Part shown: positions 1-64,000 of the stretch, piece after piece
Layout of the letters: each line of letters begins with the position of its first letter
Numbering within the stretch: position 1 is the stretch's first letter
Assembly (NCBI RefSeq): GCF_000423705.1
Contig: NZ_AUIM01000004.1
Coordinates: 310,001-374,000 of the forward strand
DNA from: Stappia stellulata DSM 5886
GTDB taxonomy: Bacteria; Pseudomonadota; Alphaproteobacteria; Rhizobiales; Stappiaceae
Reading direction: 5' to 3'
DNA length: 64,000 bases
Made by a program: the position numbers and the translations under genes
Notes under the pieces: generated by a model
The model's input: the letters and a program-made list of their open reading frames with translations, nothing else
What the model was told of the DNA's origin: nothing
The model's database searches: none

Positions 1-745
1 TGTCGATCACGGCAATTGCCTCGTCGACGCTTGTCGCCGTGGGTGGCTCCGCCAGAATGAGACCGATGATCTGCGCTTGCCGGTCCGGCGATTGGTCAGA
101 GAGTTTCAGGAGTTCGGACTGGTTGCCGGCGAGCGGGCTGTCGGCGATGCGGTCGCGGATGTCGGGCGAGATCGTTGCGATCTGGAGCGCCAGATAGATC
201 GCCCGCTGGCTCAGGCCGAATGCGGCCTGAGCTGCCTCCGAGAAGCAAACTGCCAACTTAGCACTTTGATCGTCGAGATCCCCGCTCGGCTGAATTCGTG
301 CAATGTTTGCACTAATTCCGGCATCCGCTTTTTTCGGCTTCCGACCCGGTTTCACCTTGCCATGCGCGGCCTCGTAGATGTCCCGCCATGCGGTAATCGC
401 GACGGCCCGTTCCAATGGGTTCAACTCGAACCGCATCAGGTTCTCGCGGATCTCCCGAAGACGGGTTTGGGCTTCGTCGGCGAAGGCTTCAGGTGCATGG
501 ACAATGGACGGGATGGTTGCCCATTCGAGTTGTTGTGCGGCCGCAAGCCGGTGCGCCCCATAGATCAACCGATAACCGCCATCGTCGTTCGGTCCGACCG
601 CTTCGATAGGCGTCAGCAGTCCGCGTTGATCGAGATCTTCCGCAAGGGCTTCGACGCGCGCCGGCAGGGCCTTGCGCAGGCGATCGGTCGCGTCGATTGC
701 AGCCAGATCCAGATCCCTGATGGTGTGTGCAGTCATGTGTTTCAT
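1..745 (-). CDS. ParB-like nuclease-domain protein, phage early gene (C-terminus off window)
   Basis: The reading frame is open from the left edge to an ATG at 743-745, with an alternative in-frame ATG at 734-736; it stays open to another ATG at 863-865 that overlaps the preceding gene's stop. The protein shows the ParB N-terminal pattern: GLLTPIEAV near residue 43, then YRLIYGAHRLAAAQ (the GxHR box of ParB/Srx-fold domains) and ENLMRFELNPLERA, which corresponds to the ENLxRxxLxPLERA segment of ParB. The C-terminal part is helical and continues outside. ParB-like proteins are common among the early genes of alphaproteobacterial Mu-like phages, where their role is not settled. A chromosomal ParB is unlikely because ner and the repressor are next to it. 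Confidence 0.7.
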   Translation of the reverse strand, partial: MKHMTAHTIRDLDLAAIDATDRLRKALPARVEALAEDLDQRGLLTPIEAVGPNDDGGYRLIYGAHRLAAAQQLEWATIPSIVHAPEAFADEAQTRLREIRENLMRFELNPLERAVAITAWRDIYEAAHGKVKPGRKPKKADAGISANIARIQPSGDLDDQSAKLAVCFSEAAQAAFGLSQRAIYLALQIATISPDIRDRIADSPLAGNQSELLKLSDQSPDRQAQIIGLILAEPPTATSVDEAIAVID

Positions 746-864
746 CCCGGTAATCTTGTTGTCCCCGAAAAGCGGCCGGGCCTGCCGCCGCACGGCCCGG
801 CCAGTTGGGGAGGAAACGCGGGTAGCCCCGCCACCCGACCACTGACGCAGGTCGCGCGATCTCA

Positions 865-1164
865 TCAGGCCGGCACCTCGATTGCGTGCCAGGGTGCGCC
901 GCCGATCCCGCGCGCATTGAGCCAGTCGGCTTCCGCTTGGGCTTCGCAGAGCGAGCCGAACCGGTGCGCGTCGCCTTCGAAAAAACTGGTCTCAGCAACG
1001 ACGATGGTTCCGCCGCCGTCGGCCTCGATTTGATGTGTCTTGCCCTTGTGGAAATAGGTCTCGCCGCTGGCGGAGACTTTCAGCAACACGGCCTTTTGAG
1101 ACCGTCCCGGCACCGGGAGACTGTTGTCAGGAAAAGCGCGGTTTGCAGACGGAAGAGCCGTCAT
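865..1164 (-). CDS. Small phage early protein, unknown function
   Basis: A 99-residue protein with a strong Shine-Dalgarno (AAAGGAG) just upstream of its ATG. It is followed immediately by the ParB-like gene; its TGA shares a base with a possible ATG. I do not recognise a family. The sequence has a short basic N-terminus, then GETYFHKGKTHQIEADGG and an acidic C-terminal half, consistent with a small soluble protein. Position in the early operon downstream of ner suggests a phage accessory role, but nothing more specific can be said. Confidence 0.55.
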   Translation of the reverse strand: MTALPSANRAFPDNSLPVPGRSQKAVLLKVSASGETYFHKGKTHQIEADGGGTIVVAETSFFEGDAHRFGSLCEAQAEADWLNARGIGGAPWHAIEVPA

Positions 1165-1281
1165 TTCGACACTCCTTTGTCAGGGCGCCGACGGACGTTT
1201 TGCCTGTCCCGATCAATCGGGGCGGTACTACGCTCTCGGCAGGTGGCCGGTTGGGCGGCGAAAGAACGATGGAGATGATTG

Positions 1282-1572
1282 ATGGAACAGACCGACATGG
1301 ATTGGCTGCGCGAGCACCGCGAGAACGTCCGCGATGTGATCCTGCGCTGCCTGGCTGCCGGCCTTGAGGGGATAAAGCCCGGCGTCACCACCGCTGCCCG
1401 AGAGGTGGCCGAGCGCGCGCTATTCGATTGGCCGGAGGGCACGCCGCCATATGTGCGCGCCTTCGCCGACGAGGAAACCCGCCGGCTCATCGCCCTGATC
1501 CTTCCGTCTGGCGAAGCTCGTCCAGAACCTCCGGTAGGACCTCGCGCACCGCATCGCGGACGGCGGCCCTGA
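1282..1572 (+). CDS. Small protein of unknown function encoded against the early operon
   Basis: A 96-residue protein starting at an ATG preceded by GGAG at 1271-1274. Codons are strongly G/C at third positions for about the first 75 residues, and the protein looks helical and globular (TDMDWLREHRENVRDVIL). The last 20 residues are proline/arginine rich and lie over the end of the minus-strand gene at 1487-1675, so the real coding end may have drifted into that gene. No family recognised. The opposite orientation to the surrounding early genes is unusual; the 1165-1281 gap would hold its promoter and the leader of the 99-residue gene. Confidence 0.5.
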   Translation: MEQTDMDWLREHRENVRDVILRCLAAGLEGIKPGVTTAAREVAERALFDWPEGTPPYVRAFADEETRRLIALILPSGEARPEPPVGPRAPHRGRRP

Positions 1573-1675
1573 AATGGTCGTGCATCTTGGCGCCCAGATC
1601 AGCCGTAACCTCCGCGAGCAAGGCCCCCTGAGCCTCCCGCTTCTTGGCGAGGATTTCGCGTGGCGACAGGTTCAT
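1487..1675 (-). CDS. Small phage early protein downstream of ner
   Basis: A 62-residue, largely helical charged protein (starting MNLSPREILAKKREAQG). Its ATG overlaps the ner stop by four bases, indicating translational coupling. G/C third positions fit a real gene. Its 3' end overlaps convergently with the plus-strand gene ending at 1572. No family recognised. Confidence 0.5.
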   Translation of the reverse strand: MNLSPREILAKKREAQGALLAEVTADLGAKMHDHFRAAVRDAVREVLPEVLDELRQTEGSGR

Positions 1676-1968
1676 GCCGCCGCGCGGTCCTGGCCGCGAT
1701 TGCCGCTGGTGGCACGCCGCGCATACCTGCTAGAAAGAATGCGGGTTTTCTTGATCGGATACCGATCGGGAAAGAGCTGTTCGACGGGCACCTCAAGGAA
1801 GTCGGCAATCGCCTTCTCAGCCTTGCTATTTTTGCGCGTCCAGATGTGGCCGAAGCTGTTGGGCTTCATTCCGATGCTCTCGGCCAGCGCGGAAAGTGTC
1901 ATGCCACGCCGGTGCAGCTCGGCCTTGATGGAATGCTGGTCCCAGGCGGGAGGCGTTCCGGGCTTCAT
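1672..1968 (-). CDS. ner: Ner/Nlp-type HTH regulator of a Mu-like phage
   Basis: A 98-residue protein with the winged-helix-free HTH of Mu Ner and Nlp/SfsB: a start with a conserved Trp (PAWDQHSIKAELHRRGMT), then LSALAESIGMKPNSF, the lysine-rich hinge RKNSKAEKAIADFLEVP and the family signature LFPDRYP. In Mu, Ner represses the repressor promoter and tunes early transcription. The gene is preceded by AAGGGG and faces away from the repressor across a 140-bp gap with inverted repeats. It is the first gene of the early operon. The C-terminal tail after PDRYP is longer and more basic than in Mu Ner. Confidence 0.85.
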   Translation of the reverse strand: MKPGTPPAWDQHSIKAELHRRGMTLSALAESIGMKPNSFGHIWTRKNSKAEKAIADFLEVPVEQLFPDRYPIKKTRILSSRYARRATSGNRGQDRAAA

Positions 1969-1982
1969 GGGCTACCCCTTTC

Positions 1983-2012
1983 GAAACCGGCCTGCGGTAA
2001 CAGGCCGGTTTC
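1983..2012. promoter_or_regulatory. Perfect 12-bp inverted repeat upstream of ner
   Basis: GAAACCGGCCTG and its exact complement CAGGCCGGTTTC flank a six-base loop (CGGTAA). The repeat sits 15 bp before the ner start codon. It could be an operator or a leader hairpin in the early transcript. There is no T-run in the ner direction, so it is not a simple terminator there; TTTG follows it in the plus direction. Confidence 0.5.
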
Positions 2013-2069
2013 TTTGAACGGTTGATGTGAAACAACGGCCCTAAATCACGGGCCGATAAAACAGGGATA

Positions 2070-2106
2070 AATGATGATCCTCTTTTTGTAAATGAGGATT
2101 TTCATT
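2070..2106. promoter_or_regulatory. Candidate repressor/Ner operator in front of the phage repressor
   Basis: AATGATGATCCTC at 2070-2082 is mirrored by GAGGATTTTCATT at 2094-2106, 11 of 13 bases complementary across an 11-bp AT-rich spacer. It ends three bases before the repressor ATG, and the GAGGA of its right arm could double as the repressor ribosome binding site. A shorter inverted repeat, CGGCCC/GGGCCG at 2036-2055, lies next to it. Operator function is inferred from position. Confidence 0.5.
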
Positions 2107-2108
2107 TA

Positions 2109-2645
2109 ATGGTGGGTGTAGTGGCTCGACCCGAAAGCCCCCCGAAGACCGATCTCGGTTTTCGGCTGCGCGAGGTTCGCCGACGCTTGGGCGATACGCC
2201 TCGCGCGGAGTTCGCTAAGTCGTTGGGATTTGGAAAAGATTCTCTTGCGTTGTATGAGCGCGGCGAGAATGTGCCGACAGCGCACGTGCTAGCTGCGTAC
2301 CGTGAGAAGCTCGGAATAGATGTAAACTGGCTCCTCACAGGCGCGGGTGAGATGTTCGCCGATCCGTCAAAGGCTCCGGCGAGCGCGGCGCCTTCGATCA
2401 ACCCGGCATTGTTCCGCAAGGTCGGCCGTCTTGTAACGCGGGTCCACAAGGAAGAAGGGATCAAGCTTCCGCCGGATGCCGTTCTGGACGAGCAGGCTGA
2501 CGCCTACAATGCGCTCCTGGCACGCGCCGAGGACCCATCCGATGCGGACGAGTTGATGGCGCTTCTAACCTGGTTGGAAACCCGTTTGAAAAAACGACTG
2601 CGAGCAGCCACCGAAGAACCCGGAACCGGTAAACAGCAGGCTTGA
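2109..2645 (+). CDS. XRE-family phage repressor (CI-like)
   Basis: A 178-residue protein with an N-terminal helix-turn-helix at about residues 12-65: GFRLREVRRRLG, then RAEFAKSLGFGKDSLALYE and RGENVPTAHVLAAYREKL, ending in the WLLTGAGEMF motif typical of phage CI-type HTH domains. The C-terminal region is helical and lacks a recognisable S24 protease domain, so a classical RecA-induced self-cleavage module is not visible. It is divergent from ner and next to the prophage end, the place of the Mu c repressor. The start is chosen for GAGGA at 2094-2098, ten bases upstream. Confidence 0.8.
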   Translation: MVGVVARPESPPKTDLGFRLREVRRRLGDTPRAEFAKSLGFGKDSLALYERGENVPTAHVLAAYREKLGIDVNWLLTGAGEMFADPSKAPASAAPSINPALFRKVGRLVTRVHKEEGIKLPPDAVLDEQADAYNALLARAEDPSDADELMALLTWLETRLKKRLRAATEEPGTGKQQA

Positions 2646-2986
2646 TGGCAGTTCGGTTGCCAGTGCTACTGATAATTGCATCGCTGGCAAGTTTTACAAT
2701 CCGTAAATGCACGCTATTCGGGTGTCGAGTTGCGTCAATTTAGGGCGCGCGTCGCGTCAGACTTTCTGAACGGAATTGGCGGATTTCCGGGAACTCAAAC
2801 TCTTGCGCGTTGGTCAGAGTTCTCAATGCGAAGGCGGCGGGACGCGAGCAGATCGCGAGTTCCCACTTCGAAATGTAAAACGGCGGAAAACCGGGGTTTT
2901 TAGGTGGGAAGCAGATTTCCCACCTCTGGCATCAGATTGGCGGTTTTCTGCTGATCTTTCTCGCCGCGATTTCGCGCTTGCCGCCG

Positions 2987-3010
2987 TTTTGTGCCATTTG
3001 ATCTTGCGCG
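2987..3010 (-). repeat. Inner end repeat, candidate transposase site (L2-like)
   Basis: 24 bases matching 3102-3125 at 21 positions in the same orientation; the shared core is TGTGCCAT and TCTTGCGCG. The 115-bp distance to the terminal copy resembles the L1-L2 spacing of phage Mu (about 105 bp). Confidence 0.6.
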
Positions 3011-3101
3011 CCAATTTTCAGATATGCGCACGGGCAATCTCGAATAATTATTCAATATCAATGGTTTTCGGCTGTTTTCGCCAATTCTCACCTAATCCCG
3101 G

Positions 3102-3130
3102 TTCTGTGCCATGTGTTCTTGCGCGTTACA
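3102..3130 (-). repeat. Terminal end repeat and proposed prophage boundary (L1-like)
   Basis: Outer copy of the end repeat, followed by GTTACA; read inward the end is TGTAACGCGCAAGAAC. The next bases, CCTTG at 3131-3135, are the predicted 5-bp target duplication, which should recur at the other prophage end outside the window. Confidence 0.6.
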
Positions 3131-3156
3131 CCTTGGACGGATTCAGTATTTGACTA

Positions 3157-3246
3157 TGGCGGAAGAGGTGGGATTCGAACCCACGAGACGGTTGCCCGCC
3201 TGCCGGTTTTCAAGACCGGTGCCTTCAACCACTCGGCCACTCTTCC
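3157..3246 (-). tRNA. tRNA-Ser (anticodon UGA)
   Basis: A 90-base cloverleaf with a class II long variable arm. The acceptor stem is GGAAGAG/CTCTTCC with encoded CCA. The anticodon stem is CCGGT/ACCGG around the loop CTTGAAA, giving anticodon TGA. The T-arm reads GGGTTCGAATCCC. The 3' end lies 26 bp from the prophage boundary, so the phage inserted just downstream and left the tRNA intact. Confidence 0.97.
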
Positions 3247-3566
3247 GTTGGCTCCCGTTTGGCCGGGTGGCTCTTCATTGTCAAGTGGGATCGCCCCGCT
3301 GCGTTGCGGGCAAAGGAAAACCGCCGATCCGGAAGGTCGAGGCAGGGACCGGATCGGCGGTAGCGCCGGAGTGCCGGCGTATGGCGCGGGGGCACGCGCC
3401 ATGGCCCCGGTTCTAGTTCAACTCTTTCAATCGGACTGTGACCCGCATCACAAAAGCGTCATTGGCCTCCCTGATCCGGCGCCGTCGCGCGGGCGTAACC
3501 CGGGCAGGCAAGCAATTCCGTCCCGGCCTCTATGGCTGGAAGTGACGAGGATCAAGGGAGACGATC
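3247..3566. other. Intergenic region with a perfect 12-bp hairpin
   Basis: No gene seen. It holds CCGCCGATCCGG (3321-3332) paired with CCGGATCGGCGG (3349-3360) around a 16-base loop. Read on the minus strand the stem is followed by TTTTCC, so it could terminate minus-strand transcripts upstream of the tRNA gene, although no minus-strand gene is visible there. It also holds the leader of the gene starting at 3567. Confidence 0.5.
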
Positions 3567-3971
3567 ATGCCCGAAGCATTCATGAAGAGCGGTCTGGTGG
3601 CCATCGGACTGCTGTCCTGCGCAGCCCTGTCCGCAACAGCGCAGGCCAATACCCAGCTCTCTCAAAGCGAAATCAAGCAGGTGGTGTCCGGCAAGCGCAT
3701 TTACCTGAAGACGCCCCTTGGCGGCGAGTTTCCGCTCTACTACCAGACCAACGGCACGGTCGACGGCTCCGGCGACGCGGTTGGACTCGGCCGGTTCATG
3801 CAGCCAAACGACGAGGGACGCTGGTGGGTGCGCGGCAATCGCCTCTGCCAGAAATGGCAGAGCTGGTACGACGGCAAGCAGTTCTGTTTCACCCTCTCGA
3901 AGGGCGAGGGGAGCACGCTCTACTGGACCCGGGACGACGGATTGAACGGCCGCGCGCGAATCGGAAACTGA
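3567..3971 (+). CDS. Small secreted protein, DUF995-like
   Basis: A 134-residue protein with a signal peptide (hydrophobic GLVAIGLLSCAALSATAQA, predicted cleavage near residue 27). The mature part contains a GKRIYL motif, LYYQTNGTVDGSG, and the segment GRWWVRGNRLCQKW followed by QFCFTL, with two Cys that could pair. This layout resembles the DUF995 family of small periplasmic proteins of Hyphomicrobiales, whose function is unknown; the assignment is from memory of the motif pattern. GGGAG at 3556-3560 supports this start. It stands alone as a plus-strand gene. Confidence 0.7.
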   Translation: MPEAFMKSGLVAIGLLSCAALSATAQANTQLSQSEIKQVVSGKRIYLKTPLGGEFPLYYQTNGTVDGSGDAVGLGRFMQPNDEGRWWVRGNRLCQKWQSWYDGKQFCFTLSKGEGSTLYWTRDDGLNGRARIGN

Positions 3972-4301
3972 CGGTGTGACTTCGGCAGTGCGACCGAAAG
4001 GCGACACCCATGTTGAAAACGTCATGACCGAAGCCTGTTTCGCTCGACCCGGCTTTCACCTTGCGGTAAGGGATCCCATGCTAGACGGGTTGTGATGCGC
4101 CATTAGGGGGGCCGCATCGCGACGCAATCAGGGTTCCGCCGGTGCGTAGAGCGCTGCGGTGTCGTCTTGCGGGAAAGCCGACCTTGGCCGGAAAAGGCGA
4201 GGGGTGGTTTCCTGTCCCCCGGAAGAACCGGGTGCGGGTGCGCCAGTCGCGCCGGACACATCGCCTCGTTTGCCGGCAAGAGTATCGAGTAGGGCGGCAA
4301 C
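3972..4301. other. Intergenic region upstream of rlpA
   Basis: No gene or RNA recognised. The sequence is GC-rich and includes the presumed rlpA promoter and leader. Confidence 0.4.
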
Positions 4302-5447
4302 ATGACGACAGGCAAGGATCCGGCGGAGTTTCGCCGGGCACCGGGCTCCTCACAAGGCCTTCTTCGCGCCTTTCCGCGACCGGTTTCAACCGTCGCCGGC
4401 GGTTTTTTCGGTGGGCGCAAACCGGCTCCCGCTATTGCTGTCACAGCGCTTTGCCTCGTTCTGGCTGCCTGCAGCTCGGCGCCGACAGGCAAGAAGAAGG
4501 TGAAGTTCAGCGAAGAGAAGTATGGCGTGGCAGCCAGTCCCAAGGTCGTCGCGGACAACAAGCCTGTTCCCAAGGGTGGCGGGCGCTACATGGTCGGCAA
4601 GCCCTACAAGATTGCCGGCAAATGGTATCGCCCGAAGGACGATCCGAATTACGAATCGGTCGGGCTTGCATCCTGGTACGGACCGACCTTCCACGGTCGC
4701 CAGACCGCGAATGGCGAGGTGTTCGACCGCAACGCCCTGACCGCCGCGCACACGACGATGCCGATTCCCTCCTATGCCCGCGTCACCAATGTGACCAATG
4801 GCCGCTCGCTGATCGTGCGGGTCAACGACCGCGGGCCGTTCCACGGCAAGCGCACGATCGATCTGTCGGAACGCGCCGCAACCATGCTGGACTACAAGTC
4901 CAAGGGTGTGGCCAAGGTCAAGGTCGAATACATCGGACGCGCCCGTCTGGACGGTCTCGACGAATCCTATCTGATGGCCTCCTATCGCGGTCCCGGAGCC
5001 GTGGCGCCCGGCGCGACGCAGCCGGGTACCCTGCTGGCGCAGGCGACGCCGCCGGCCGGCCTTGTCGGACCGGCGCCGGTGCCGCGCGGTCGCCCCTATG
5101 GCGCTGCCCTTGCCAGCAACGCCAGCTTCTCCAACACGGTCACCGCCGCATTCGATCCGGCCATCGCCTTCGAAGCCGGCGAAAATGCCGTGCGTGTTGC
5201 CTCGCTCAACGGCTTTTCCGGTGCGGCCGGCCAAACGTCGCCCGCGCTCGGCTACAACACCCCGGCCGCCTCCGGGTCTCAGGCTCTGCCCGGCGGCATC
5301 GGCAGCCGCGAGACCGGCGGGACCTTCGTTGCCGGATCGGCGATTTCGTCCTATGTGGCTGACCGCCGGATCGCGGCGGCCTACAGTGCGTTTGCGGAAA
5401 TCGAGGGCGGATCTTCGTTGTCCGAGCTCGCAGACAAGACACGCTGA
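4302..5447 (+). CDS. rlpA: RlpA-family septal ring lytic transglycosylase lipoprotein
   Basis: A 381-residue lipoprotein. The double-psi beta-barrel of RlpA is clear at about residues 120-210: GLASWYGPTFHGRQTANGE, FDRNALTAAHTTMP, YARVTNVTNGRSLIVRVNDR and GPFHGKRTIDLSERAA; the catalytic Glu and Asp positions of the fold (GE and VNDRGP) are present. RlpA cleaves naked peptidoglycan glycan strands in the outer-membrane septal zone. The lipobox LAAC ends at Cys57, so the start gives an unusually long 35-residue pre-signal stretch; no later ATG exists before the signal, and a non-ATG start is possible. The long Ala/Gly/Pro-rich tail has no SPOR domain. Confidence 0.9.
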   Translation: MTTGKDPAEFRRAPGSSQGLLRAFPRPVSTVAGGFFGGRKPAPAIAVTALCLVLAACSSAPTGKKKVKFSEEKYGVAASPKVVADNKPVPKGGGRYMVGKPYKIAGKWYRPKDDPNYESVGLASWYGPTFHGRQTANGEVFDRNALTAAHTTMPIPSYARVTNVTNGRSLIVRVNDRGPFHGKRTIDLSERAATMLDYKSKGVAKVKVEYIGRARLDGLDESYLMASYRGPGAVAPGATQPGTLLAQATPPAGLVGPAPVPRGRPYGAALASNASFSNTVTAAFDPAIAFEAGENAVRVASLNGFSGAAGQTSPALGYNTPAASGSQALPGGIGSRETGGTFVAGSAISSYVADRRIAAAYSAFAEIEGGSSLSELADKTR

Positions 5448-5499
5448 TCAGCATGTGGACAAGCCGGTAGGCGCAGGCACACATGGCCGTTATGTTCTA

Positions 5500-5530
5500 C
5501 GTCCCGGTCCGAAACGGCCGGGACGCTTTT
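5500..5530 (+). terminator. Rho-independent terminator after rlpA
   Basis: CGTCCCGG (5500-5507) pairs with CCGGGACG (5518-5525), followed by CTTTTC. It separates rlpA from the next operon. Confidence 0.65.
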
Positions 5531-5564
5531 CGTCGTGACGTCAGGCCATGAAGGTGTTGTCGAA

Positions 5565-6743
5565 ATGATTGGGCGTACGTGGTCTTCAGCGCTTGCCGCC
5601 TTGTTCTTCCTCGTTGCAGCGACCTCGCCGCCCCTGGCGCAGGACACAGCCGAGGACAAGAAAGCCGAACCGCCAGCGCTGCTTCTCGATTTCAGCACCG
5701 GCACCCTGCTGAACAGCCGCAATGCAAGTGTCGCCATCCAACCCGGCTCCACCGCCAAACTGATGACCGCCGCCGCGGTCTTCGAAGCGCTGTCGTCCGG
5801 GGAGATCGCCGAGGACACCGCGTTCCCCGTCAGCGAACATGCCTGGCGCAGCGGCGGCGCTCCCTCCGGCGGCGCGACGATGTTCGCGGCGCTGAAAAGC
5901 GAGGTGCCCGTCCTCGACTTGCTGAAAGGGCTGCTCGTCCAGAATGCGAATGACGCCGCGATCATCCTTGCGGAAGGACTTGAGGGCAGCGAAGACGCAT
6001 TTGCCGCGCGCATGAACGCATTGGCGGAACGCATCGGCATGACCGGAAGCCGGTTTGCGAACCCGACCGGTCAGGACGCGCCCGGCGCTGTCACCACCGC
6101 CGCCGACCTGGGACGGTTGGCGGGCTTCATCCTGTCCCGACACATGGACCGCTACGAGCTTTTCAGCCTTCCCGATTTTACCTGGAACGGCATATTCCAA
6201 CGCAACAAGAACCCGCTGATCGGGGGGATTGCCGGGGTTGACGGGCTGGCCGCCGGCTCCAGCGACAAATCCGGCTACAACGGCGTCGGTTCGCTCATCC
6301 GGGCAAACCGCCGCCTGATCGGGGTGGTTGCCGGACATCCCTCCGCCGATGCGCGAATCGACGCGCTGAAGGCTCTCTTCGACAGCCTGGAAAAGGACTT
6401 CGAGGACGTCGTCCTGTTCGAAAGGGGCGCGGTGCTCGCACAGGCCCGCGTTTTCGGCGGCACGCAACCGAGCGTAGACCTTCTGGCGCGCGAGCCTGTG
6501 GACGTTCTGCTGCCGCGTGGTAGCAAGCGCGACTACCGTTTGAGGGTGGTCTATACCGGTCCCCTGAAGGCGCCGGTGGAACGCGGCAAGACTGTCGGTG
6601 AACTGCGGGTGATGCGCGACCGGAATGTGGTCTTTCGGGTGCCGCTGACAACCGCCGAGGCGGTTGAACGGGGCACGGTGACCAGCCGGGCCGCCGACGC
6701 CCTGCGCGAAACCCTGTTCGGATGGTGGCTTGATGAAGGATGA
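5565..6743 (+). CDS. D-alanyl-D-alanine carboxypeptidase homologue (PBP5/DacC-like) with degenerate active-site motifs
   Basis: A 392-residue exported protein (signal peptide ending near Ala25). The fold of S11 carboxypeptidases is clear: PALLLDFSTGTLLNSRNA, the nucleophile box S62-T-A-K65, NALAERIGMTGSRFANPTG and FTWNGIFQRNKNPLIGG, with a C-terminal beta domain. In active enzymes the second motif is SGN in VQSGNDA; here it is NAN (127-129). The third is KTG in DGLKTGYT; here the aligned DGLAAG gives AAG (229-231). The base lysine of the KTG box and the serine of SxN are therefore absent, so activity is doubtful. It opens the operon with tmk and holB. The ATG at 5565 is preferred over GTG 5535 because the signal peptide begins there. 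Confidence 0.85.
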   Translation: MIGRTWSSALAALFFLVAATSPPLAQDTAEDKKAEPPALLLDFSTGTLLNSRNASVAIQPGSTAKLMTAAAVFEALSSGEIAEDTAFPVSEHAWRSGGAPSGGATMFAALKSEVPVLDLLKGLLVQNANDAAIILAEGLEGSEDAFAARMNALAERIGMTGSRFANPTGQDAPGAVTTAADLGRLAGFILSRHMDRYELFSLPDFTWNGIFQRNKNPLIGGIAGVDGLAAGSSDKSGYNGVGSLIRANRRLIGVVAGHPSADARIDALKALFDSLEKDFEDVVLFERGAVLAQARVFGGTQPSVDLLAREPVDVLLPRGSKRDYRLRVVYTGPLKAPVERGKTVGELRVMRDRNVVFRVPLTTAEAVERGTVTSRAADALRETLFGWWLDEG

Positions 6744-7485
6744 AAAACGCGGCCGCGCACGTGGGAATGCGCCCGCTACCGGGCCAAGACCCGGCCGCTT
6801 CATCACCTTCGAGGGGGGAGAGGGGGCGGGAAAGTCGACCCAGATCGCCCGTTTGAAGGACCGTCTTTCCGCGGCCGGGATTGAAGCCCTGGTAACGCGC
6901 GAGCCGGGCGGGTCGCCAACCGCCGAGACCATCCGCGATCTGCTTTTGTCCGGCAAGGTCAAGCCGCTCGGAGCGGAAATGGAAGCGGTGATGTTTGCCG
7001 CCGCCCGCGCCGATCATGTCGATGAAACCATTCGCCCGGCTCTTGGTGCCGGGCGCTGGGTCCTGTGCGACCGGTTCGCCGACAGCACCCGCGTCTATCA
7101 GGGCGAGGCCGGTGTCGATACCGCGTTTCTGGCACGGCTGGAGGCGGTTGCCATTGGCGGATACCGCCCGGACATGACGATCCTGATCGATGTATCGCCC
7201 GATGTCGGCCTGTCGCGGGTCGCCGCGCGCAGCGGCGCGGCCGGATCGACCGCCGATCCCGACCGGTTCGAAACCGACACACGGGAGGTGCACATGCGCC
7301 GTCGCCAGCTCTTTCTCGATCTCGCCGCAGCCGAGCCGGCAAGATTCGTCGTGGTAGACGGAAGCGCGCAAACCGATACGGTGGCGGAAGAAATCTGGCA
7401 GGCGGTGCGTGCGCGCTTTCCCGTCGATCTCGGCCATGCCGGCCCCGCCGCGCCCGATGCCGACCGCGACCGGATCGGAGGCTAG
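6733..7485 (+). CDS. tmk: Thymidylate kinase
   Basis: About 250 residues. Phosphorylates dTMP to dTDP with ATP. After a 20-residue charged extension come the P-loop (FEGGEGAGKST, about residues 27-37), TREPGGSPTAE binding dTMP, DRFADSTRVYQG (DRY/F motif) and the lid region. The start overlaps the carboxypeptidase gene by about 11 bases, and holB follows after five bases, so the three are translated as one operon, as in other Hyphomicrobiales. Confidence 0.96.
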   Translation: MKDEKRGRARGNAPATGPRPGRFITFEGGEGAGKSTQIARLKDRLSAAGIEALVTREPGGSPTAETIRDLLLSGKVKPLGAEMEAVMFAAARADHVDETIRPALGAGRWVLCDRFADSTRVYQGEAGVDTAFLARLEAVAIGGYRPDMTILIDVSPDVGLSRVAARSGAAGSTADPDRFETDTREVHMRRRQLFLDLAAAEPARFVVVDGSAQTDTVAEEIWQAVRARFPVDLGHAGPAAPDADRDRIGG

Positions 7486-7489
7486 ACCA

Positions 7490-8563
7490 ATGGAGCAGCA
7501 CGACGCACATGCTTTTGAAGCGGACGCGCTGGATGGCATTCCGCTGCCTCGGGAACGCACGCTCCTGTATGGTCACGCGCCGGCGGAAACGGTCCTGCTC
7601 GACGCCTACCGCTCGGCACGCATGCATCATGCCTGGATCCTCTCGGGCCCCAAGGGAATCGGCAAGGCGACGCTGGCGTTCCGCTTCGCCCGCTTCGTGC
7701 TTGCGCACCCCGACCCCTCATCGGAAGCAGCACGAGCGGCGTCCGATCTTTGGCTGTCGCCCGAAGACCCGACCTTTCGCAAGGTTGCCGCCGGCGCACA
7801 TCCGGGCATCCTGCACCTCAAGCGTCCCTATGATGCGAAGCGCAAGTCCAAGGACAAGTTCAAGCAGGACCTGACCGTCGACGAAGTGCGCCGCGCCGTG
7901 CCGTTCTTCGGCTCCACCGGGGCACAAGGGTCGTGGCGGATCTGTATTGTCGACGCTGCGGACGACATGAACCAGAACGCGGCAAACGCATTGCTGAAGG
8001 TGTTGGAAGAGCCGCCCAAACGCTCGCTGTTTCTCGTTCTGGCCCATGCGCCGGGCCGGTTGTTGCCCACCATCCGCTCGCGCTGCCGGATGCTGTCGAC
8101 CAAGCCGCTCGCAGACGGGGAGGTCGCGGCCGGTCTGGCGGAATTCGGCATCGCCGACACCAACACCCGCGAGTCGGCACGGGCCACCGAACTCGCCGAC
8201 GGGAGCTTGCGAAAGGCAATCACGCTGGCCTCCAGCGATGCCATCGAACTGGCCGACGGATTTTCCGCGCTCGTAAGGCAGCTTCCCGATGTCGATGTGG
8301 CGCAGGTGCATGGCTTCGCAGACGCGGTGTCGCGCAACGGAGCGGAGGACGCGTGGACGCTGTTTCAGGATCTGGTTGCAGACCATCTGCACGCAAGGCT
8401 CGATCCGGCATCCGGCCCCGCATTGCAGCGCCTTGTCAGGGTAGCCGAGGTATGGGAAAAGACGAACCGCGCCGCCCGCGAGGCGGATGCCTTCAACCTT
8501 GACCGCAAACAACTCGTGTTGAACGTGTTTCGCGATCTGGCGGAAACGGCGCGGATGCCCTGA
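7490..8563 (+). CDS. holB: DNA polymerase III subunit delta'
   Basis: A 357-residue clamp-loader subunit. LYGHAPAETVLLDAYRSARMHHAWILSG is followed by the P-loop GPKGIGKAT; then comes IVDAADDMNQNAANALLKVLEEPP and the sensor region LFLVLAHAPGRLLPTIRSRC with the SRC motif. The clear AAA+ core and the C-terminal helical domain fit delta'. A GGAGG at 7477-7481, eight bases upstream, picks this ATG over an upstream in-frame one inside tmk. No zinc-binding Cys cluster is seen. Confidence 0.93.
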   Translation: MEQHDAHAFEADALDGIPLPRERTLLYGHAPAETVLLDAYRSARMHHAWILSGPKGIGKATLAFRFARFVLAHPDPSSEAARAASDLWLSPEDPTFRKVAAGAHPGILHLKRPYDAKRKSKDKFKQDLTVDEVRRAVPFFGSTGAQGSWRICIVDAADDMNQNAANALLKVLEEPPKRSLFLVLAHAPGRLLPTIRSRCRMLSTKPLADGEVAAGLAEFGIADTNTRESARATELADGSLRKAITLASSDAIELADGFSALVRQLPDVDVAQVHGFADAVSRNGAEDAWTLFQDLVADHLHARLDPASGPALQRLVRVAEVWEKTNRAAREADAFNLDRKQLVLNVFRDLAETARMP

Positions 8564-8626
8564 CCGGGATGCGGGAGCCCGCCGCGCCCTTCCTTTGCCA
8601 CCGAACTGCGGATCGACAACACGTTC

Positions 8627-10192
8627 ATGACCGACCGATCACCCTTTCTCGTCTCGACGGCGATTTCCTACCCCAACGGCGTGCCGCACATCGGACACGC
8701 CTATGAGGCGATCGCGACCGACGCCATCGCCCGCTTTCAGCGTCTGGACGGGCGCGATGTCCTCTTCCTGACCGGCACCGACGAGCACGGGCAGAAGATG
8801 CTGCAGACCGCGCGCGGGGAGGGCATCCCGGTCCGCGAGCTTGCCGACCGCAATGCGGCGCGGTTCCAGGAGATGGTTGGGGCGCTCGGGTGCTCGAACG
8901 ACGATTTCATCCGCACAGTGGAGCCGCGCCATCACGCCGCCAGCCAGGAAATCTGGCGCCGGATGGCCGCCAACGGCGACATCTACAAGGACAGCTATTC
9001 GGGCTGGTACTCTGTGCGCGACGAAGCCTACTACCAGGAAAGCGAAACCGAGCTTCGCGACGATGGCGTGCGCTACGGGCCGCAAGGATCGCCCGTGGAA
9101 TGGGTGGAGGAGGAAAGCTACTTCTTCCGCCTGTCCGATTATCAGGACAGACTGCTCGCTCATTACGAGGCCAACCCGGATTTCATCGGACCTGACGACC
9201 GCCGCAACGAGGTCGTGAGTTTCGTCAAGCGCGGGCTCCGGGACCTGTCGATCTCGCGCACCACCTTCGACTGGGGCGTGCCCGTGCCGGACGACCAGCG
9301 TCACGTCATGTACGTCTGGGTGGATGCGCTCACCAACTATCTCACCGGCGCGGGCTTTCCCGACGAGAGCGATCCGCGCTGGCGCTTCTGGCCGGCAAAC
9401 CTGCATGTGATCGGCAAGGACATCGTGCGCTTTCACGCGGTCTATTGGCCGGCCTTTCTCATGTCGGCGGGCATTGAGCTGCCGAAGCGGGTGTTCGCTC
9501 ACGGCTTCCTGTTCAACAAGGGCGAGAAGATGTCGAAGTCGGTCGGCAACGTGATCGACCCCTTCGCGCTGATCGACCACTACGGCCTGGATGCAGTTCG
9601 CTATTTCTTCCTGCGCGAGGTCCCCTTCGGACAGGACGGCAACTACAGCCACGATGCCATCGTCAACCGGATCAATGCGGATCTCGCCAATGATCTCGGC
9701 AATCTGGCGCAGCGCTCGCTTTCGATGATCGGCAAGAACTGCGGCGGCACGCTGCCGACGCCCGGAGACCTGAGCGCCGAGGACACCGCGATCCTCGCCC
9801 AGGCCGATGCCATGCTGGAGACCGCGCGTGCGGCAATGGACAGGCAGGCGATCCACCAGATGCTTGCCTGCGTGTGGGCCTGCGTCGGCGAGGCCAACCG
9901 CTACTTCGCCGGTCAGGAGCCCTGGGCGCTGAAAAAGACCGACCCCGAGCGCATGGGAACGGTTCTCTATGTAACCGCCGAGGTGATCCGGCAGGTTTCA
10001 ATCCTGGCGCAGCCGGTGGTGCCGACAAGCGCGGAAAAGCTGCTCGATCTCCTGAAAGTCGACGGCAACGCGCGCGGTTTCGACAGCCTCGGCACGAACG
10101 GGCGCCTGACGCCCGGCACCGAGCTGCCGAAACCCGCCGGCGTGTTCCCGCGTTACGTGGAGGCCGAGACAACCGACAGCGGAGACGCCTGA
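8627..10192 (+). CDS. metG: Methionyl-tRNA synthetase
   Basis: A 521-residue class I synthetase charging tRNA-Met. The HIGH-type motif is [12 protein letters not shown], the KMSKS loop is [10 protein letters not shown], and the Rossmann core contains [11 protein letters not shown] and [14 protein letters not shown]. The usual tRNA-binding C-terminal EMAP-like domain is absent, as in the short alphaproteobacterial form. The stop TGA overlaps the tatD ATG, showing operon structure. Confidence 0.97.
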
Positions 10193-10986
10193 TGCTGGTC
10201 GACAGCCATTGCCATCTCGACTTTCCCGATTTCGACGCCGAGCGCGACGCGATCATAGACCGCGCCAACGAGGCCGGGATCGACCTCATGGTGACGATCT
10301 GCACAAGGGTCGCGAAATTCGAGCGAATTCGCGCGCTTGCCGAGCAGTATCCTTGCGTCTATTGCTCCGTCGGGACCCATCCGCACAATGCGGGCGAGGA
10401 CGCCGAAATGGCGGTCACGACCAAGGATCTCGTGCGCCTGTCGGGGCATGAAAAAGTCGTCGCCATCGGCGAGGCCGGGCTCGATTACTTCTACGACAAG
10501 GCGCCGCGCGAAGCGCAGGCACAAGGCCTGCGCCGCCATATCGCCGCCGCGCGTGAAACCGGCCTGCCGCTCGTCATCCATTCTCGCGACGCCGACGCCG
10601 ACATGGCCCGGATCCTGACCGAGGAAACGGAGAAGGGCGCATTTCCGGCACTTCTGCATTGTTTCTCGTCGGGGCGCGATCTGGCAATGACCGGCATCGA
10701 ACTCGGTTTGTACGTTTCGTTCTCCGGCATCCTGACGTTCAAACGCTCCGATGAGTTGCGGGCGATCGCCGCCGATCTGCCGGCGGATCGGCTGCTTGTC
10801 GAAACCGACGCGCCCTATCTTGCGCCGCAGCCCTGGCGCGGAAAGCGCAACGAGCCGGCCTATGTCGCCCATACCAACAAGGTGCTCGCCGAAACCCGCG
10901 GCGTGCCGGAAGAAGACATGGCCCGTCAGACCAGCGAGAACTTCTTCCGCCTGTTTTCGAAAGTGCCGGGAGCCGCTGCGCAATGA
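10192..10986 (+). CDS. tatD: TatD-family metal-dependent DNase/hydrolase
   Basis: A 264-residue TIM-barrel hydrolase. Metal ligands are visible in VDSHCHLDF near the N-terminus, then GTHPHNA, AIGEAGLDYFY, PLVIHSRDAD, LLHCFSSG and LVETDAPYLAPQPWRGKRNEPA. TatD proteins are 3'-5' exonucleases or hydrolases of uncertain substrate. The ATG overlaps the metG stop and the end overlaps the next start by four bases, a typical metG-tatD-MBL arrangement. Confidence 0.93.
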   Translation: MLVDSHCHLDFPDFDAERDAIIDRANEAGIDLMVTICTRVAKFERIRALAEQYPCVYCSVGTHPHNAGEDAEMAVTTKDLVRLSGHEKVVAIGEAGLDYFYDKAPREAQAQGLRRHIAAARETGLPLVIHSRDADADMARILTEETEKGAFPALLHCFSSGRDLAMTGIELGLYVSFSGILTFKRSDELRAIAADLPADRLLVETDAPYLAPQPWRGKRNEPAYVAHTNKVLAETRGVPEEDMARQTSENFFRLFSKVPGAAAQ

Positions 10987-11810
10987 GCCAGGATGGCGAG
11001 TTGGAGTTCACGATCCTCGGCTGCGGCTCCTCCGCAGGCGTGCCGCGTGTCGGCAACATCTGGGGCGACTGCGATCCGGATGAGCCGAAAAATCGCCGCA
11101 AGCGGTGCGCCTTGCTGGTGCAGCGGACGGGGAAGGGCGGCACCACCACCGTTCTGGTGGATGCGGGGCCGGATCTGCGCCAGCAACTGCTCGATGCCCG
11201 GGTGACCTATCTGGATGCGGTGCTCCTCACCCATGCCCATGCCGATCACCTGCACGGCATCGACGATCTCAGGCCGCTGGCGATCACCCATCGCCAGCTC
11301 ATTCCCGTGCATATGGATGCAACGACGGCGGATCGCGCCCACGATCTGTTTTACTACGGCTTCAGGACGCCGGAAGGCTCCAGCTATCCGCCGATCCTGA
11401 AGGAGCATCGCATCGAAGCGGGCAAGCGCTACGTGATCGATGGTGCCGGCGGGCCGATCCCGTTCCAGCCCGTCGAGGTGGCGCATGGCGACATCAACGC
11501 CCTGGGCTTTCGCTTCGGTGACGTCGCCTACCTGCCTGATGTCAAAAGCATTCCGGACACAGCGCAGGCGGCCTTCGAGGACCTGGACACATGGGTGATC
11601 GACGCCTTGCGCCGCACAACGCATCCGAGCCACTTTTCGCTCGACGATGCGCTTGAAAACATTCGTGCCTTCAAGCCGAAATCCGCGATCCTGACGAACA
11701 TGCATGTGGACATGGATTATGCGACGCTGACGCGGGAACTGCCGGATGGCGTCGTGCCGGCCTTCGACGGGATGCGGTTTCGCGGAGCCGCAGGTGACGG
11801 ACTGAAATGA
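10983..11810 (+). CDS. MBL-fold metallo-hydrolase (PhnP-like)
   Basis: A 275-residue beta-lactamase-fold hydrolase. The motif THAHADHLHGIDDLR is the HxHxDH zinc site; ILGCGSSAGVPRVG at the N-terminus is typical of the PhnP / YcbX-type phosphodiesterase group, and GDVAYLPDVKSIP with ALRRTTHPSHFSLDDA gives the later ligands. PhnP homologues hydrolyse cyclic phosphate esters, but the substrate here is not known. ATGA overlaps link it to tatD before and recX after. Confidence 0.9.
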   Translation: MSQDGELEFTILGCGSSAGVPRVGNIWGDCDPDEPKNRRKRCALLVQRTGKGGTTTVLVDAGPDLRQQLLDARVTYLDAVLLTHAHADHLHGIDDLRPLAITHRQLIPVHMDATTADRAHDLFYYGFRTPEGSSYPPILKEHRIEAGKRYVIDGAGGPIPFQPVEVAHGDINALGFRFGDVAYLPDVKSIPDTAQAAFEDLDTWVIDALRRTTHPSHFSLDDALENIRAFKPKSAILTNMHVDMDYATLTRELPDGVVPAFDGMRFRGAAGDGLK

Positions 11811-12349
11811 GCCGCAAGATGCGCGCACCGACCGAAGAGCGGCTGATGCGCGCTGCCTTGCACTATCTCGATCGATACGGATCGAGCGCCGGCAATCTGC
11901 ACCGGGTGCTCGAACGCAAGGTGTGGCGCGTGTGCGCAGCGCTTGAGGAAGATCCGGCCGATTACGCGCATATGATCGATGCTGTCGTTACACGCTGCGA
12001 AGCCTCCGGCCTCGTCGACGACAGGCTCTATGCGGAATCGAAGATTGCATCCGAGCGCCGCAAGGGCCGCTCGACCCGTCGCATTGCCGCGGTGTTGCAG
12101 ACCAAGGGGATTTCCCAGGATATGGCCGAGACGCTGCTGGCGCGTGACGAGACGACGGATCTCGCCGCCGCCTGCGTTGCCGCACGCAAGAAACGCTTCG
12201 GACCCTGGCGCAAGGGCGAAGCCGATCCGGAGCGACAGCGCAAGGAAATCGCATCGCTCTGCCGACAGGGTTTCTCGCTTGCGCTGGCGCGCAAGGTCGT
12301 CGAGGCGACGGACCGCGACGCACTTCTGGAGGAAAGCGTCGCCCCGTGA
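11807..12349 (+). CDS. recX: RecX-family RecA regulator
   Basis: A 180-residue mostly helical protein with RecX repeats: TEERLMRAALHYLDRY, then SGLVDDRLYAESKIASERRKGRS and RRIAAVLQTKGISQDMAE, followed by GFSLALARKVVE. RecX binds RecA filaments and restrains their activity. The ATG overlaps the MBL gene's stop (ATGA). The position at the end of the metG operon, away from recA, is common in alphaproteobacteria. Confidence 0.88.
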   Translation: MSRKMRAPTEERLMRAALHYLDRYGSSAGNLHRVLERKVWRVCAALEEDPADYAHMIDAVVTRCEASGLVDDRLYAESKIASERRKGRSTRRIAAVLQTKGISQDMAETLLARDETTDLAAACVAARKKRFGPWRKGEADPERQRKEIASLCRQGFSLALARKVVEATDRDALLEESVAP

Positions 12350-12489
12350 GCGCGCCGGGTTCGGGCACAGTCGAAGACGAACGCGCTAAGGGGCTGGACT
12401 GAAGAACCTGTTCGAAGTGCCCGGCATCAAACGCATTCCAATGACCGGCGGCACCTCCATCGGCGTCGTGTCTCAATCAAAAAATATTC

Positions 12490-12505
12490 CATAATATATA
12501 TTATG
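12490..12505. repeat. Perfect 16-bp AT palindrome in the recX-M20 gap
   Basis: CATAATATATATTATG is an exact palindrome in an otherwise GC-rich 274-bp convergent gap that has no gene. A small CGAAT/ATTCG repeat follows at 12506-12522. It may be a regulator site or a terminator-like element; no function can be assigned. Confidence 0.4.
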
Positions 12506-12623
12506 CGAATTAGGCGTATTCGATCCGCTTGCCGGATTTTCCCCTTGCGAGCGCCCTTTGACCGGACGTTTGAGAACGGAAAGCGATGCGCAGCCCTTCT
12601 ATGGCGCTGGCTCGACACCGCGC

Positions 12624-13856
12624 TTACGCCTGCGATACCGGATCGCTGTCGAGCAACATCCGCAAGGCTGCGGCGACCACATCCGTCGCGCCGCGAAGAT
12701 CCTCCAGCTGCACGTGTTCATCTGCCGAATAGGCATTGGCTGCCTCCAGCGATACCGGACCGGATCCATAAAGCACCGTGGGAATGCCGGCGTCGGCATA
12801 ATGGCGCGCATCGCTGAACAACGGTGAACCGGTGGTGTGGGATCCCGGATCCGGAAACCGTTCGCGCAGGCCTGTCTGAACTATGTCGGCGAGCGTGTCC
12901 GCGCCTTTGACCGGCCTCAACGGCTCAGCGAGCAGCAGCCTGCGGCATTCGACCTCCAGGCCCTCGCGCGGCGCCACCGCCGCCTCGACCAGCGCAAACA
13001 GCTCATCTTCGACGGCCTCGCCGGTTTCCTCGGGAATAAGGCGCCGATCGACGCGCAGCGCCACGCGATCGGGCACGACGTTGGTGTTCACCCCGCCCTG
13101 GATCACGCCGATGGTCAGGAGCGGCCGCATGTCGGTGTCGATCTTGCTGCGTTTTGCGGCGATCCTGTCGCGTTCGCCATAAAGCGCGGAGAGGATTCCG
13201 GTTGCCGTTTCGAGCGCGTCGACCCCGCCATCTGGCGCCGCCGCATGTGCGGCCCGCCCGCGCACGACAATCTCGATCTGCAGGCATCCGTTGTGTGCGG
13301 TCGTGACGGACCGGCTGAAACCGGAGGCGATCACGCAATCCGGCTTGCTGAGGTCCTGCCCCAACAACCATCGCGGTCCGAGCGTGCCGCCGGCTTCCTC
13401 GTCGCAGGTGATGTGAATTTCGACCGTGCCATTCAGTCCGTCGGGCGCGTCGGACACGGCAAGAAGCGCGAAGACATAGGCGCTGATGTCGGACTTGCCG
13501 AACACCGTTCCGCGACCGTAAAGCGCGCCGCCGGCTTCCTCCGCGCCGAAGGGGTCTACACTCCACCCCTCACCCGCCGGAATGACATCGCCATGGGCGC
13601 TGAGCGCAACGACCGGGCCGCCGTCGCCGAAACTGCGCCGCACGATGAGGTTGACGACGCTGCGCATGCCCGCCTGGCGGACGAAAGGCTCCGGCACCGG
13701 GTGCCATTCGGGTTCGAAGCCGAGATCGCGCAAGGCGGCCGCCGTTGCCTCGGCGAAGTCGGTCATGTCCCCTGGCGGATTTTCGCTCGGCACGCGAATG
13801 AGCTGTTTGAGAAAGTCCACTTGCCTGGAAAAGCGCGCGTCGTCTGCGGCAGTCAT
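12624..13856 (-). CDS. M20-family metallo-hydrolase (ArgE/DapE-like)
   Basis: About 410 residues. The zinc-binding pattern is ALSAHGDVIPAGEGW (His and the first Asp) and the catalytic Glu in HITCDEEAGGTLGP; the dimerisation domain and the C-terminal His are present (TTGSPLFSDARHYADAGIP). M20 enzymes remove acyl groups from amino acids or hydrolyse ureido-type amides; ArgE/DapE similarity fits best, but the substrate cannot be told. It is downstream of the purine importer on the same strand, separated by a terminator-like hairpin. The ATG at 13856 is chosen (MTAADDARFSRQ); an upstream GTG adds 20 residues with no family similarity. Confidence 0.8.
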   Translation of the reverse strand: MTAADDARFSRQVDFLKQLIRVPSENPPGDMTDFAEATAAALRDLGFEPEWHPVPEPFVRQAGMRSVVNLIVRRSFGDGGPVVALSAHGDVIPAGEGWSVDPFGAEEAGGALYGRGTVFGKSDISAYVFALLAVSDAPDGLNGTVEIHITCDEEAGGTLGPRWLLGQDLSKPDCVIASGFSRSVTTAHNGCLQIEIVVRGRAAHAAAPDGGVDALETATGILSALYGERDRIAAKRSKIDTDMRPLLTIGVIQGGVNTNVVPDRVALRVDRRLIPEETGEAVEDELFALVEAAVAPREGLEVECRRLLLAEPLRPVKGADTLADIVQTGLRERFPDPGSHTTGSPLFSDARHYADAGIPTVLYGSGPVSLEAANAYSADEHVQLEDLRGATDVVAAALRMLLDSDPVSQA

Positions 13857-13962
13857 TACCCGGATCCTTGCCGGGATTGCCCCGGTCGCGGCGCGAGGCC
13901 CTTTGGACCGTGACACCGACCCGCTGCGCCCGGCGGATCGGCAGAATGTCCGTAAACCGGAC

Positions 13963-13993
13963 GGAAAACGGCGGCGGACATCGGTCCGCCGCC
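13963..13993 (-). terminator. Terminator after the BMP-protein gene
   Basis: On the minus strand GGCGGCGGAC and GTCCGCCGCC (plus positions 13970-13979 and 13984-13993) form a perfect 10-bp stem, followed by the TTTTCC tract. It probably ends the purine-importer transcript and leaves the M20 gene on a separate or readthrough transcript. Confidence 0.65.
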
Positions 13994-14008
13994 GCTTCGT
14001 TTTGTCTT

Positions 14009-15076
14009 TTACTGCGGAAGCTGGTCTTCGATACCCTTTACGTACCAGTTCATGCCAAGCAGCGTTCCGTCGTCAAGGATGATGCCATCCTCGACCGCCA
14101 GATCGCCGTTCTGCTTGTAGATCGGACCCGTGAAAGGATGAAACTCGCCGCTGCGGATCTTGTCCGTCATCGCGGCGGCTTCGTTGGCCACGTCTTCGGG
14201 AAGATTGGTGAACGGCGCCATCAGCACCATGTCCTCGGAGAAACCGCCCCAGACGTCTTCGCTCTTCCAGGTGCCGTCGAGTACGGCCTGGACGCGGTTG
14301 ACGTAATAGACGCTCCAGTCGTCGACGATGGCGGTGAGCTGCGCGTTCGGCGCGAACTTGATCATGTCGGACGCCTGACCGAAGCCGACCGCACCACGCT
14401 CCTCTGCGACCTGCAGCGGCGCCGGGCTGTCGGTGTGCTGGCTGATCACGTCCGCTCCCTGGTCGAGCAGCGCCTTGGCGGCGTCGGCTTCCTTACCCGG
14501 ATCGTACCAGGAGTTGGCCCACACGACCTTGATCTTGAAGTCCGGATCGACCGACTGCGCGCCCAGCATGAAGGAATTGATGCCGCGCACGACTTCCGGA
14601 ATCGGGAAGGAGCCGATGTAGCCGGCGGTCCCGGTCTTCGACACCTTCGCCGCGATCTGGCCGATGACGTAGCGACCTTCGTAGAAGCGTGCCGAGTAGG
14701 TCGACACGTTGTCCGCCCGCTTGTAGCCGGTCGCATGCTCGAACATGACATCCGGGAACTTCTTGGCGACCTTCAGGGTCGGGTTCATGAAGCCGAAGGA
14801 GGTGGTGAAGATCATCTTCGCACCGTCACGCGCAAGACGTTCGATGGCACGCTCGGCGTCCGGGCCCTCCGAGACGCTCTCGATATAGGTCGTCTCGACC
14901 TTGTCGCCGAAGGCAGCCTCGATGGCGAGACGGCCCTGGTTGTGCTGATACGACCAGCCATAGTCGCCGATAGGCCCGACGTAGATGAAGCCGATCTTCA
15001 GCTTGTCCTCGGCCTGCGCGCTTGTCAGCCCAAGGCCGAGTGCCGCGGCAAGCGCGATCCCGAAAAGTTTTTTCAT
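14009..15076 (-). CDS. BMP-family ABC transporter substrate-binding protein (purine/nucleoside)
   Basis: A 355-residue periplasmic protein with a signal peptide cleaved after SAQA near residue 22. It has the BMP/PnrA features: IGFIYVGPIGDYGWSYQHNQG, VSEGPDAERAIERLARDGA, GYIGSFPIPEVVRGINSF and SPAPLQVAEERG. Members bind nucleosides (PnrA, Med), and the two-domain ATPase and NupPQ-like permeases upstream, together with XDH genes, point to a purine or nucleoside ligand. The 165-bp gap before it could hold a separate promoter that raises binding-protein levels. Confidence 0.85.
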   Translation of the reverse strand: MKKLFGIALAAALGLGLTSAQAEDKLKIGFIYVGPIGDYGWSYQHNQGRLAIEAAFGDKVETTYIESVSEGPDAERAIERLARDGAKMIFTTSFGFMNPTLKVAKKFPDVMFEHATGYKRADNVSTYSARFYEGRYVIGQIAAKVSKTGTAGYIGSFPIPEVVRGINSFMLGAQSVDPDFKIKVVWANSWYDPGKEADAAKALLDQGADVISQHTDSPAPLQVAEERGAVGFGQASDMIKFAPNAQLTAIVDDWSVYYVNRVQAVLDGTWKSEDVWGGFSEDMVLMAPFTNLPEDVANEAAAMTDKIRSGEFHPFTGPIYKQNGDLAVEDGIILDDGTLLGMNWYVKGIEDQLPQ

Positions 15077-15241
15077 GTGAGGCTCCTGTTCCCCGTTTGC
15101 AAATGCGATGGTTTTCGAAATTCTGCGCCGGCGTTCATCGCCTCTCCGGCACGCAGATTTGTATTCGGTGCCGTCCCCTGCTCTGTTATGTCGCCCGGCA
15201 TTGGACCGGTGTCTTGATGTTTCCGGTCGCCCCGCGCCGAT

Positions 15242-16162
15242 TCAGCGGTCCGGCACGAACGGCCGTCCCAGGCAGGCCGGAGTGTTGACCCGTGTCAGTA
15301 TGCGGTTCCGGGAGATGATGACAAGCACGGCAATGGTCGCGATGTAGGGGAGCGCCGACAAAAACTGTGAGGGAATCCCCACGCCGTGCGCCTGGGCATG
15401 GAATTGCAGGATCCCGACCGCGCCGAAAAGATAGGCCCCGGCAAGAACGCGAACCGGTCGCCACGTGGCGAAAACCACAAGCGCCAGGGCGATCCAGCCC
15501 CGCCCGGCCGTCATGCCCTCGACCCACTGCGGCGTATAGACGAGCGAGAGATACCCACCGGCAAGGCCGGCGCAGGCTCCGCCGAACAGGACCGCCAGGT
15601 AGCGTACCTTGATAACGGACACACCGAGCGCATGCGCGGAGGCATGGTTGTCGCCGACAGCGCGAATAATGAGGCCGGCCCTTGTGCGAAACAGCACATA
15701 GGAGACCCCCGCGACCAGGATCAACGACAGGTAGACGAGCACGTCCTGGCCAAACAGGAGACGTCCGACCAGCGGCAGGTCGCTCAGGACCGGAATGTCG
15801 ATTCCGGTCAGCCGAATGCCGGGCTGTCCGACGAAGGCCTCGCCGATCATGCCGGACAGACCGAGCCCGAGCAGCGTCAGCGCCAACCCCGTCGCCACCT
15901 GATTTGCGACCAGATGCAACGTGAGGAAGCCGAACAGAAGCGCCATGCCCATGCCCGACAGCAGTGCGAAAACCGCCCCCAAGTAAGGCGATCCGGTGGC
16001 TTGCGCGCCGGCAAAGCCCATCACCGCGCCAACGATCATCATGCCCTCGACGCCGAGGTTCAAGACGCCGGACCGCTCCACGACGAGTTCGCCGATGGCC
16101 GCCAACAGCAAGGGGGTCGCCGCCGTGATGACGGTCAGAAGAATGGATTCGAACGCACCCAT
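15242..16162 (-). CDS. ABC transporter permease, BMP/nucleoside type (second permease)
   Basis: A 306-residue multi-pass inner-membrane protein beginning MGAFESILLTVITAATPLL, with GVLNLGVEGMMIVGAVMGF near residue 33, the conserved signature of YufQ/NupQ-like permeases. Eight or so hydrophobic segments can be seen. It starts four bases after the preceding permease ends, so the two are co-translated. It forms the channel with the 16166-17245 product. Confidence 0.88.
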   Translation of the reverse strand: MGAFESILLTVITAATPLLLAAIGELVVERSGVLNLGVEGMMIVGAVMGFAGAQATGSPYLGAVFALLSGMGMALLFGFLTLHLVANQVATGLALTLLGLGLSGMIGEAFVGQPGIRLTGIDIPVLSDLPLVGRLLFGQDVLVYLSLILVAGVSYVLFRTRAGLIIRAVGDNHASAHALGVSVIKVRYLAVLFGGACAGLAGGYLSLVYTPQWVEGMTAGRGWIALALVVFATWRPVRVLAGAYLFGAVGILQFHAQAHGVGIPSQFLSALPYIATIAVLVIISRNRILTRVNTPACLGRPFVPDR

Positions 16163-16165
16163 CGC

Positions 16166-17245
16166 TCAGGCTCCCTTGGCGGTGACGCCCGGCCGGGCGA
16201 AACGGATCCGGTAGAGGATCAGCGTGTCGCAGGCGAGCACGTAGAACAGCAAAAGACCCTGAAAGACGCGGGTGGTCTTGTCGGAAATCCCGAGCGTGAC
16301 CTGCGCGGCCTCCCCGCCCAGATAGGAAAGGGCCAGAAGAAAGCCGGAAAAGAAGATGCCGATCGGATTGAGCCGGCCGAGGAACGCAACGATGATTGCG
16401 GTAAACCCGTAACCCGGTGAGATCACCGGCGTGAGCTGGTTTACGGAACCGGAGACTTCGCTGATGCCGGCAAGCCCCGCCAGTCCCCCCGACAGCAGGA
16501 AGGCAAAAAGGATCATCTTGTTGCGCGAGAACCCGGCAAACCGCCCGGCGCGCGGCGCCTGCCCCAGGACCCTGATCTCAAAGCCCTTCAGCGTCTTCAT
16601 CAGCACGACCGCCAGCGCGATGACGGCAATCACCGCGAAGATCGCCCCGACATGCATGCGCCCGTCCGCCAGTGCCGGCAATGTCGCGGCCTCCGAAAAC
16701 ACGCGGCTTTCGGGAAAATTGAACCCTTCCGGATCGCGCCAGGGGCCGCGAACGAGCCAATCCAGCAACAGTTGCGAGATATAGACCAGCATCAGGCTGG
16801 TGAGGATCTCGTTCGTTCCGAAGCGCACTTTCAGGATCGCCGGGATTCCGCCCCACAACATGCCACCGGCGATTCCCATCACAAGCATCAGCGGCAGGGT
16901 CAGGAAACTCTCGAACCCGGGCAGCAGGATCGGCAGCATGGAGCCCGCGAGCGCGCCGGCAGTGAACTGCCCCTCGGCGCCGATGTTCCAGGTGTTCGAC
17001 AGGAAGCAGACCGCCAGACCGACACCGATCAGGATGAGCGGGGTCGCCTTCACCACAAGCTCCTGAAGCGACCAGGACGCCGTCAGCGGATCGACGAAGA
17101 ACATGTAAAGCGCCACGGCCGGATTCTGCCCGAGGGCGGCAAACAGCACCGCGCCCGTGACCAGCGTTAGCGTGATCGCGATCACCGGCGACAGCAGCGC
17201 CATCGCGGTGGAGCGTTCGGCGCGTTTTTCCAGCTCAAGCCGCAT
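16166..17245 (-). CDS. ABC transporter permease, BMP/nucleoside type (first permease)
   Basis: About 359 residues; NupP/YufP-like. It has a charged N-terminus, then many membrane segments including NTWNIGAEGQFTAGALAGS, the family hallmark. The chosen ATG overlaps the ATPase gene by 11 bases; a TTG farther upstream adds nine residues. It partners the second permease and the duplicated-domain ATPase. Confidence 0.88.
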   Translation of the reverse strand: MRLELEKRAERSTAMALLSPVIAITLTLVTGAVLFAALGQNPAVALYMFFVDPLTASWSLQELVVKATPLILIGVGLAVCFLSNTWNIGAEGQFTAGALAGSMLPILLPGFESFLTLPLMLVMGIAGGMLWGGIPAILKVRFGTNEILTSLMLVYISQLLLDWLVRGPWRDPEGFNFPESRVFSEAATLPALADGRMHVGAIFAVIAVIALAVVLMKTLKGFEIRVLGQAPRAGRFAGFSRNKMILFAFLLSGGLAGLAGISEVSGSVNQLTPVISPGYGFTAIIVAFLGRLNPIGIFFSGFLLALSYLGGEAAQVTLGISDKTTRVFQGLLLFYVLACDTLILYRIRFARPGVTAKGA

Positions 17246-18821
17246 CGCCCGCGCCTCCGGTTTTTTCCTCAAGACCGCCCATGAGCAACCCCACGCGCTC
17301 CCGCGTCAGCTTGTTCGAGGGGATTGCCTCCGAGAGTTTGCCTCGCGAAATCACCGCGACCCGGTCGGCAATCTCGAAAATCTCGTCGAGGTCCTGGCTG
17401 ATCACCAGCACAGCCGCCCCATGGCGCGACAGATCGATCAGTTCCTGACGAATGAGCGCCGCCGCCCCGGCATCGACGCCCCACGTTGGCTGATTGACGA
17501 CCAGAAGGTCCGGCCGCCGGTCGAGCTCCCGGCCAATGACGAATTTCTGCAGATTTCCGCCAGACAGTGCGCGCGCCTCCGGATCGTCGTGGGACATGCG
17601 CACATCGAAATTCTTCTTGATCTTCTGTTCCAGCTCGCCTGCCCGCCCCGTCTTGACGAAACCGCTACGCACCAGGCCGTCCCCTGTTCCGTGGCGGGTA
17701 AGTACGAGGTTTTCCGACAGCTTGAGGCCCGGAACCGCGCCATGTCCCAACCGTTCCTCGGGAACGAAGGCGGCCCCTGCCCTGCGACGTTTCGTGATGC
17801 CGGCACGACCCATCGGCATCCCGCCGATCATCACCGACGTATCGATTGTGGCAAGCCGCTCGCCGGACAGAAGCTCGAAAAGCTCGCTTTGTCCGTTTCC
17901 CGCGATGCCGGCGATCGCAACGACTTCCCCAGCGTGAACGTCGAGACCGATCGTGTCGATGGCGACTGAAAACGGTCCCTCGGCATCGGCGCTCAGGCCC
18001 TTCAGGGCAAGGTGCACATTGCCCTCGCGCGGCGCGACGCCGCGTTTCAAATCATGCACCGCACTGCCGACCATGAGCCGTGCCAGCGACCCAGCAGTTT
18101 CCTGCGTCGGATCGCATTCCATCACGACCTTGCCGTGGCGCATGATGGTCGCGTGGTGGCAGATGCGCTGCACCTCTTCCAGACGGTGCGAGATATAGAG
18201 GATCGCGCAACCTTCCGATGCGAGCCGCTCCAGTGTGACGAACAGCTGGTCCGCCTCCTGCGGCGTGAGCACGGAGGTCGGTTCGTCCATGATGATCAGC
18301 CGCGGTTCCTGAAGAAGACAGCGGACGATCTCGATGCGTTGCCGCACGCCGACGGACAGATCGGCAACGATCGCGGACGGGTCGAGGGTCAGTCCGTAGT
18401 CGCGCGACACCGTGCGAATGCGGTCGGACAACTCCCGGAACGACTGGCCCGGCGGCAGGGCAAGCGCAATGTTCTCAGCGACAGTGAGCGCTTCGAACAG
18501 CGAAAAATGCTGAAACACCATGCCGATGCCAAGAGCCCTCGCCTCGGCCGGCGACGCGATTCCGACGGTCTGCCCTTGCCAGGCGAGATCCCCGGAATTG
18601 GGATCGAGCGCGCCATAGAGAATCTTCACCAGCGTCGATTTTCCGGCGCCATTCTCGCCAAGCAGGGCATGAATTTCGCCGGCGCGCAGGGTCAGGGACA
18701 CATCGTCGTTGGCGAGAATGTCTCCGAAGCGTTTGGTGATGCCCTGCGCTTCAAGAAGAATGGTTCCGCGCCGCTGGTGGGCCTGCCGCTGTTGCGGGTC
18801 CGTTGTGTCGTCCACTGTCAT
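17235..18821 (-). CDS. ABC transporter ATPase with two nucleotide-binding domains (nucleoside/purine importer)
   Basis: About 528 residues, in the RbsA/NupO-like two-domain class. Domain 1 has Walker A GENGAGKST, Q-loop and Walker B LIIMDEPTSVLTPQE; its signature is DLSVGVRQRIEI. Domain 2 has the degenerate P-loop GIAGNGQSEL and the signature ALSGGNLQKFVIGRE, then LLVVNQPTWGVDAGA in which the Walker B Asp-Glu is replaced by Asn-Gln, as is common in this class. The start at 18821 has GGGGGGATC upstream; a GTG/TTG-type extension beyond it is unsupported. It couples ATP hydrolysis to the two permeases. Confidence 0.92.
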   Translation of the reverse strand: MTVDDTTDPQQRQAHQRRGTILLEAQGITKRFGDILANDDVSLTLRAGEIHALLGENGAGKSTLVKILYGALDPNSGDLAWQGQTVGIASPAEARALGIGMVFQHFSLFEALTVAENIALALPPGQSFRELSDRIRTVSRDYGLTLDPSAIVADLSVGVRQRIEIVRCLLQEPRLIIMDEPTSVLTPQEADQLFVTLERLASEGCAILYISHRLEEVQRICHHATIMRHGKVVMECDPTQETAGSLARLMVGSAVHDLKRGVAPREGNVHLALKGLSADAEGPFSVAIDTIGLDVHAGEVVAIAGIAGNGQSELFELLSGERLATIDTSVMIGGMPMGRAGITKRRRAGAAFVPEERLGHGAVPGLKLSENLVLTRHGTGDGLVRSGFVKTGRAGELEQKIKKNFDVRMSHDDPEARALSGGNLQKFVIGRELDRRPDLLVVNQPTWGVDAGAAALIRQELIDLSRHGAAVLVISQDLDEIFEIADRVAVISRGKLSEAIPSNKLTRERVGLLMGGLEEKTGGAGDAA

Positions 18822-18840
18822 GTGATCCCCCCGCCCCTTA

Positions 18841-19851
18841 TCATATGGCTGCGATGCTCCCGGCAAGACTGTTGCGGCGTTTATTGTGGACAGGCTCACG
18901 CCGCTCCCGGCGCATCAACAATTCAGCGGCGACCGAAGTCGCGATGGCGGCCGGCGCCTTCGAGGCAAGTCCGGAAAGACCGATCGGGCAACGAAACACC
19001 TCGGCAACCCTGCGTGGCTCGTGCCCGGCCGATACAAGCCGCGAGCGCATGCGCGCCGCTTTCGTCTCGCTGCCGATCATTCCGACGCCGGCAACGTCCG
19101 GTTGGCGCAAGGCGACATCCGCAATGGCAAGATCAAGCGCGTGGTCATGCGTCATGATGAGGACTTCCGCCCCCTTGCAACGGCCGTTCGCTTCGGGCAG
19201 CGGGTCGGCAGCCGCGACCATGCGTACGGTGGCCGGCGCCCGCGAGGGAAAGATATCCGGCCTGTTGTCGATCCACACGAGGGAAAACGGAAGGGGGGCG
19301 AGCGCGAGCACCAGCGCCTTGCCGACATGCCCCGCCCCGAACAGGCACACCGGGGTCCTGTCGATCCCGAAACGTTCGCTCAGTCGACCGTCCCCAAGCC
19401 GGGCATCCACACCGCAAGGAAGGGAAGATCCCGCATCAACGAGCGTTCGCCGGGGAAACACACCCGCGTCCGGGATCGTCATTTGCGTGACGAATGTCCC
19501 TTGCGCCTCGAGGCGGGAGAGACGCTCCACCTCGTCGCACCGCCGCCGCGTGATCGTCTCGACCGCAAGCGTGACGCGACCGCCGCAGCACTGGCCAAGG
19601 TCCGGTCCGAGCGACATCCGGTCGAGCCGCAAGCTGTCGCTCGGATCGTTTTGCAGACCGGCCGCGGCCGCCTCGATGGCCTGATATTCCAGCATGCCGC
19701 CGCCGATGGTGCCGGAAAACCGCCGCGCCGCATCGACGACCATGCGCGCGCCAACCTCGCGGGGGGCAGAACCCTCGATACGCACCACCGTAACAAGCGC
19801 GCAGGCGGGCTCGTCCTTCAGCAGTGCCAGAACCGAGGCCCAGACGCTCAT
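18841..19851 (-). CDS. xdhC: Xanthine dehydrogenase accessory protein XdhC
   Basis: A 336-residue protein. The N-terminal XdhC_CoxI part reads EGSAPREVGARMVVD and TIGGGMLEYQAIEAA; the Rossmann-like C-terminal domain has VCLFGAGHVGKALV, then VGMIGSETKAARMRSRL. XdhC binds molybdenum cofactor and delivers the sulfurated form to XdhB. The ATG overlaps the xdhB stop, so it is translated in step with its partner; the ATPase gene follows after 19 bases. Confidence 0.93.
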   Translation of the reverse strand: MSVWASVLALLKDEPACALVTVVRIEGSAPREVGARMVVDAARRFSGTIGGGMLEYQAIEAAAAGLQNDPSDSLRLDRMSLGPDLGQCCGGRVTLAVETITRRRCDEVERLSRLEAQGTFVTQMTIPDAGVFPRRTLVDAGSSLPCGVDARLGDGRLSERFGIDRTPVCLFGAGHVGKALVLALAPLPFSLVWIDNRPDIFPSRAPATVRMVAAADPLPEANGRCKGAEVLIMTHDHALDLAIADVALRQPDVAGVGMIGSETKAARMRSRLVSAGHEPRRVAEVFRCPIGLSGLASKAPAAIATSVAAELLMRRERREPVHNKRRNSLAGSIAAI

Positions 19852-22205
19852 CCCGCGGCCTTCCGTCGTTTCATCACAGTGACGGCACGCAGGATTTCCT
19901 CGGCTGTCGCCGGCGCGTTGAGGTCGGGCAACACGCCGGGCGCAAGACTTGCAACCGCATCATGAATGGCGCTGAAGACGGAAATCGCCAGCATCACCGG
20001 CGGTTCGCCCACCGCCTTGGAACGATAGACCGTCGGGGACGGGTTGCCGGACGAGGCATAGAGCGCGACGTTGAAGGCTTCCGGAACATCCGATGCCGTC
20101 GGGATCTTGTAGGTCGACGGCGCATGCGTGCGCAGCCGCCCGCTTTCGTCCCAGACAAGCTCCTCCGTCGTCAGCCAGCCCATGCCTTGCACGAACCCGC
20201 CCTCGATCTGGCCGATGTCGATGGCCGGATTGAGCGACTTGCCGACGTCGTGGAGAATGTCGACGCGGTCGACGCGCATCTCGCCCGTCATCGTGTCGAT
20301 GGTGACCTCGGAACACGCCGCCCCATAGGCGAAATAGTGAAATGGCCGGCCCGACGCGCTCGGTCTGTCCCAGGTGATGGTCGGCGTTGCATAGAACCCG
20401 GTCGCCGACAACTGGATGCGGGCCAGATGCGCCGCACGCGCCAGCGCCCCGAGCGGCATCGCCTCGTTTCCGAAAAGCACCTGATTGTCGCGAAACGCGA
20501 TGTCGTCCGGCGAAACGCCGTGCTGCTCCGCTGCGAATGCGACCAGTCGCGCCTTGATCGTTTCCGCCGCGATCTGCGCGGCCATGCCGTTGAGATCGGT
20601 TCCGGAGGAGGCCGCCGTCGGACCGGTGTTTGGCACCTTGCCTGTATGGGTCGCGGTGATGTTCACCCGGTCAAGCGTCACGCCGAAGATCTCGGCGACG
20701 ATCTGCGCGACCTTCTGGAACAGCCCCTGCCCCATCTCGGTGCCGCCGTGGTTCAGATGGATCGACCCGTCTGTGTAAAGATGCACCAGGGCGCCGGCCT
20801 GGTTGAGATGCTTGAGCGTGAAGGAAATACCGAATTTCACCGGCGTCAGCGACAGCCCCTTTTTCAGGATCGGACTGCGGGCATTGAAGGCGACAATCTC
20901 CGAACGTCGCGCGCGGTAGTTGGCACTTGTCTCGAGTTGCTCCACGAGCGCATGCAGTGTCGCGTGTTCCTCGACATGCATTCCGTAGGGCGTGGTGTCG
21001 CGGTCGGCACCATAGAAATTGAGCTTTCGCACATCGAGCGGATCCTTGCCGACGGTGATGGCGAGCTCGTCCATCATGCGTTCGGCCGCAAGCATGCCCT
21101 GCGGTCCGCCGAAACCGCGAAACGCGGTGTTGGAACAGGTGTTGGTCTTCAGCCTGCGTGAATGAATCAGCGCATCTGGGTAGAAATAGCTGGAATCGGC
21201 ATGAAACATCGCCCGGTCGACCACACCAAGCGAGAGATCCGCCGAATAGCCGCATCTTGCGTGAAACAGCATTTCGGCTGCGCGAATGCGCCCGTCCTCG
21301 TCATGTCCAAGCGTCCACTGCGCCCGGAAGTCATGCCGCTTGCCGGTCATGATCATGTCGTCGTCACGGTCGAGGCGCAGCTTGCAGGCCTGCCCCGTGA
21401 CACGCGCCGCCAGCGCTGCAAGCGCTGCCCAGTGATTGGCCTGGCTTTCCTTGCCGCCAAAACCGCCACCCATGCGGCGCACCTCGACGGTCACTGCGGC
21501 ATCCGGCACGTCGAGCACCCGTGCGATGATATGCTGCGTTTCGCTCGGGTGTTGCGACGAGGTGTGAACGAAGACATCCCGGTCCTCGCCTGGCACGGCG
21601 AGCGACACCTGACCTTCGAGATAGAAATGCTCCTGCCCGCCGATCTCCATGCGGCCGCGCAATCTGGCGGTCGAGGTGGCAAGCCCCGTCTCCGGCGAGC
21701 CTTTTCGGAACTGATAGTCCGGAAGAACGGTTTCATCGGCCGACAACGCGTCGTCGATGGTCAGCACCGGCGCTAGCGGATCGGCGACGATCCGCGCCTT
21801 GCGGGCCGCCCGCCGGGCCGCATCCCGGGTCGTCGCAATCACAGCGAAGACCGGCTGCCCCCAATAGAGGATCTCGCTCTCGACAAGCATCGGTTCGTCG
21901 CCAAGCGCCGGCGCCACGTCGTTCTTGCCCGGGATGTCCGCATGCGTCAGAACCGCGACGACACCGGGGCTTTGCCGCACCGGATCGAGATCCAGATCCG
22001 TGATCGTGCCCCTTACAACGTCACCTGCCCAGCCCGGCACCACATGCAGCGTGCCGGCGGGTTCGCGAATGTCGTCGACATAGGTCGCCCCACCGCTGAC
22101 ATGCTTGATGGCACTGTCATGCGGAGTCGGTTGCCCCACGCGTGCAAGTGCGTCGCCGGATGATGACGAAGCCCTTGTTTCTCCGTCGATTTCCTCAAGC
22201 GGCAT
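19848..22205 (-). CDS. xdhB: Xanthine dehydrogenase, molybdopterin subunit
   Basis: A 785-residue Mo subunit that oxidises hypoxanthine and xanthine to urate. It shows the molybdopterin-binding features ARVGQPTPHDSAIKHVSGG, GGGFGGKESQANHWA, the RGFGGPQGMLAAE segment and the C-terminal QIEGGFVQGMGWLTTEELV, GEPPVMLAIS and the active-site Glu region. Length fits bacterial XdhB. It overlaps xdhA by 11 bases and xdhC by four, giving a coupled xdhABC unit. Confidence 0.96.
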   Translation of the reverse strand: MPLEEIDGETRASSSSGDALARVGQPTPHDSAIKHVSGGATYVDDIREPAGTLHVVPGWAGDVVRGTITDLDLDPVRQSPGVVAVLTHADIPGKNDVAPALGDEPMLVESEILYWGQPVFAVIATTRDAARRAARKARIVADPLAPVLTIDDALSADETVLPDYQFRKGSPETGLATSTARLRGRMEIGGQEHFYLEGQVSLAVPGEDRDVFVHTSSQHPSETQHIIARVLDVPDAAVTVEVRRMGGGFGGKESQANHWAALAALAARVTGQACKLRLDRDDDMIMTGKRHDFRAQWTLGHDEDGRIRAAEMLFHARCGYSADLSLGVVDRAMFHADSSYFYPDALIHSRRLKTNTCSNTAFRGFGGPQGMLAAERMMDELAITVGKDPLDVRKLNFYGADRDTTPYGMHVEEHATLHALVEQLETSANYRARRSEIVAFNARSPILKKGLSLTPVKFGISFTLKHLNQAGALVHLYTDGSIHLNHGGTEMGQGLFQKVAQIVAEIFGVTLDRVNITATHTGKVPNTGPTAASSGTDLNGMAAQIAAETIKARLVAFAAEQHGVSPDDIAFRDNQVLFGNEAMPLGALARAAHLARIQLSATGFYATPTITWDRPSASGRPFHYFAYGAACSEVTIDTMTGEMRVDRVDILHDVGKSLNPAIDIGQIEGGFVQGMGWLTTEELVWDESGRLRTHAPSTYKIPTASDVPEAFNVALYASSGNPSPTVYRSKAVGEPPVMLAISVFSAIHDAVASLAPGVLPDLNAPATAEEILRAVTVMKRRKAAG

Positions 22206-23676
22206 GGGAGGCCTCCTCGCGCCGGGCGCCAGTGATCCGGGTGCGTTCGTCCGGCGTTCCGCCGATTTCCACCAACGCCTTCGCCAGCAAGGCGCGTGCC
22301 ACTTCCTGACGGTACTCCTCGCTTGCCCGCATGTCGCTGATCGGCGAGAAGTCTTCCGCCAGCGCCTTGAGCGCCGCCGCCCAGCTCGAAGGCTGGTCGG
22401 GTCGTGCGCCGATCAGTGCGATTTCGGTTCCCGCCGCGCGCTTCGGGGTCGGCGCCATGCCGCCATAGGCGACCCTTGCCTCCGTCACGCGCCCGTCGAC
22501 CAGCGTCAGCCGGACCGCCATCAGCACGGCGGTGATGTCCTGATCGAACCGTTTCGAGATCTTGAAACAGCGAAAGGCATGGTTTGGGTCGAGCCTGGGA
22601 ACATACAGACCCGTAACGATTTCTCCCGGTTTGCGGTCCTGCTTGCCGTAATCGACAAAAAAGGAATCGAGCGGCAGTGTCCGGGCGTCCGCGCCCTTGC
22701 GCAGCTCAAGCGTCGCCCCGAGTGCGATCAGCGCCGGTGGGCTGTCGCCGATCGGCGAGCCGTTGGCGATGTTTCCGCAAACCGTGCCGGAGGCCCGCAC
22801 CTGTCGCGAGCCGATCCGCCGCCACAATTCCCCGAGATCCGGATCTATCCGCGCCATGAAGTCATGGGTGTCGCCGAAGGTCGCGCGCGCGCCCATCAAG
22901 ACGCCGCCGGCGGTTTCCTCCGCACCCTCGAGTTCGGCGACCCGGCCGATCCATATGATTTTCGGCAGGTCCCGCAACTGTTTCGTGACCCACAATCCGA
23001 CATCGGTCGCCCCTGCCAGAATGGTGGCATCGGGATGCGCGTCATAGAGCGCTGCCAACGCATCGATGGACGCGGGCGCCGCGAAAAACCCGCCGCCGGC
23101 CGGAATCATCACATCCACGCCGTCCTGAAGCGCGGACAGGGCGGCGATTGTCTCGCTTGCCCGCCGCGAAAAGGCATCGTCGAGCACATCGAAACAGGTG
23201 CCGAGCGCAGCGTCCACGATGGGCCGGTATCCGGTACAGCGGCACAGGTTTCCCGCCAGCCAGTCGGTCACCGTCTTGCGCGTCGCGGGCACATCGGCTG
23301 CGTGATAGAGCGTGAACAGGCTCATGATGAAGCCCGGCGTGCAGAAGCCGCATTGCGAGCCGTGGCAGTCAACCATCGCCTGCTGCACCGGATGCAGCCT
23401 GCCGTCCGTGGCGAGGTCCTCCACCGTCACCAGTTCCGCACCGTCCAGCATGCCGAGAAACTGGATGCAGGAATTCACCGGCTGATAGACCATCCGCCCC
23501 GCAACCGCACGGCCGACGGCGACGGTGCAGGCGCCGCAATCCCCCTCGCCACAGCCTTCCTTGGTGCCGGGCAGTCCCCGGCGCAGACGCAAATAATCGA
23601 GCACCGTTTCGTTCGGACCGACCTCGCTCAATTCGACGAGCTGGCCGCGGTGGAGGAAACGGATGGCGCTGCGCAT
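22195..23676 (-). CDS. xdhA: Xanthine dehydrogenase, FAD and iron-sulfur subunit
   Basis: A 493-residue subunit. The first [2Fe-2S] cluster ligands are in GCGEGDCGACTVAVG, the second in GFCTPGF and CRCTGYRP. The FAD-binding domain follows (VMIPAGGGFFAAP, LAGATDVGLWVTKQL, TVCGNIANGSPIGDSPPALIA) and then the CO-dehydrogenase-flavoprotein-like C-terminus. It passes electrons from the Mo site to NAD+. It sits four bases after the 5-hydroxyisourate hydrolase gene on the same strand. Confidence 0.95.
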   Translation of the reverse strand: MRSAIRFLHRGQLVELSEVGPNETVLDYLRLRRGLPGTKEGCGEGDCGACTVAVGRAVAGRMVYQPVNSCIQFLGMLDGAELVTVEDLATDGRLHPVQQAMVDCHGSQCGFCTPGFIMSLFTLYHAADVPATRKTVTDWLAGNLCRCTGYRPIVDAALGTCFDVLDDAFSRRASETIAALSALQDGVDVMIPAGGGFFAAPASIDALAALYDAHPDATILAGATDVGLWVTKQLRDLPKIIWIGRVAELEGAEETAGGVLMGARATFGDTHDFMARIDPDLGELWRRIGSRQVRASGTVCGNIANGSPIGDSPPALIALGATLELRKGADARTLPLDSFFVDYGKQDRKPGEIVTGLYVPRLDPNHAFRCFKISKRFDQDITAVLMAVRLTLVDGRVTEARVAYGGMAPTPKRAAGTEIALIGARPDQPSSWAAALKALAEDFSPISDMRASEEYRQEVARALLAKALVEIGGTPDERTRITGARREEASHAA

Positions 23677-23679
23677 TTG

Positions 23680-24039
23680 TCAGCTCCCGCGATAGGTGGA
23701 ATAGCCGTAGGGCGACAACAGCAAGGGCACGTGATAGTGGGCATCGGGATCGGAAATGCCGAAGCGCAACGGGATCACGTCCAGAAACAGCGGTTCCGGC
23801 AGAGCGGCGACCGTCCGCCTGAGATAGTCACCGGCCTCGAAGCGCAGCTCATAGATGCCGGGCCGGAAGTCGGCCTCGCTCAGGATCGGGCCATCGACCC
23901 TCCCGTCGTCATTGGTCACGGCATCCGAGAGTTTCCGGAAAGTGTCGCCGCCGTCCTCGCGGAGCCACAGCGACAGGGCCAGCCCGCTCGCGGGGCGACC
24001 GAGGGCTGTGTCCAGAACATGTGTCGTCAGTCGTCCCAT
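23680..24039 (-). CDS. uraH: 5-hydroxyisourate hydrolase (transthyretin-like)
   Basis: A 119-residue protein. It hydrolyses 5-hydroxyisourate, the uricase product, to OHCU. The family signatures are the N-terminal RLTTHVLD with the catalytic His, the Arg in [25 protein letters not shown] and the terminal YRGS. The start at [10 protein letters not shown] is preferred; an upstream ATG adds 14 residues with no similarity. It is the first gene of the xdh operon, which places urate breakdown directly with its production. No urate oxidase or OHCU decarboxylase gene is in the window. Confidence 0.93.
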
Positions 24040-24146
24040 GAGTGTTTCCCGTGTTTGGCAACCCGGCCCGACAGTGACCATGAATTGTTCATGCCTTGAA
24101 AGAGTGCATGAGCCATGATCGAGGGACCAGAACAGATTCGCGCACC

Positions 24147-25088
24147 CTATGATGCCGTATCGGCATCGATTTGAGAAAGCCGATCACCGACTGCGGCCAC
24201 CGAATGATCGAAAAATGCCTGGGCGGCGTGGCTCAGGCCCCGATGCGACGATGTCAGCACGGTGAAACGATCCGCCGCCAGCGCGGTATCGGCAAGTCGA
24301 CGAAACACGAGCGCGCCGTCAAAAACCTCGCGTTCAAGCCCGATCATCGTCTGAAAGGCGAGCGTTTCCCCGCCCGCCGCCAGGCGCTTCATCATGCGCA
24401 GGGAATTGGTCTCAACGAACGCCTGCCCGGCCAGGGCATCCGCCGGCATCGCCACGTCAATGAGCTTGCGCAGCGACAGGTCGCGCGTCGGCAGGCAGAA
24501 GGGATACGCCAAGCAGTCCGTCAGATGAAGCGGCTGAAGTGTCGCCAGCGGATGTCCCGGCGCCATCACCGCCCCGATGGCAAGATCCCGCCGAAAGGCG
24601 GCGCTCAGACGCGGGTCCTCGGGTGGTTCGAAGGAGAAGCCGACGTCCGTTTCACCGGCGATGACCGCTTCGGCCACCTGCACCGAACCCGCGATGCGGA
24701 TCGCAACGTGAATGCCGGGATAAAGGCGCCGGAATTCGCCGACCACGGCCGGCAGCAGGGTCTCCGAAACGCTCTCCACACTGGCGATACTGACCGCACC
24801 GCTGCGCATTCCGGTGAGCGCATCCAGCTCCCCCGCCGTTGCCGAAAAGTCGGACAGCGTGCGCAAGACATGAGCGCGCAGGATCTCGCCGGCCGGCGTG
24901 AGCCGCACGCCGCGGGCCAGCCGGTCGAACAGCGCATGTCCCAGCGCCCGTTCCAGCCAGAGCACCTGCCGGTTGACCGCGCTGGAGGCGACATTGAGGT
25001 CGCGTGCCGCCGCGCGGATGGAGCCGGCCTGGGCGACAGCCGCGAAATACCGCAGGGCCGGCCCGTAGAGATGCCGTGACTTGTCCAT
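24147..25088 (-). CDS. LysR-family transcriptional regulator
   Basis: A 313-residue protein. The N-terminal winged HTH is [36 protein letters not shown], followed by the inducer-binding domain ([24 protein letters not shown]). It lies 108 bp upstream of uraH-xdhABC and is on the same strand, so it probably controls the purine operon, although LysR regulators are more often divergent. The ligand cannot be told from sequence. Confidence 0.85.
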
Positions 25089-25161
25089 TTTCAGGCACCC
25101 GCTTTTTCCCGCGTCCCGCCGCCGTCGCGACCGGACGCCCCGCCCGGCCGCCCTTGCAGCA

Positions 25162-26139
25162 TCAGGGCACGAGCACCGTGGTGCCGGTGGTCTTGCGACC
25201 CTGAAGGTCCTGATGCGCCGTCACGGCGTCCTTCAGCGCATACTCCTGGTTGACCTGGATCTTCACGTCGCCCGAGCGCACCACACCGAAGAGATCGTTG
25301 GCAGTCTCCTCCAGATCGGCCCGCGAGGCGATATAGGTGAAGAGCGTCGGGCGCGTTGCGAAGAGCGAGCCCTTCGGCCCGAGCAGACCGAGATTGAAGT
25401 CGGTGATCGGTCCCGACGACTGGCCGAAGGACACCCAGAGCCCCAGGGGGCGCAGGCAATCGAGCGAACCCGGATAGGTGTCCTTGCCGACCGAATCGTA
25501 AACGACGTCGCACAGCTTGCCGTCGGTGATCTCGCGAACCCGCTCGACGAAATTCTCCGTGCGGTAGTTGATCACATGGGTGTAGCCATTGGCCCTTGCG
25601 AGCTCCGCCTTCTCCGCCGAACCGACCGTTCCGATCGCCGTTGCGCCGATCTTCGCCGCCCATTGCCCGGCGATCAGCCCGACGCCGCCGGCAGCGGCAT
25701 GAAACAAGAGCGTCGTTTCCGGCGTCACATTGTAAGTCTTGCGCAGCAGATAGCGTGCGGTCATGCCCTTCAGCATCATGCCGGCGGCGGTCTTGTCATC
25801 GACGCCGTCCGGGATCACCACCAACCGGTCGGCCGGGACCAGGCGCTCCTCCGCATAGGAGCCGAGCGGCCCGACATAGGCAACGCGGTCGCCAGGCGCC
25901 ACATGGGTCACGCCCTCGCCGACGGCGGTGACGACGCCCGCCCCCTCGTTTCCGGGAGTGAACGGCGTGCCCGCCGGTGCCGGATAGAGGCCGGAGCGGA
26001 AGTAGGTGTCGATGAAGTTCAGTCCGATGGCGGTATGGCGCACGCGCGCCTCGCCCGCGCCGGGGTCGCCGATCTCGACCTCTTCCCACTTCATCACGTC
26101 CGGACCGCCCGTTTCATGCACCCTGATCGCGTGAATCAT
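25162..26139 (-). CDS. qor: Quinone oxidoreductase (MDR/zeta-crystallin type)
   Basis: A 325-residue NADPH-dependent MDR protein without the zinc sites of alcohol dehydrogenases: VHETGGPDVMKWEEVE, GLNFIDTYFRSGLYP, FTPGNEGAGVV, then the Rossmann glycine motif AAAGGVGLIAGQWA. This pattern is that of QOR, which reduces quinones. Start at MIHAIRV is supported by GGGAGAGAGA upstream. It is divergent from the SulP gene. Confidence 0.88.
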   Translation of the reverse strand: MIHAIRVHETGGPDVMKWEEVEIGDPGAGEARVRHTAIGLNFIDTYFRSGLYPAPAGTPFTPGNEGAGVVTAVGEGVTHVAPGDRVAYVGPLGSYAEERLVPADRLVVIPDGVDDKTAAGMMLKGMTARYLLRKTYNVTPETTLLFHAAAGGVGLIAGQWAAKIGATAIGTVGSAEKAELARANGYTHVINYRTENFVERVREITDGKLCDVVYDSVGKDTYPGSLDCLRPLGLWVSFGQSSGPITDFNLGLLGPKGSLFATRPTLFTYIASRADLEETANDLFGVVRSGDVKIQVNQEYALKDAVTAHQDLQGRKTTGTTVLVP

Positions 26140-26289
26140 TTTTGTCTCTCTCCCTGAGAAATAACCGGTTGGACGGATCATGGGGCGGGCACCGACGCCG
26201 GGCAAGCCCCGCGACGCGCGCTTTGCGTCATCATGGCGCACATCCAGAGCGCTGGCGCGCACCCGTGTCGCGGTGCTATTCGATGTTTC

Positions 26290-27555
26290 ATGCGCCAGCC
26301 GAAAATTCTCACCACGCTGAAAACCTACAGTTTGCCATTGTTCCTCGCCGACCTTCTGGCCGGCGTCACGGTTGCGATGGTGGCATTGCCGTTGAGCCTG
26401 GCGATCGCCATCGCCTCCGGCGCCTCCCCGGAAAAAGGCCTGGTCACGGCAATCGTCGCCGGCTTCATGATTTCGCTTTTCGGCGGAAGCCGGGTCCAGA
26501 TCGGCGGGCCGACCGGCGCCTTCATTGTCGTCGTGCACGCAATCATCGCAGATCACGGCTATGACGGACTGGTGCTCGCCACCTTCATGGCCGGTTTCAT
26601 TCTATTGATCGCCGGATACTTTCGGGCCGGCAATCTCATCGCCCATGTGCCGGAAGCGGTCGTCAACGGCTTCACCATCGGCATCGCCATCGTGATCGCC
26701 TTCAGCCAGCTCCCCGATTTTCTCGGACTGACGCTTCGCGACGCGCCGGCGGAGTTTCTGGACCGGCTGTCCGCCATTTGGTCCGCGCGCGACACTTTCG
26801 CCCCCTCTGCGCTGGGCGTGGCACTGGTCGCCGTTGCGCTGATCGTCGGCTTGCGCCGCCTCGCGCCGCGCTTTCCCGGTCTCATTGTCGCCGTCGGGGT
26901 GGCGTCGGGGCTGGTGGTGGTGTTCGCACTGCCGGTCGATACGCTCGACTCGCGGTTCGGCGCCCTGCCCTCAAGCCTGCCTCTTCCCGCACTTCCGACG
27001 ATTTCCGTCGACCGGATCGTCGAACTGCTGCCGTCCGCTTTCGTGATCGCCTTTCTGGCCGGGGTGGAATCGCTTCTTTCCGCGATGGTCGCCGACCGGA
27101 TGATCGAGGGCCGGCACCGCCCGAACGCGGAACTGACGGCGCAAGGTGCGGCAAACATCGCATCGGCGCTCTTCGCCGGCCTTCCCGCGACCGGGGCAAT
27201 TGCCCGCACGGCGACAAACATCAAGGCCGGCGGTCGCACGCCCGTTGCCGGCATCGTCCATGCCATGGTGATCCTGGCGGTGATGCTGCTCGCGGCGCCG
27301 ATGGCCGGCTATCTTGCCATGCCCGCCCTTGCAGCCCTGCTGATGGTGACGGCCTGGAACATGAGCGAGCCGCATCGCTGGTCCGCCTACGCGAAGGGTC
27401 CGGCCGCCGACACCGCGCTTCTGCTTCTCACGCTGGTGCTCACCGTTCTGGTCGACCTGACCGTGGCAATCGGCGTTGGCGTCACGCTCGGTCTAGCGTT
27501 GCGCGCCGTGAGCAAACGACGCGCGGACAACGACTGGACCCCGCCGGAGCGCTGA
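26290..27555 (+). CDS. SulP-family anion transporter without STAS domain
   Basis: About 421 residues with roughly 10 to 12 membrane segments. SulP marks are PKILTTLKTYSLPLFLADLLAG, ALPLSLAIAIASGASPEKGL, GGSRVQIGGPTGAF and ARTATNIKAGGRTPVAG. SulP proteins carry sulfate, bicarbonate or dicarboxylates; the substrate is not set by sequence. The protein ends right after the membrane domain, so the cytosolic STAS domain of most members is missing. An earlier ATG at 26233 would add 19 residues; neither start has a strong ribosome site. Confidence 0.87.
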   Translation: MRQPKILTTLKTYSLPLFLADLLAGVTVAMVALPLSLAIAIASGASPEKGLVTAIVAGFMISLFGGSRVQIGGPTGAFIVVVHAIIADHGYDGLVLATFMAGFILLIAGYFRAGNLIAHVPEAVVNGFTIGIAIVIAFSQLPDFLGLTLRDAPAEFLDRLSAIWSARDTFAPSALGVALVAVALIVGLRRLAPRFPGLIVAVGVASGLVVVFALPVDTLDSRFGALPSSLPLPALPTISVDRIVELLPSAFVIAFLAGVESLLSAMVADRMIEGRHRPNAELTAQGAANIASALFAGLPATGAIARTATNIKAGGRTPVAGIVHAMVILAVMLLAAPMAGYLAMPALAALLMVTAWNMSEPHRWSAYAKGPAADTALLLLTLVLTVLVDLTVAIGVGVTLGLALRAVSKRRADNDWTPPER

Positions 27556-27567
27556 CCATCTCGCCGG

Positions 27568-28305
27568 TTACTTGCCGGAAGCCGCCTGACGTTTCGCCTT
27601 GCGCCGCGAGGCGGCCAGAATGTTGATGACCTCGACGCCGGCCGAAAACGCCATGGCGAAGTAGATGTAGCCGCGCGGGATATGAAACCCCAGGCCGTCG
27701 GCAATCAGCGCGACGCCGATCAGAAGCAGGAAGGCAAGCGCCAGCATCTTGGTCGTCGGATGCTTCTGCACGAAATCGGAGATCGGTCCGGACGCGACAT
27801 ACATCGCGATCATCGCGATCACCACGGCGGCAACCATCACCTCGATATGTTCGGCCATGCCGATGGCGGTGACGATGGAATCCACCGAAAAAACCATGTC
27901 GATGACGATGATCTGCGCAATGACCGCGCCGAAACCGGCCGCGACCGCGGTTCCCGTCTCGTCATGCGCGCCCTCGATCCCCTTGTGGATCTCGTGGGTG
28001 GCCTTCACCAGCAGGAAGAGACCGCCGGCAAGCAAGATAAGGTCGCGCCAGGAGATCGCCTCGCCCAGCACCGAAAAGACCGGCGCGGTCAGGCCGATCA
28101 GCAGCGTCAGAACGGAGAGGAGCGCAATGCGGAAGATCAGCGCCAGCGCCAGTCCGATCTGGCGGGCGCGCTTTGCGGTCTTCGGCTCCAGCCGGGCGAC
28201 GATGACGGAAATGAAGATGATGTTGTCGATACCGAGGACGATTTCCATCACCGTCAGGGTGAGAAGGCTCGCCCAGACGGCCGGATCGGAGAGCAGGTCG
28301 ATCAT
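27568..28305 (-). CDS. TerC-family integral membrane protein
   Basis: A 245-residue protein with about seven membrane segments. The TerC motifs are visible: VLGIDNIIFISVIVARL with the acidic Asp and Asn in a helix, and IVIDMVFSVDSIVTAIGM. TerC/YkoY-type proteins are linked to manganese or other metal export, including during protein secretion in some bacteria; that role is family knowledge and not shown here. It is convergent with the SulP gene, 12 bp away. Confidence 0.87.
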   Translation of the reverse strand: MIDLLSDPAVWASLLTLTVMEIVLGIDNIIFISVIVARLEPKTAKRARQIGLALALIFRIALLSVLTLLIGLTAPVFSVLGEAISWRDLILLAGGLFLLVKATHEIHKGIEGAHDETGTAVAAGFGAVIAQIIVIDMVFSVDSIVTAIGMAEHIEVMVAAVVIAMIAMYVASGPISDFVQKHPTTKMLALAFLLLIGVALIADGLGFHIPRGYIYFAMAFSAGVEVINILAASRRKAKRQAASGK

Positions 28306-28400
28306 GGAAGTGCCTCATGCGTCACGGGCGTGGCTCACGCCTCGGCGGCCGGCCGCCCGGTGTTCGCCACACCGCGAGCGCAGGCCCGGATCGGTTTGGA

Positions 28401-29141
28401 TCAGCGAAGTGCGTCGAGGAACTGCTGGACGGCCGAAACCAGAAGAAGATAGATGCTGGACCCCGCCAGCAGCCATTTCGCAAGGCCCTCCGCCGACAGG
28501 CCGTTGACGATCGCAAGTCCTGCGCCGATGAACCAGAGCAGTGTGACGAAGAGCGTGAGCGGCCGCCAGCGCGCGACGCGCACCGGGTGCACAAAGCGGA
28601 TCGGCGCGAAGGTCAAAGCGCACAGGACGAAGATGCTGACGATCGTGAAAACTTCGGAGGACGACAGCACCATCAGTCCGAAAACCGCCATGTTCCAGCC
28701 GGTCGGGAACCCCATGAAGGAGCCGTCCGGCTGTTTCATCCCATTGTTGGCGAAATACAGCGCCCCGGTGAAAACGATCAGCCCGCCGCAGATCCAGTTC
28801 CACGGCGACGAGACCATGCCGCTGCCTGCAAGGGCGAAGGCCGGCAAAAAGACGTAGGTCGCGTAGTCGATGACGAAATCGAGGGAGGCACCCGACCATT
28901 GCGGCATGCGGTTTGCGATGTCGAACCGCCGCGCCAGCGGGCCGTCGATCCCGTCAATGACCAGGGCAAGCCCGAGCCAGACGAAAAGCATCGCCCAGTC
29001 GCCTTGCGCACCGGCGAGAAGCGCCAGCAGTGCGACCGGCGCGCCAAGCGCTGTCAGGATGTGGATCAAAAACAGCGGGTGCGCGCTTTTCAGCCGCTGC
29101 GTCACGCCCGTCTCCGGATCCGCCAACTTGCCTTTCGCCAC
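28401..29141 (-). CDS. pcs: Phosphatidylcholine synthase
   Basis: A 246-residue membrane protein with eight helices. It condenses CDP-diacylglycerol with choline to phosphatidylcholine. The CDP-alcohol phosphotransferase motif is DGIDGPLARRFDIANR with a wider gap before GASLDFVIDYATY, as in rhizobial Pcs (D-G-x2-D-G-x2-A-R, then G-x3-D-x3-D). The remaining sequence, FLPAFALAG and NNGMKQPDGSFMGFP, also fits Pcs. Monocistronic on the minus strand. Confidence 0.92.
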   Translation of the reverse strand: MAKGKLADPETGVTQRLKSAHPLFLIHILTALGAPVALLALLAGAQGDWAMLFVWLGLALVIDGIDGPLARRFDIANRMPQWSGASLDFVIDYATYVFLPAFALAGSGMVSSPWNWICGGLIVFTGALYFANNGMKQPDGSFMGFPTGWNMAVFGLMVLSSSEVFTIVSIFVLCALTFAPIRFVHPVRVARWRPLTLFVTLLWFIGAGLAIVNGLSAEGLAKWLLAGSSIYLLLVSAVQQFLDALR

Positions 29142-29289
29142 CGGCGTCGCCTCATGTCATGCCGGCCGCAAACCGGCGCGGGCCTTGGAATTCCCCCAGC
29201 CCTTTCGTATGCCTTCAACTGAGGCGATCTGCAACCGAACTCATGCGTTTTTGCCCGAATCGTCAAGCGGAATACGCCGAAACCGGCCG

Positions 29290-30240
29290 CTACGCCGCCA
29301 AAAGGGCCTGCCCGGCATCGGAAAGCGCGAGCACGAAGAGCCCCCAGGCAACCAGGAAAATCCCGATCGCGCGCGGAATCCAGAGCCGATGCACGGTCTT
29401 TTCAAGCGCCATCAGGAAGCCCAGCACGGCAATCCACACGACATTCATGATCCCGACCGCGAACATCACCGTCATCAATGCCCAGCAACAGCCCAGACAC
29501 AACAGCCCCTGGATGATGCCCAAGCGGTAGACCGCACCATAGCCTTCGGGCCGGCGCTCCATGAAAAACGGAATCGGTCGTTGGCAACGCAACAGACAAG
29601 CCAATTTGGCCGGCGTGAACTGATAGATCCCGGCGGCGATCAGCGTGGTTCCGGCGAGCACCATGGTCGCCGGCGACATCATCGGAGACATCATCCGCGC
29701 CGCCGTCAGCGCTCCCTGCGCCGCGGTCGCCAGCACGCCGTAGCCGACCCAGACCGAAAGATACCCCAGCGCAAGCACGACAACGGGGGGCGTCCGGCGC
29801 GCGCTGCCGCGCATCGGTTGCGGCAGTTCGGCAAAGGAGGCGATCATCGGCGCGGCACTCGGCAGCATCATCGCCAGCGCCATCATCACCCACATCACGA
29901 AGACCAGCCAGGCGTCCGACAGGCTCCAGACCTCTGAGGCCGGCATTCCGAAGGTCGTTGTGCCCTCCGGCAGACAGATGATCGCAAGTGCCGCGCGCGC
30001 CTCCGCCGGCAGGCCGGCGAAGATGTTGAAACTGTTGAAAAACGCCATCCCCGGCCCGAGCTCGCTCATGTCCATCGCCGGAACCATGTCGGCGACCATC
30101 GCCGCCAGGTAGATCCAGCCCGCCGCCGCGGCAAGCCCGACGGCCAGAAAGACGGCGAGGCGCGGACGGCGCGCGAGCGAACGAAGCGGATGCACGACAC
30201 CAGCGTCAGCAGACGCGGTCTTTTCCGGAAAAGCGTTCAT
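29290..30240 (-). CDS. DUF2182 integral membrane protein
   Basis: A 316-residue predicted metal-binding membrane protein. It has about six helices, a signature WLVFVMWVMMALAMMLPSAAPMI, and AARMMSPMMSPATMVLAG with repeated methionine, then YQFTPAKLACLLRCQRP and RLGIIQGLLCLGCCWALM. The methionine and cysteine pattern suggests copper handling, as proposed for this family. The start at MNAFPEK is the first ATG inside the reading frame; an earlier ATG adds 14 residues. Divergent from the UbiH-like gene. Confidence 0.8.
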   Translation of the reverse strand: MNAFPEKTASADAGVVHPLRSLARRPRLAVFLAVGLAAAAGWIYLAAMVADMVPAMDMSELGPGMAFFNSFNIFAGLPAEARAALAIICLPEGTTTFGMPASEVWSLSDAWLVFVMWVMMALAMMLPSAAPMIASFAELPQPMRGSARRTPPVVVLALGYLSVWVGYGVLATAAQGALTAARMMSPMMSPATMVLAGTTLIAAGIYQFTPAKLACLLRCQRPIPFFMERRPEGYGAVYRLGIIQGLLCLGCCWALMTVMFAVGIMNVVWIAVLGFLMALEKTVHRLWIPRAIGIFLVAWGLFVLALSDAGQALLAA

Positions 30241-30439
30241 TGTTCGCCCTTGTCCCCGACCCTTTTCAACCGATGCCGGCATGGGTCGTTACGATTGTGC
30301 CGCCGCTTTACCATCCCTGTCGGCGGAATCGGATACGAATGCCTACGGATGCGACCTTATGCGCGTGCCGCGAACTTGCAAATTCGCCCGCGCGCGTCAT
30401 CTTGACGGGCAAGGCATGCCCCCGCAACGGAGACTTCTC

Positions 30440-31687
30440 ATGGCCAGACGTGCAAGCGCCGCCGCGCCCGATACCGCCAAGACGCCGACGCAGGTGGATG
30501 CCGCCGTTATCGGTGCCGGCCCGTCGGGCATGGCAATGGCGCTCCTGCTCGCGCGCCACGGCTTCAGGACCGCCTTGATCGCCCCGGGCGCAATGGCGGA
30601 TGACGACCGCACCACAGCGCTGCTGGAATCGTCTGTCGAGATGTTGCGCACGCTCGATCTTTGGGCGGCGATCGAACCCCATACGGCCGCACTCCGTCAC
30701 ATGCGCATCGTCGACGGCACGGGACGGCTGATCCGCGCGCCCGAGGTCGTGTTCGATGCCTCCGAACTGGAACTGCCCGCCTTCGGCTACAACATCGAGA
30801 ATCGCGATCTCAACCGCGAGCTCGCAAAAGCCTGCGCCGATGAACCGGACCTTCTGCGCATCGAGGCAAGGCTTGCGTCCCTCACGCCACTGGCCGACCG
30901 GGCGGAACTGACCACCGACACCGGCGAAACCATCGTCGCGCGGCTCGCTGTCGGTGCGGACGGACGCAATTCCCCGGTCCGCGCAGCCGCCGGCATCGCG
31001 GTCAAGGACTGGCGTTATCCACAATCGGCACTCGTCCTGACGCTTGAGCATGGGGTTCCGCACCACAATCACTCGACCGAGTTTCACACCCCCTCCGGCC
31101 CCTTCACGCTGGTGCCGCTCAAGGGACGCAAGTCCTCGCTGGTCTGCGTTGTTTCGCCAGAGGATGCCGATTATCTCGCCGCCCTCGATGACGCGGCCCT
31201 TGCGGTTGAGCTGGAGCGTCGCTCGGCCTCGGTTCTCGGCAAGATGACGGTCGTGGGAAAGCGCCAGATCTATCCGCTCGGCGGATTGACCGCGCGCACC
31301 GTCGCGGCGAACCGCTGCGCGCTTGTCGGGGAAGCCGCGCATGTGTTTCCGCCCATCGGCGCACAGGGGCTCAATCTCGGCCTGCGCGATGTCGCAGCTC
31401 TTGGCGAGGTGCTGGTCGCCGCACGCAGGCGCGGCGAGGATATCGGGTCCAACGGGGCTCTTCAGGCATATGAACGCGCCCGTCGTCCCGACATCGCCAC
31501 GCGCACGACCGCTGTCGACCTGCTCAACCGTTCGCTCCTGAGCGATCTGCTTCCGGTCCAGGCATTGCGAAGCGTCGGCCTTTATCTCGCCGGACGCATC
31601 CCGCCGCTGCGCAGGCTGATGATGCGCGAGGGCATCGCGCCGGTGATGGCACGCCCGCGACTGATGCGCGGCCTGTCGCTGCGATAG
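30440..31687 (+). CDS. UbiH/VisC-family FAD monooxygenase (ubiquinone hydroxylase)
   Basis: A 415-residue flavin hydroxylase. FAD contacts are VDAAVIGAGPSGMAMALLLA (dinucleotide motif), LAVGADGRNSPVRAAAG (DG motif) and ALVGEAAHVFPPIGAQGLN (GD-type motif with the family GEAAH). These match the UbiH/UbiF/UbiL enzymes that hydroxylate the ubiquinone ring. The ATG at 30440 follows GGAG at 30429-30432. A single alphaproteobacterial genome may have several paralogues, so the ring position cannot be fixed. Confidence 0.9.
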   Translation: MARRASAAAPDTAKTPTQVDAAVIGAGPSGMAMALLLARHGFRTALIAPGAMADDDRTTALLESSVEMLRTLDLWAAIEPHTAALRHMRIVDGTGRLIRAPEVVFDASELELPAFGYNIENRDLNRELAKACADEPDLLRIEARLASLTPLADRAELTTDTGETIVARLAVGADGRNSPVRAAAGIAVKDWRYPQSALVLTLEHGVPHHNHSTEFHTPSGPFTLVPLKGRKSSLVCVVSPEDADYLAALDDAALAVELERRSASVLGKMTVVGKRQIYPLGGLTARTVAANRCALVGEAAHVFPPIGAQGLNLGLRDVAALGEVLVAARRRGEDIGSNGALQAYERARRPDIATRTTAVDLLNRSLLSDLLPVQALRSVGLYLAGRIPPLRRLMMREGIAPVMARPRLMRGLSLR

Positions 31688-31700
31688 TCCTGACCCGGAC

Positions 31701-32783
31701 TCAGGACGGATCGGCTGTCCCGGCACTGCCGCGAAACGCGCGGTCGATGGGCACGACCGTCGCCGGGATCGGCGTTTCGCCGGCTTGCACCGTGAAGTCG
31801 AACAGCCCGCGCTCCTGAAAATGCGGATCGCGGAACGCGTCCTCCAGCGTGGCAACCGGCGTGGCGCAGCAATCGGCCCGCGCCAGGATCGGCGCCCATT
31901 CGGCTGCGGTGCGGGTGGCGATACGGGCCGCCATTGCTTTCGCACAGGCGTCCGGATCGGTCTTGTCGTCGCGCTGCGCCTCCGGCAGCTCCACAGCGTC
32001 ACAAAGCGCCTGCCAGAACTTCTCCTCCAATGCGCCCACAGCGATCAGGTGGCCGTCGGCCGCCGGATAGAGCCTGTAGCGCGGCGAAGCCCCGGTAAGC
32101 AGGTCGGCGCCATTGGTCGGTGCGCGCCCGAGCGCGGTAAGTTGCGCCTGCGCGAAGAGCGCGAAGGTGAACATCGCATCGCACATGGCGATATCCAGCC
32201 GGCTGCCCCTCCCCGTCCTGTCCCGCTGGAGGAGCGCAAGCAGGATGTTGATCACCGCCGGAAAGCTCCCGCCGCCGATGTCGGCAAGCTGGGCCGGCGG
32301 CAACACCGGACTTTCAGGCGGTCCGCAGGACAGCGCCAAAAGTCCCGTCAGGGCCATGTAGTTGACGTCGTGACCGGCGTCGATCGCACGCGGTCCGCAC
32401 TGTCCGAACCCGGTGATGGAACAATGAATCAGCCGCGGGTTGCGCGCGCACAAGTCATCGGCCCCCAAGCCGAGGCGTGCCATCACGCCCGGCCGGAACT
32501 GCTCGACCACGATGTCCGCCGTATCGACAAGATCGAAAACCTGTTGGCGGGCTTCGGGGGCCTTGAGATCGAGCTCGACGCAGCGCTTGCCGCGATTGAG
32601 CATGGCAAAGAGCGTGCCGATATTGCCGGAGCGCGGGGGAAAGAAACGCATGTCCTCGCCGCCGGGACGTTCCACCTTGATCACGGTGGCGCCGGCCTCC
32701 GCGAGCATGAGCGTGGCAAGCGGACCGGGCAGCAAGGTGCTGAAATCGACCACCGTCACACCGGAAAGCGGTTGTTCGTTCAT
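31701..32783 (-). CDS. CaiB/BaiF family III CoA-transferase, alpha-methylacyl-CoA racemase-like
   Basis: A 360-residue protein. It has the family III fold features GVTVVDFSTLLPGPLATLML, EAGATVIKVERPGGEDMR, KRCVELDLKAPEAR and QFRPGVMARLGLG. The pattern GHDVNYMALTG and ADIGGGSFPAV matches alpha-methylacyl-CoA racemase, where that His and that Asp act as the acid/base pair. It might epimerise 2-methylacyl-CoA in beta-oxidation or transfer CoA. The start is the first ATG (MNEQPLSG). Next to the AEC transporter gene on the same strand. Confidence 0.87.
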   Translation of the reverse strand: MNEQPLSGVTVVDFSTLLPGPLATLMLAEAGATVIKVERPGGEDMRFFPPRSGNIGTLFAMLNRGKRCVELDLKAPEARQQVFDLVDTADIVVEQFRPGVMARLGLGADDLCARNPRLIHCSITGFGQCGPRAIDAGHDVNYMALTGLLALSCGPPESPVLPPAQLADIGGGSFPAVINILLALLQRDRTGRGSRLDIAMCDAMFTFALFAQAQLTALGRAPTNGADLLTGASPRYRLYPAADGHLIAVGALEEKFWQALCDAVELPEAQRDDKTDPDACAKAMAARIATRTAAEWAPILARADCCATPVATLEDAFRDPHFQERGLFDFTVQAGETPIPATVVPIDRAFRGSAGTADPS

Positions 32784-32812
32784 GGCCGGACCTCGCGCGA
32801 AACCTGGCATTG

Positions 32813-33766
32813 CTACTTCAGCGGCAACAGCCCTTCGGTGATCAGGTAGATAAAGGCGGAGACGGTCACCGTCGAGGCGATGGTGCCGATCAGGATCGCG
32901 CTCGAGGCCCGCTGGACGTAGACATTGTACTGCTGCGCAATGACAAAGACATTCGCCGCCGGCGGCAGACATGCCATCAGGACAGCCGTCGCGACCCAGG
33001 CCGGATCGAAGCCCCCGACCCAGTTCAGCAACAGCAGCACGATGATCGGATGCACCACCAGCTTGACCAAAAGCACGACCGGAAGCTCCAGTGGCGTTCT
33101 CCCCAGCGGCTGAAGCGCGACCGTGACGCCCATCGCGAAAAGCGCACAGGGCGCGGCCGCATTGCTGAGGAAGGTCAGCAGGGTGTCGATCGCCTGAGGC
33201 GGCTGGAACTCGACCGCTGCCGCCAGGACACCCGCGATGGTCGCAAGAATGAAGGGGTGGGTGAAAATGCGGCGCAACACGGTCAGGGCGGTTGCGAGCG
33301 GAGGCTCGTTCTCCGTCCCGCCGATTGCCATCATCAGCGGCGCCAGCGTGAAGAGCAGGATGTTGTCGAAGCAGAAAACCAGCGCGGTCGGCACGGCTGC
33401 GGCGGGACCGAGCACGGCCAAGGTCAGGCCCGGCCCCATGTAGCCGATGTTGGAATAGGAACCGGCGAGCGCCTGGATCGTTGCCTCGGGAATGTTGCCG
33501 CGCGAGGCGAACACGCCAACGCAAAAGGCGACCGCAAAGGCGCAATAAGTGGCAAAGGTCGTGGCGGCCACATATCCGATGTTGGTGAGTTCCTCGATCG
33601 GCGTCTTGGCGAGCAGGCGGAAAAACAGCGCCGGAAGCGCGATGTAAATGATGAAGAACTGCATCCAGGCCAGCCCCTCGGCCGGAATCTTCTTCAATTT
33701 GCCTGCGGCTATGCCAAGAAAGATCAGGCCGAAGAAAGGCAGCGCCAGAGAAATTACGTTTTCCAT
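32813..33766 (-). CDS. AEC-family (auxin efflux carrier-like) transporter
   Basis: A 317-residue membrane protein with about ten helices. Characteristic features are GLIFLGIAAGKLKKIP near the start, GSYSNIGYMGPGLTL in the middle and FVIAQQYNVYVQRASSAILIGT toward the end. AEC proteins include malonate and other organic-acid carriers; the substrate is unknown. It lies 30 bp upstream of the CoA-transferase gene and is likely co-transcribed. Confidence 0.88.
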   Translation of the reverse strand: MENVISLALPFFGLIFLGIAAGKLKKIPAEGLAWMQFFIIYIALPALFFRLLAKTPIEELTNIGYVAATTFATYCAFAVAFCVGVFASRGNIPEATIQALAGSYSNIGYMGPGLTLAVLGPAAAVPTALVFCFDNILLFTLAPLMMAIGGTENEPPLATALTVLRRIFTHPFILATIAGVLAAAVEFQPPQAIDTLLTFLSNAAAPCALFAMGVTVALQPLGRTPLELPVVLLVKLVVHPIIVLLLLNWVGGFDPAWVATAVLMACLPPAANVFVIAQQYNVYVQRASSAILIGTIASTVTVSAFIYLITEGLLPLK

Positions 33767-33918
33767 CGGGGTCTCCAGCGGACCGGGCGGGCGTCCAAAG
33801 AGCGCCCATGTTGCCTTCGTCCCGGCGCTTGGTTAATCACCGCAGGCCTAACGGGTTCGCGGATGCGGGTCAACGCTGGCCGGACGCCACCAGAAACAAG
33901 GGACTGTTTGCGCGCAAC

Positions 33919-34836
33919 ATGATGGCAAGACGGCAAATCAACGGCCCGGATGGGGATGCTCCTGCCCGGCTGCCCCTCCTTCTTCGCTTGCGACATGCGA
34001 GCGAATGGGCGGGCCTTTCCGCAGTGCTGGCACTCTTTCGTTTGTTGCCGCCGACCGTCGCCGCCCGGGTGATGGGCAAGGCATGGCGCATGCTTGCGCC
34101 GTTCAACAAGCGCCATGAGCGCGCCCTGAAAAACCTCGAGCGCGCCCTGCCCGACCTGACCGCACCCCAGCGCGAACGCATTGCCCGCGACATGTGGGAG
34201 AACCTGGGGCGTATCGCGGCCGAGACCCTTCAGCTCGACCGGATCGTCGCGGACCCGACGCGCTTCGAATATGATCTGGACGACGTGAAAAAGGTCGTTG
34301 GCGACGGAGGCGCGGTGGTCGTTTCCATGCACGCCGGCAATTGGGAAGTGACGGCGATGGGCGCCCTCGCCTGCGACTGGGAACCGGTCGGAGTCTACAA
34401 GAAACTATCCAACAGGCGCACCGAATCCATCCTTTACGGGCTTCGCAGCCGCCTCTATCCGGGCGGTTTGCTCCCGAAGGGACACGACACCGCCCGCCGG
34501 CTGCTGGCCATGACGCGCGGCGGCGGGCGCATCGCGATGCTGGCGGATCTTCAGGACCGTCGGGGCACGGTGCTTCCCTTTTTCGGCAACGACGCCTATG
34601 CAACGCTGTTTCCCGCCTCCATCGCCTGTGCTGCCAGGGTCCCGATGATCGCCTGTCGCGTGGTCCGCTTGCCCGAGAGCCGGTTTCGGATCGAGGCGCG
34701 CGTTCTGGAATTCGAGCGCACCGGAGATCGAAAGCGCGATGCGGAAAATGCGACCCGGGCCTATCACGCGCTGTTTGAGACCTGGATTCGCGAACATCCG
34801 TCGCAATGGATGTGGATCACGCGCAAATGGGCCTGA
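33919..34836 (+). CDS. Lipid A biosynthesis-type lauroyl/myristoyl acyltransferase (LPLAT family)
   Basis: About 305 residues. It is a member of the HtrB/LpxL group: the HX4E active site appears as HAGNWE, followed by ACDWEPVGVYKKLSNRR, LLPKGHDTARRLL and the glycine box GGRIAMLADLQDRRGT. The last part HPSQWMWITRKW is the conserved C-terminus. Acyl chain length is not inferable. An in-frame start 37 codons upstream is possible, but the stretch between does not look like a signal or membrane anchor; ATG pairs at 33919 and 33922 compete. Confidence 0.85.
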   Translation: MMARRQINGPDGDAPARLPLLLRLRHASEWAGLSAVLALFRLLPPTVAARVMGKAWRMLAPFNKRHERALKNLERALPDLTAPQRERIARDMWENLGRIAAETLQLDRIVADPTRFEYDLDDVKKVVGDGGAVVVSMHAGNWEVTAMGALACDWEPVGVYKKLSNRRTESILYGLRSRLYPGGLLPKGHDTARRLLAMTRGGGRIAMLADLQDRRGTVLPFFGNDAYATLFPASIACAARVPMIACRVVRLPESRFRIEARVLEFERTGDRKRDAENATRAYHALFETWIREHPSQWMWITRKWA

Positions 34837-34957
34837 CTGGCCGACCGGGAAGCGCACGCCAGTACATCCCATGATCTATATGCACTGCAGCAATTTGCGT
34901 TTAGTCTCTCCGCAATGACAGGAGCGGGCCGCGCCGGCTCCGATCAAAACCTGTATC

Positions 34958-34966
34958 GGGAGGAAG
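34958..34966 (+). promoter_or_regulatory. Strong ribosome binding site that selects a TTG start
   Basis: GGGAGGAAG sits two bases upstream of TTG 34969-34971. The only other candidate, ATG 34915, lacks a matching site, so TTG is favoured for the CitE/HpcH-like gene. Confidence 0.7.
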
Positions 34967-34968
34967 AC

Positions 34969-36009
34969 TTGAAGACACCGCGCGCGTTTTATCAACCGCT
35001 GGCGATCGGCGCCCCCGCTCCCTTGCGCGACCTGCCCGTGCGACTGGAGCGCATGATCCACTTCGTTCCCCCGCATGTGGAAAAGATGCGAGCCAAGGTT
35101 CCGGACCTCGTCTCGAAGGTCGATGTCGTGCTCGGCAACCTGGAAGATGCCATCCCCGCCGATCAGAAGGAGGCCGCGCGCCGGGGCTTCATCCAGATGG
35201 CGCGCGAGACCGATTTCAAGACGACCGGTCTGTGGACACGCATCAACTGCCTCAACAGCCCCTGGGTGCTGGACGACCTGGTCGAGATCGTCACCCAGGT
35301 CGGCGACAAACTCGACGTTGTTATGCTTCCCAAGGTCGAAGGTCCCTGGGACATTCACTACATCGACCAGCTTCTTGCGCAGCTCGAAGCCCGCGCCGGC
35401 GTCACCCGTCCGATCATGGTGCATGCCATTCTGGAGACGGCCGAGGGCGTGAAGAACGTCGACGCCATCGCAACGGCAAGCCCGCGCATGCACGGCATGA
35501 GCCTGGGCCCCGCCGACCTCGCGGCGTCACGGGCAATGAAGACCACGCGGGTCGGTGGCGGTCATCCCGACTATGCGGTTCTGTCCGACGAAGCCGGCGC
35601 GACCTCCCGCACCGCTTATCAGCAGGATTTGTGGCACTATACGGTGGCGAAGATGGTCGATGCCTGCATGTCCGCCGGCATCAAGGCGTTCTACGGGCCC
35701 TTCGGCGATTTTTCCGATGCCGCCGCGTGCGAGGCCCAGTTCCGCAACGCCTTCCTGATGGGCTGCGCCGGCGCCTGGTCGCTGCATCCGAACCAGATCG
35801 ACATCGCCAAGCGGGTGTTCAGCCCGGAGCCGAGGGAAGTCGCCTTCGCCCTGCGCATCCTGGAGGCCATGCCCGACGGAACCGGCGCGGTGATGATCGA
35901 CGGCAAGATGCAGGACGACGCCACCTGGAAGCAGGCAAAGGTAATCGTCGATCTTGCACGCATCGTCGCCGCCAAGGACCCGGATCTGGCCGAACTCTAC
36001 GGTTTGTAG
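34969..36009 (+). CDS. HpcH/HpaI aldolase / citrate lyase beta-type protein (CoA ester lyase)
   Basis: About 346 residues in the CitE/HpcH fold. It holds [15 protein letters not shown], the Mg-binding [15 protein letters not shown] (conserved Glu-Asp), [28 protein letters not shown] and an ETAEGV motif, then [18 protein letters not shown] and [19 protein letters not shown]. The family cleaves CoA esters of malate-type acids or related aldols; a single reaction cannot be named, and the length exceeds typical Mcl (about 320). Start chosen by the strong ribosome site; the encoded Leu (TTG) is read as Met. Confidence 0.85.
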
Positions 36010-36141
36010 CGTCGGCTCACGCCCGTCCGCTGCCGGGCTTTTGCCGCCGGCCGCGGAACGTACTCGGCTTCACGGGGGCATGACGGCTTGTCACGCGCCG
36101 TGCAAAAGCGTATGCGCAGGGCAATGTGCAATTGAACAAAG

Positions 36142-36471
36142 ATGAAGATGCGAACCGCGAAATTCATGATCGGTCAGGTCGTGCGTCATCGGGTGTACCC
36201 CTTCCGCGGGATCATCTTCGACGTCGATCCGACGTTTTCCAACTCCGAGGATTGGTGGGAATCCATTCCCGACGACGTGCGCCCGGCGCGCGACCAGCCC
36301 TTTTACCATCTGCTCGCTGAAAACGCGGAGACGGAATACGTCGCCTATGTTTCCGAGCAGAACCTCGTGCCTGACGAGACGGGCGAACCGGTGCGTCACC
36401 CGCAGGTGGACGAGATCTTCGAACAGCAGGACGACGGATCCTATCTGCCCCGCGATGTCGAGCTTCACTGA
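36142..36471 (+). CDS. hspQ: HspQ heat shock protein
   Basis: A 109-residue protein of the YccV/HspQ family that promotes Lon-type degradation of specific targets. It has AKFMIGQVVRHRVYPFRGII, DVDPTFSNSEDWWESIP, DQPFYHLLAEN and AYVSEQNLVPDE, all diagnostic. It stands alone between the lyase and the IalB gene and ends just before a bidirectional terminator. Two ATGs, 36142 and 36148, compete; 36142 gives the family-typical MKxRxAKF start. Confidence 0.93.
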   Translation: MKMRTAKFMIGQVVRHRVYPFRGIIFDVDPTFSNSEDWWESIPDDVRPARDQPFYHLLAENAETEYVAYVSEQNLVPDETGEPVRHPQVDEIFEQQDDGSYLPRDVELH

Positions 36472-36525
36472 CCGGGGCTGAAATCCGACGTCCCGTCGTC
36501 GGTGTGATCCTCTCACAACAAAGAA

Positions 36526-36560
36526 AAAGGCCGCCGGAAGCAACGCTCCGGCGGCCTTTT
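36526..36560. terminator. Bidirectional terminator between hspQ and ialB
   Basis: AAAAAGGCCGCCGGA and TCCGGCGGCCTTTT form a near-perfect stem with an A-run on one side and a T-run on the other, so it can serve the convergent hspQ and ialB-like transcripts. Confidence 0.85.
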
Positions 36561-36585
36561 CATTTTACGGAAACCCGTGTCGCGA

Positions 36586-37212
36586 TCAGTTCGCGCCGGT
36601 TGCCTCGTTTTGCTTGTCGATCAGCTTCTGGCGGGCCTGTTCGGCGCGCTTCTGCAGTTCCGACTGAAGCTGCTGCTGCTTCTGCTGAAGGGCGGCCGCG
36701 TCGATCGGATCACCGTCATAGATCTTGGTGAAGCCGGTCAGCGTCATCTGGAAGGGAACCTGCTTGGCCTGCTGGTTGAGCGTCGTGAGAATGAGGTTCC
36801 CGCCCGCCTTCATCGAATTGACGAACCCCTCGTCGATCACCAGCTCCGAATAGCAGGCGTTGGGGAAGCAGATGCTGTACTTCGCTTCGCTCTGCTTGCC
36901 GCCGTCGACCTGCACCCGGAGGCCCGGCTGGATCAGCATGCCCGGGGGAACGGCGACCAGCAGCGTCTTGCGCGCTTCGCCGGCAATTTCGCGCACGGCG
37001 ACGGAGGCAAGGAATTGCCCCGTATCGGTCCGCAGCTCCTGCGTCACGATGCAGATTTCCTTGTTGGACTCCGGATCCGTGTTGCAGAGCTTGACCCAGG
37101 GCGTGTCCGCCGAAGGTTCAACGGTCTGCGCGGCTGCGCCGGTCGCTGCCCCAACCGCCATGGCGGCGGCAAGCGACATGCCCATCAAACGGTTCTTGAA
37201 ACTCTCAGCCAT
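36586..37212 (-). CDS. Invasion-associated locus B (IalB) family periplasmic protein
   Basis: A 208-residue exported protein. The signal peptide ends near ATGAAAQ (about residue 29). It has the IalB core WVKLCNTDPESNKEICIVTQE, then VAVPPGMLIQPGLRVQVDGG and CFPNACYSELVIDEGFV, with Cys pairs in each part. A C-terminal helix rich in Gln, Lys and Glu follows (QQKQQQLQSELQKRAE). IalB is named from Bartonella; in free-living relatives it is thought to act as a periplasmic or outer-membrane stress-related protein. The ATG at 37212 starts the signal peptide. Confidence 0.85.
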   Translation of the reverse strand: MAESFKNRLMGMSLAAAMAVGAATGAAAQTVEPSADTPWVKLCNTDPESNKEICIVTQELRTDTGQFLASVAVREIAGEARKTLLVAVPPGMLIQPGLRVQVDGGKQSEAKYSICFPNACYSELVIDEGFVNSMKAGGNLILTTLNQQAKQVPFQMTLTGFTKIYDGDPIDAAALQQKQQQLQSELQKRAEQARQKLIDKQNEATGAN

Positions 37213-37532
37213 ACAATGCGTCCCTAAGTCCCTGGTGTCGTTGCAGCGCGCGTGGCGAACGTTTTCCGCCTGCAGGCGCCGAAAATTCTGTCGTGCCATA
37301 TGACCCAACCGTGTGCGCAACGAATGCGGCAAGACGTTGGCCCAGACGGTCACGCGCGCATCTTTACAGGCAAGCGCGGCAAATATCCAGAAAGAGACGC
37401 AGGCGAACCATCGGATTCGTTGCGAAACTCGACGGTGCGGCTCCCGCCGCCGCCGGGCGCGCGAACCGGACGCACTCTTGTCGGCGGTGAGGATGCCGAC
37501 CGGATTTTTGACGCCTTGTTAACCATACCAAA
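37213..37532. other. Divergent promoter region between ialB and the YejA-like gene
   Basis: A 320-bp noncoding gap. No RNA gene or riboswitch seen. It includes TTAACCAT at 37518-37525, the well-known half-site form of CtrA/GcrA-type alphaproteobacterial elements, just upstream of the right-hand gene; one match is weak evidence. Confidence 0.3.
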
Positions 37533-39446
37533 GTGATTGCACGCTACAAGGAAACCATGAAGCCAAGGTCACGAAACATGTTGCTGATTCTCCGCGCATG
37601 CAGCCGCGTTCCGCTTGCGCTCGCCGTCGCCGGCACGTTGCTGTCTGCCGCTGTCGCCGCCGACGGGCAGCCCCCCGCGCCCGCCCACGGCATTGCCATG
37701 CATGGCGAACCCGCCCTGGCCCGCGATTTCAAGCACTTGCCCTATGCAAATCCGGATGCTCCCAAGGGCGGCGCCATCACCTATGGCGTTCAGGGCACCT
37801 TCGACAGTCTCAATCAGTTCATCGTTCAGGGCGGAACCACATCGGCGCGCGGATTGCGCGATGCACGGTTCGGCGCGCTGGTGTTCGAGAGCCTTCTCGA
37901 GCGCAACATGGACGAACCTTTCGCGCTCTACGGGCTTCTGGCCGAATCGGTGCGCATGCCCGAGGAACGCGACTGGATCGAATTCACTCTCAATCCGCAG
38001 GCGCGCTTTTCCGACGGCAAGCCGGTCACGGTCGAGGACGTGATCTTTTCCTTCGAGATCCTGCGCGACAAGGGACGTCCGCATTTCCGCGCGCGCTATT
38101 CGCGCATCGTCTCCATGGACAAGACCGGCGAGCGCTCCATACGCTTCGTCTTTGCCGATGGCAGCGACCGTGAATTGCCGCTGCTCCTGGGTCTGTCGCC
38201 GATCTTCGCCCGTCACACCATCGATCCGGAGACCTTCGACAAGAGCACCCTGACCCCGCCGGTCGGCTCCGGACCCTATCGGGTGGAGGAGGTCGATCCC
38301 GGCAGCCGGATCGTCTATCGACGCAATCCCGACTATTGGGCGAAGGACCTTCCGATCCGAAAGGGCCTCTACAATTTCGACGAGGTCGGGATCGAATATT
38401 TCCGCGATGAGAACACGCTTCAGGAAGCCTTCAAGAAGGGGCTGGTCTCGATCCTTCCCGTCGCCGACCCAGCGCGCTGGGTCACCGGTCTTTCGTTTCC
38501 CGCCGTCGAGGCGGGCGATGTCGTCAAGGAGACCTTTGAGCTCGGAACGCCGGCGGGCATGTACGGTTTCGTCTTCAACACCCGCCGGCCGGTTTTCGCC
38601 GACGTAGGCGTGCGTCGGGCGCTGGCCATGCTGTTCGACTTCGAATGGGTGAACCGCACACTCTACTACGACCTCTACGCCCGCACCGGCGGCTATTTCG
38701 ACAACTCTGTCCTCTCCTCGCTCGGCCGCCCGGCGAATGCGCTGGAACGGGATCTGCTGGCGCCCTGGATCGAGGACCTTCCCGACGATGTCGTCGAGGG
38801 GACCTGGCGGCCGACGCAGGGCGACGGGTCGGGTCGCGACCGCAAGGTGCTCAGGGCCGCCGTCGGTGCGCTGAAGACGGCGGGATACGCCATCGACGGG
38901 CGCACGATGAAAGGCCCTGACGGTACGCCGCTTGCCTTCGAGGTCCTGGTGGCGACCAAGGATCAGGAGCGACTTGCCCTCGCCTATCAACGGGTCCTGA
39001 AGACGATTGGCATCGACGCCGAGATCCGCAGCGTCGACGGCGCCCAATACCAGCGCCGGCGTCAGACCTTCGATTTCGACATGGTGCTGAACAACTGGCC
39101 GGCGTCGCTGTCTCCGGGCAACGAACAGCGCTACCGCTGGGGAAGCGCTGCCGCCGGTCAGGACGGCTCCTTCAACTACGCGGGCGTGCGCGATCCGGCG
39201 GCCGATGCGATGATCGACGCGATGCTGGCCGCCCGCGACAGCGAAAATTTCGTCGCTGCTGTGCGGGCTTTCGACCGGGTCCTGATTTCCGGCGCCTATG
39301 CGGTGCCGCTGTTTCATCTTCCCGAGGTCTGGGTGGCCCGCTGGAAGACGATCCTGCGTCCCGAACACCATCCCGTGTTCGGACCGCGTTTTGAGGCATG
39401 GTGGGCCGCCGACGGCGGCGAACAGATTGTGGACGACGCACAATGA
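37533..39446 (+). CDS. Family 5 extracellular solute-binding protein (YejA-like)
   Basis: About 637 residues. The N-terminus is hydrophobic and positive (LACSRVPLALAVAGTL-like region), consistent with a signal peptide cleaved near AVAADG. Family 5 features include HGIAMHGEPAL, GGAITYGVQGTFDSLNQF, ALVFESLLERNMDEPF, GSGPYRVEEVDPGSRIVYRRNPDYW and the QYQRRRQTFDFDM segment. YejA-like proteins bind peptides for YejBEF; no permease or ATPase genes follow here, so its transporter must be elsewhere. Its TGA overlaps the next ATG by three bases. Confidence 0.88.
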   Translation: MIARYKETMKPRSRNMLLILRACSRVPLALAVAGTLLSAAVAADGQPPAPAHGIAMHGEPALARDFKHLPYANPDAPKGGAITYGVQGTFDSLNQFIVQGGTTSARGLRDARFGALVFESLLERNMDEPFALYGLLAESVRMPEERDWIEFTLNPQARFSDGKPVTVEDVIFSFEILRDKGRPHFRARYSRIVSMDKTGERSIRFVFADGSDRELPLLLGLSPIFARHTIDPETFDKSTLTPPVGSGPYRVEEVDPGSRIVYRRNPDYWAKDLPIRKGLYNFDEVGIEYFRDENTLQEAFKKGLVSILPVADPARWVTGLSFPAVEAGDVVKETFELGTPAGMYGFVFNTRRPVFADVGVRRALAMLFDFEWVNRTLYYDLYARTGGYFDNSVLSSLGRPANALERDLLAPWIEDLPDDVVEGTWRPTQGDGSGRDRKVLRAAVGALKTAGYAIDGRTMKGPDGTPLAFEVLVATKDQERLALAYQRVLKTIGIDAEIRSVDGAQYQRRRQTFDFDMVLNNWPASLSPGNEQRYRWGSAAAGQDGSFNYAGVRDPAADAMIDAMLAARDSENFVAAVRAFDRVLISGAYAVPLFHLPEVWVARWKTILRPEHHPVFGPRFEAWWAADGGEQIVDDAQ

Positions 39447-41068
39447 TACTCACACCGGAAAAAACCATCGAAGCGCATCGGCAAAGCGGCATCTGGGGAC
39501 GGGTGACGCTTGATGCCCTGTTCCGCAAGACCGCAGCCGCACATCCCGAACGTCTCGCCCTGTGCGACCCGCAGGATCGCGCGGACGCGATGCAAGGCAC
39601 GCCCCGCCGGCTGACCTATGCCGAGGCGGACGAGGAAATTTCCCGGCTCGCCGCCTTCTTCGCGGCCGTCGGCCTCACGCCCGACAATGTGGTCGGCCTG
39701 CAAAGCCCCAACACGGTGGAAGCGGTCATCGCCTTTCTGGCCGCCCTGCGCGCCGGGTTGGTCGTCGCCCCGCTGCCGCTGCACTGGCGCCAGAAAAACG
39801 TCCTCGCAGCCCTGTCGCGCGCCGGCGCCAAGGCACTTGTTGCGGGCGAAGGTTTCGGCGGTCGAAACATCGGCCACGAGGCCCGGGACACCGCGGCGGA
39901 GATGTTCTCGCTGCGCTTCGTTTTCGGTCTTGGAACCGAGGTCGCCGACGGGCTGATCGAGCTTGCCGAAGTGCTGAAGGAGGTTCCGGCGGAAATGACG
40001 CCGCCCCCCGGCCGGCGCGACCCCAATGCCGCCGATCACGTGGCAACCCTGACCTGGACCCACAGCACCAGCGGCGAGCCGCTGCCGATCGCACGCAGCC
40101 ACAACCAGTGGATCGCGGCGGGCCTGATGCCCTATCTCGAACTTTCGCTGCCCCAGGCGCCGGTCGCCGTCGTGCCCTATGCGCTCACCGGCATGGCCGG
40201 GATCGGCGCCGGCCTGATGCCCTGGCTGTTGAGCGGCGGAACGCTGCACCTCCACCATCCGCGCTCCCTGCGCAAGCTCGCGGCCCATGCCGACGCGGTC
40301 GACGCGGACATGGTCCTGTGTCCCGGCTCGCTGATGCCGCAGCTGGAACGACGCATGACCAACGGCGACTGCCGCATCGTGCCGGTGTGGAACGCCCATT
40401 CGCCCGCAGCCACGCACCACCAGACCAACCGCGACGTGACCGACATTCACATCGCGGACGAATTCGCGATGATTGCGCGCAAGCGCGACGGCAGCGCCCT
40501 GCCCCGCTCCTTCGGCGCCGGACGTGTGATGTCGCCTTCCACGGCGGCGAACGGCCCGGCGCTGCTCGAGATCGCGGTCGACACCGACAACCAGCCGAAC
40601 ACCCTCAAGGTGCGTGGCGCGATGGTGGCCGACAGCGCCTGGCCGGCCTGCAAGGTGCGCATCCCCACCGACAAGGCGGGCTATGTCGACACGCTGCTGG
40701 CGTTGCGCCAGAACGACAACGGGATCGCCGCTTTCGGCATGCCGGGCACCTCGTTTCCCGGCGTCGCTTCCCTGCCCGCCCTCGATGCTCTTTTCGGCGC
40801 CTTTCCGGGACTGAAAGAAGCTGCAGCCTTCCTCGTGGAGGACGGCATTCTCGGTGCAAGGCTTTACGCGGCCCTGGTGCCGCAGCGCGGCCTGATGCTC
40901 GATGTCGAGGGCTTCTTCGCCTATCTCGATGCCGAATGCGCCGGCCTGGGCGAGATCCCGCACCGCGTCCTGTCGCTCGCCGCATTGCCGCGCCGGGAAA
41001 ACGGAACGGTCGACCGTGCCGCCCTGGCGCTGCGCGTCGACCAGGGTCGCGCCGCAGCGGTAGCCTGA
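39443..41068 (+). CDS. Adenylate-forming enzyme homologue with degenerate catalytic motifs
   Basis: A 541-residue protein with the class I adenylate-forming fold in its N-terminus: LFRKTAAAHPERLALCD, LTYAEADEEISRLAAFF and GLQSPNTVEAVIAFLAALRAG. The P-loop motif of this superfamily (YTSGTTGxPK) is replaced by TWTHSTSGEPLP near residues 204-214. The middle acidic motif and the STGD-type motif are not seen, and the C-terminal catalytic lysine (PxxxxGK) is Thr522 in PRRENGTVD. It therefore probably does not activate acids by the normal route. It starts within the preceding solute-binding gene's stop, so translation is coupled. A downstream receiver-like gene follows after five bases. Confidence 0.8.
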   Translation: MILTPEKTIEAHRQSGIWGRVTLDALFRKTAAAHPERLALCDPQDRADAMQGTPRRLTYAEADEEISRLAAFFAAVGLTPDNVVGLQSPNTVEAVIAFLAALRAGLVVAPLPLHWRQKNVLAALSRAGAKALVAGEGFGGRNIGHEARDTAAEMFSLRFVFGLGTEVADGLIELAEVLKEVPAEMTPPPGRRDPNAADHVATLTWTHSTSGEPLPIARSHNQWIAAGLMPYLELSLPQAPVAVVPYALTGMAGIGAGLMPWLLSGGTLHLHHPRSLRKLAAHADAVDADMVLCPGSLMPQLERRMTNGDCRIVPVWNAHSPAATHHQTNRDVTDIHIADEFAMIARKRDGSALPRSFGAGRVMSPSTAANGPALLEIAVDTDNQPNTLKVRGAMVADSAWPACKVRIPTDKAGYVDTLLALRQNDNGIAAFGMPGTSFPGVASLPALDALFGAFPGLKEAAAFLVEDGILGARLYAALVPQRGLMLDVEGFFAYLDAECAGLGEIPHRVLSLAALPRRENGTVDRAALALRVDQGRAAAVA

Positions 41069-41073
41069 GCGCC

Positions 41074-42276
41074 ATGCAGCACGACGACGTGTCATCAGCT
41101 TCCGTGATCGCGCTTGCGGCGACGGGCGCACAATCGGTCGAGCGCGCGGACGCCTTGCGCGCGGCCTGGCCGGAAGGCCCCGTGCCGGACCTCGCCGAGG
41201 CCGAGGAGATCTGGTCGACAACGCGCACCGCCCCCGATGCCCTGCTTCTGGTCGCCGGCAAGGGGCCGGACCCGCAAGTCGTGGCCCGGATCGAGCGCTT
41301 GCGCGAGAGCATCCGCGCGGAGGGTGTCGACGTGCCGCTGGTGGTTGCCACCCGTGCGGGCACGGGCGCGGACACCGGTTGGAGGCGTCTGCCCGATGCG
41401 TTCCTCCCCCCGGAAACCTCGCCTGCACTTCTCGCCACCCGTCTGCGCGAGACCATCCGGCAGTCGGTGCGCATGGAGGAAGCCCGCCTGCGCCGCATGA
41501 CGCTCGGCGCCTTGCCGGGGGAAACCGTTGCAGCCCCTCACCGGCCCGGCGGACTGATGGTTGCGGGGCTTGGGCAGCAGGCGGGTGCCGCGCTCGAGCG
41601 GGCCGGCCTTGTCGCAAACCTGACCGGCGTGCTTGCGGCCGAAACCGTCTGTCGGCGACTACAGGAAGCCGGCAGTCGCGCCCTTTTCATCGACATGCCG
41701 ACGGCGCGCGCGCTCGATGTAATCGAACGGGTGAGCGCAGATCCGCGCCATGTCAGCCTGCCGGTGATGGCCATGGCCGAAACCGTGGAAGACATCGAAA
41801 CGCTCCTGGCCGCGGGCTGCAACGATGTGGTCCGGCGCGATGTCGCCCCGGAGGATCTCGGCGTCCGACTGCGCGCGCTTCTCGCCGCCGGCGCGCGGCG
41901 GGCGCTGTCGAATGCGGCGCTGCGCCGGTTCCGCGCGGTCTATCTGGAAGAGGAAACGCTGCTGTCGCGCGCCGCCCATGACGCCTATCTCGGGCGCCTG
42001 CGCGAAGCTTTGAGCCGACGCGGGCGCGTCCCGCTCCTGATGACGCTTGCCGATCTCCACCCCGCGCCGCTGCGTCCGGCGGCCGCCAACGACGATCCGC
42101 TCGCGCCGGTCGTGGGCGATCCTGTGCGCTCCACCCTCCTTGCCGCATCGCGCGAGGAGGATTTTGTTGCTAGGGTGGAGGAATTGGGCGACAGGATCGT
42201 TCTGCGCGACGTGCAGGCCGCCGCCGGCCTGACGCGTCGCGTCGGTGCGATCCTCGCTTCCACCAGCTTCGCCTAA
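41074..42276 (+). CDS. Protein with degenerate receiver-like domains
   Basis: A 400-residue protein. The part at about residues 160-275 resembles the second receiver of PleD: an alpha/beta pattern around LFIDMPTARALDVIERVSA, then PRHVSLPVMAMAETVED and GCNDVVRRDVAPEDLGVRLRALL. The phosphorylatable Asp pocket is not convincing. The first half (about 10-150) is another alpha/beta domain, also receiver-like. No GGDEF or other output domain is seen. It follows the adenylate-forming homologue by five bases and is likely part of the same operon. Function unknown; receiver similarity is by pattern only. Confidence 0.6.
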   Translation: MQHDDVSSASVIALAATGAQSVERADALRAAWPEGPVPDLAEAEEIWSTTRTAPDALLLVAGKGPDPQVVARIERLRESIRAEGVDVPLVVATRAGTGADTGWRRLPDAFLPPETSPALLATRLRETIRQSVRMEEARLRRMTLGALPGETVAAPHRPGGLMVAGLGQQAGAALERAGLVANLTGVLAAETVCRRLQEAGSRALFIDMPTARALDVIERVSADPRHVSLPVMAMAETVEDIETLLAAGCNDVVRRDVAPEDLGVRLRALLAAGARRALSNAALRRFRAVYLEEETLLSRAAHDAYLGRLREALSRRGRVPLLMTLADLHPAPLRPAAANDDPLAPVVGDPVRSTLLAASREEDFVARVEELGDRIVLRDVQAAAGLTRRVGAILASTSFA

Positions 42277-42349
42277 TCGCCGTGCGCGCCTTGCGTGCGA
42301 TGGCCCGAGGGACACCGACAAGCCGAACGGCCGGAAAGGACACAGCGGA

Positions 42350-43003
42350 ATGGATCAAGCAGACCCGATGCACATCGATATCGTCTCCGACGTCATGTGC
42401 CCGTGGTGCTACATCGGCAAGCGCCGCCTGGAAAAGGCGCTCGCCACCGTGCCCGAAATTCCGGTCAAGCTGCGCTGGCTGCCTTTCCAGCTCGACGAGA
42501 CGATTCCGCGCGAGGGCAAGGACCGCCAGAGCTATCTGAACGAGAAATTCGGCGGCCCCGATCGGGCCGAGGAAATCTATGCGCCGATCCGCGACGCGGG
42601 TGCGGCCGAAGGCATTCCCTTCGCCTTCGACAAGATCAAGGTGTCCCCCAACACGCTCGACTGCCACCGCCTGATCCTTTGGGCGCGCGCCGACAACGCG
42701 CAGAGCGAAATGGCCGAGCGACTGTTCCAGCTCTATTTCCTGGAAGGCGCGGATCTCACCGACCGCGCGACGCTGATCCAGGCCTCCGCCGACGTCGGCA
42801 TGATGTCGGATCTTGTGGCGGAACTGTTGCCGACCGATTCCGACATCGACAAGATCCGCAAGGATCTCGACAAGGCCCGCGAGATCGGCGTGACCGGCGT
42901 TCCGGCCTTCATCATCGACGAGCGGTTCCTGGTGATGGGGGCGGAAAAGCCGGAAACCCTCGCCGCCGCGATAAAGCACGCGCACGAGACGAAGACGGGC
43001 TGA
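42350..43003 (+). CDS. DsbA-family oxidoreductase (FrnE-like)
   Basis: A 217-residue thioredoxin-fold protein. The active site is VMCPWCYIGKRRLEKAL near residue 20, the CPWC form typical of FrnE and 2-hydroxychromene isomerase relatives. The helical insert and the cis-Pro loop (GVTGVPAFIID) follow. There is no signal peptide, so it acts in the cytoplasm. A GGAAAGGA lies about eight bases before the ATG. Substrate unknown. Confidence 0.9.
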   Translation: MDQADPMHIDIVSDVMCPWCYIGKRRLEKALATVPEIPVKLRWLPFQLDETIPREGKDRQSYLNEKFGGPDRAEEIYAPIRDAGAAEGIPFAFDKIKVSPNTLDCHRLILWARADNAQSEMAERLFQLYFLEGADLTDRATLIQASADVGMMSDLVAELLPTDSDIDKIRKDLDKAREIGVTGVPAFIIDERFLVMGAEKPETLAAAIKHAHETKTG

Positions 43004-43223
43004 CCCGCGCGGCGCAATCCGTCAACCCACAGCGCAAGCCCACTCCGCGCTCCGAAACCTGACCGGCTCCGGAAAACAGCCCTCCGGGCCGCGCCTTCCC
43101 TAGCGTAACAGATCGTTTCTCCACGTGTGAAAACTGTGCCACACTCGCGTTTCGGGTGCTGGCAAAAACGTCGAAAAGACACCTGGCGCCCAGACACTGG
43201 CCAGATCCTGGGAGGAGCCGGTA

Positions 43224-44624
43224 ATGACGTTGAGACCCGACCCCACATTTCACGCGACCCCGAAACTCGCCATGCAGGCGCCGGCGGAAACGCTCGCCTT
43301 CACGCTCATGCTGAGCCCCGACGCATCGCAGCCGGACGGGCTCGCCGTCGTCGACGTCGATCCGAAATCGCCGAGTTACGGCGAGATCGTCCACCAGCTC
43401 ATCATGCCGAACACCGGCGACGAGTTTCACCATTTCGGCTGGAACGCCTGTTCCTCCGCGCTGTCGCCGCTCACGGGCCACGCCTTTCTCGAACGCCGCT
43501 ACCTGATCGTTCCCGGCATTCGCTCCTCACGCATCTATGTGATCGACGTGAAGGAGCCGCTCAAGGCCAAGATCCACAAGATCATCGAGCCGGAGGAGGT
43601 CTTCGCCAAGACGGGATACTCGCGCCCGCACACCATCCATTGCGGGCCGGAAGGGATCTATGTCTCGACGCTGGGCGGCGGCGGCAAGGACGGGACCGAC
43701 GGGCCGCCGGGCATCTTCATCATGGACTGTGAGACCTTCGACATCCTCGGCCGCTACGAGATGGACCGGGGCGCGCAGGACAAGCACTATGATTTCTGGT
43801 GGAACCTCCCGCGCGACTACATGATCAGCTCCGAATGGGGCCTGCCGCCGCAGTTCGAGAACGGCATCGTCGCCGAGGATCTCCTGTCGAACAAATACGG
43901 CCACAGCATCCATTTCTGGAACCTGCGCGAGCGGCGCAACGTCCAGACCATCGATCTCGGCGAAAACCACCAGATGGCGCTGGAAATCCGCCCGGCCCAC
44001 GACCCGGCCAAGGACTACGGCTTTTGCGGCGTCGTCGTCGACACCACCAACCTGCAGGGCGCGATCTTCACCTGGTGGCGCAAACCCGACGGCACCTTCG
44101 AGGCGAAGAAGACCCTCACCATCGATCCCCGCCCGGAAGCGGCGGAAAACCTGCCGCCGCTGCTACAAGGCTTCGCGGCCGTGCCGCCGCTCGTCACCGA
44201 CATCGACCTCAGCCTTGACGACAAATATCTCTATGTCGCCTGCTGGGGATTGGGCGAGATGCATCAATACGACGTCTCCGACCCGATGAACCCGACGCTT
44301 GCCGGCAAGGTGGAGATCGGCGGCATCGCGCGCGGCACGCCGCACCCGAACGGCAAGCCCTTCGCCTACGGCCCGCAGATGGTGGAGGTCAGCCGCGACG
44401 GCAAGCGCGTCTACTGGACCAACTCGCTCTATTCCACCTGGGACGACCAGTTCTATCCCGACGACGAGGGCGGGCAGATGGTCATGGCCCACGTCGGCGA
44501 GAGCGGCGGACTGACGCTCGCCGAGGATTTCTACATCGACTTCCCGAAGGGCTACCGCAGCCACCAGATCCGGCTGGAGGGCGGCGACTGTTCGACCGAC
44601 AGTTTCTGCTACCCCTCCGTCTGA
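43224..44624 (+). CDS. mtoX: Selenium-binding protein SBP56 / methanethiol oxidase
   Basis: A 466-residue seven-bladed beta-propeller protein. It matches the human SELENBP1/MTO family through most of its length: MPNTGDEFHHFGWNACSSALS, LIVPGIRSSRIYVIDV, HKIIEPEEVF, DFWWNLPRDYMISSEWG, GYRSHQIRLEGGDCSTD. Bacterial members are copper-dependent methanethiol oxidases that make formaldehyde, H2S and H2O2 in the periplasm; that role is family knowledge. The mature protein lacks a clear signal peptide here. A GGGAGGAG sequence precedes the ATG. The segment corresponding to the CSSC of the human protein reads CSSA. Confidence 0.9.
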   Translation: MTLRPDPTFHATPKLAMQAPAETLAFTLMLSPDASQPDGLAVVDVDPKSPSYGEIVHQLIMPNTGDEFHHFGWNACSSALSPLTGHAFLERRYLIVPGIRSSRIYVIDVKEPLKAKIHKIIEPEEVFAKTGYSRPHTIHCGPEGIYVSTLGGGGKDGTDGPPGIFIMDCETFDILGRYEMDRGAQDKHYDFWWNLPRDYMISSEWGLPPQFENGIVAEDLLSNKYGHSIHFWNLRERRNVQTIDLGENHQMALEIRPAHDPAKDYGFCGVVVDTTNLQGAIFTWWRKPDGTFEAKKTLTIDPRPEAAENLPPLLQGFAAVPPLVTDIDLSLDDKYLYVACWGLGEMHQYDVSDPMNPTLAGKVEIGGIARGTPHPNGKPFAYGPQMVEVSRDGKRVYWTNSLYSTWDDQFYPDDEGGQMVMAHVGESGGLTLAEDFYIDFPKGYRSHQIRLEGGDCSTDSFCYPSV

Positions 44625-44636
44625 CGCGTGGCGGAA

Positions 44637-45287
44637 ATGGACACGGCGGCGGCGCTCTGGGGCGCCGTCGTCGCCTCCGGCATCTATCACGGGGTCAATC
44701 CGGGCATGGGATGGCCGCTCGCCGTCTCCGCGGCCCTGATGGACCGCTCGCGCGCGAGCCTCTACAAGGCTCTCGCGGCCCTTGCCGGCGGGCATCTTCT
44801 CGCCATGACGGCGATCCTGCTCCCCTTCTCCGCGCTTCTGGTGCTGGTGGAATGGCAGCGCGAAATCCGCATCGCCGCCGCCTGTCTCGTCATCGCGCTC
44901 GGGCTCTATCTGCTGATCAACCGAAGGCACCCGCGTTTTCTCGCCCGCGTGCCGCCGACACGGCTTGCGCTCTGGTCCTTCCTCGTCGCCATGGCCCATG
45001 GCGCCGGGCTGATGCTGGTGCCGATCTATCTCGGCATCTGCCGGACGATCGAAACCGATCCCGGCCACGCCGCCGCCTCCAGCCTGATGACGGGCAATGC
45101 GGGCATCGCCCTCACTGTTGCCACCGCCCACACTCTCGCCATGGCCCTCTCCGGCGGCCTCATCGCCGCCGGCGTCTACCACTGGCTCGGCCTGCGGTTC
45201 CTGTCGAGGAGCTGGTTCAATCTGGATCTGGTCTGGGCGGTGAGTTTGATATTGGTCGGGGGGATTTCGCTGGGGTTTGTGTGGTGA
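44637..45287 (+). CDS. Multi-pass membrane protein next to the methanethiol oxidase
   Basis: A roughly 216-residue protein with about six hydrophobic segments: AALWGAVVASGIYHGVNPGMGW at the N-terminus, AALAGGHLLAMTAILLPFSALLVLV and TRLALWSFLVAMAHGAGLMLVPIYL follow. It resembles metal-efflux-type membrane proteins only in general layout (HGxNPGMGW, MAHGAG histidines inside helices). It begins at most 13 bases after the mtoX stop (GTG 44628 is an in-frame alternative), so it is probably co-transcribed. A role in copper supply or methanethiol/sulfide transport is speculation. Confidence 0.7.
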   Translation: MDTAAALWGAVVASGIYHGVNPGMGWPLAVSAALMDRSRASLYKALAALAGGHLLAMTAILLPFSALLVLVEWQREIRIAAACLVIALGLYLLINRRHPRFLARVPPTRLALWSFLVAMAHGAGLMLVPIYLGICRTIETDPGHAAASSLMTGNAGIALTVATAHTLAMALSGGLIAAGVYHWLGLRFLSRSWFNLDLVWAVSLILVGGISLGFVW

Positions 45288-45503
45288 GGGGTTGCAGCTA
45301 TGGTGGGTATCGGTAATTGTTTATAAAATGAGATTAAACTTCATCGGCGCACTGAAATCCATTTTCGATGACCGGCTAATTTCGGAGGGCGTAGTAGCTT
45401 GAACTGTTGCCTTCTCAGGAAGGAATACATGATTTTTGAAATATGAATTCCCAATGAATTTGGAAGCGAAATAACGAAGAAAAACAAACGCGTCAAAATT
45501 TGA

Positions 45504-47027
45504 TTGGATACTGTTGTGCGCAAAAATAATATTAAGACCATCATAGAAAAATCTGAATCTCTTTCTATAGAAGCAGAAAATTTACTTAACTCTCTCTCAC
45601 ATTTTGAAGACATTAACAGTCACCCCTTCGATGTGAAAAAGCCAATTCGAGGAACTGATAGTTCTGTATCACAAATTGTGTCTCGCATTCATTCAGCCGG
45701 CGGGATAATTACAGAATTCGATAAAGCCACTCGACCAAACCTCGCACCTCTTTCGGTTCTAGTTAATCTACAGAAATCACTAGAAGAAACGGAAGAAGCA
45801 ATCTTAACTATTATAAATCGTATAGAAAACATAAAAAATTCTCAAGGCGGCCTGCAATCTTTTGACTACTCAAGTTTTCATGCGCTCGCAAGAAACGGTA
45901 ATAATAACAATATGCAGGGAGAATTCAAAACCTTGCACAACACGTGCGAGTTGCTGCTGCAGCGATTTTTTGAAAGCCTTTTTATTCTTAAACCGCGAGC
46001 ATCGTACAGCTTCCAAGCTGCTGCGAATGCGCTGTCAACGGTCATTGATGATACCAATGATCAAATATCAACCCTCAAACAGTCCATCAAACAAGTCTCT
46101 GTCTCTAAGAGTAAAATAACAGAAATTGAAACGAATGCAGAAACTCAGTTTGCAGAAATAACGCGGCTTAAAAATGATGGTGACAATGATCGAAAAACAA
46201 TTTCAGAATATCTAGCGCAAGCAACGCAAGAGAAGGCATCAATTCACGCGATCTCTACAGAGGCTGAAAATCTACAGACATCAGTCGAATCATATCAAAA
46301 TATTTTCAATCAGTTCAAAAAACAAATTGACGAACGAGAAGAAAAATTTTCCACTGGAACAGCAAAGCTCGAAGAACTCATTAGTTCATTCGACAAGCAA
46401 CGAGAGGACGTCGCAAGGCTGATTGAGAGGTCGGAACAGATGCTATCATCGGCTACAGTTGCCGGACTTGCATCAAACTTTTCAAACATAAAGAATGAAC
46501 TCACTTCAGAGCTTCGATGGGCTCGTGGAGCATTTTACGTTGGGATCGTTTTCCTGATGATATCAGCTCTTCCGTTGCTGGCCTTTGTTACCCTGCCAAT
46601 AATTTCGCCCATACTTACTGCAATTTTTCCGAATTTGCTACTTTCCGCAGCAGATTTTGCGATTACTCCTGCAGACAGTGGCTGGAAGTACTTCGGACAA
46701 GTTCTTTCTCGTGTCGCAATCTTGCTTCCCGCGGCTTGGCTTGTCTCGTTTGCTGCAATCCGGCACTCTTCTTTGTTCAGGCTGCGAGAGCACTATGCTT
46801 ATAAATATTCCATGGCGGTTGCGGTTGAAGGTTTTAAACAACAGGCACCGCAATACGCGGAGGAAATCGCAGCGCTTGTTCTGGAGCAACTCGCCTTTAA
46901 CCCAACAGACAAGTTGGTTCCGTCGAAGGAAATTCGGGAAGGAACAGCTCCTGGCATTTCACGATTTCTTCTGAAGCACATCCGTGCTCGCACAGAAAGT
47001 ACAAAGTCCGCTGAAGAAAAACAATAA
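45504..47027 (+). CDS. Large coiled-coil protein with two membrane segments, unknown function
   Basis: About 507 residues. An N-terminal charged helical half carries long heptad-like stretches (ETEEAILTIINRIENIKN; TQFAEITRLKNDGDNDRKTI; NQFKKQIDEREEKFSTGTAK) predicted as coiled coil to about residue 330. Two hydrophobic segments follow, roughly 342-375 (YVGIVFLMISALPLLAF) and 400-420 (SRVAILLPAAWLVSFAA), and then a conserved-looking tail (SMAVAVEGFKQQAPQYAEEI, then ALVLEQLAFNP). Tail-anchored coiled-coil membrane proteins with a similar end occur in mobile gene clusters, but I cannot name a family. Codons are AT-rich (many AAA, ATA, AGA), unlike neighbours. Start is TTG; GTG 45516 is an alternative. 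Confidence 0.75.
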   Translation: MDTVVRKNNIKTIIEKSESLSIEAENLLNSLSHFEDINSHPFDVKKPIRGTDSSVSQIVSRIHSAGGIITEFDKATRPNLAPLSVLVNLQKSLEETEEAILTIINRIENIKNSQGGLQSFDYSSFHALARNGNNNNMQGEFKTLHNTCELLLQRFFESLFILKPRASYSFQAAANALSTVIDDTNDQISTLKQSIKQVSVSKSKITEIETNAETQFAEITRLKNDGDNDRKTISEYLAQATQEKASIHAISTEAENLQTSVESYQNIFNQFKKQIDEREEKFSTGTAKLEELISSFDKQREDVARLIERSEQMLSSATVAGLASNFSNIKNELTSELRWARGAFYVGIVFLMISALPLLAFVTLPIISPILTAIFPNLLLSAADFAITPADSGWKYFGQVLSRVAILLPAAWLVSFAAIRHSSLFRLREHYAYKYSMAVAVEGFKQQAPQYAEEIAALVLEQLAFNPTDKLVPSKEIREGTAPGISRFLLKHIRARTESTKSAEEKQ

Positions 47028-47084
47028 GTAGTGCAGTCGCGAGCATGGTAGGACTGCCTCCAGACTTGTGGTTCAGCCACAGCA

Positions 47085-47290
47085 CGCCACACTTTGCGCG
47101 CTTGTGCGTCTATTTCCACCTCGAATCGTATCAATCGGGCATCTTCCGTCAGCCGGTCGGTCGGAACGTGCGAGCGATTCTGTATTGATCTGTCCGCTGT
47201 TGGTGGTTACCGCTAGTTCAGCGGTGATTGTGTCGTCAGTATCGTAAGAGTGGTGCGACATACCTTTCTTGTCGGCGGCCTTATAGGCCG
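47085..47290 (-). pseudogene. Frameshifted remnant of an enolase 3' end
   Basis: Read leftwards, the frame gives [35 protein letters not shown]; the intact eno at 47823-49097 reads [18 protein letters not shown] and [17 protein letters not shown] at the same place. Four extra bases (a CGGT tandem at the SDR codons) shift the frame, after which [14 protein letters not shown] lines up with [14 protein letters not shown]. The similarity ends near the stop region. The copy is AT-richer and diverged, so it is an old duplicate or a foreign enolase fragment. It has the same orientation as eno and lies 0.5 kb beyond it. Confidence 0.85.
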
Positions 47291-47291
47291 C
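47275..47291. repeat. Perfect hairpin in the enolase remnant
   Basis: GCGGCC at 47275-47280 pairs with GGCCGC at 47286-47291 around TTATA, at the start of the remnant's similarity to eno. Marks the junction with the GC-rich part of the gap. Confidence 0.4.
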
Positions 47292-47440
47292 AGATCGTTT
47301 GGACACACCGCCCCCATCTGTGTCACACCGGACGCAGGCGCAGCCGGAGATCTGGTGTCCAATCGGTTCCAGAGCGGCGGAAGTCAGCGCGGGGCGAGCG
47401 GCAATCGCAGAGGATTCTCCCGACCGATACGGGTGCCAAT

Positions 47441-47636
47441 GGATCCCCGATCAAGTCGGGGATGACCTCCGTGGGGGTGCGTCGGCGGTGCATCACGGTG
47501 GGATCGGTGGCTCTCCGATCCCGGCTCTCATTGCATTCGGCCGGGATGACGGCTCCGGATGTAAGGTGTTGACGCGCACAACGATTTCGCCCCGGCGTCA
47601 TCCCGGGCAAGGCACAGCCGCGACCCGGGATCGGGG
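47441..47636. repeat. REP-like intergenic palindromes
   Basis: Three related GC-rich units: GATCCCCGATCAAGTCGGGGA with ATGACC at 47442-47467, GATCCCGGCTC through GCCGGGATGACGGC at 47517-47553, and CGTCATCCCGGGCAAGGCAC through CCGGGATCGGG at 47596-47636. Each pairs a GATCCC-type arm with a TCATCCC-type arm, with some in opposite orientation. This is the form of common alphaproteobacterial REP-type elements. Confidence 0.6.
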
Positions 47637-47737
47637 AGCCGGGGGCGTTCGTGGTTTGCGGCTGAGAGAGTGATCACATCGAGCCGTTGAGGGGGATCGC
47701 CGTTCCCCTGCCCGTCGGGGTCGACCGGGCACACACG

Positions 47738-47767
47738 AAAAAGCCGCCGGATTTCTCCGGCGGCTTT
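47738..47767 (-). terminator. Rho-independent terminator of eno
   Basis: AAAGCCGCCGG and CCGGCGGCTTT form an 11-bp stem around ATTTCT; on the minus strand it is followed by TTTTT-rich sequence. It is 55 bp past the eno stop. Confidence 0.8.
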
Positions 47768-47822
47768 CACATCAGTCTCGCAGCAAAACCAGGCCGGGCG
47801 GCGCGTGGCCGCCCTTTTCCGC

Positions 47823-49124
<1,302 letters not shown>

Positions 49125-49246
49125 CTAGCCGGGCAGGCAGGCGCGCATGGCGCGCCCAAGCGTTGAAAGATCTTGCCCGCGCTTCTAGCCGAGGACGGAC
49201 AAAAGGGGAAGGGCGTGGCGGGGCGGCGCGCGCTCTGGAGCGCCGC

Positions 49247-50098
49247 TCAAAGGGTGACAGGGCGCGCCTTGGCGACCTTGTCGAATTCCATCAGATCTTC
49301 AAGAAGTCCCTGCAAGGCATTGAGCGGGATCATGTTCGGCCCGTCGGACGAGATCGTATTGTCCGGGTCCGGATGGGTCTCGACGAAGAGGCCTGCCAGG
49401 CCGACGGCAACCGCCGCCCGCGCCAGCACGGGCACCATCTCGCGCTGACCGCCGGAGGAGCCGCCCTGCCCGCCCGGCTGCTGCACCGAGTGGGTCGCGT
49501 CGAAGATCACCGGCGCGCCGGTGGCTGCCATGATCGGAAGCCCGCGCATGTCGGTGACCAGCGTGTTGTAGCCGAAGGAGGCTCCGCGTTCGGTCAGCAA
49601 CACGTTGGGATTGCCGCTATCGACGATCTTGGCGAGCACGTTCTTCATGTCCCAGGGCGCCAGGAACTGCCCCTTCTTGACGTTGACCACGCGCCCGGTC
49701 GCGGCTGCGGCGATCAAGAGATCGGTTTGCCGGCACAGGAAGGCCGGGATCTGCAGCACATCCACCGCCTCGGCCACGGGCGCGCATTGATCGACGGAAT
49801 GAATGTCGGTCAGCACCGGCATACGATAGGTTTCGCGGATCTCCGCGAAGACCGGAAGCGCGTCCTTGAGGCCGACGCCGCGCGATGCGGCGATCGAGGT
49901 GCGGTTGGCCTTGTCGAAGGAGGCCTTGAAGACAACGCCGATGCCGAGCGTGTCGGCGATTTCCTTCACCGCCGCGGCGCATTCCAGCACATGTGCGCGG
50001 CTTTCCATCTGGCAGGGACCGGCGATCAGCGAAAGGGGTGCCGTCTGGGAAAAGGTGACGTCGCCGACGCGGACGGCGCTGTTGCAGGTCATGGTCAT
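49247..50098 (-). CDS. kdsA: 3-deoxy-8-phosphooctulonate synthase
   Basis: About 283 residues. It condenses arabinose 5-phosphate with PEP to KDO-8-phosphate for lipid A core synthesis. Characteristic segments are LSLIAGPCQMESRAH, VVFKASFDKANRTS, LTDIHSVDQCAPVAE, IPAFLCRQTDLLIAAAATG, NVKKGQFLAPWDMKN and LLTERGASFGYN. The Cys in AGPCQ indicates the metal-dependent class. The ATG at 50098 matches the family's MTxxxNSAVxVGDV start; an ATG 33 bases upstream is also in frame. Confidence 0.95.
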   Translation of the reverse strand: MTMTCNSAVRVGDVTFSQTAPLSLIAGPCQMESRAHVLECAAAVKEIADTLGIGVVFKASFDKANRTSIAASRGVGLKDALPVFAEIRETYRMPVLTDIHSVDQCAPVAEAVDVLQIPAFLCRQTDLLIAAAATGRVVNVKKGQFLAPWDMKNVLAKIVDSGNPNVLLTERGASFGYNTLVTDMRGLPIMAATGAPVIFDATHSVQQPGGQGGSSGGQREMVPVLARAAVAVGLAGLFVETHPDPDNTISSDGPNMIPLNALQGLLEDLMEFDKVAKARPVTL

Positions 50099-50319
50099 GG
50101 CGGGTGGTCTATCCTTCTTGCGGCTCGTCATGGTTCGCCCCGCCCGTGAGTACTGCGAGCGGCCGGCGCGCGCAAGACATGCGCCCCTGCCCGCGCTCGG
50201 CCAAACGGGAACAATGCAAGAGCAGCTTGGTTCACGATTGCATTCGCGATAGACAGAAAGACCCGCGCGGTTTTCGCGCAGGTGCCCGTTCCTGAATGCA
50301 AATACCGGAAACCCCGTTC

Positions 50320-51201
50320 ATGCAGAAGAAGACAATTCGCAAGGCCGTCCTGCCCGTCGCAGGTCTGGGCACCCGGTTCCTGCCGGCCACAAAGGCGTTG
50401 CCGAAGGAAATGCTGACCATCGTCGACCGGCCGATCATTCAGTATGTGGTCGACGAGGCCCGCAAGGCGGGGATCGAGCACATCGTCTTCGTCACAGGGC
50501 GCAACAAGCATGTGATCGAGGATCACTTCGACATTGCCTACGAGCTTGAGGACACGCTGCGCGAACGCGGTAAGCAGGACGCGCTCGACCTGCTGGAGGC
50601 GATCCGCCCCGCCGCCGGCGGCACCAGCTTCACCCGTCAGCAGGAGCCGCTCGGGCTCGGTCACGCCATCTGGTGCGCCCGCGACCTGATCGGCAACGAG
50701 CCCTTCGCCATTCTCCTGCCCGACATGCTGATGAAATCGGACCCCGGCTGCCTCAGCCAGATGGTGGAGGTCTACGAGAACACCGGCGGCAATGTGATTT
50801 CGGTCGAGGCCGTGCCGCAGGACCAGACCCACAACTACGGCATTGTCGAGGTCAAGGGCGACCAGACGGCGCGCACCGTGCAGATCACCGGCATGGTGGA
50901 AAAGCCGAAGCCCGGCACAGCGCCGTCGAACCTCTTCATCAACGGCCGCTACATCCTGCAGCCGCGCATCTTCGAGCTGCTGGAGAAACAGGGCACGGGC
51001 GCCGGCGGCGAGATCCAGCTGACGGACGCGATGCTGGCGCTCATGGGGGAGCAGACCTTCACCGGCCTGCGGTTCGAGGGGCAGACCTACGACTGCGGTT
51101 CGAAGTCGGGTTTCCTTGCCGCAAACATCGCCTATGCCCTGGAGGACGAAGAGCTCGCCGGCCAGATCCGCCCAGTCCTGAATGACCTTCTCAAGGTCTG
51201 A
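50320..51201 (+). CDS. galU: UTP-glucose-1-phosphate uridylyltransferase
   Basis: About 293 residues. Makes UDP-glucose. The sequence has the nucleotidyltransferase signature IRKAVLPVAGLGTRFLPATK, KEMLTIVDRPIIQYVVDEA, EPLGLGHAIWCAR and ILLPDMLMK. The start at MQKKTIRKAVLPVAG matches family N-termini better than an in-frame ATG 24 bases earlier. It is 15 bp upstream of the UDP-sugar epimerase gene and likely forms an operon with it for surface polysaccharide precursors. Confidence 0.95.
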   Translation: MQKKTIRKAVLPVAGLGTRFLPATKALPKEMLTIVDRPIIQYVVDEARKAGIEHIVFVTGRNKHVIEDHFDIAYELEDTLRERGKQDALDLLEAIRPAAGGTSFTRQQEPLGLGHAIWCARDLIGNEPFAILLPDMLMKSDPGCLSQMVEVYENTGGNVISVEAVPQDQTHNYGIVEVKGDQTARTVQITGMVEKPKPGTAPSNLFINGRYILQPRIFELLEKQGTGAGGEIQLTDAMLALMGEQTFTGLRFEGQTYDCGSKSGFLAANIAYALEDEELAGQIRPVLNDLLKV

Positions 51202-51216
51202 GCCTCACGGAACATC

Positions 51217-52227
51217 ATGCGCAAGATCCTCGTGACCGGTTCGGCCGGTTTTATCGGCTATCACGTCAGCCAGCGCCTGCTTCGCGACGGCTGGCATGTG
51301 ATCGGCCTTGATTGCGTCAGCCCCTATTACGACCCGGAGCTGAAGGAAGCCCGCGTCAAGAACCTCAAGACCAACAACCACTTCACCGAGGCGCGGATTT
51401 CGCTGGAAGACCGCGAGGCGGTCTTTGCGTTGATGCGCGAACATGCCCCGGAACGCATCATCCACCTGGCGGCACAACCCGGCGTGCGCTATTCGCTCGA
51501 CGCGCCCCAGGCCTATATTGATGCCAATGTCACCGGCTTCCTGACGATCCTGGAATGCGCCCGGCATTTCGCCGTCGATCATGTCGTCTATGCCTCGACC
51601 TCTTCTGTCTACGGTCTCGACGAGGATATGCCGCTCTCGCCCCATCGCGGCGGCGATCATCCGATCTCGCTTTATGCCGCCACGAAGAAAGCCAATGAGG
51701 CGATGGCGCACAGCTACGCGCATCTGTTCAAGGTGCCGTTGACGGGCCTGCGCTTCTTCACCGTCTACGGGCCATGGGCGCGACCCGACATGGCGCTGTT
51801 CAAGTTCACCCGCGCGATCCTGAACGGCGAACCGCTCGACATCTACAACAACGGCCAGATGGTGCGCGACTTCACCTATGTGGACGACATCGTCGAGGGC
51901 ATCGTGCGGATCGCGGATCGCCCGGCTGCCCCCGATCCCGACTGGGACGGCAAGACGCCCGATCCCGCATCGAGTTCCGCCCCCTACCGCATCTACAACA
52001 TCGGCAATTCCGAGCCGGTGGAGCTGATGCGCTATGTCGAGGCCGTCGAAAAGGCCTGCGGCAAGAAAGCCATACGCAACTTCATGCCGCTCCAGCCAGG
52101 AGACGTGCTGGCGACCTGGGCCGATGTCGACGACCTGAGCGCGGCCACCGGGTTCCGCCCGAAGACCGCGGTCGAGGACGGCGTAAAGGCCTTCGTCGAC
52201 TGGTACCGGGATTTCTACAAGATATGA
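51217..52227 (+). CDS. NAD-dependent UDP-sugar epimerase (UDP-glucuronate 4-epimerase-like)
   Basis: A 336-residue extended SDR protein. It has the NAD-binding VTGSAGFIGYHVSQRLL, the linker IIHLAAQPGVRYSLDAPQ, the catalytic YASTSSVYG and YxxxK (LYAATKKANE), and RFFTVYGPWARPDMALFKF followed by NNGQMVRDFTYVDDIVEG. The full pattern fits UDP-glucuronate 4-epimerases such as LspL/CapI. GalU supplies UDP-glucose for such sugars. The product is likely UDP-galacturonate, used in lipid A core or exopolysaccharide; this is inferred. Confidence 0.9.
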   Translation: MRKILVTGSAGFIGYHVSQRLLRDGWHVIGLDCVSPYYDPELKEARVKNLKTNNHFTEARISLEDREAVFALMREHAPERIIHLAAQPGVRYSLDAPQAYIDANVTGFLTILECARHFAVDHVVYASTSSVYGLDEDMPLSPHRGGDHPISLYAATKKANEAMAHSYAHLFKVPLTGLRFFTVYGPWARPDMALFKFTRAILNGEPLDIYNNGQMVRDFTYVDDIVEGIVRIADRPAAPDPDWDGKTPDPASSSAPYRIYNIGNSEPVELMRYVEAVEKACGKKAIRNFMPLQPGDVLATWADVDDLSAATGFRPKTAVEDGVKAFVDWYRDFYKI

Positions 52228-52294
52228 GCTGCACCTCGCCAACGCCCGTTTCGCTCCGGCACCGCTGTCTCGACCCGACCCCCTGGAGGTTTTC

Positions 52295-53362
52295 GTGACA
52301 TCCCCCACAGGCAGGCTGCGCATTGCGGTGCTCTTTGGCGGACGTTCCGCCGAACATGACGTGTCGGTGATGTCCGCAAGGAATGTCCTGCAGGCGCTCG
52401 ATCCGGGGAAATACGATGCCGTTCCGATCCATGTGACCCGAGCGGGTCAATGGCTGTTGAGCAGCTATGAGGACGGATCGCTGGACACTCCCTCGCGCGG
52501 GACCGAAATCTGTCTCGTGCCGGGCGGGCGCGGGCGGATCCTGGCGGTTCCCGATCAAGCCGCCGCGCATGAGTTGCCCGGGATCGATATCCTCTTTCCG
52601 GTGCTGCACGGCCTTCATGGCGAGGACGGAACGGTTCAGGGTCTGTGCGAGGTGGCGCGCGTTCCGCTCGTGGGTTGCGGCGTTCTTGGATCCGCAGCCG
52701 CTCTCGACAAGGACGTCGCCAAGCGCCTGTTCAACGAGGCGGGGCTTCCCACCGCCCGCTCCGTCACGGCCCACGTCACCACCCCGCCCCCCTTTTCGGA
52801 GGTCGAAAGCCGGCTGGGCCTGCCCGTATTCGTCAAGCCGGCACGACAGGGTTCCTCCGTCGGAGTGAGCAAGGTCGAGAATGCGCAGGACTATCGGGCG
52901 GCACTCGCCGAAGGGTTCAAACACGACCGCAAGCTAATCGTCGAGGCGTTCGTCCAGGGCCGTGAGATCGAATTCGCCATTCTCGAAAACCCGGATGGAA
53001 GCCTGGTGGTCTCGCGTCCGGGCGAAATCGCGCCGGCGGAGCAGCATGGCTTCTACAGTTACGATGCCAAATACATCGATGCCGATGGCGCCGCGCTGAG
53101 CATTCCTGCGACACTGCCGGCAGAGGTGGAAAGCCGGATGCGCGAGATGGCGGAAACGGCGTTTCGCGCGCTTGGGTGCGATGGCATGGCGCGCGCCGAC
53201 TTCTTCGTCACAGACACGATGGAGATCCTGGTCAACGAGCTCAACACCATTCCGGGCTTCACCGACATAAGCATGTATTCCAAGGTCATGTCCGCCAGCG
53301 GCATCGACTATGCGCAGGTCATTGACCGGCTGGTGGCGCATGGGCTGGCGCGCGGGCGCTGA
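52295..53362 (+). CDS. ddl: D-alanine--D-alanine ligase
   Basis: About 355 residues. It joins two D-Ala for peptidoglycan. It has the ATP-grasp pattern: RIAVLFGGRSAEHDVSVMSARN, FPVLHGLHGEDGTVQGLCE, YVGCGVLGSAAALDKD-like VPLVGCGVLGSAAALDKDV, PVFVKPARQGSSVGVSKV and VNELNTIPGFTDISMYSK. The start is GTG 52295, supported by GGAGG at 52284-52288. The stop abuts the GFA gene's stop (convergent). Confidence 0.95.
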   Translation: MTSPTGRLRIAVLFGGRSAEHDVSVMSARNVLQALDPGKYDAVPIHVTRAGQWLLSSYEDGSLDTPSRGTEICLVPGGRGRILAVPDQAAAHELPGIDILFPVLHGLHGEDGTVQGLCEVARVPLVGCGVLGSAAALDKDVAKRLFNEAGLPTARSVTAHVTTPPPFSEVESRLGLPVFVKPARQGSSVGVSKVENAQDYRAALAEGFKHDRKLIVEAFVQGREIEFAILENPDGSLVVSRPGEIAPAEQHGFYSYDAKYIDADGAALSIPATLPAEVESRMREMAETAFRALGCDGMARADFFVTDTMEILVNELNTIPGFTDISMYSKVMSASGIDYAQVIDRLVAHGLARGR

Positions 53363-53770
53363 TCACCCGGGCAGCCCGTCGATCCGCGGCACGGTTTCCA
53401 GATTGTCGTCCCAATCCGCACGGCTCGCGCAGCAGATATGCGCGGTCGGACGCATGCCGATGTCGCTGTCGAGGCTCCCGGCGGGCACGACCAGAAGCGT
53501 GCCGTCCATCTGAAGACCCGGCAGCGCCGAGCCGCAATCCCGGCAAAAACTCTTTTCATGCCGGGAATCTGGGACCCTGTAGGTCTTCACCCGCTCCTGC
53601 CCCGTCCGCCATTCGATTGTGGCGGAGGAGGAAAACAGGTTCGCCGCATGGGCAGACCCGGTGTCCTTGCGGCATCTCGCGCAGTGACACAGGAAGAACG
53701 CCTCGAACGATCCCGTGATTTCGAATGTCACTGCGCCGCAGGCGCAGCCACCGGATACTGGCTGTGTCAT
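53363..53770 (-). CDS. GFA-family zinc protein
   Basis: A 135-residue protein of the glutathione-dependent formaldehyde-activating (GFA)/CENP-V fold. Zinc ligands can be seen in GGCACGAVTFEI, FLCHCARCRKDTGSA and SFCRDCGSALPG. Members other than true GFA have unknown roles. It converges on ddl with no spacing. Confidence 0.88.
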   Translation of the reverse strand: MTQPVSGGCACGAVTFEITGSFEAFFLCHCARCRKDTGSAHAANLFSSSATIEWRTGQERVKTYRVPDSRHEKSFCRDCGSALPGLQMDGTLLVVPAGSLDSDIGMRPTAHICCASRADWDDNLETVPRIDGLPG

Positions 53771-53819
53771 CCTGCTCCTCCTGAGGAGTGTGCCTGGAAA
53801 CGGACGCGGCAGGCCACCG

Positions 53820-55097
53820 TCATTTTCCGGCTTTTTCCGCCTTGGCGCGCGCGAACCGGGCGCGCAGTTGCGCGCCGCGTCCTTCCTTCAAAACCTGCCG
53901 CGCGCGCGCGATCGCCAGTCCGTCATCCGGCACCTCGGCCGTGATCACCCCGCCGGCCGCCAGATAGGCACCGTCGCCGATTGAAAGCGGCGCAACCAGC
54001 GTGGAATTCGATCCGACGAAGGCGCCCGCCCCGATGTCAGTGTGATGTTTGAGAAAGCCGTCGTAATTGCAGGTGATCGTGCCGGCGCCGATGTTGGCTT
54101 TTTCGCCGACGCGCGCATCGCCGATGTAGCTGAGATGGTTGACCTTCGCGCCGGCCTCGACCGTTGCGTTCTTGATCTCGACGAAATTGCCGATGTGGGC
54201 GGCGTCTCCGATCTTCGCACCGGGCCGCAACCGGGCATAGGGGCCAACCGTCGCGTCCTGGCCGACGATCGCCTTCTCCAGGTGGGAAAAGGCGCGGATA
54301 CGCGCGCCATCGGCAACCGCAACCCCGGGACCGAACACCACATTCGGTTCGATCACCGCATCCTGCCCGAGTGTCGTGTCATGGGAAAAGAACACGGTAT
54401 CGGGCGCGATCAGTGTTGCGCCGGCCGCCATCGCTTCGGCGCGCATCGTGGCCTGGAAATGCGCTTCCACCGCCGCAAGGTCGGCCCGCGTCCCGACGCG
54501 CCGCACTTCCGCGTCGGCGCCGATCTCGCTGACCACTGCCAGCCCAAGCGCCTGAACGGCGCGTGTCACATCCGAAAGACCGCCCGCCCCCGTGCCGGGC
54601 TCGGCATCGATCCGGGACAGGGTTTCCGCAAACCGGTCCCCGGCGAGGGCCATGATCCCGCTGGGACGAACGTTTTCCGGCTGCCCCTCCCGCGACCCGA
54701 GCATCACCACATCGGCCCCCTCGCCAAGGCGCGACGACAGCCGCACCAGGGTTTCGTCCGTGATGAACGGCCGGTCGGCGGACAGGACGATCACCTGATC
54801 GGGCACCTCGCCATGGGCGGCCAGGGCGTCGGCAAGCGCCTGCGCGCCACCCTGTTCTTCCGTTTGCACATGACAGCTGGCATTTGGTGCCCACCGGGTC
54901 ACTTCCGCCGCAAGCTCCTCCATGTCGGGACCGACAATCACCGCCGTCCGCTCGATCCCCGCGCCCGCGACACTTGCAAGCACATGCCCCACGAGCGACA
55001 GGTTGCCCACCTCGTGGAGTGCCAGCGGCCACTTTGAGGCCATGCGTGTACCGGGATCGGCGGCAAGGACGATGGCGAGACGAAAAGGTGATGACAT
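53820..55097 (-). CDS. GlmU-like protein with intact acetyltransferase and degenerate uridyltransferase domain
   Basis: A 425-residue protein. The C-terminal left-handed beta-helix is well preserved: GPYARLRPGAKIGDAAHIGNF, EIKNATVEAGAKVNHLSYIGDA, GTITCNYDGF and FVGSNSTLVAPLSIG, including Arg, Lys and His acetyl-transfer residues. The N-terminal half has Rossmann-like sequence but AADPGTRMASKWPLALH replaces the usual AAGxGTRMxSxxPKVLH (Lys25 is Leu), QTEEQGGAQ replaces QxExLGTAH, and no VNDR-type motif is found. It is shorter than GlmU (about 450). A true glmU elsewhere seems likely. The ATG at 55097 is chosen over a longer upstream frame. Confidence 0.8.
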   Translation of the reverse strand: MSSPFRLAIVLAADPGTRMASKWPLALHEVGNLSLVGHVLASVAGAGIERTAVIVGPDMEELAAEVTRWAPNASCHVQTEEQGGAQALADALAAHGEVPDQVIVLSADRPFITDETLVRLSSRLGEGADVVMLGSREGQPENVRPSGIMALAGDRFAETLSRIDAEPGTGAGGLSDVTRAVQALGLAVVSEIGADAEVRRVGTRADLAAVEAHFQATMRAEAMAAGATLIAPDTVFFSHDTTLGQDAVIEPNVVFGPGVAVADGARIRAFSHLEKAIVGQDATVGPYARLRPGAKIGDAAHIGNFVEIKNATVEAGAKVNHLSYIGDARVGEKANIGAGTITCNYDGFLKHHTDIGAGAFVGSNSTLVAPLSIGDGAYLAAGGVITAEVPDDGLAIARARQVLKEGRGAQLRARFARAKAEKAGK

Positions 55098-55300
55098 GGA
55101 AACCCTCGAGCGGAACAAAAAGTCTTGCGGCAAGTCATCCTTCGCCACGCCCTTCGCGTCAAGCGACCGGCGGCCTTGGCTCGGGCATTTGTCAAAAGCC
55201 ATCGCCTGTCGGACTTGAACGGCGGGCTGAAAGCCTGTCTATGTTCGCATTCACGCAATGCTCTGCGTTCAGCCCCCGCCCGATGCCAGACCGAGACCCC

Positions 55301-56287
55301 ATGTCCGCCCCAACCGCCGATCACTCCGCCGCGACCTCAAGGCTTGCCCATTTCCCCGTCACCTTCTTCGCCGTCGTGATGGGACTGGCCGGCCTGGCGC
55401 TCGCTACCCGCCGCGTCGAGCTTTTTCTGGGCGCGGGATCTTTTGCCAGCACCGGCCTGATCGGGGCAACGGCGCTGGTCTTTTGCGCAATCTCAGTCCT
55501 TTTCGTGCTCAAGGGGCTGCGACACCGTGCGGACCTGCGGGCGGAATGGAACCATCCGGTGCGCATCGCCTTCTTTCCCGCGATCACCATCGGCGCGCTC
55601 CTGATTGCGGCCGGGATGTTGCCGGTAAGCGAGCCGCTTGCCCGCGCGATCTGGATTCCGGCGGCGGCCGTTCATCTTTGCATCACGCTCGGCGTGGTCT
55701 CCGCATGGATAAGCCACAGGACATTCGAACAGGCGCACCTCACGCCGGCCTGGTTCATTCCAGCCGTCGGCAATGTGCTGGTGCCCGTTGCCGGCGTACA
55801 ACTTGGCTATCTTGAGGTGTCCTGGTTCTTTTTCTCGGTCGGAATGCTGTTCTGGCTCGTCTTCCTCACCTTGGTCTTTAACCGGCTTATCTTCCATAAC
55901 CCGCTGCCCGAGCGCCTGCTTCCCACGCTGGTGATCATGATCGCGCCCCCCTCGGCCGGCTTCGTCGCCTGGTACCAGATCAACGGTGGCGAAATCGATG
56001 CCGTCGCGCGGCTGCTCTATTACTGCGGCCTGATGTTCGTCCTGATCACCCTGACGCAGGTCCAAAAACTGCTGCGCCTGCCCTTCACCATGTCCTGGTG
56101 GGCCTATTCGTTCCCGGTGGCCGCCTTCACCATCGCCTCAGCGCTGTTCGCGGAAAAAACGGGAAACGGCTTCCAGCAAGGGGTCATGCTGGTGTCCTAC
56201 GTCGTTCTGCTCGGGGTGATCGCCATGCTCGTGATCAAGACCATGGCCGCCATCCGGCGCGACGAGATCTGCCAGCCGGAAACCTGA
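55301..56287 (+). CDS. SLAC1/TehA-family anion channel protein
   Basis: About 328 residues with ten membrane helices: FPVTFFAVVMGLAGLALA near the start, TPAWFIPAVGNVLVPVAGVQLG and WFFFSVGMLFWLVFLTLVFNRL in the middle, and FTMSWWAYSFPVAAFTIASAL near the end. This matches the TehA/SLAC1 channels linked to tellurite and other anions. An ATG 18 bases upstream (MPDRDP) is possible. Divergent from the GlmU-like gene. Confidence 0.88.
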   Translation: MSAPTADHSAATSRLAHFPVTFFAVVMGLAGLALATRRVELFLGAGSFASTGLIGATALVFCAISVLFVLKGLRHRADLRAEWNHPVRIAFFPAITIGALLIAAGMLPVSEPLARAIWIPAAAVHLCITLGVVSAWISHRTFEQAHLTPAWFIPAVGNVLVPVAGVQLGYLEVSWFFFSVGMLFWLVFLTLVFNRLIFHNPLPERLLPTLVIMIAPPSAGFVAWYQINGGEIDAVARLLYYCGLMFVLITLTQVQKLLRLPFTMSWWAYSFPVAAFTIASALFAEKTGNGFQQGVMLVSYVVLLGVIAMLVIKTMAAIRRDEICQPET

Positions 56288-56294
56288 TATTCCG

Positions 56295-56906
56295 TCACCA
56301 CAGCGTCTTGCGGGCCCGTTCCGGCCACGCCGCGTCATAGGAGGCACCGCCGACGCGGGTTTCGCTCAGCTCCGAGAGGATCTCGCCGGGCGTCGGCAAG
56401 TCGGCCGGATCGCGGCGTGTTTCCGCCTCCCAAAGCCTTGAGCGCACGATGGCGCGCGCGCACTGGAAATAGACCCGCTCCACATCGACCAGAATGACGG
56501 ATCTCGGCGCCTTCCCGTCGACTGCAAAGGAGGCGAGCAGCTCCTTGTCGACGCTGATGCTTGCCTGGCCGTTGACGCGCAAGGTGGTTCCGCTTCCCGG
56601 AATCAGGAACAGCAACGCCACCCGTGGATCGCGCAGGATGTTGCGCAGCGAATCGATGCGGTTGTTGCCACGCCGGTCGGGCAGCGCCAGACGCCGGGGC
56701 GTCTCGATGCGCACGACCGCTCCCGCGTCCCCGCGTGGCGAACAATCGAGCCCTTCCGGTCCCGAGGTCGCAAGCGCAACGAAGGGAGACGCAGCGATCA
56801 GTCGCGCATAGGCATCGCTGACATGGTCGATCTCCTTGACCGTGGCCGCCTCGACCGTGGGGCCGTAAAGCGCCTCGAGTTCGTCCATGCTGCCGATCGT
56901 CGTCAT
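56295..56906 (-). CDS. PPOX-type FMN flavoprotein (MSMEG_1061-like)
   Basis: A 203-residue pyridoxamine 5'-phosphate oxidase-like protein. It shows AASPFVALATSGPEGLDCSPRGD, LALPDRRGNNRIDSLRNI, PRVALLFLIPGSGTTLRVNG and VDVERVYFQCARAI. The group binds FMN or F420; its substrate is unknown. It starts 16 bases after the peptide transporter ATPase gene on the same strand and is probably the last gene of that operon. Confidence 0.85.
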   Translation of the reverse strand: MTTIGSMDELEALYGPTVEAATVKEIDHVSDAYARLIAASPFVALATSGPEGLDCSPRGDAGAVVRIETPRRLALPDRRGNNRIDSLRNILRDPRVALLFLIPGSGTTLRVNGQASISVDKELLASFAVDGKAPRSVILVDVERVYFQCARAIVRSRLWEAETRRDPADLPTPGEILSELSETRVGGASYDAAWPERARKTLW

Positions 56907-56922
56907 CTTTGTCTGCTCTCTG

Positions 56923-59004
56923 CTACTCGGCCGCCTCGGCGGCTTTGGGCTTGATCACCGGCTCCATCGCTTCCAGCTCTGCCGGCTCGAGATGACACAG
57001 AATCTGGTGACCGGATTGGAATGTCCTGAGTGGCGGTGCCTGGGTGTCGCACACGCCGGACATCATATAGGCGCAACGGGTGGAAAACGGGCACCCCTTC
57101 GGCGGATTGGCCGGGGACGGGATTTCGCCCTTGAGCACGATGCTGCGCTTCTCGATCCGCGTGTCTGCGATTGGAACCGCCGCGAGCAAGGCTTCGGTAT
57201 AGGGGTGATAGGGCGGCGCGAAAATCTCGTCCGTCGTCCCCTGCTCCATGATCTGACCGAGATACATCACGACGATCCGGTCCGCCAGATAACGCACCAC
57301 CGACAGGTCGTGACTGATGAACAGCATTGTCGTGCGGTTTTCACGCTGGATGTCCATCAGCAGTTCGGTGACCGCGGCCTGCACGGAAACATCGAGCGCC
57401 GACACCGGTTCGTCGGCGATCACCACCTTCGGGTTTCCGGCAAAGGCCCGGGCGATGCCGACGCGCTGCTTCTGCCCGCCGGAGAGCTGGCGCGGCTTGC
57501 GTTTGGCGAAATCGCGCGGCAGCTTCACCGTATCGAGCAGCCGGTAGACGATTTCCTCAACCTCGTCATCGTCCTTTGCCACACCGAACTTGCGGATGAC
57601 CCGGCCGATCTGGCTGCCGATCGTGTGCGAGGGGTTGAGCGTATCGAAGGGATTCTGGAACACCATCTGGAGCCGGGAGACCGTCTCGCGGTCGCGCTTG
57701 TCCACGGGAAGGTCGCCAAGCTCGACGTTTCCGAGCATGACCTTGCCGGCCGTCGCGTCCTCAAGTCCCATCAGCACCTTGGCGAACGTCGACTTGCCAC
57801 AGCCCGATTCCCCGACGATGGCGACGGTCTCCGCCTCGCGCGCGGTGAAGGTCAGCTTCTCGTTTGCCTTCACGGTCCGTGGCGGGCCGCTCAGAAAAGC
57901 CATGCCGCCGTCGTCGATGACATAGTGCTTGGTCATCTCCTCGACCGACAGCACGATGTCCCCGGCCGGAACGGGCTCCTTTGCCTCCCCCTTGGGAAGA
58001 TCCCGCTCCCAGTCGATTGCCTGAAAACGTTCGCAGCGCACCTTGTGGCCATCGTCGCCCGGGACGGCATGCATCTTCAGCTTGCCGACATCGCATGTCC
58101 CGCCGCGAAAGAACGAACAGCGCGGACCGAAGTTGCAGCCCTGAGGCCGTTCGTGCGGCAGGGGTAGCTGACCCGGGATGGCAACGAGCGGCTGCGCGTT
58201 CTTGTCGGCGCCGGGCAGCGGGATCGATCCGAACAGCCCGCGCGTATAGGGGTGGCGCATTTCGTCGAAGACATCGCGAATGTCTCCGACCTCGACGGCC
58301 TCGCCCGAATACATCACCGTCAGCCGGTCGCAGGTCTCCAGAATAAGCCCGAGATTGTGCGAGATGTAGATCATGGAAGTGCCGAACTCTTCCGAGATCT
58401 CGTTGATCAGTTCGACAATGCCGGCCTCGACGGTGACATCGAGCGCGGTCGTCGGTTCGTCGAGAAGCAGCAGGCGCGGATTGGACAGCAGTGCCATGGC
58501 GATCACCACGCGCTGCTGCTGTCCGCCGGAAATCTGGTGCGGATAGGACTTCAGAATGCGCCTGGGATCGGGAAGCCGCACCTTCGCCAGAGTCTCCGCT
58601 GCCCGCGCCATCGCCGCGTCCTGTGAAATGCCCTCGTGATAGACCGGCACTTCCGCGAGCTGTTCGCCGATCAGCATCGACGGATTGAGCGAGGCCATCG
58701 GCTCCTGGTAGACCATTGCGATCTTGGAGCCACGGATATGGCGCAGCTCCTCCGCGCTCATGGTGCGCATGTCACGCCCCTCGAACAGGATCTCGCCATC
58801 GACGATGGCGCCGTTCGTGCCCATGTACTGCATGATCGCGAGCGCGACGGTCGACTTGCCACAGCCCGATTCCCCGACGATTCCGTGCGCCTCGCCGGGC
58901 ATCAGCTTGAGGTTGAAGTCGACCACGGCCGGGATCTCTCCGGCCCGCGTGTAATAGGAGATGCTCAGGTTCCGGCACTCCAGAACCGGGATCTGGTCGC
59001 TCAT
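56923..59004 (-). CDS. Fused oligopeptide/dipeptide ABC transporter ATPases (DppD-DppF)
   Basis: About 693 residues with two complete nucleotide-binding domains. First: Walker [18 protein letters not shown], signature [15 protein letters not shown] and Walker [15 protein letters not shown]. Second: [33 protein letters not shown] and [14 protein letters not shown]. Each ends in the oligopeptide-transporter C-terminal region with Cys-rich signatures ([20 protein letters not shown]), which hold an iron-sulfur-like motif in this group. It powers the two permeases. An ATG 21 bases upstream of the chosen start is also in frame. Confidence 0.94.
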
Positions 59005-59017
59005 GACGGATCCTTCC

Positions 59018-60037
59018 TCAGTCACGCAGGCTCATTTCCCTGAGACCGTCAGCCATCAGGTTGAAGCCGAGAATGAGGCTCGACACGGCAAGTGCCGGCA
59101 CGAGCAGCATGTAGGAGAACTTCCAAAGCATCGCCGTCTTGGCGCTTTCGCGGATCATCAGCCCCCAGTCGGGATCCGGCGGCTGCAGTCCCAGTCCCAG
59201 GAAGGTCAGCGTGGTGATCGCGACGGTGGTGTAGCCAAGCCGCAGGCAGGCGTCGACGATAATGGGCCCGCGCACGTTGGGCAGCAGCTCCACAATCATG
59301 ATGTAGAGCGGGTGTTCACCGCGCGTCTGTGCCGCAAACACGTAATCGCGTGTCTTGATGTCGAGCGCCAGCCCCCGGACGATGCGCATGATTGCCGGCG
59401 CGGAGGCGAAAGTGACCGCGACCACGATGTTGAATCCCGACGGCCCCAGATAGTTCAGGATCACGATGAAAAGCACCATCACCGGGAACGACAAAAGCAC
59501 ATTGGCGAAGAAGGAGATGATCTCGTCCCACCAGCCCGAGAGGTAGCCCGAGACCAGGCCGAACAGCGCGCCGACGACATAGGCAACCATGGTTGCGCTT
59601 ACCCCCCACACGATCACCCGCTGGCACCCCCAGATGACGCGCGAAAGCATGTCGCGGCCCTTGAAGTCCGTTCCGAGCCAGAAAAACACGTCGCGCTTTT
59701 CCGAAAACGGTGTGGTGAAAGGCGCGATCGGCTTGTTGGGGTCCATGAGCGGCAGATAAGGCGCGGTCACCGCCATCAGCAACCAGAAGAAGACGAGGCT
59801 CAGTCCGAGCACCGCCACCCAGCTTTCGCGAAAGGCACGCACGCCGAGTATATAGAGCACCAGGGTCGCGGGGATCGCCGGCAACAGGACCGTGTCGGCG
59901 TAACCGTCCAGCCGGTCGCCGAACATGACGTAGACGGTCAGCGGGATCCACATCAGGACCGCCAGCACGATCAGCGGCTTCGGCCGCGACAGGCGATCGA
60001 GAAAGGACGGGCCGGCATCGAGTTCAGTCACAGCCAT
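59018..60037 (-). CDS. Oligopeptide-type ABC transporter permease (DppC-like)
   Basis: About 339 residues with six or so helices: VLAVLMWIPLTVYVMFG near the start, then FFWLGTDFKGRDMLSRVIWG, the EAA-type loop in the middle (APAIMRIVRGLALDIKTRDYV, AAQTRGEHPLY) and LMIRESAKTAMLWKFSYM in the C-terminal half. The GTDxxGRD segment is typical of DppC/OppC. The ATG overlaps the first permease region by none and the gene lies 19 bp after it. Confidence 0.92.
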   Translation of the reverse strand: MAVTELDAGPSFLDRLSRPKPLIVLAVLMWIPLTVYVMFGDRLDGYADTVLLPAIPATLVLYILGVRAFRESWVAVLGLSLVFFWLLMAVTAPYLPLMDPNKPIAPFTTPFSEKRDVFFWLGTDFKGRDMLSRVIWGCQRVIVWGVSATMVAYVVGALFGLVSGYLSGWWDEIISFFANVLLSFPVMVLFIVILNYLGPSGFNIVVAVTFASAPAIMRIVRGLALDIKTRDYVFAAQTRGEHPLYIMIVELLPNVRGPIIVDACLRLGYTTVAITTLTFLGLGLQPPDPDWGLMIRESAKTAMLWKFSYMLLVPALAVSSLILGFNLMADGLREMSLRD

Positions 60038-60056
60038 GACGTTTTGTCTCCGGTCC

Positions 60057-61007
60057 TCATGCGAAGCGAATGCGCGGGTTGAGGAATGTGTAGCCAATGT
60101 CGGAAATGATCTGCGAGACGACCGCTACGGCCACGGCCACAAGCGTGCACGCCTGCACCACTTCCACGTCCGGGAACAGCGCGGCCTCCAGCAACAGCTT
60201 GCCGAATCCGTCGTACTCGAAGAACACCTCCACCACCACGACGCCCGACAGCAGCCAGTTGAGCTGCAGCACGATCAGCGTGAAGGGGGCGATCAGCGCG
60301 TTGCGCAGCGCGTGTTTCATCACCACGCGCCGGTAGGGAATCCCCTTGAGGATCGCGGTACGGATGTACTGGGAGGTCATTACCTCGGCCATGGAAGCGC
60401 GTGTCATGCGCGCCACGTAGCCAAAGTCGTAGATCACCAGTGTAAGAACGGGCAAGACCAGCTCGCGGAAGGAAAAGCCCCCGATCATCGCCGATTTCAC
60501 CGGAAGCCAGCCAAGTCCGAGGGCAAAGATCACGGTGAGCAGGATGGCGCTGGCGATCTCGGGAATGCTGGTCGTGAAAACCGAAACGAAGGAAATCGTC
60601 CGGTCCTGCACGGATCCCTCCTTCATGCCGGCGAGAACGCCGAGCACGAGCGAAAGCGGTATCATCAACGCAAAGACGAAGAAGGCCAGGATACCCGTAT
60701 TGACCAGCCGGTCGGCCAGGAGCGGGCCAACCGGCCTGTTCTTCTCGAAGGAGAAGCCGAAGTCGCCGGTCAGGATGTTGCCCACCCAGTTGACGTAGCG
60801 CTCGTGAAAAGGAACGTCGAGGCCGCGTTTTGCCAGCCAGCTCTGGTAGCTGTCCTCGGTCAGGGCCGAGACGGCAAATCCTCCGAGTTCCTGGACTGCC
60901 AGCCGTTTCTTGAACTCCGGAGTGTCGAAGATCGCGAACAGCAATAGCGACGAGACCGCCATGATCAGAACCATCTGAGCAAGGCGGCGCAGGATCAGTT
61001 TCAACAT
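60057..61007 (-). CDS. Oligopeptide-type ABC transporter permease (DppB-like)
   Basis: About 316 residues, with a DppB-like start (MLKLILRRLAQMVLIM) and central features GLDVPFHERYVNWVGNILTGDFGFSF, FARMTRASMAEVMTSQYIRTA-like VARMTRASMAEVM, and LPVLTLVIYDFGYVARM with a final LEAALFPDVEVVQA. Six helices expected. The longer upstream ATG (14 residues) has no signal and is rejected. Confidence 0.92.
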   Translation of the reverse strand: MLKLILRRLAQMVLIMAVSSLLLFAIFDTPEFKKRLAVQELGGFAVSALTEDSYQSWLAKRGLDVPFHERYVNWVGNILTGDFGFSFEKNRPVGPLLADRLVNTGILAFFVFALMIPLSLVLGVLAGMKEGSVQDRTISFVSVFTTSIPEIASAILLTVIFALGLGWLPVKSAMIGGFSFRELVLPVLTLVIYDFGYVARMTRASMAEVMTSQYIRTAILKGIPYRRVVMKHALRNALIAPFTLIVLQLNWLLSGVVVVEVFFEYDGFGKLLLEAALFPDVEVVQACTLVAVAVAVVSQIISDIGYTFLNPRIRFA

Positions 61008-61157
61008 CGGTGCCCACCGTGTCGCCGCCTCGCCGCGCCTGCGAGGCATGCCCCTCGTACCGGCCGCCCGAGCGGGCGTCCGGACCTAAAGCCCCGCAGC
61101 CGGCTTCTTGCGGCCGGCCACGGGAAGTCATGACGGATCGCCGCCCCGTCGGCCGTC

Positions 61158-62849
61158 TCAGCCCATCCAGACCTTGTTGAACTGATGGTACTGTGTCGGG
61201 TGTGCCGGATAGCCATGCACAGAGTTTGACGCCATGCAGTAGATCGGGCGCCAGATCGGCAGCACCACGACACCGGAATCCTGCAGGATCTTCGACGCCT
61301 TGGCGAGCAAAGGCTTGCGTGCCTCGACGTCGAGCGTTGCCTCGGCCTCGTCAAGCGCGGCATCGAACTCGGCCGACGAGAAGCCGCTCTCGTTCCATGG
61401 CACGCCGGTGCGGTAGCCGAGCGACATCACCATCGTCCCGAGGGGGCGGTGCGTCCAGGCCGTGGCGCCGAACGGCGTCTGGGTCCAGATTTCCCAGTAC
61501 TTGGAGGCCGGGATCACGTTGATGTTGAGCGTGATACCGGCGTCCTTGAGCTGGTCGCGCATGGCCTCGGCCACTGTCTGGTGCCAGGGGCCGTCCGTGT
61601 TGCCGACGTCGATCGTGACCTCCAGACCGTCCGGATACCCGGCCTCCGCAAGCAGCGCCTTGGCGCCCTCCACGTCACGGCTGATCGGCGGCAGAGCCTG
61701 GTAGTCGGGATGAACCGGCGCGACGTGATAGTTCTCTCCGACGTCGCCGCCTTCCGGATAGACCAGCGGCTTGATGAGCGAATTGTCGACCGCCATGGCA
61801 ATCGCCTTTCGCACGCGCACGTCGGTGAAGGGCTCCGCGTCCACCCGCATGCGGCAGCACAGGCTCTGTGCGGTGCGGGCGGAGATGATCTGCCCGTCGA
61901 TCGCCTTGGCCAGCTCCATCTGCTCGACGCCAAAGTCGTAGATCGCGTCCACACTCTGTCCGGCGAAGGCGGTGAGCTGGTTGTCGGCATCGAAGTTGTA
62001 ATAATGGATCTCGTCGAGATAGACCTTGCCGCCCCAGTACTCGAAGGGCTGGCCGTCGGCCTCGGTCACGCGCTTGAGGATGCATCGGTCACCGACCACA
62101 TTCTCCGCAATCCGGTAGGCGCCCGTGCCGTTCGGGGAATCGTCGAGCGGTGCCCTGAAGCCGCGATGAACAATGGCGGTCGGATAGTTGTACATATCCT
62201 CGGGGAAGGACAGGACCGGCTTGGCGAGATGGAAACGGATCGTGTGATCGTCCACCACCTCGATGGCGCCGTCGATCAGCCTCTTCTTGCCGTCGACTTC
62301 CTCGACCATCGCCGAGATCGATGACAGGCCGACATTGGAAGAGCCGAGGTCCGGATCCGTCCAGCGTTCGAAATTGAACTTCACGTCCTCGGTCGTGAAG
62401 TCGTCGCCATTGTGCCACTTCACGCCCTTGCGCAGGTAGAAGGTCCAGGTCTTGAGATCGTCGGATGCCTCCCAGCGCTCCGCGAGCATCGGACGGGTGA
62501 CGTTGTCCGGTCCCGTCATCGCCAGATGCTCGAGCATGTGCCGCGCCTGGTTGGACGCCTGGGTCCAGGAGAAGGTCGCCGGATCGTCGATCTTTTGCAC
62601 CTGCATCGCCACTTTCAAAATCCCGCCCGCCTTGGCATCGGGATCGTCCGCGGGAAACGGCAGGTTCGCCGCATCCTGGGCAACCGCCGGGTTCGGCAGT
62701 CCCGCCATGGCGTAGGCAGCCCCGGCACCGACGCCCAGAAGCGCGGCAAACCGGACGAACTCACGGCGATTGAGCTTTCCAGATTCCATCTGGCAACGGG
62801 CGTCCGCCACTTTCGGATGGAGTGTGTTCGACGTGTCTTTGTTCGACAT
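61158..62849 (-). CDS. Family 5 extracellular solute-binding protein, Tat-exported
   Basis: A 563-residue periplasmic peptide or oligosaccharide binding protein. The N-terminus has the twin-arginine motif NRREFVRFAALLGVGAGAA (near residue 27), so it is folded and exported by Tat. The family core follows: TRPMLAERWEASDDLKTWTF, KGVKWHNGDDFTTEDVKFNFER and ALAMAVDNSLIKP-like KAIAMAVDNSLIKPLVYP. It is the first gene of the peptide-type ABC operon (binding protein, permease, permease, ATPase, flavoprotein). Confidence 0.93.
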   Translation of the reverse strand: MSNKDTSNTLHPKVADARCQMESGKLNRREFVRFAALLGVGAGAAYAMAGLPNPAVAQDAANLPFPADDPDAKAGGILKVAMQVQKIDDPATFSWTQASNQARHMLEHLAMTGPDNVTRPMLAERWEASDDLKTWTFYLRKGVKWHNGDDFTTEDVKFNFERWTDPDLGSSNVGLSSISAMVEEVDGKKRLIDGAIEVVDDHTIRFHLAKPVLSFPEDMYNYPTAIVHRGFRAPLDDSPNGTGAYRIAENVVGDRCILKRVTEADGQPFEYWGGKVYLDEIHYYNFDADNQLTAFAGQSVDAIYDFGVEQMELAKAIDGQIISARTAQSLCCRMRVDAEPFTDVRVRKAIAMAVDNSLIKPLVYPEGGDVGENYHVAPVHPDYQALPPISRDVEGAKALLAEAGYPDGLEVTIDVGNTDGPWHQTVAEAMRDQLKDAGITLNINVIPASKYWEIWTQTPFGATAWTHRPLGTMVMSLGYRTGVPWNESGFSSAEFDAALDEAEATLDVEARKPLLAKASKILQDSGVVVLPIWRPIYCMASNSVHGYPAHPTQYHQFNKVWMG

Positions 62850-63887
62850 TGGCCCTGTCTTTCCTCATGTTTCGACGTCACACGGATTTCACCCGAACGG
62901 GAGATCCGTTTTCTAACAGGGTCGCGCGGAAACCGGGGGTTCTGCGCGGACCGGGCGCGAGGCGGTCGGTCGAACCACGCACCTCGCAATATCCCTGTAA
63001 GTAAACAATGAAAACGGATGCATATGCAAAGCCCAATCCGGAACTTTGCCATCTCCCCCGCATCGCGCCAGAAAAGAGCCGGCCACCCTTGACAGTCCCG
63101 CGCGAAAAACAGCCTCAAAAATACGCTAAAAGGCACATCTGAATCCGATTATTCTTTCATGATTTAATATAAGATCGAAAAGAAAGCATTCTCTCGAACA
63201 AGATATTCCATCCATTCATGGGGAATACGTCGTACATCGCCAAAAACATCTCAAGAGCCACCAGTGCCCGATGCCTTGACGGTCGCCACGCCAAATGCCC
63301 CCCGGCCCGGCAATGAGCCTGAATCTTCGTCAAACCGAAGCAAAGGGCCCGGATTTGCGCAAGAAACCGCCGCGTCGCGAGAATGGCGCCGGCGCGTTGA
63401 GACGGGTCGCCGCGCTCCGCATGGACGGCATTCAACAGTATTTGCCCATCCCGCCACTCGCGCTCGCGGGAAGTAGGCCGCACTGGAAAAAGTCGGGGCC
63501 GATTGTGTTTGTTTGCAACAATCTTCCGATCGAGGCGCCTGACCGCGCCCTGGCGCGTCGAATCGCCGTTCGCGGCCCGTCACCACAAGGACCGGCGTCA
63601 TTGCTGTGCGGTGCAGCAAACCCCCTGATGCGGCGACCGGCGAAACGACCCGCCGATAGCGCCGACAGCTCCCGTATCTCCTGAGAGATCAGATTAAAAA
63701 TACCGCTTAGTCAATTGATATAAAAAGACTTAATCTACCAGAAAATTTTCGACCATTCTGCCACCGTACTTGCAGCGCCGGCGAACGCACACGAAAACCA
63801 GTCGGTCCGGCTTGGAACAAATACCGGGGATGGCCGCTGCGAAAATTGATGAAAAAAACTTTTTAATACATTGATATAGTGGCATTT
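62850..63887. other. Roughly 1 kb noncoding region
   Basis: No gene can be supported. Several short open frames exist on both strands but none has a ribosome site plus plausible protein sequence. AT-rich patches at 63120-63220 and 63680-63890 may contain promoters for the flanking genes. No RNA fold recognised. Confidence 0.5.
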
Positions 63888-64000
63888 TTAGCTATTCGAA
63901 ATTTCCCGGAAACATTCCACGACATGGCGTGCGAAGGCGTCCGTCGCCTTTCCCGCCTTGGCGCCTTCCTTGAGGATCAGGTTATAGTCGCCGATCTCGG
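63888..64000 (-). CDS. C-terminus of a gene that continues off the window
   Basis: A TAA stop at 63888-63890 (minus) ends a frame open to the right edge. The last 37 residues contain EIGDYNLILKEGAKAG, then DAFARHVVECFREISNS. This helix-ending tail could be the end of a LysR-type regulator, but too little is present to assign. Confidence 0.45.
   Translation of the reverse strand, partial: EIGDYNLILKEGAKAGKATDAFARHVVECFREISNS

Follow-up and report, generated by a model that had tools for sequence, protein, structure and literature searches.

The window analysed here, a stretch of 64,000 nucleotides from Stappia stellulata DSM 5886, carries a lone AT-rich gene for a 503-residue membrane protein at a site between core genes where the cargo differs from genome to genome. 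We give about an even chance to the explanation that this single gene encodes a membrane-anchored conflict protein, most likely directed against phages, and belongs to the exchangeable cargo of a defence hotspot bordered by eno and a frnE-like gene. The hotspot with its exchangeable cargo is the strongest evidence and supports a role in conflict. The patchy presence of the gene, its AT-rich composition, the defence-type genes found beside some of its relatives, and the members on plasmids and viral contigs argue for the same reading, as does the pairing of a variable head and rod with a conserved hairpin module. Against an anti-phage role stand the lack of a match to any known defence family apart from the coiled coil, and neighbourhoods that show no clear excess of defence genes over control regions.

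The gene lies in an islet of distinct composition. GC is ~0.64 over the window and 0.39-0.46 at 45-47 kb, with 0.60-0.70 around it, which confirms the sharp fall at 45288-47060 noted in an earlier sequence-only reading, and the lowest-GC 1.5-kb stretches of the window all fall within this islet. The limits of the insert (~45288..47310) were set by comparison with an empty site in a sister species, G005, where a 219-aa membrane protein gene is followed after ~11 bp by DNA homologous to that at window position 47311, and where the flanking genes are 95-98% identical to those of the window. Within these limits the GC is 0.437, against 0.641 for the remaining window. GC is also lowered, to 0.54, over the last kilobase of the window (63001-64000).

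As that reading proposed, the GC drop holds a single intact large frame, on the plus strand; it missed a decayed enolase 3'-end fragment at 47148..47291 on the minus strand, which is the sole other feature of the insert. This fragment was found by tblastn as a match to Eno residues 352-399, over which it is 56-59% identical to the local Eno, and its best DNA match (74%) is in a genome of another genus of the same family. An enolase remnant of another lineage inside the insert is a possible trace of recombination at eno, and it suggests that the cargo came by this means from a donor with a similar site. Such recombination at a core gene would allow cargo to move with no integrase involved. No terminal or target-site repeats were seen at the insert junctions, promoter and terminator patterns near the islet were close to chance level, and Rfam returned no matches around it.

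Genome comparison within the genus reveals a hotspot at this position. The gap is bordered by the same two core genes in 14 of 14 genomes, as expected of a core hotspot: eno (47823..49097, minus strand) on the right and a frnE/DsbA-like gene (42245..43003, plus strand) on the left, the latter located by tblastn in 13/13 congeners. The gene had been described as alone between mtoX and eno. The right-hand neighbour is indeed eno, but directly to the left lies the open frame of the 219-aa membrane protein (44628..45287, plus strand), which follows mtoX (43224-44624) and, by genome comparison, forms the left border in the window and in three sister species. Only 4/14 genomes have mtoX and the 219-aa gene (43224-45287) within the frnE-like / eno gap, and this pair may in turn reflect a previous gain, or a loss, at this position.

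The survey of this gap that the sequence-only reading had called for turned up AT-rich cargo in 8 of the 14 genomes, largely of defence type, and none in the other 6; within the 6-6.6 kb fetched per genome, AT-rich inserts are confined to the gap. The cargo is of seven kinds, including immune-type genes by Pfam and PADLOC. Apart from the 503-aa gene of the window (G000), it comprises an HTH plus ImmA/IrrE-type protein (RmrA-like by PADLOC) alongside two small genes in G011; in G007 and G009, a ParA-like ATPase paired with another gene, the two ATPases being 34% identical; a GHKL ATPase with DUF4325 (GHKL/STAS-like) that matches part of DrmA in PADLOC, in G002; an OLD-family ATPase in G004; a 997-aa NACHT protein in G012; and, in G010, an AT-rich 256-aa protein (L057:4793-5563) with no Pfam or PADLOC match. 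The second gene beside the ParA-like ATPase is a RiboL-PSP-HEPN protein by Pfam in G009 and has no Pfam match in G007; this ParA-like ATPase plus HEPN-type pair, present twice in the hotspot (L066:3541-5023 and L061:527-2228), is a candidate two-gene conflict system.

The distribution of the 503-aa gene is patchy. It is present in one copy in its own genome, in 0/13 other genomes of the genus and in 4/61 genomes searched, its own included. The suggestion that it is foreign in composition and inserted beside core genes was borne out. Twelve orthologues, 35-66% identical, were fetched from alphaproteobacteria and a Rickettsiales MAG, with hosts including Mesorhizobium, Hongsoonwoonella, Pseudovibrio, Mameliella, Bosea and Hyphomicrobium; the copies from Hongsoonwoonella and Pseudovibrio are carried by the same-family genomes G024 and G018. 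A profile of the C-terminal module was matched in 7 of 398 Pseudomonadota genomes; of 385 genomes within the class it picked out 13, a few of them marginally. Relatives are mostly lone AT-rich genes between core genes and also occur in prophages and on plasmids, and 29 of 30 relatives elsewhere are more AT-rich than their own flanks (mean difference -0.145). One copy of the family, in G091, is interrupted by a stop codon (L089:5681-7164), which suggests gain and loss.

Patchy gain and loss of a lone AT-rich gene would also be seen if this were selfish or addictive cargo, toxin-like or serving element maintenance, that persists by transfer and protects nothing. The ImmA/IrrE-type gene set of one sister species could itself be a toxin-antitoxin system, in keeping with that idea. 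However, the gene has no recurring antitoxin partner next to it, almost every copy is intact, and the helix that follows the membrane segment is under strong constraint, and we consider selfish cargo quite unlikely.

A further alternative is that the protein derives from a prophage or plasmid and mediates superinfection exclusion, with an anchored rod that prevents DNA from entering or hides an inner-membrane factor that competing phages or plasmids need, and does not kill the cell. A pattern search found the same C-terminal module at 20 viral-contig loci, tblastn found proteins of the wider family on Vibrio plasmids, and one relative is found in a prophage, with replication genes on one side and terminase genes on the other, all of which would fit such a role; tblastn against annotated phage records returned no relatives. 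Most orthologues, however, are chromosomal and far from phage genes, and the other cargo in the slot of the window gene resembles intracellular immune genes, so that we regard superinfection exclusion as unlikely.

Returning to the conflict protein reading, defence-type genes lie near 7/30 relatives. One member is embedded in a type I restriction operon, in the order hsdM-RhuM-[gene]-hsdS-hsdR (L103:3982-5343), and another neighbours hsdM/hsdS and PtuA/PtuB-like, Septu-like genes (L010). The remaining cases are a member between NERD-helicase and OLD-like genes (L092), one with a KAP NTPase gene nearby, flanked in a prophage by gpA and terminase genes (L095), and members beside TIR (L009), DUF4238 (L006) and HEPN_Toprim_N (L008) genes. 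In a PADLOC scan, 313 models were matched among 136 neighbours, compared with 64 in a control set of 97 proteins drawn from 17 random regions, one retron accounting for most of the control-region matches shown. With samples this small the association is at most suggestive, and defence genes are not clearly commoner near members than in the 17 control regions.

The predicted anatomy of the protein separates a variable N-terminal part from a conserved membrane module. The full open frame (45504-47027) has 507 codons, as first reported, but the protein itself is 503 aa, with its start at the GTG at 45516, because in an alignment to 13 orthologues these begin at the residue encoded there; the coding sequence is thus 45516..47027 on the plus strand. 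Residues 1-160 (45516..45995) form a head domain, predicted as a four-helix bundle with a small beta insert when modelled alone (pLDDT 94, pTM 0.88). The coiled-coil rod of ~145 residues (166-311; 46011..46448), one continuous helix in the model, is followed by a conserved hinge (residues 306-335; 46431..46520) in which the model has a helix break and whose ATVAGLAxxF motif is kept across the wider family. Hydropathy and the model place membrane helix 1 at approximately residues 336-372 (46521..46631), and hydropathy places membrane helix 2 at approximately residues 391-412 (46686..46751). A post-membrane helix (residues 413-463; 46752..46904), RHSSLFRLREHYAYKYSMAVAVEGFK...NP, is by orthologue identity the most conserved part of the protein. 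The prediction thus agrees with the build proposed earlier in its coiled coil, its pair of membrane helices and its helical C-terminal region, but gives no ordered tail, as the last ~40 residues are mostly of low confidence in the model. The charge distribution suggests that both ends of the protein are cytoplasmic.

Mean pairwise identity among orthologues rises along the chain, from 29% in the head and 32% in the rod to 55% in the hinge, 69% in membrane helix 2 and 85% in the post-membrane helix, where E425, Y427, K430, G439 and P463 are invariant in 28 sequences. The wider family has a common module, in which a GLAxxF or SMAGSF motif precedes two membrane helices that lead into a helix of the form LFRLREHYAYKYSMAVAVEGFKKQ...NP, and its N-terminal parts fall into several groups that have no mutual BLAST match and sit on the same C-terminal module. 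This pattern is most simply read as a probable variable sensor joined to an output module that is conserved.

From this architecture and conservation, we infer how such a protein could act. The four-helix head and the rod would lie in the cytoplasm, where the head might detect a product or an effect of infection. A signal would then travel along the rod and across the GLAxxF hinge to the membrane module. There the two-helix hairpin, together with the near-invariant helix that follows it, would oligomerise and perturb the inner membrane, halting phage production. This last step is suggested by the architecture. The sequence-only reading had likewise imagined an envelope-linked sensor, possibly a phage-defence or toxin component.

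Database searches place the protein apart from characterized families. Scans of Pfam, NCBIfam and PADLOC gave similarity only to coiled coils, below cut-off or partial, and beyond the coiled coil the protein falls outside every Pfam, NCBIfam, PADLOC and PDB family. No PADLOC 2.0.0 defence model matches over its full length, the best (LmuB and JetC) being partial, on the coiled coil, at an E-value of 5.5e-7 or weaker. Scaffold families built on coiled coils, EzrA and taxilin among them, give weak profile matches, which raises the alternative of an envelope or cell-structure protein gained for an ordinary cellular task. None of these matches, however, reaches the cut-off or extends beyond the coil, and the gene is AT-rich, missing from all congeners searched and at unrelated sites in relatives, and we find this explanation improbable. 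Neither a known housekeeping fold nor presence in all relatives with ordinary composition, either of which would count against a foreign conflict gene, was found. Foldseek searches against the PDB (full model and head) and BFVD (head) returned nothing at E 0.001, and sequence profiles of the head and hairpin returned nothing significant against PDB chains; the lack of a match does not prove a new fold. VIA-align Z scores of the head were 9.9 for Rx-CC, 8.5 for MLKL and 8.4 for NRG1, and higher for IncA (11.3) and THATCH (10.7), values that helical bundles can reach by chance; the modelled likeness to HeLo, MLKL and plant CC bundles is thus not distinguishable from helical-bundle background.

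More tentatively, we propose that the conflict protein of the window belongs to a widespread, undescribed single-gene immune family in which a conserved hairpin-plus-helix effector and a rod are combined with exchangeable sensor heads, and which is found on chromosomes, prophages and plasmids of Pseudomonadota. If so, this would be a new membrane-acting immune family with swappable heads, the eno / frnE-like site would be a chromosomal address for undescribed defence genes in this alphaproteobacterial genus, and the other cargo of the hotspot, including the 256-aa protein of G010, would become direct candidates. In the literature covered, which included few subscription papers, we found no description of this membrane architecture or of an enolase hotspot.

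Among the closest known systems are two PHROG families without known function, phrog_30912 and phrog_34659, which share the coiled coil, two membrane helices and post-membrane helix. The first is matched by 17/17 family members scanned (best E 4.5e-59) and the second by 11/17, with the match to the window protein limited to residues 206-469 so that the head is not covered. SLATT / DUF4231 effectors of conflict systems also have two membrane helices followed by a charged helix; kinship to them is unsupported, with no Pfam match and an hhalign probability of 3.7% over 21 columns for the hairpin module against a small SLATT alignment. ZorA of the Zorya anti-phage system is an inner-membrane protein with a long cytoplasmic helical rod (PMC11890865) and may resemble the window protein in manner of working, a likeness of arrangement only. 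ZorA is MotA-like and works with ZorB, whereas the window protein has two membrane helices, a head and rod N-terminal to the membrane, and no partner gene. Membership in Zorya fails, as ZorA models match only the coil (E 0.09-1.1) and the insert contains no ZorB. As for the locus, Johnson et al. described core defence hotspots (cDHS) in Pseudomonas aeruginosa and suggested transfer via homologous flanks (PMC10250203). The site described here resembles a cDHS in holding exchangeable immune-type cargo of several kinds, alongside empty sites, between fixed core genes and without one mobilising element (PMC10250203), and it differs from those of P. aeruginosa in its eno / frnE-like borders, in usually carrying one or two cargo genes, and in the decayed enolase fragment within one insert.
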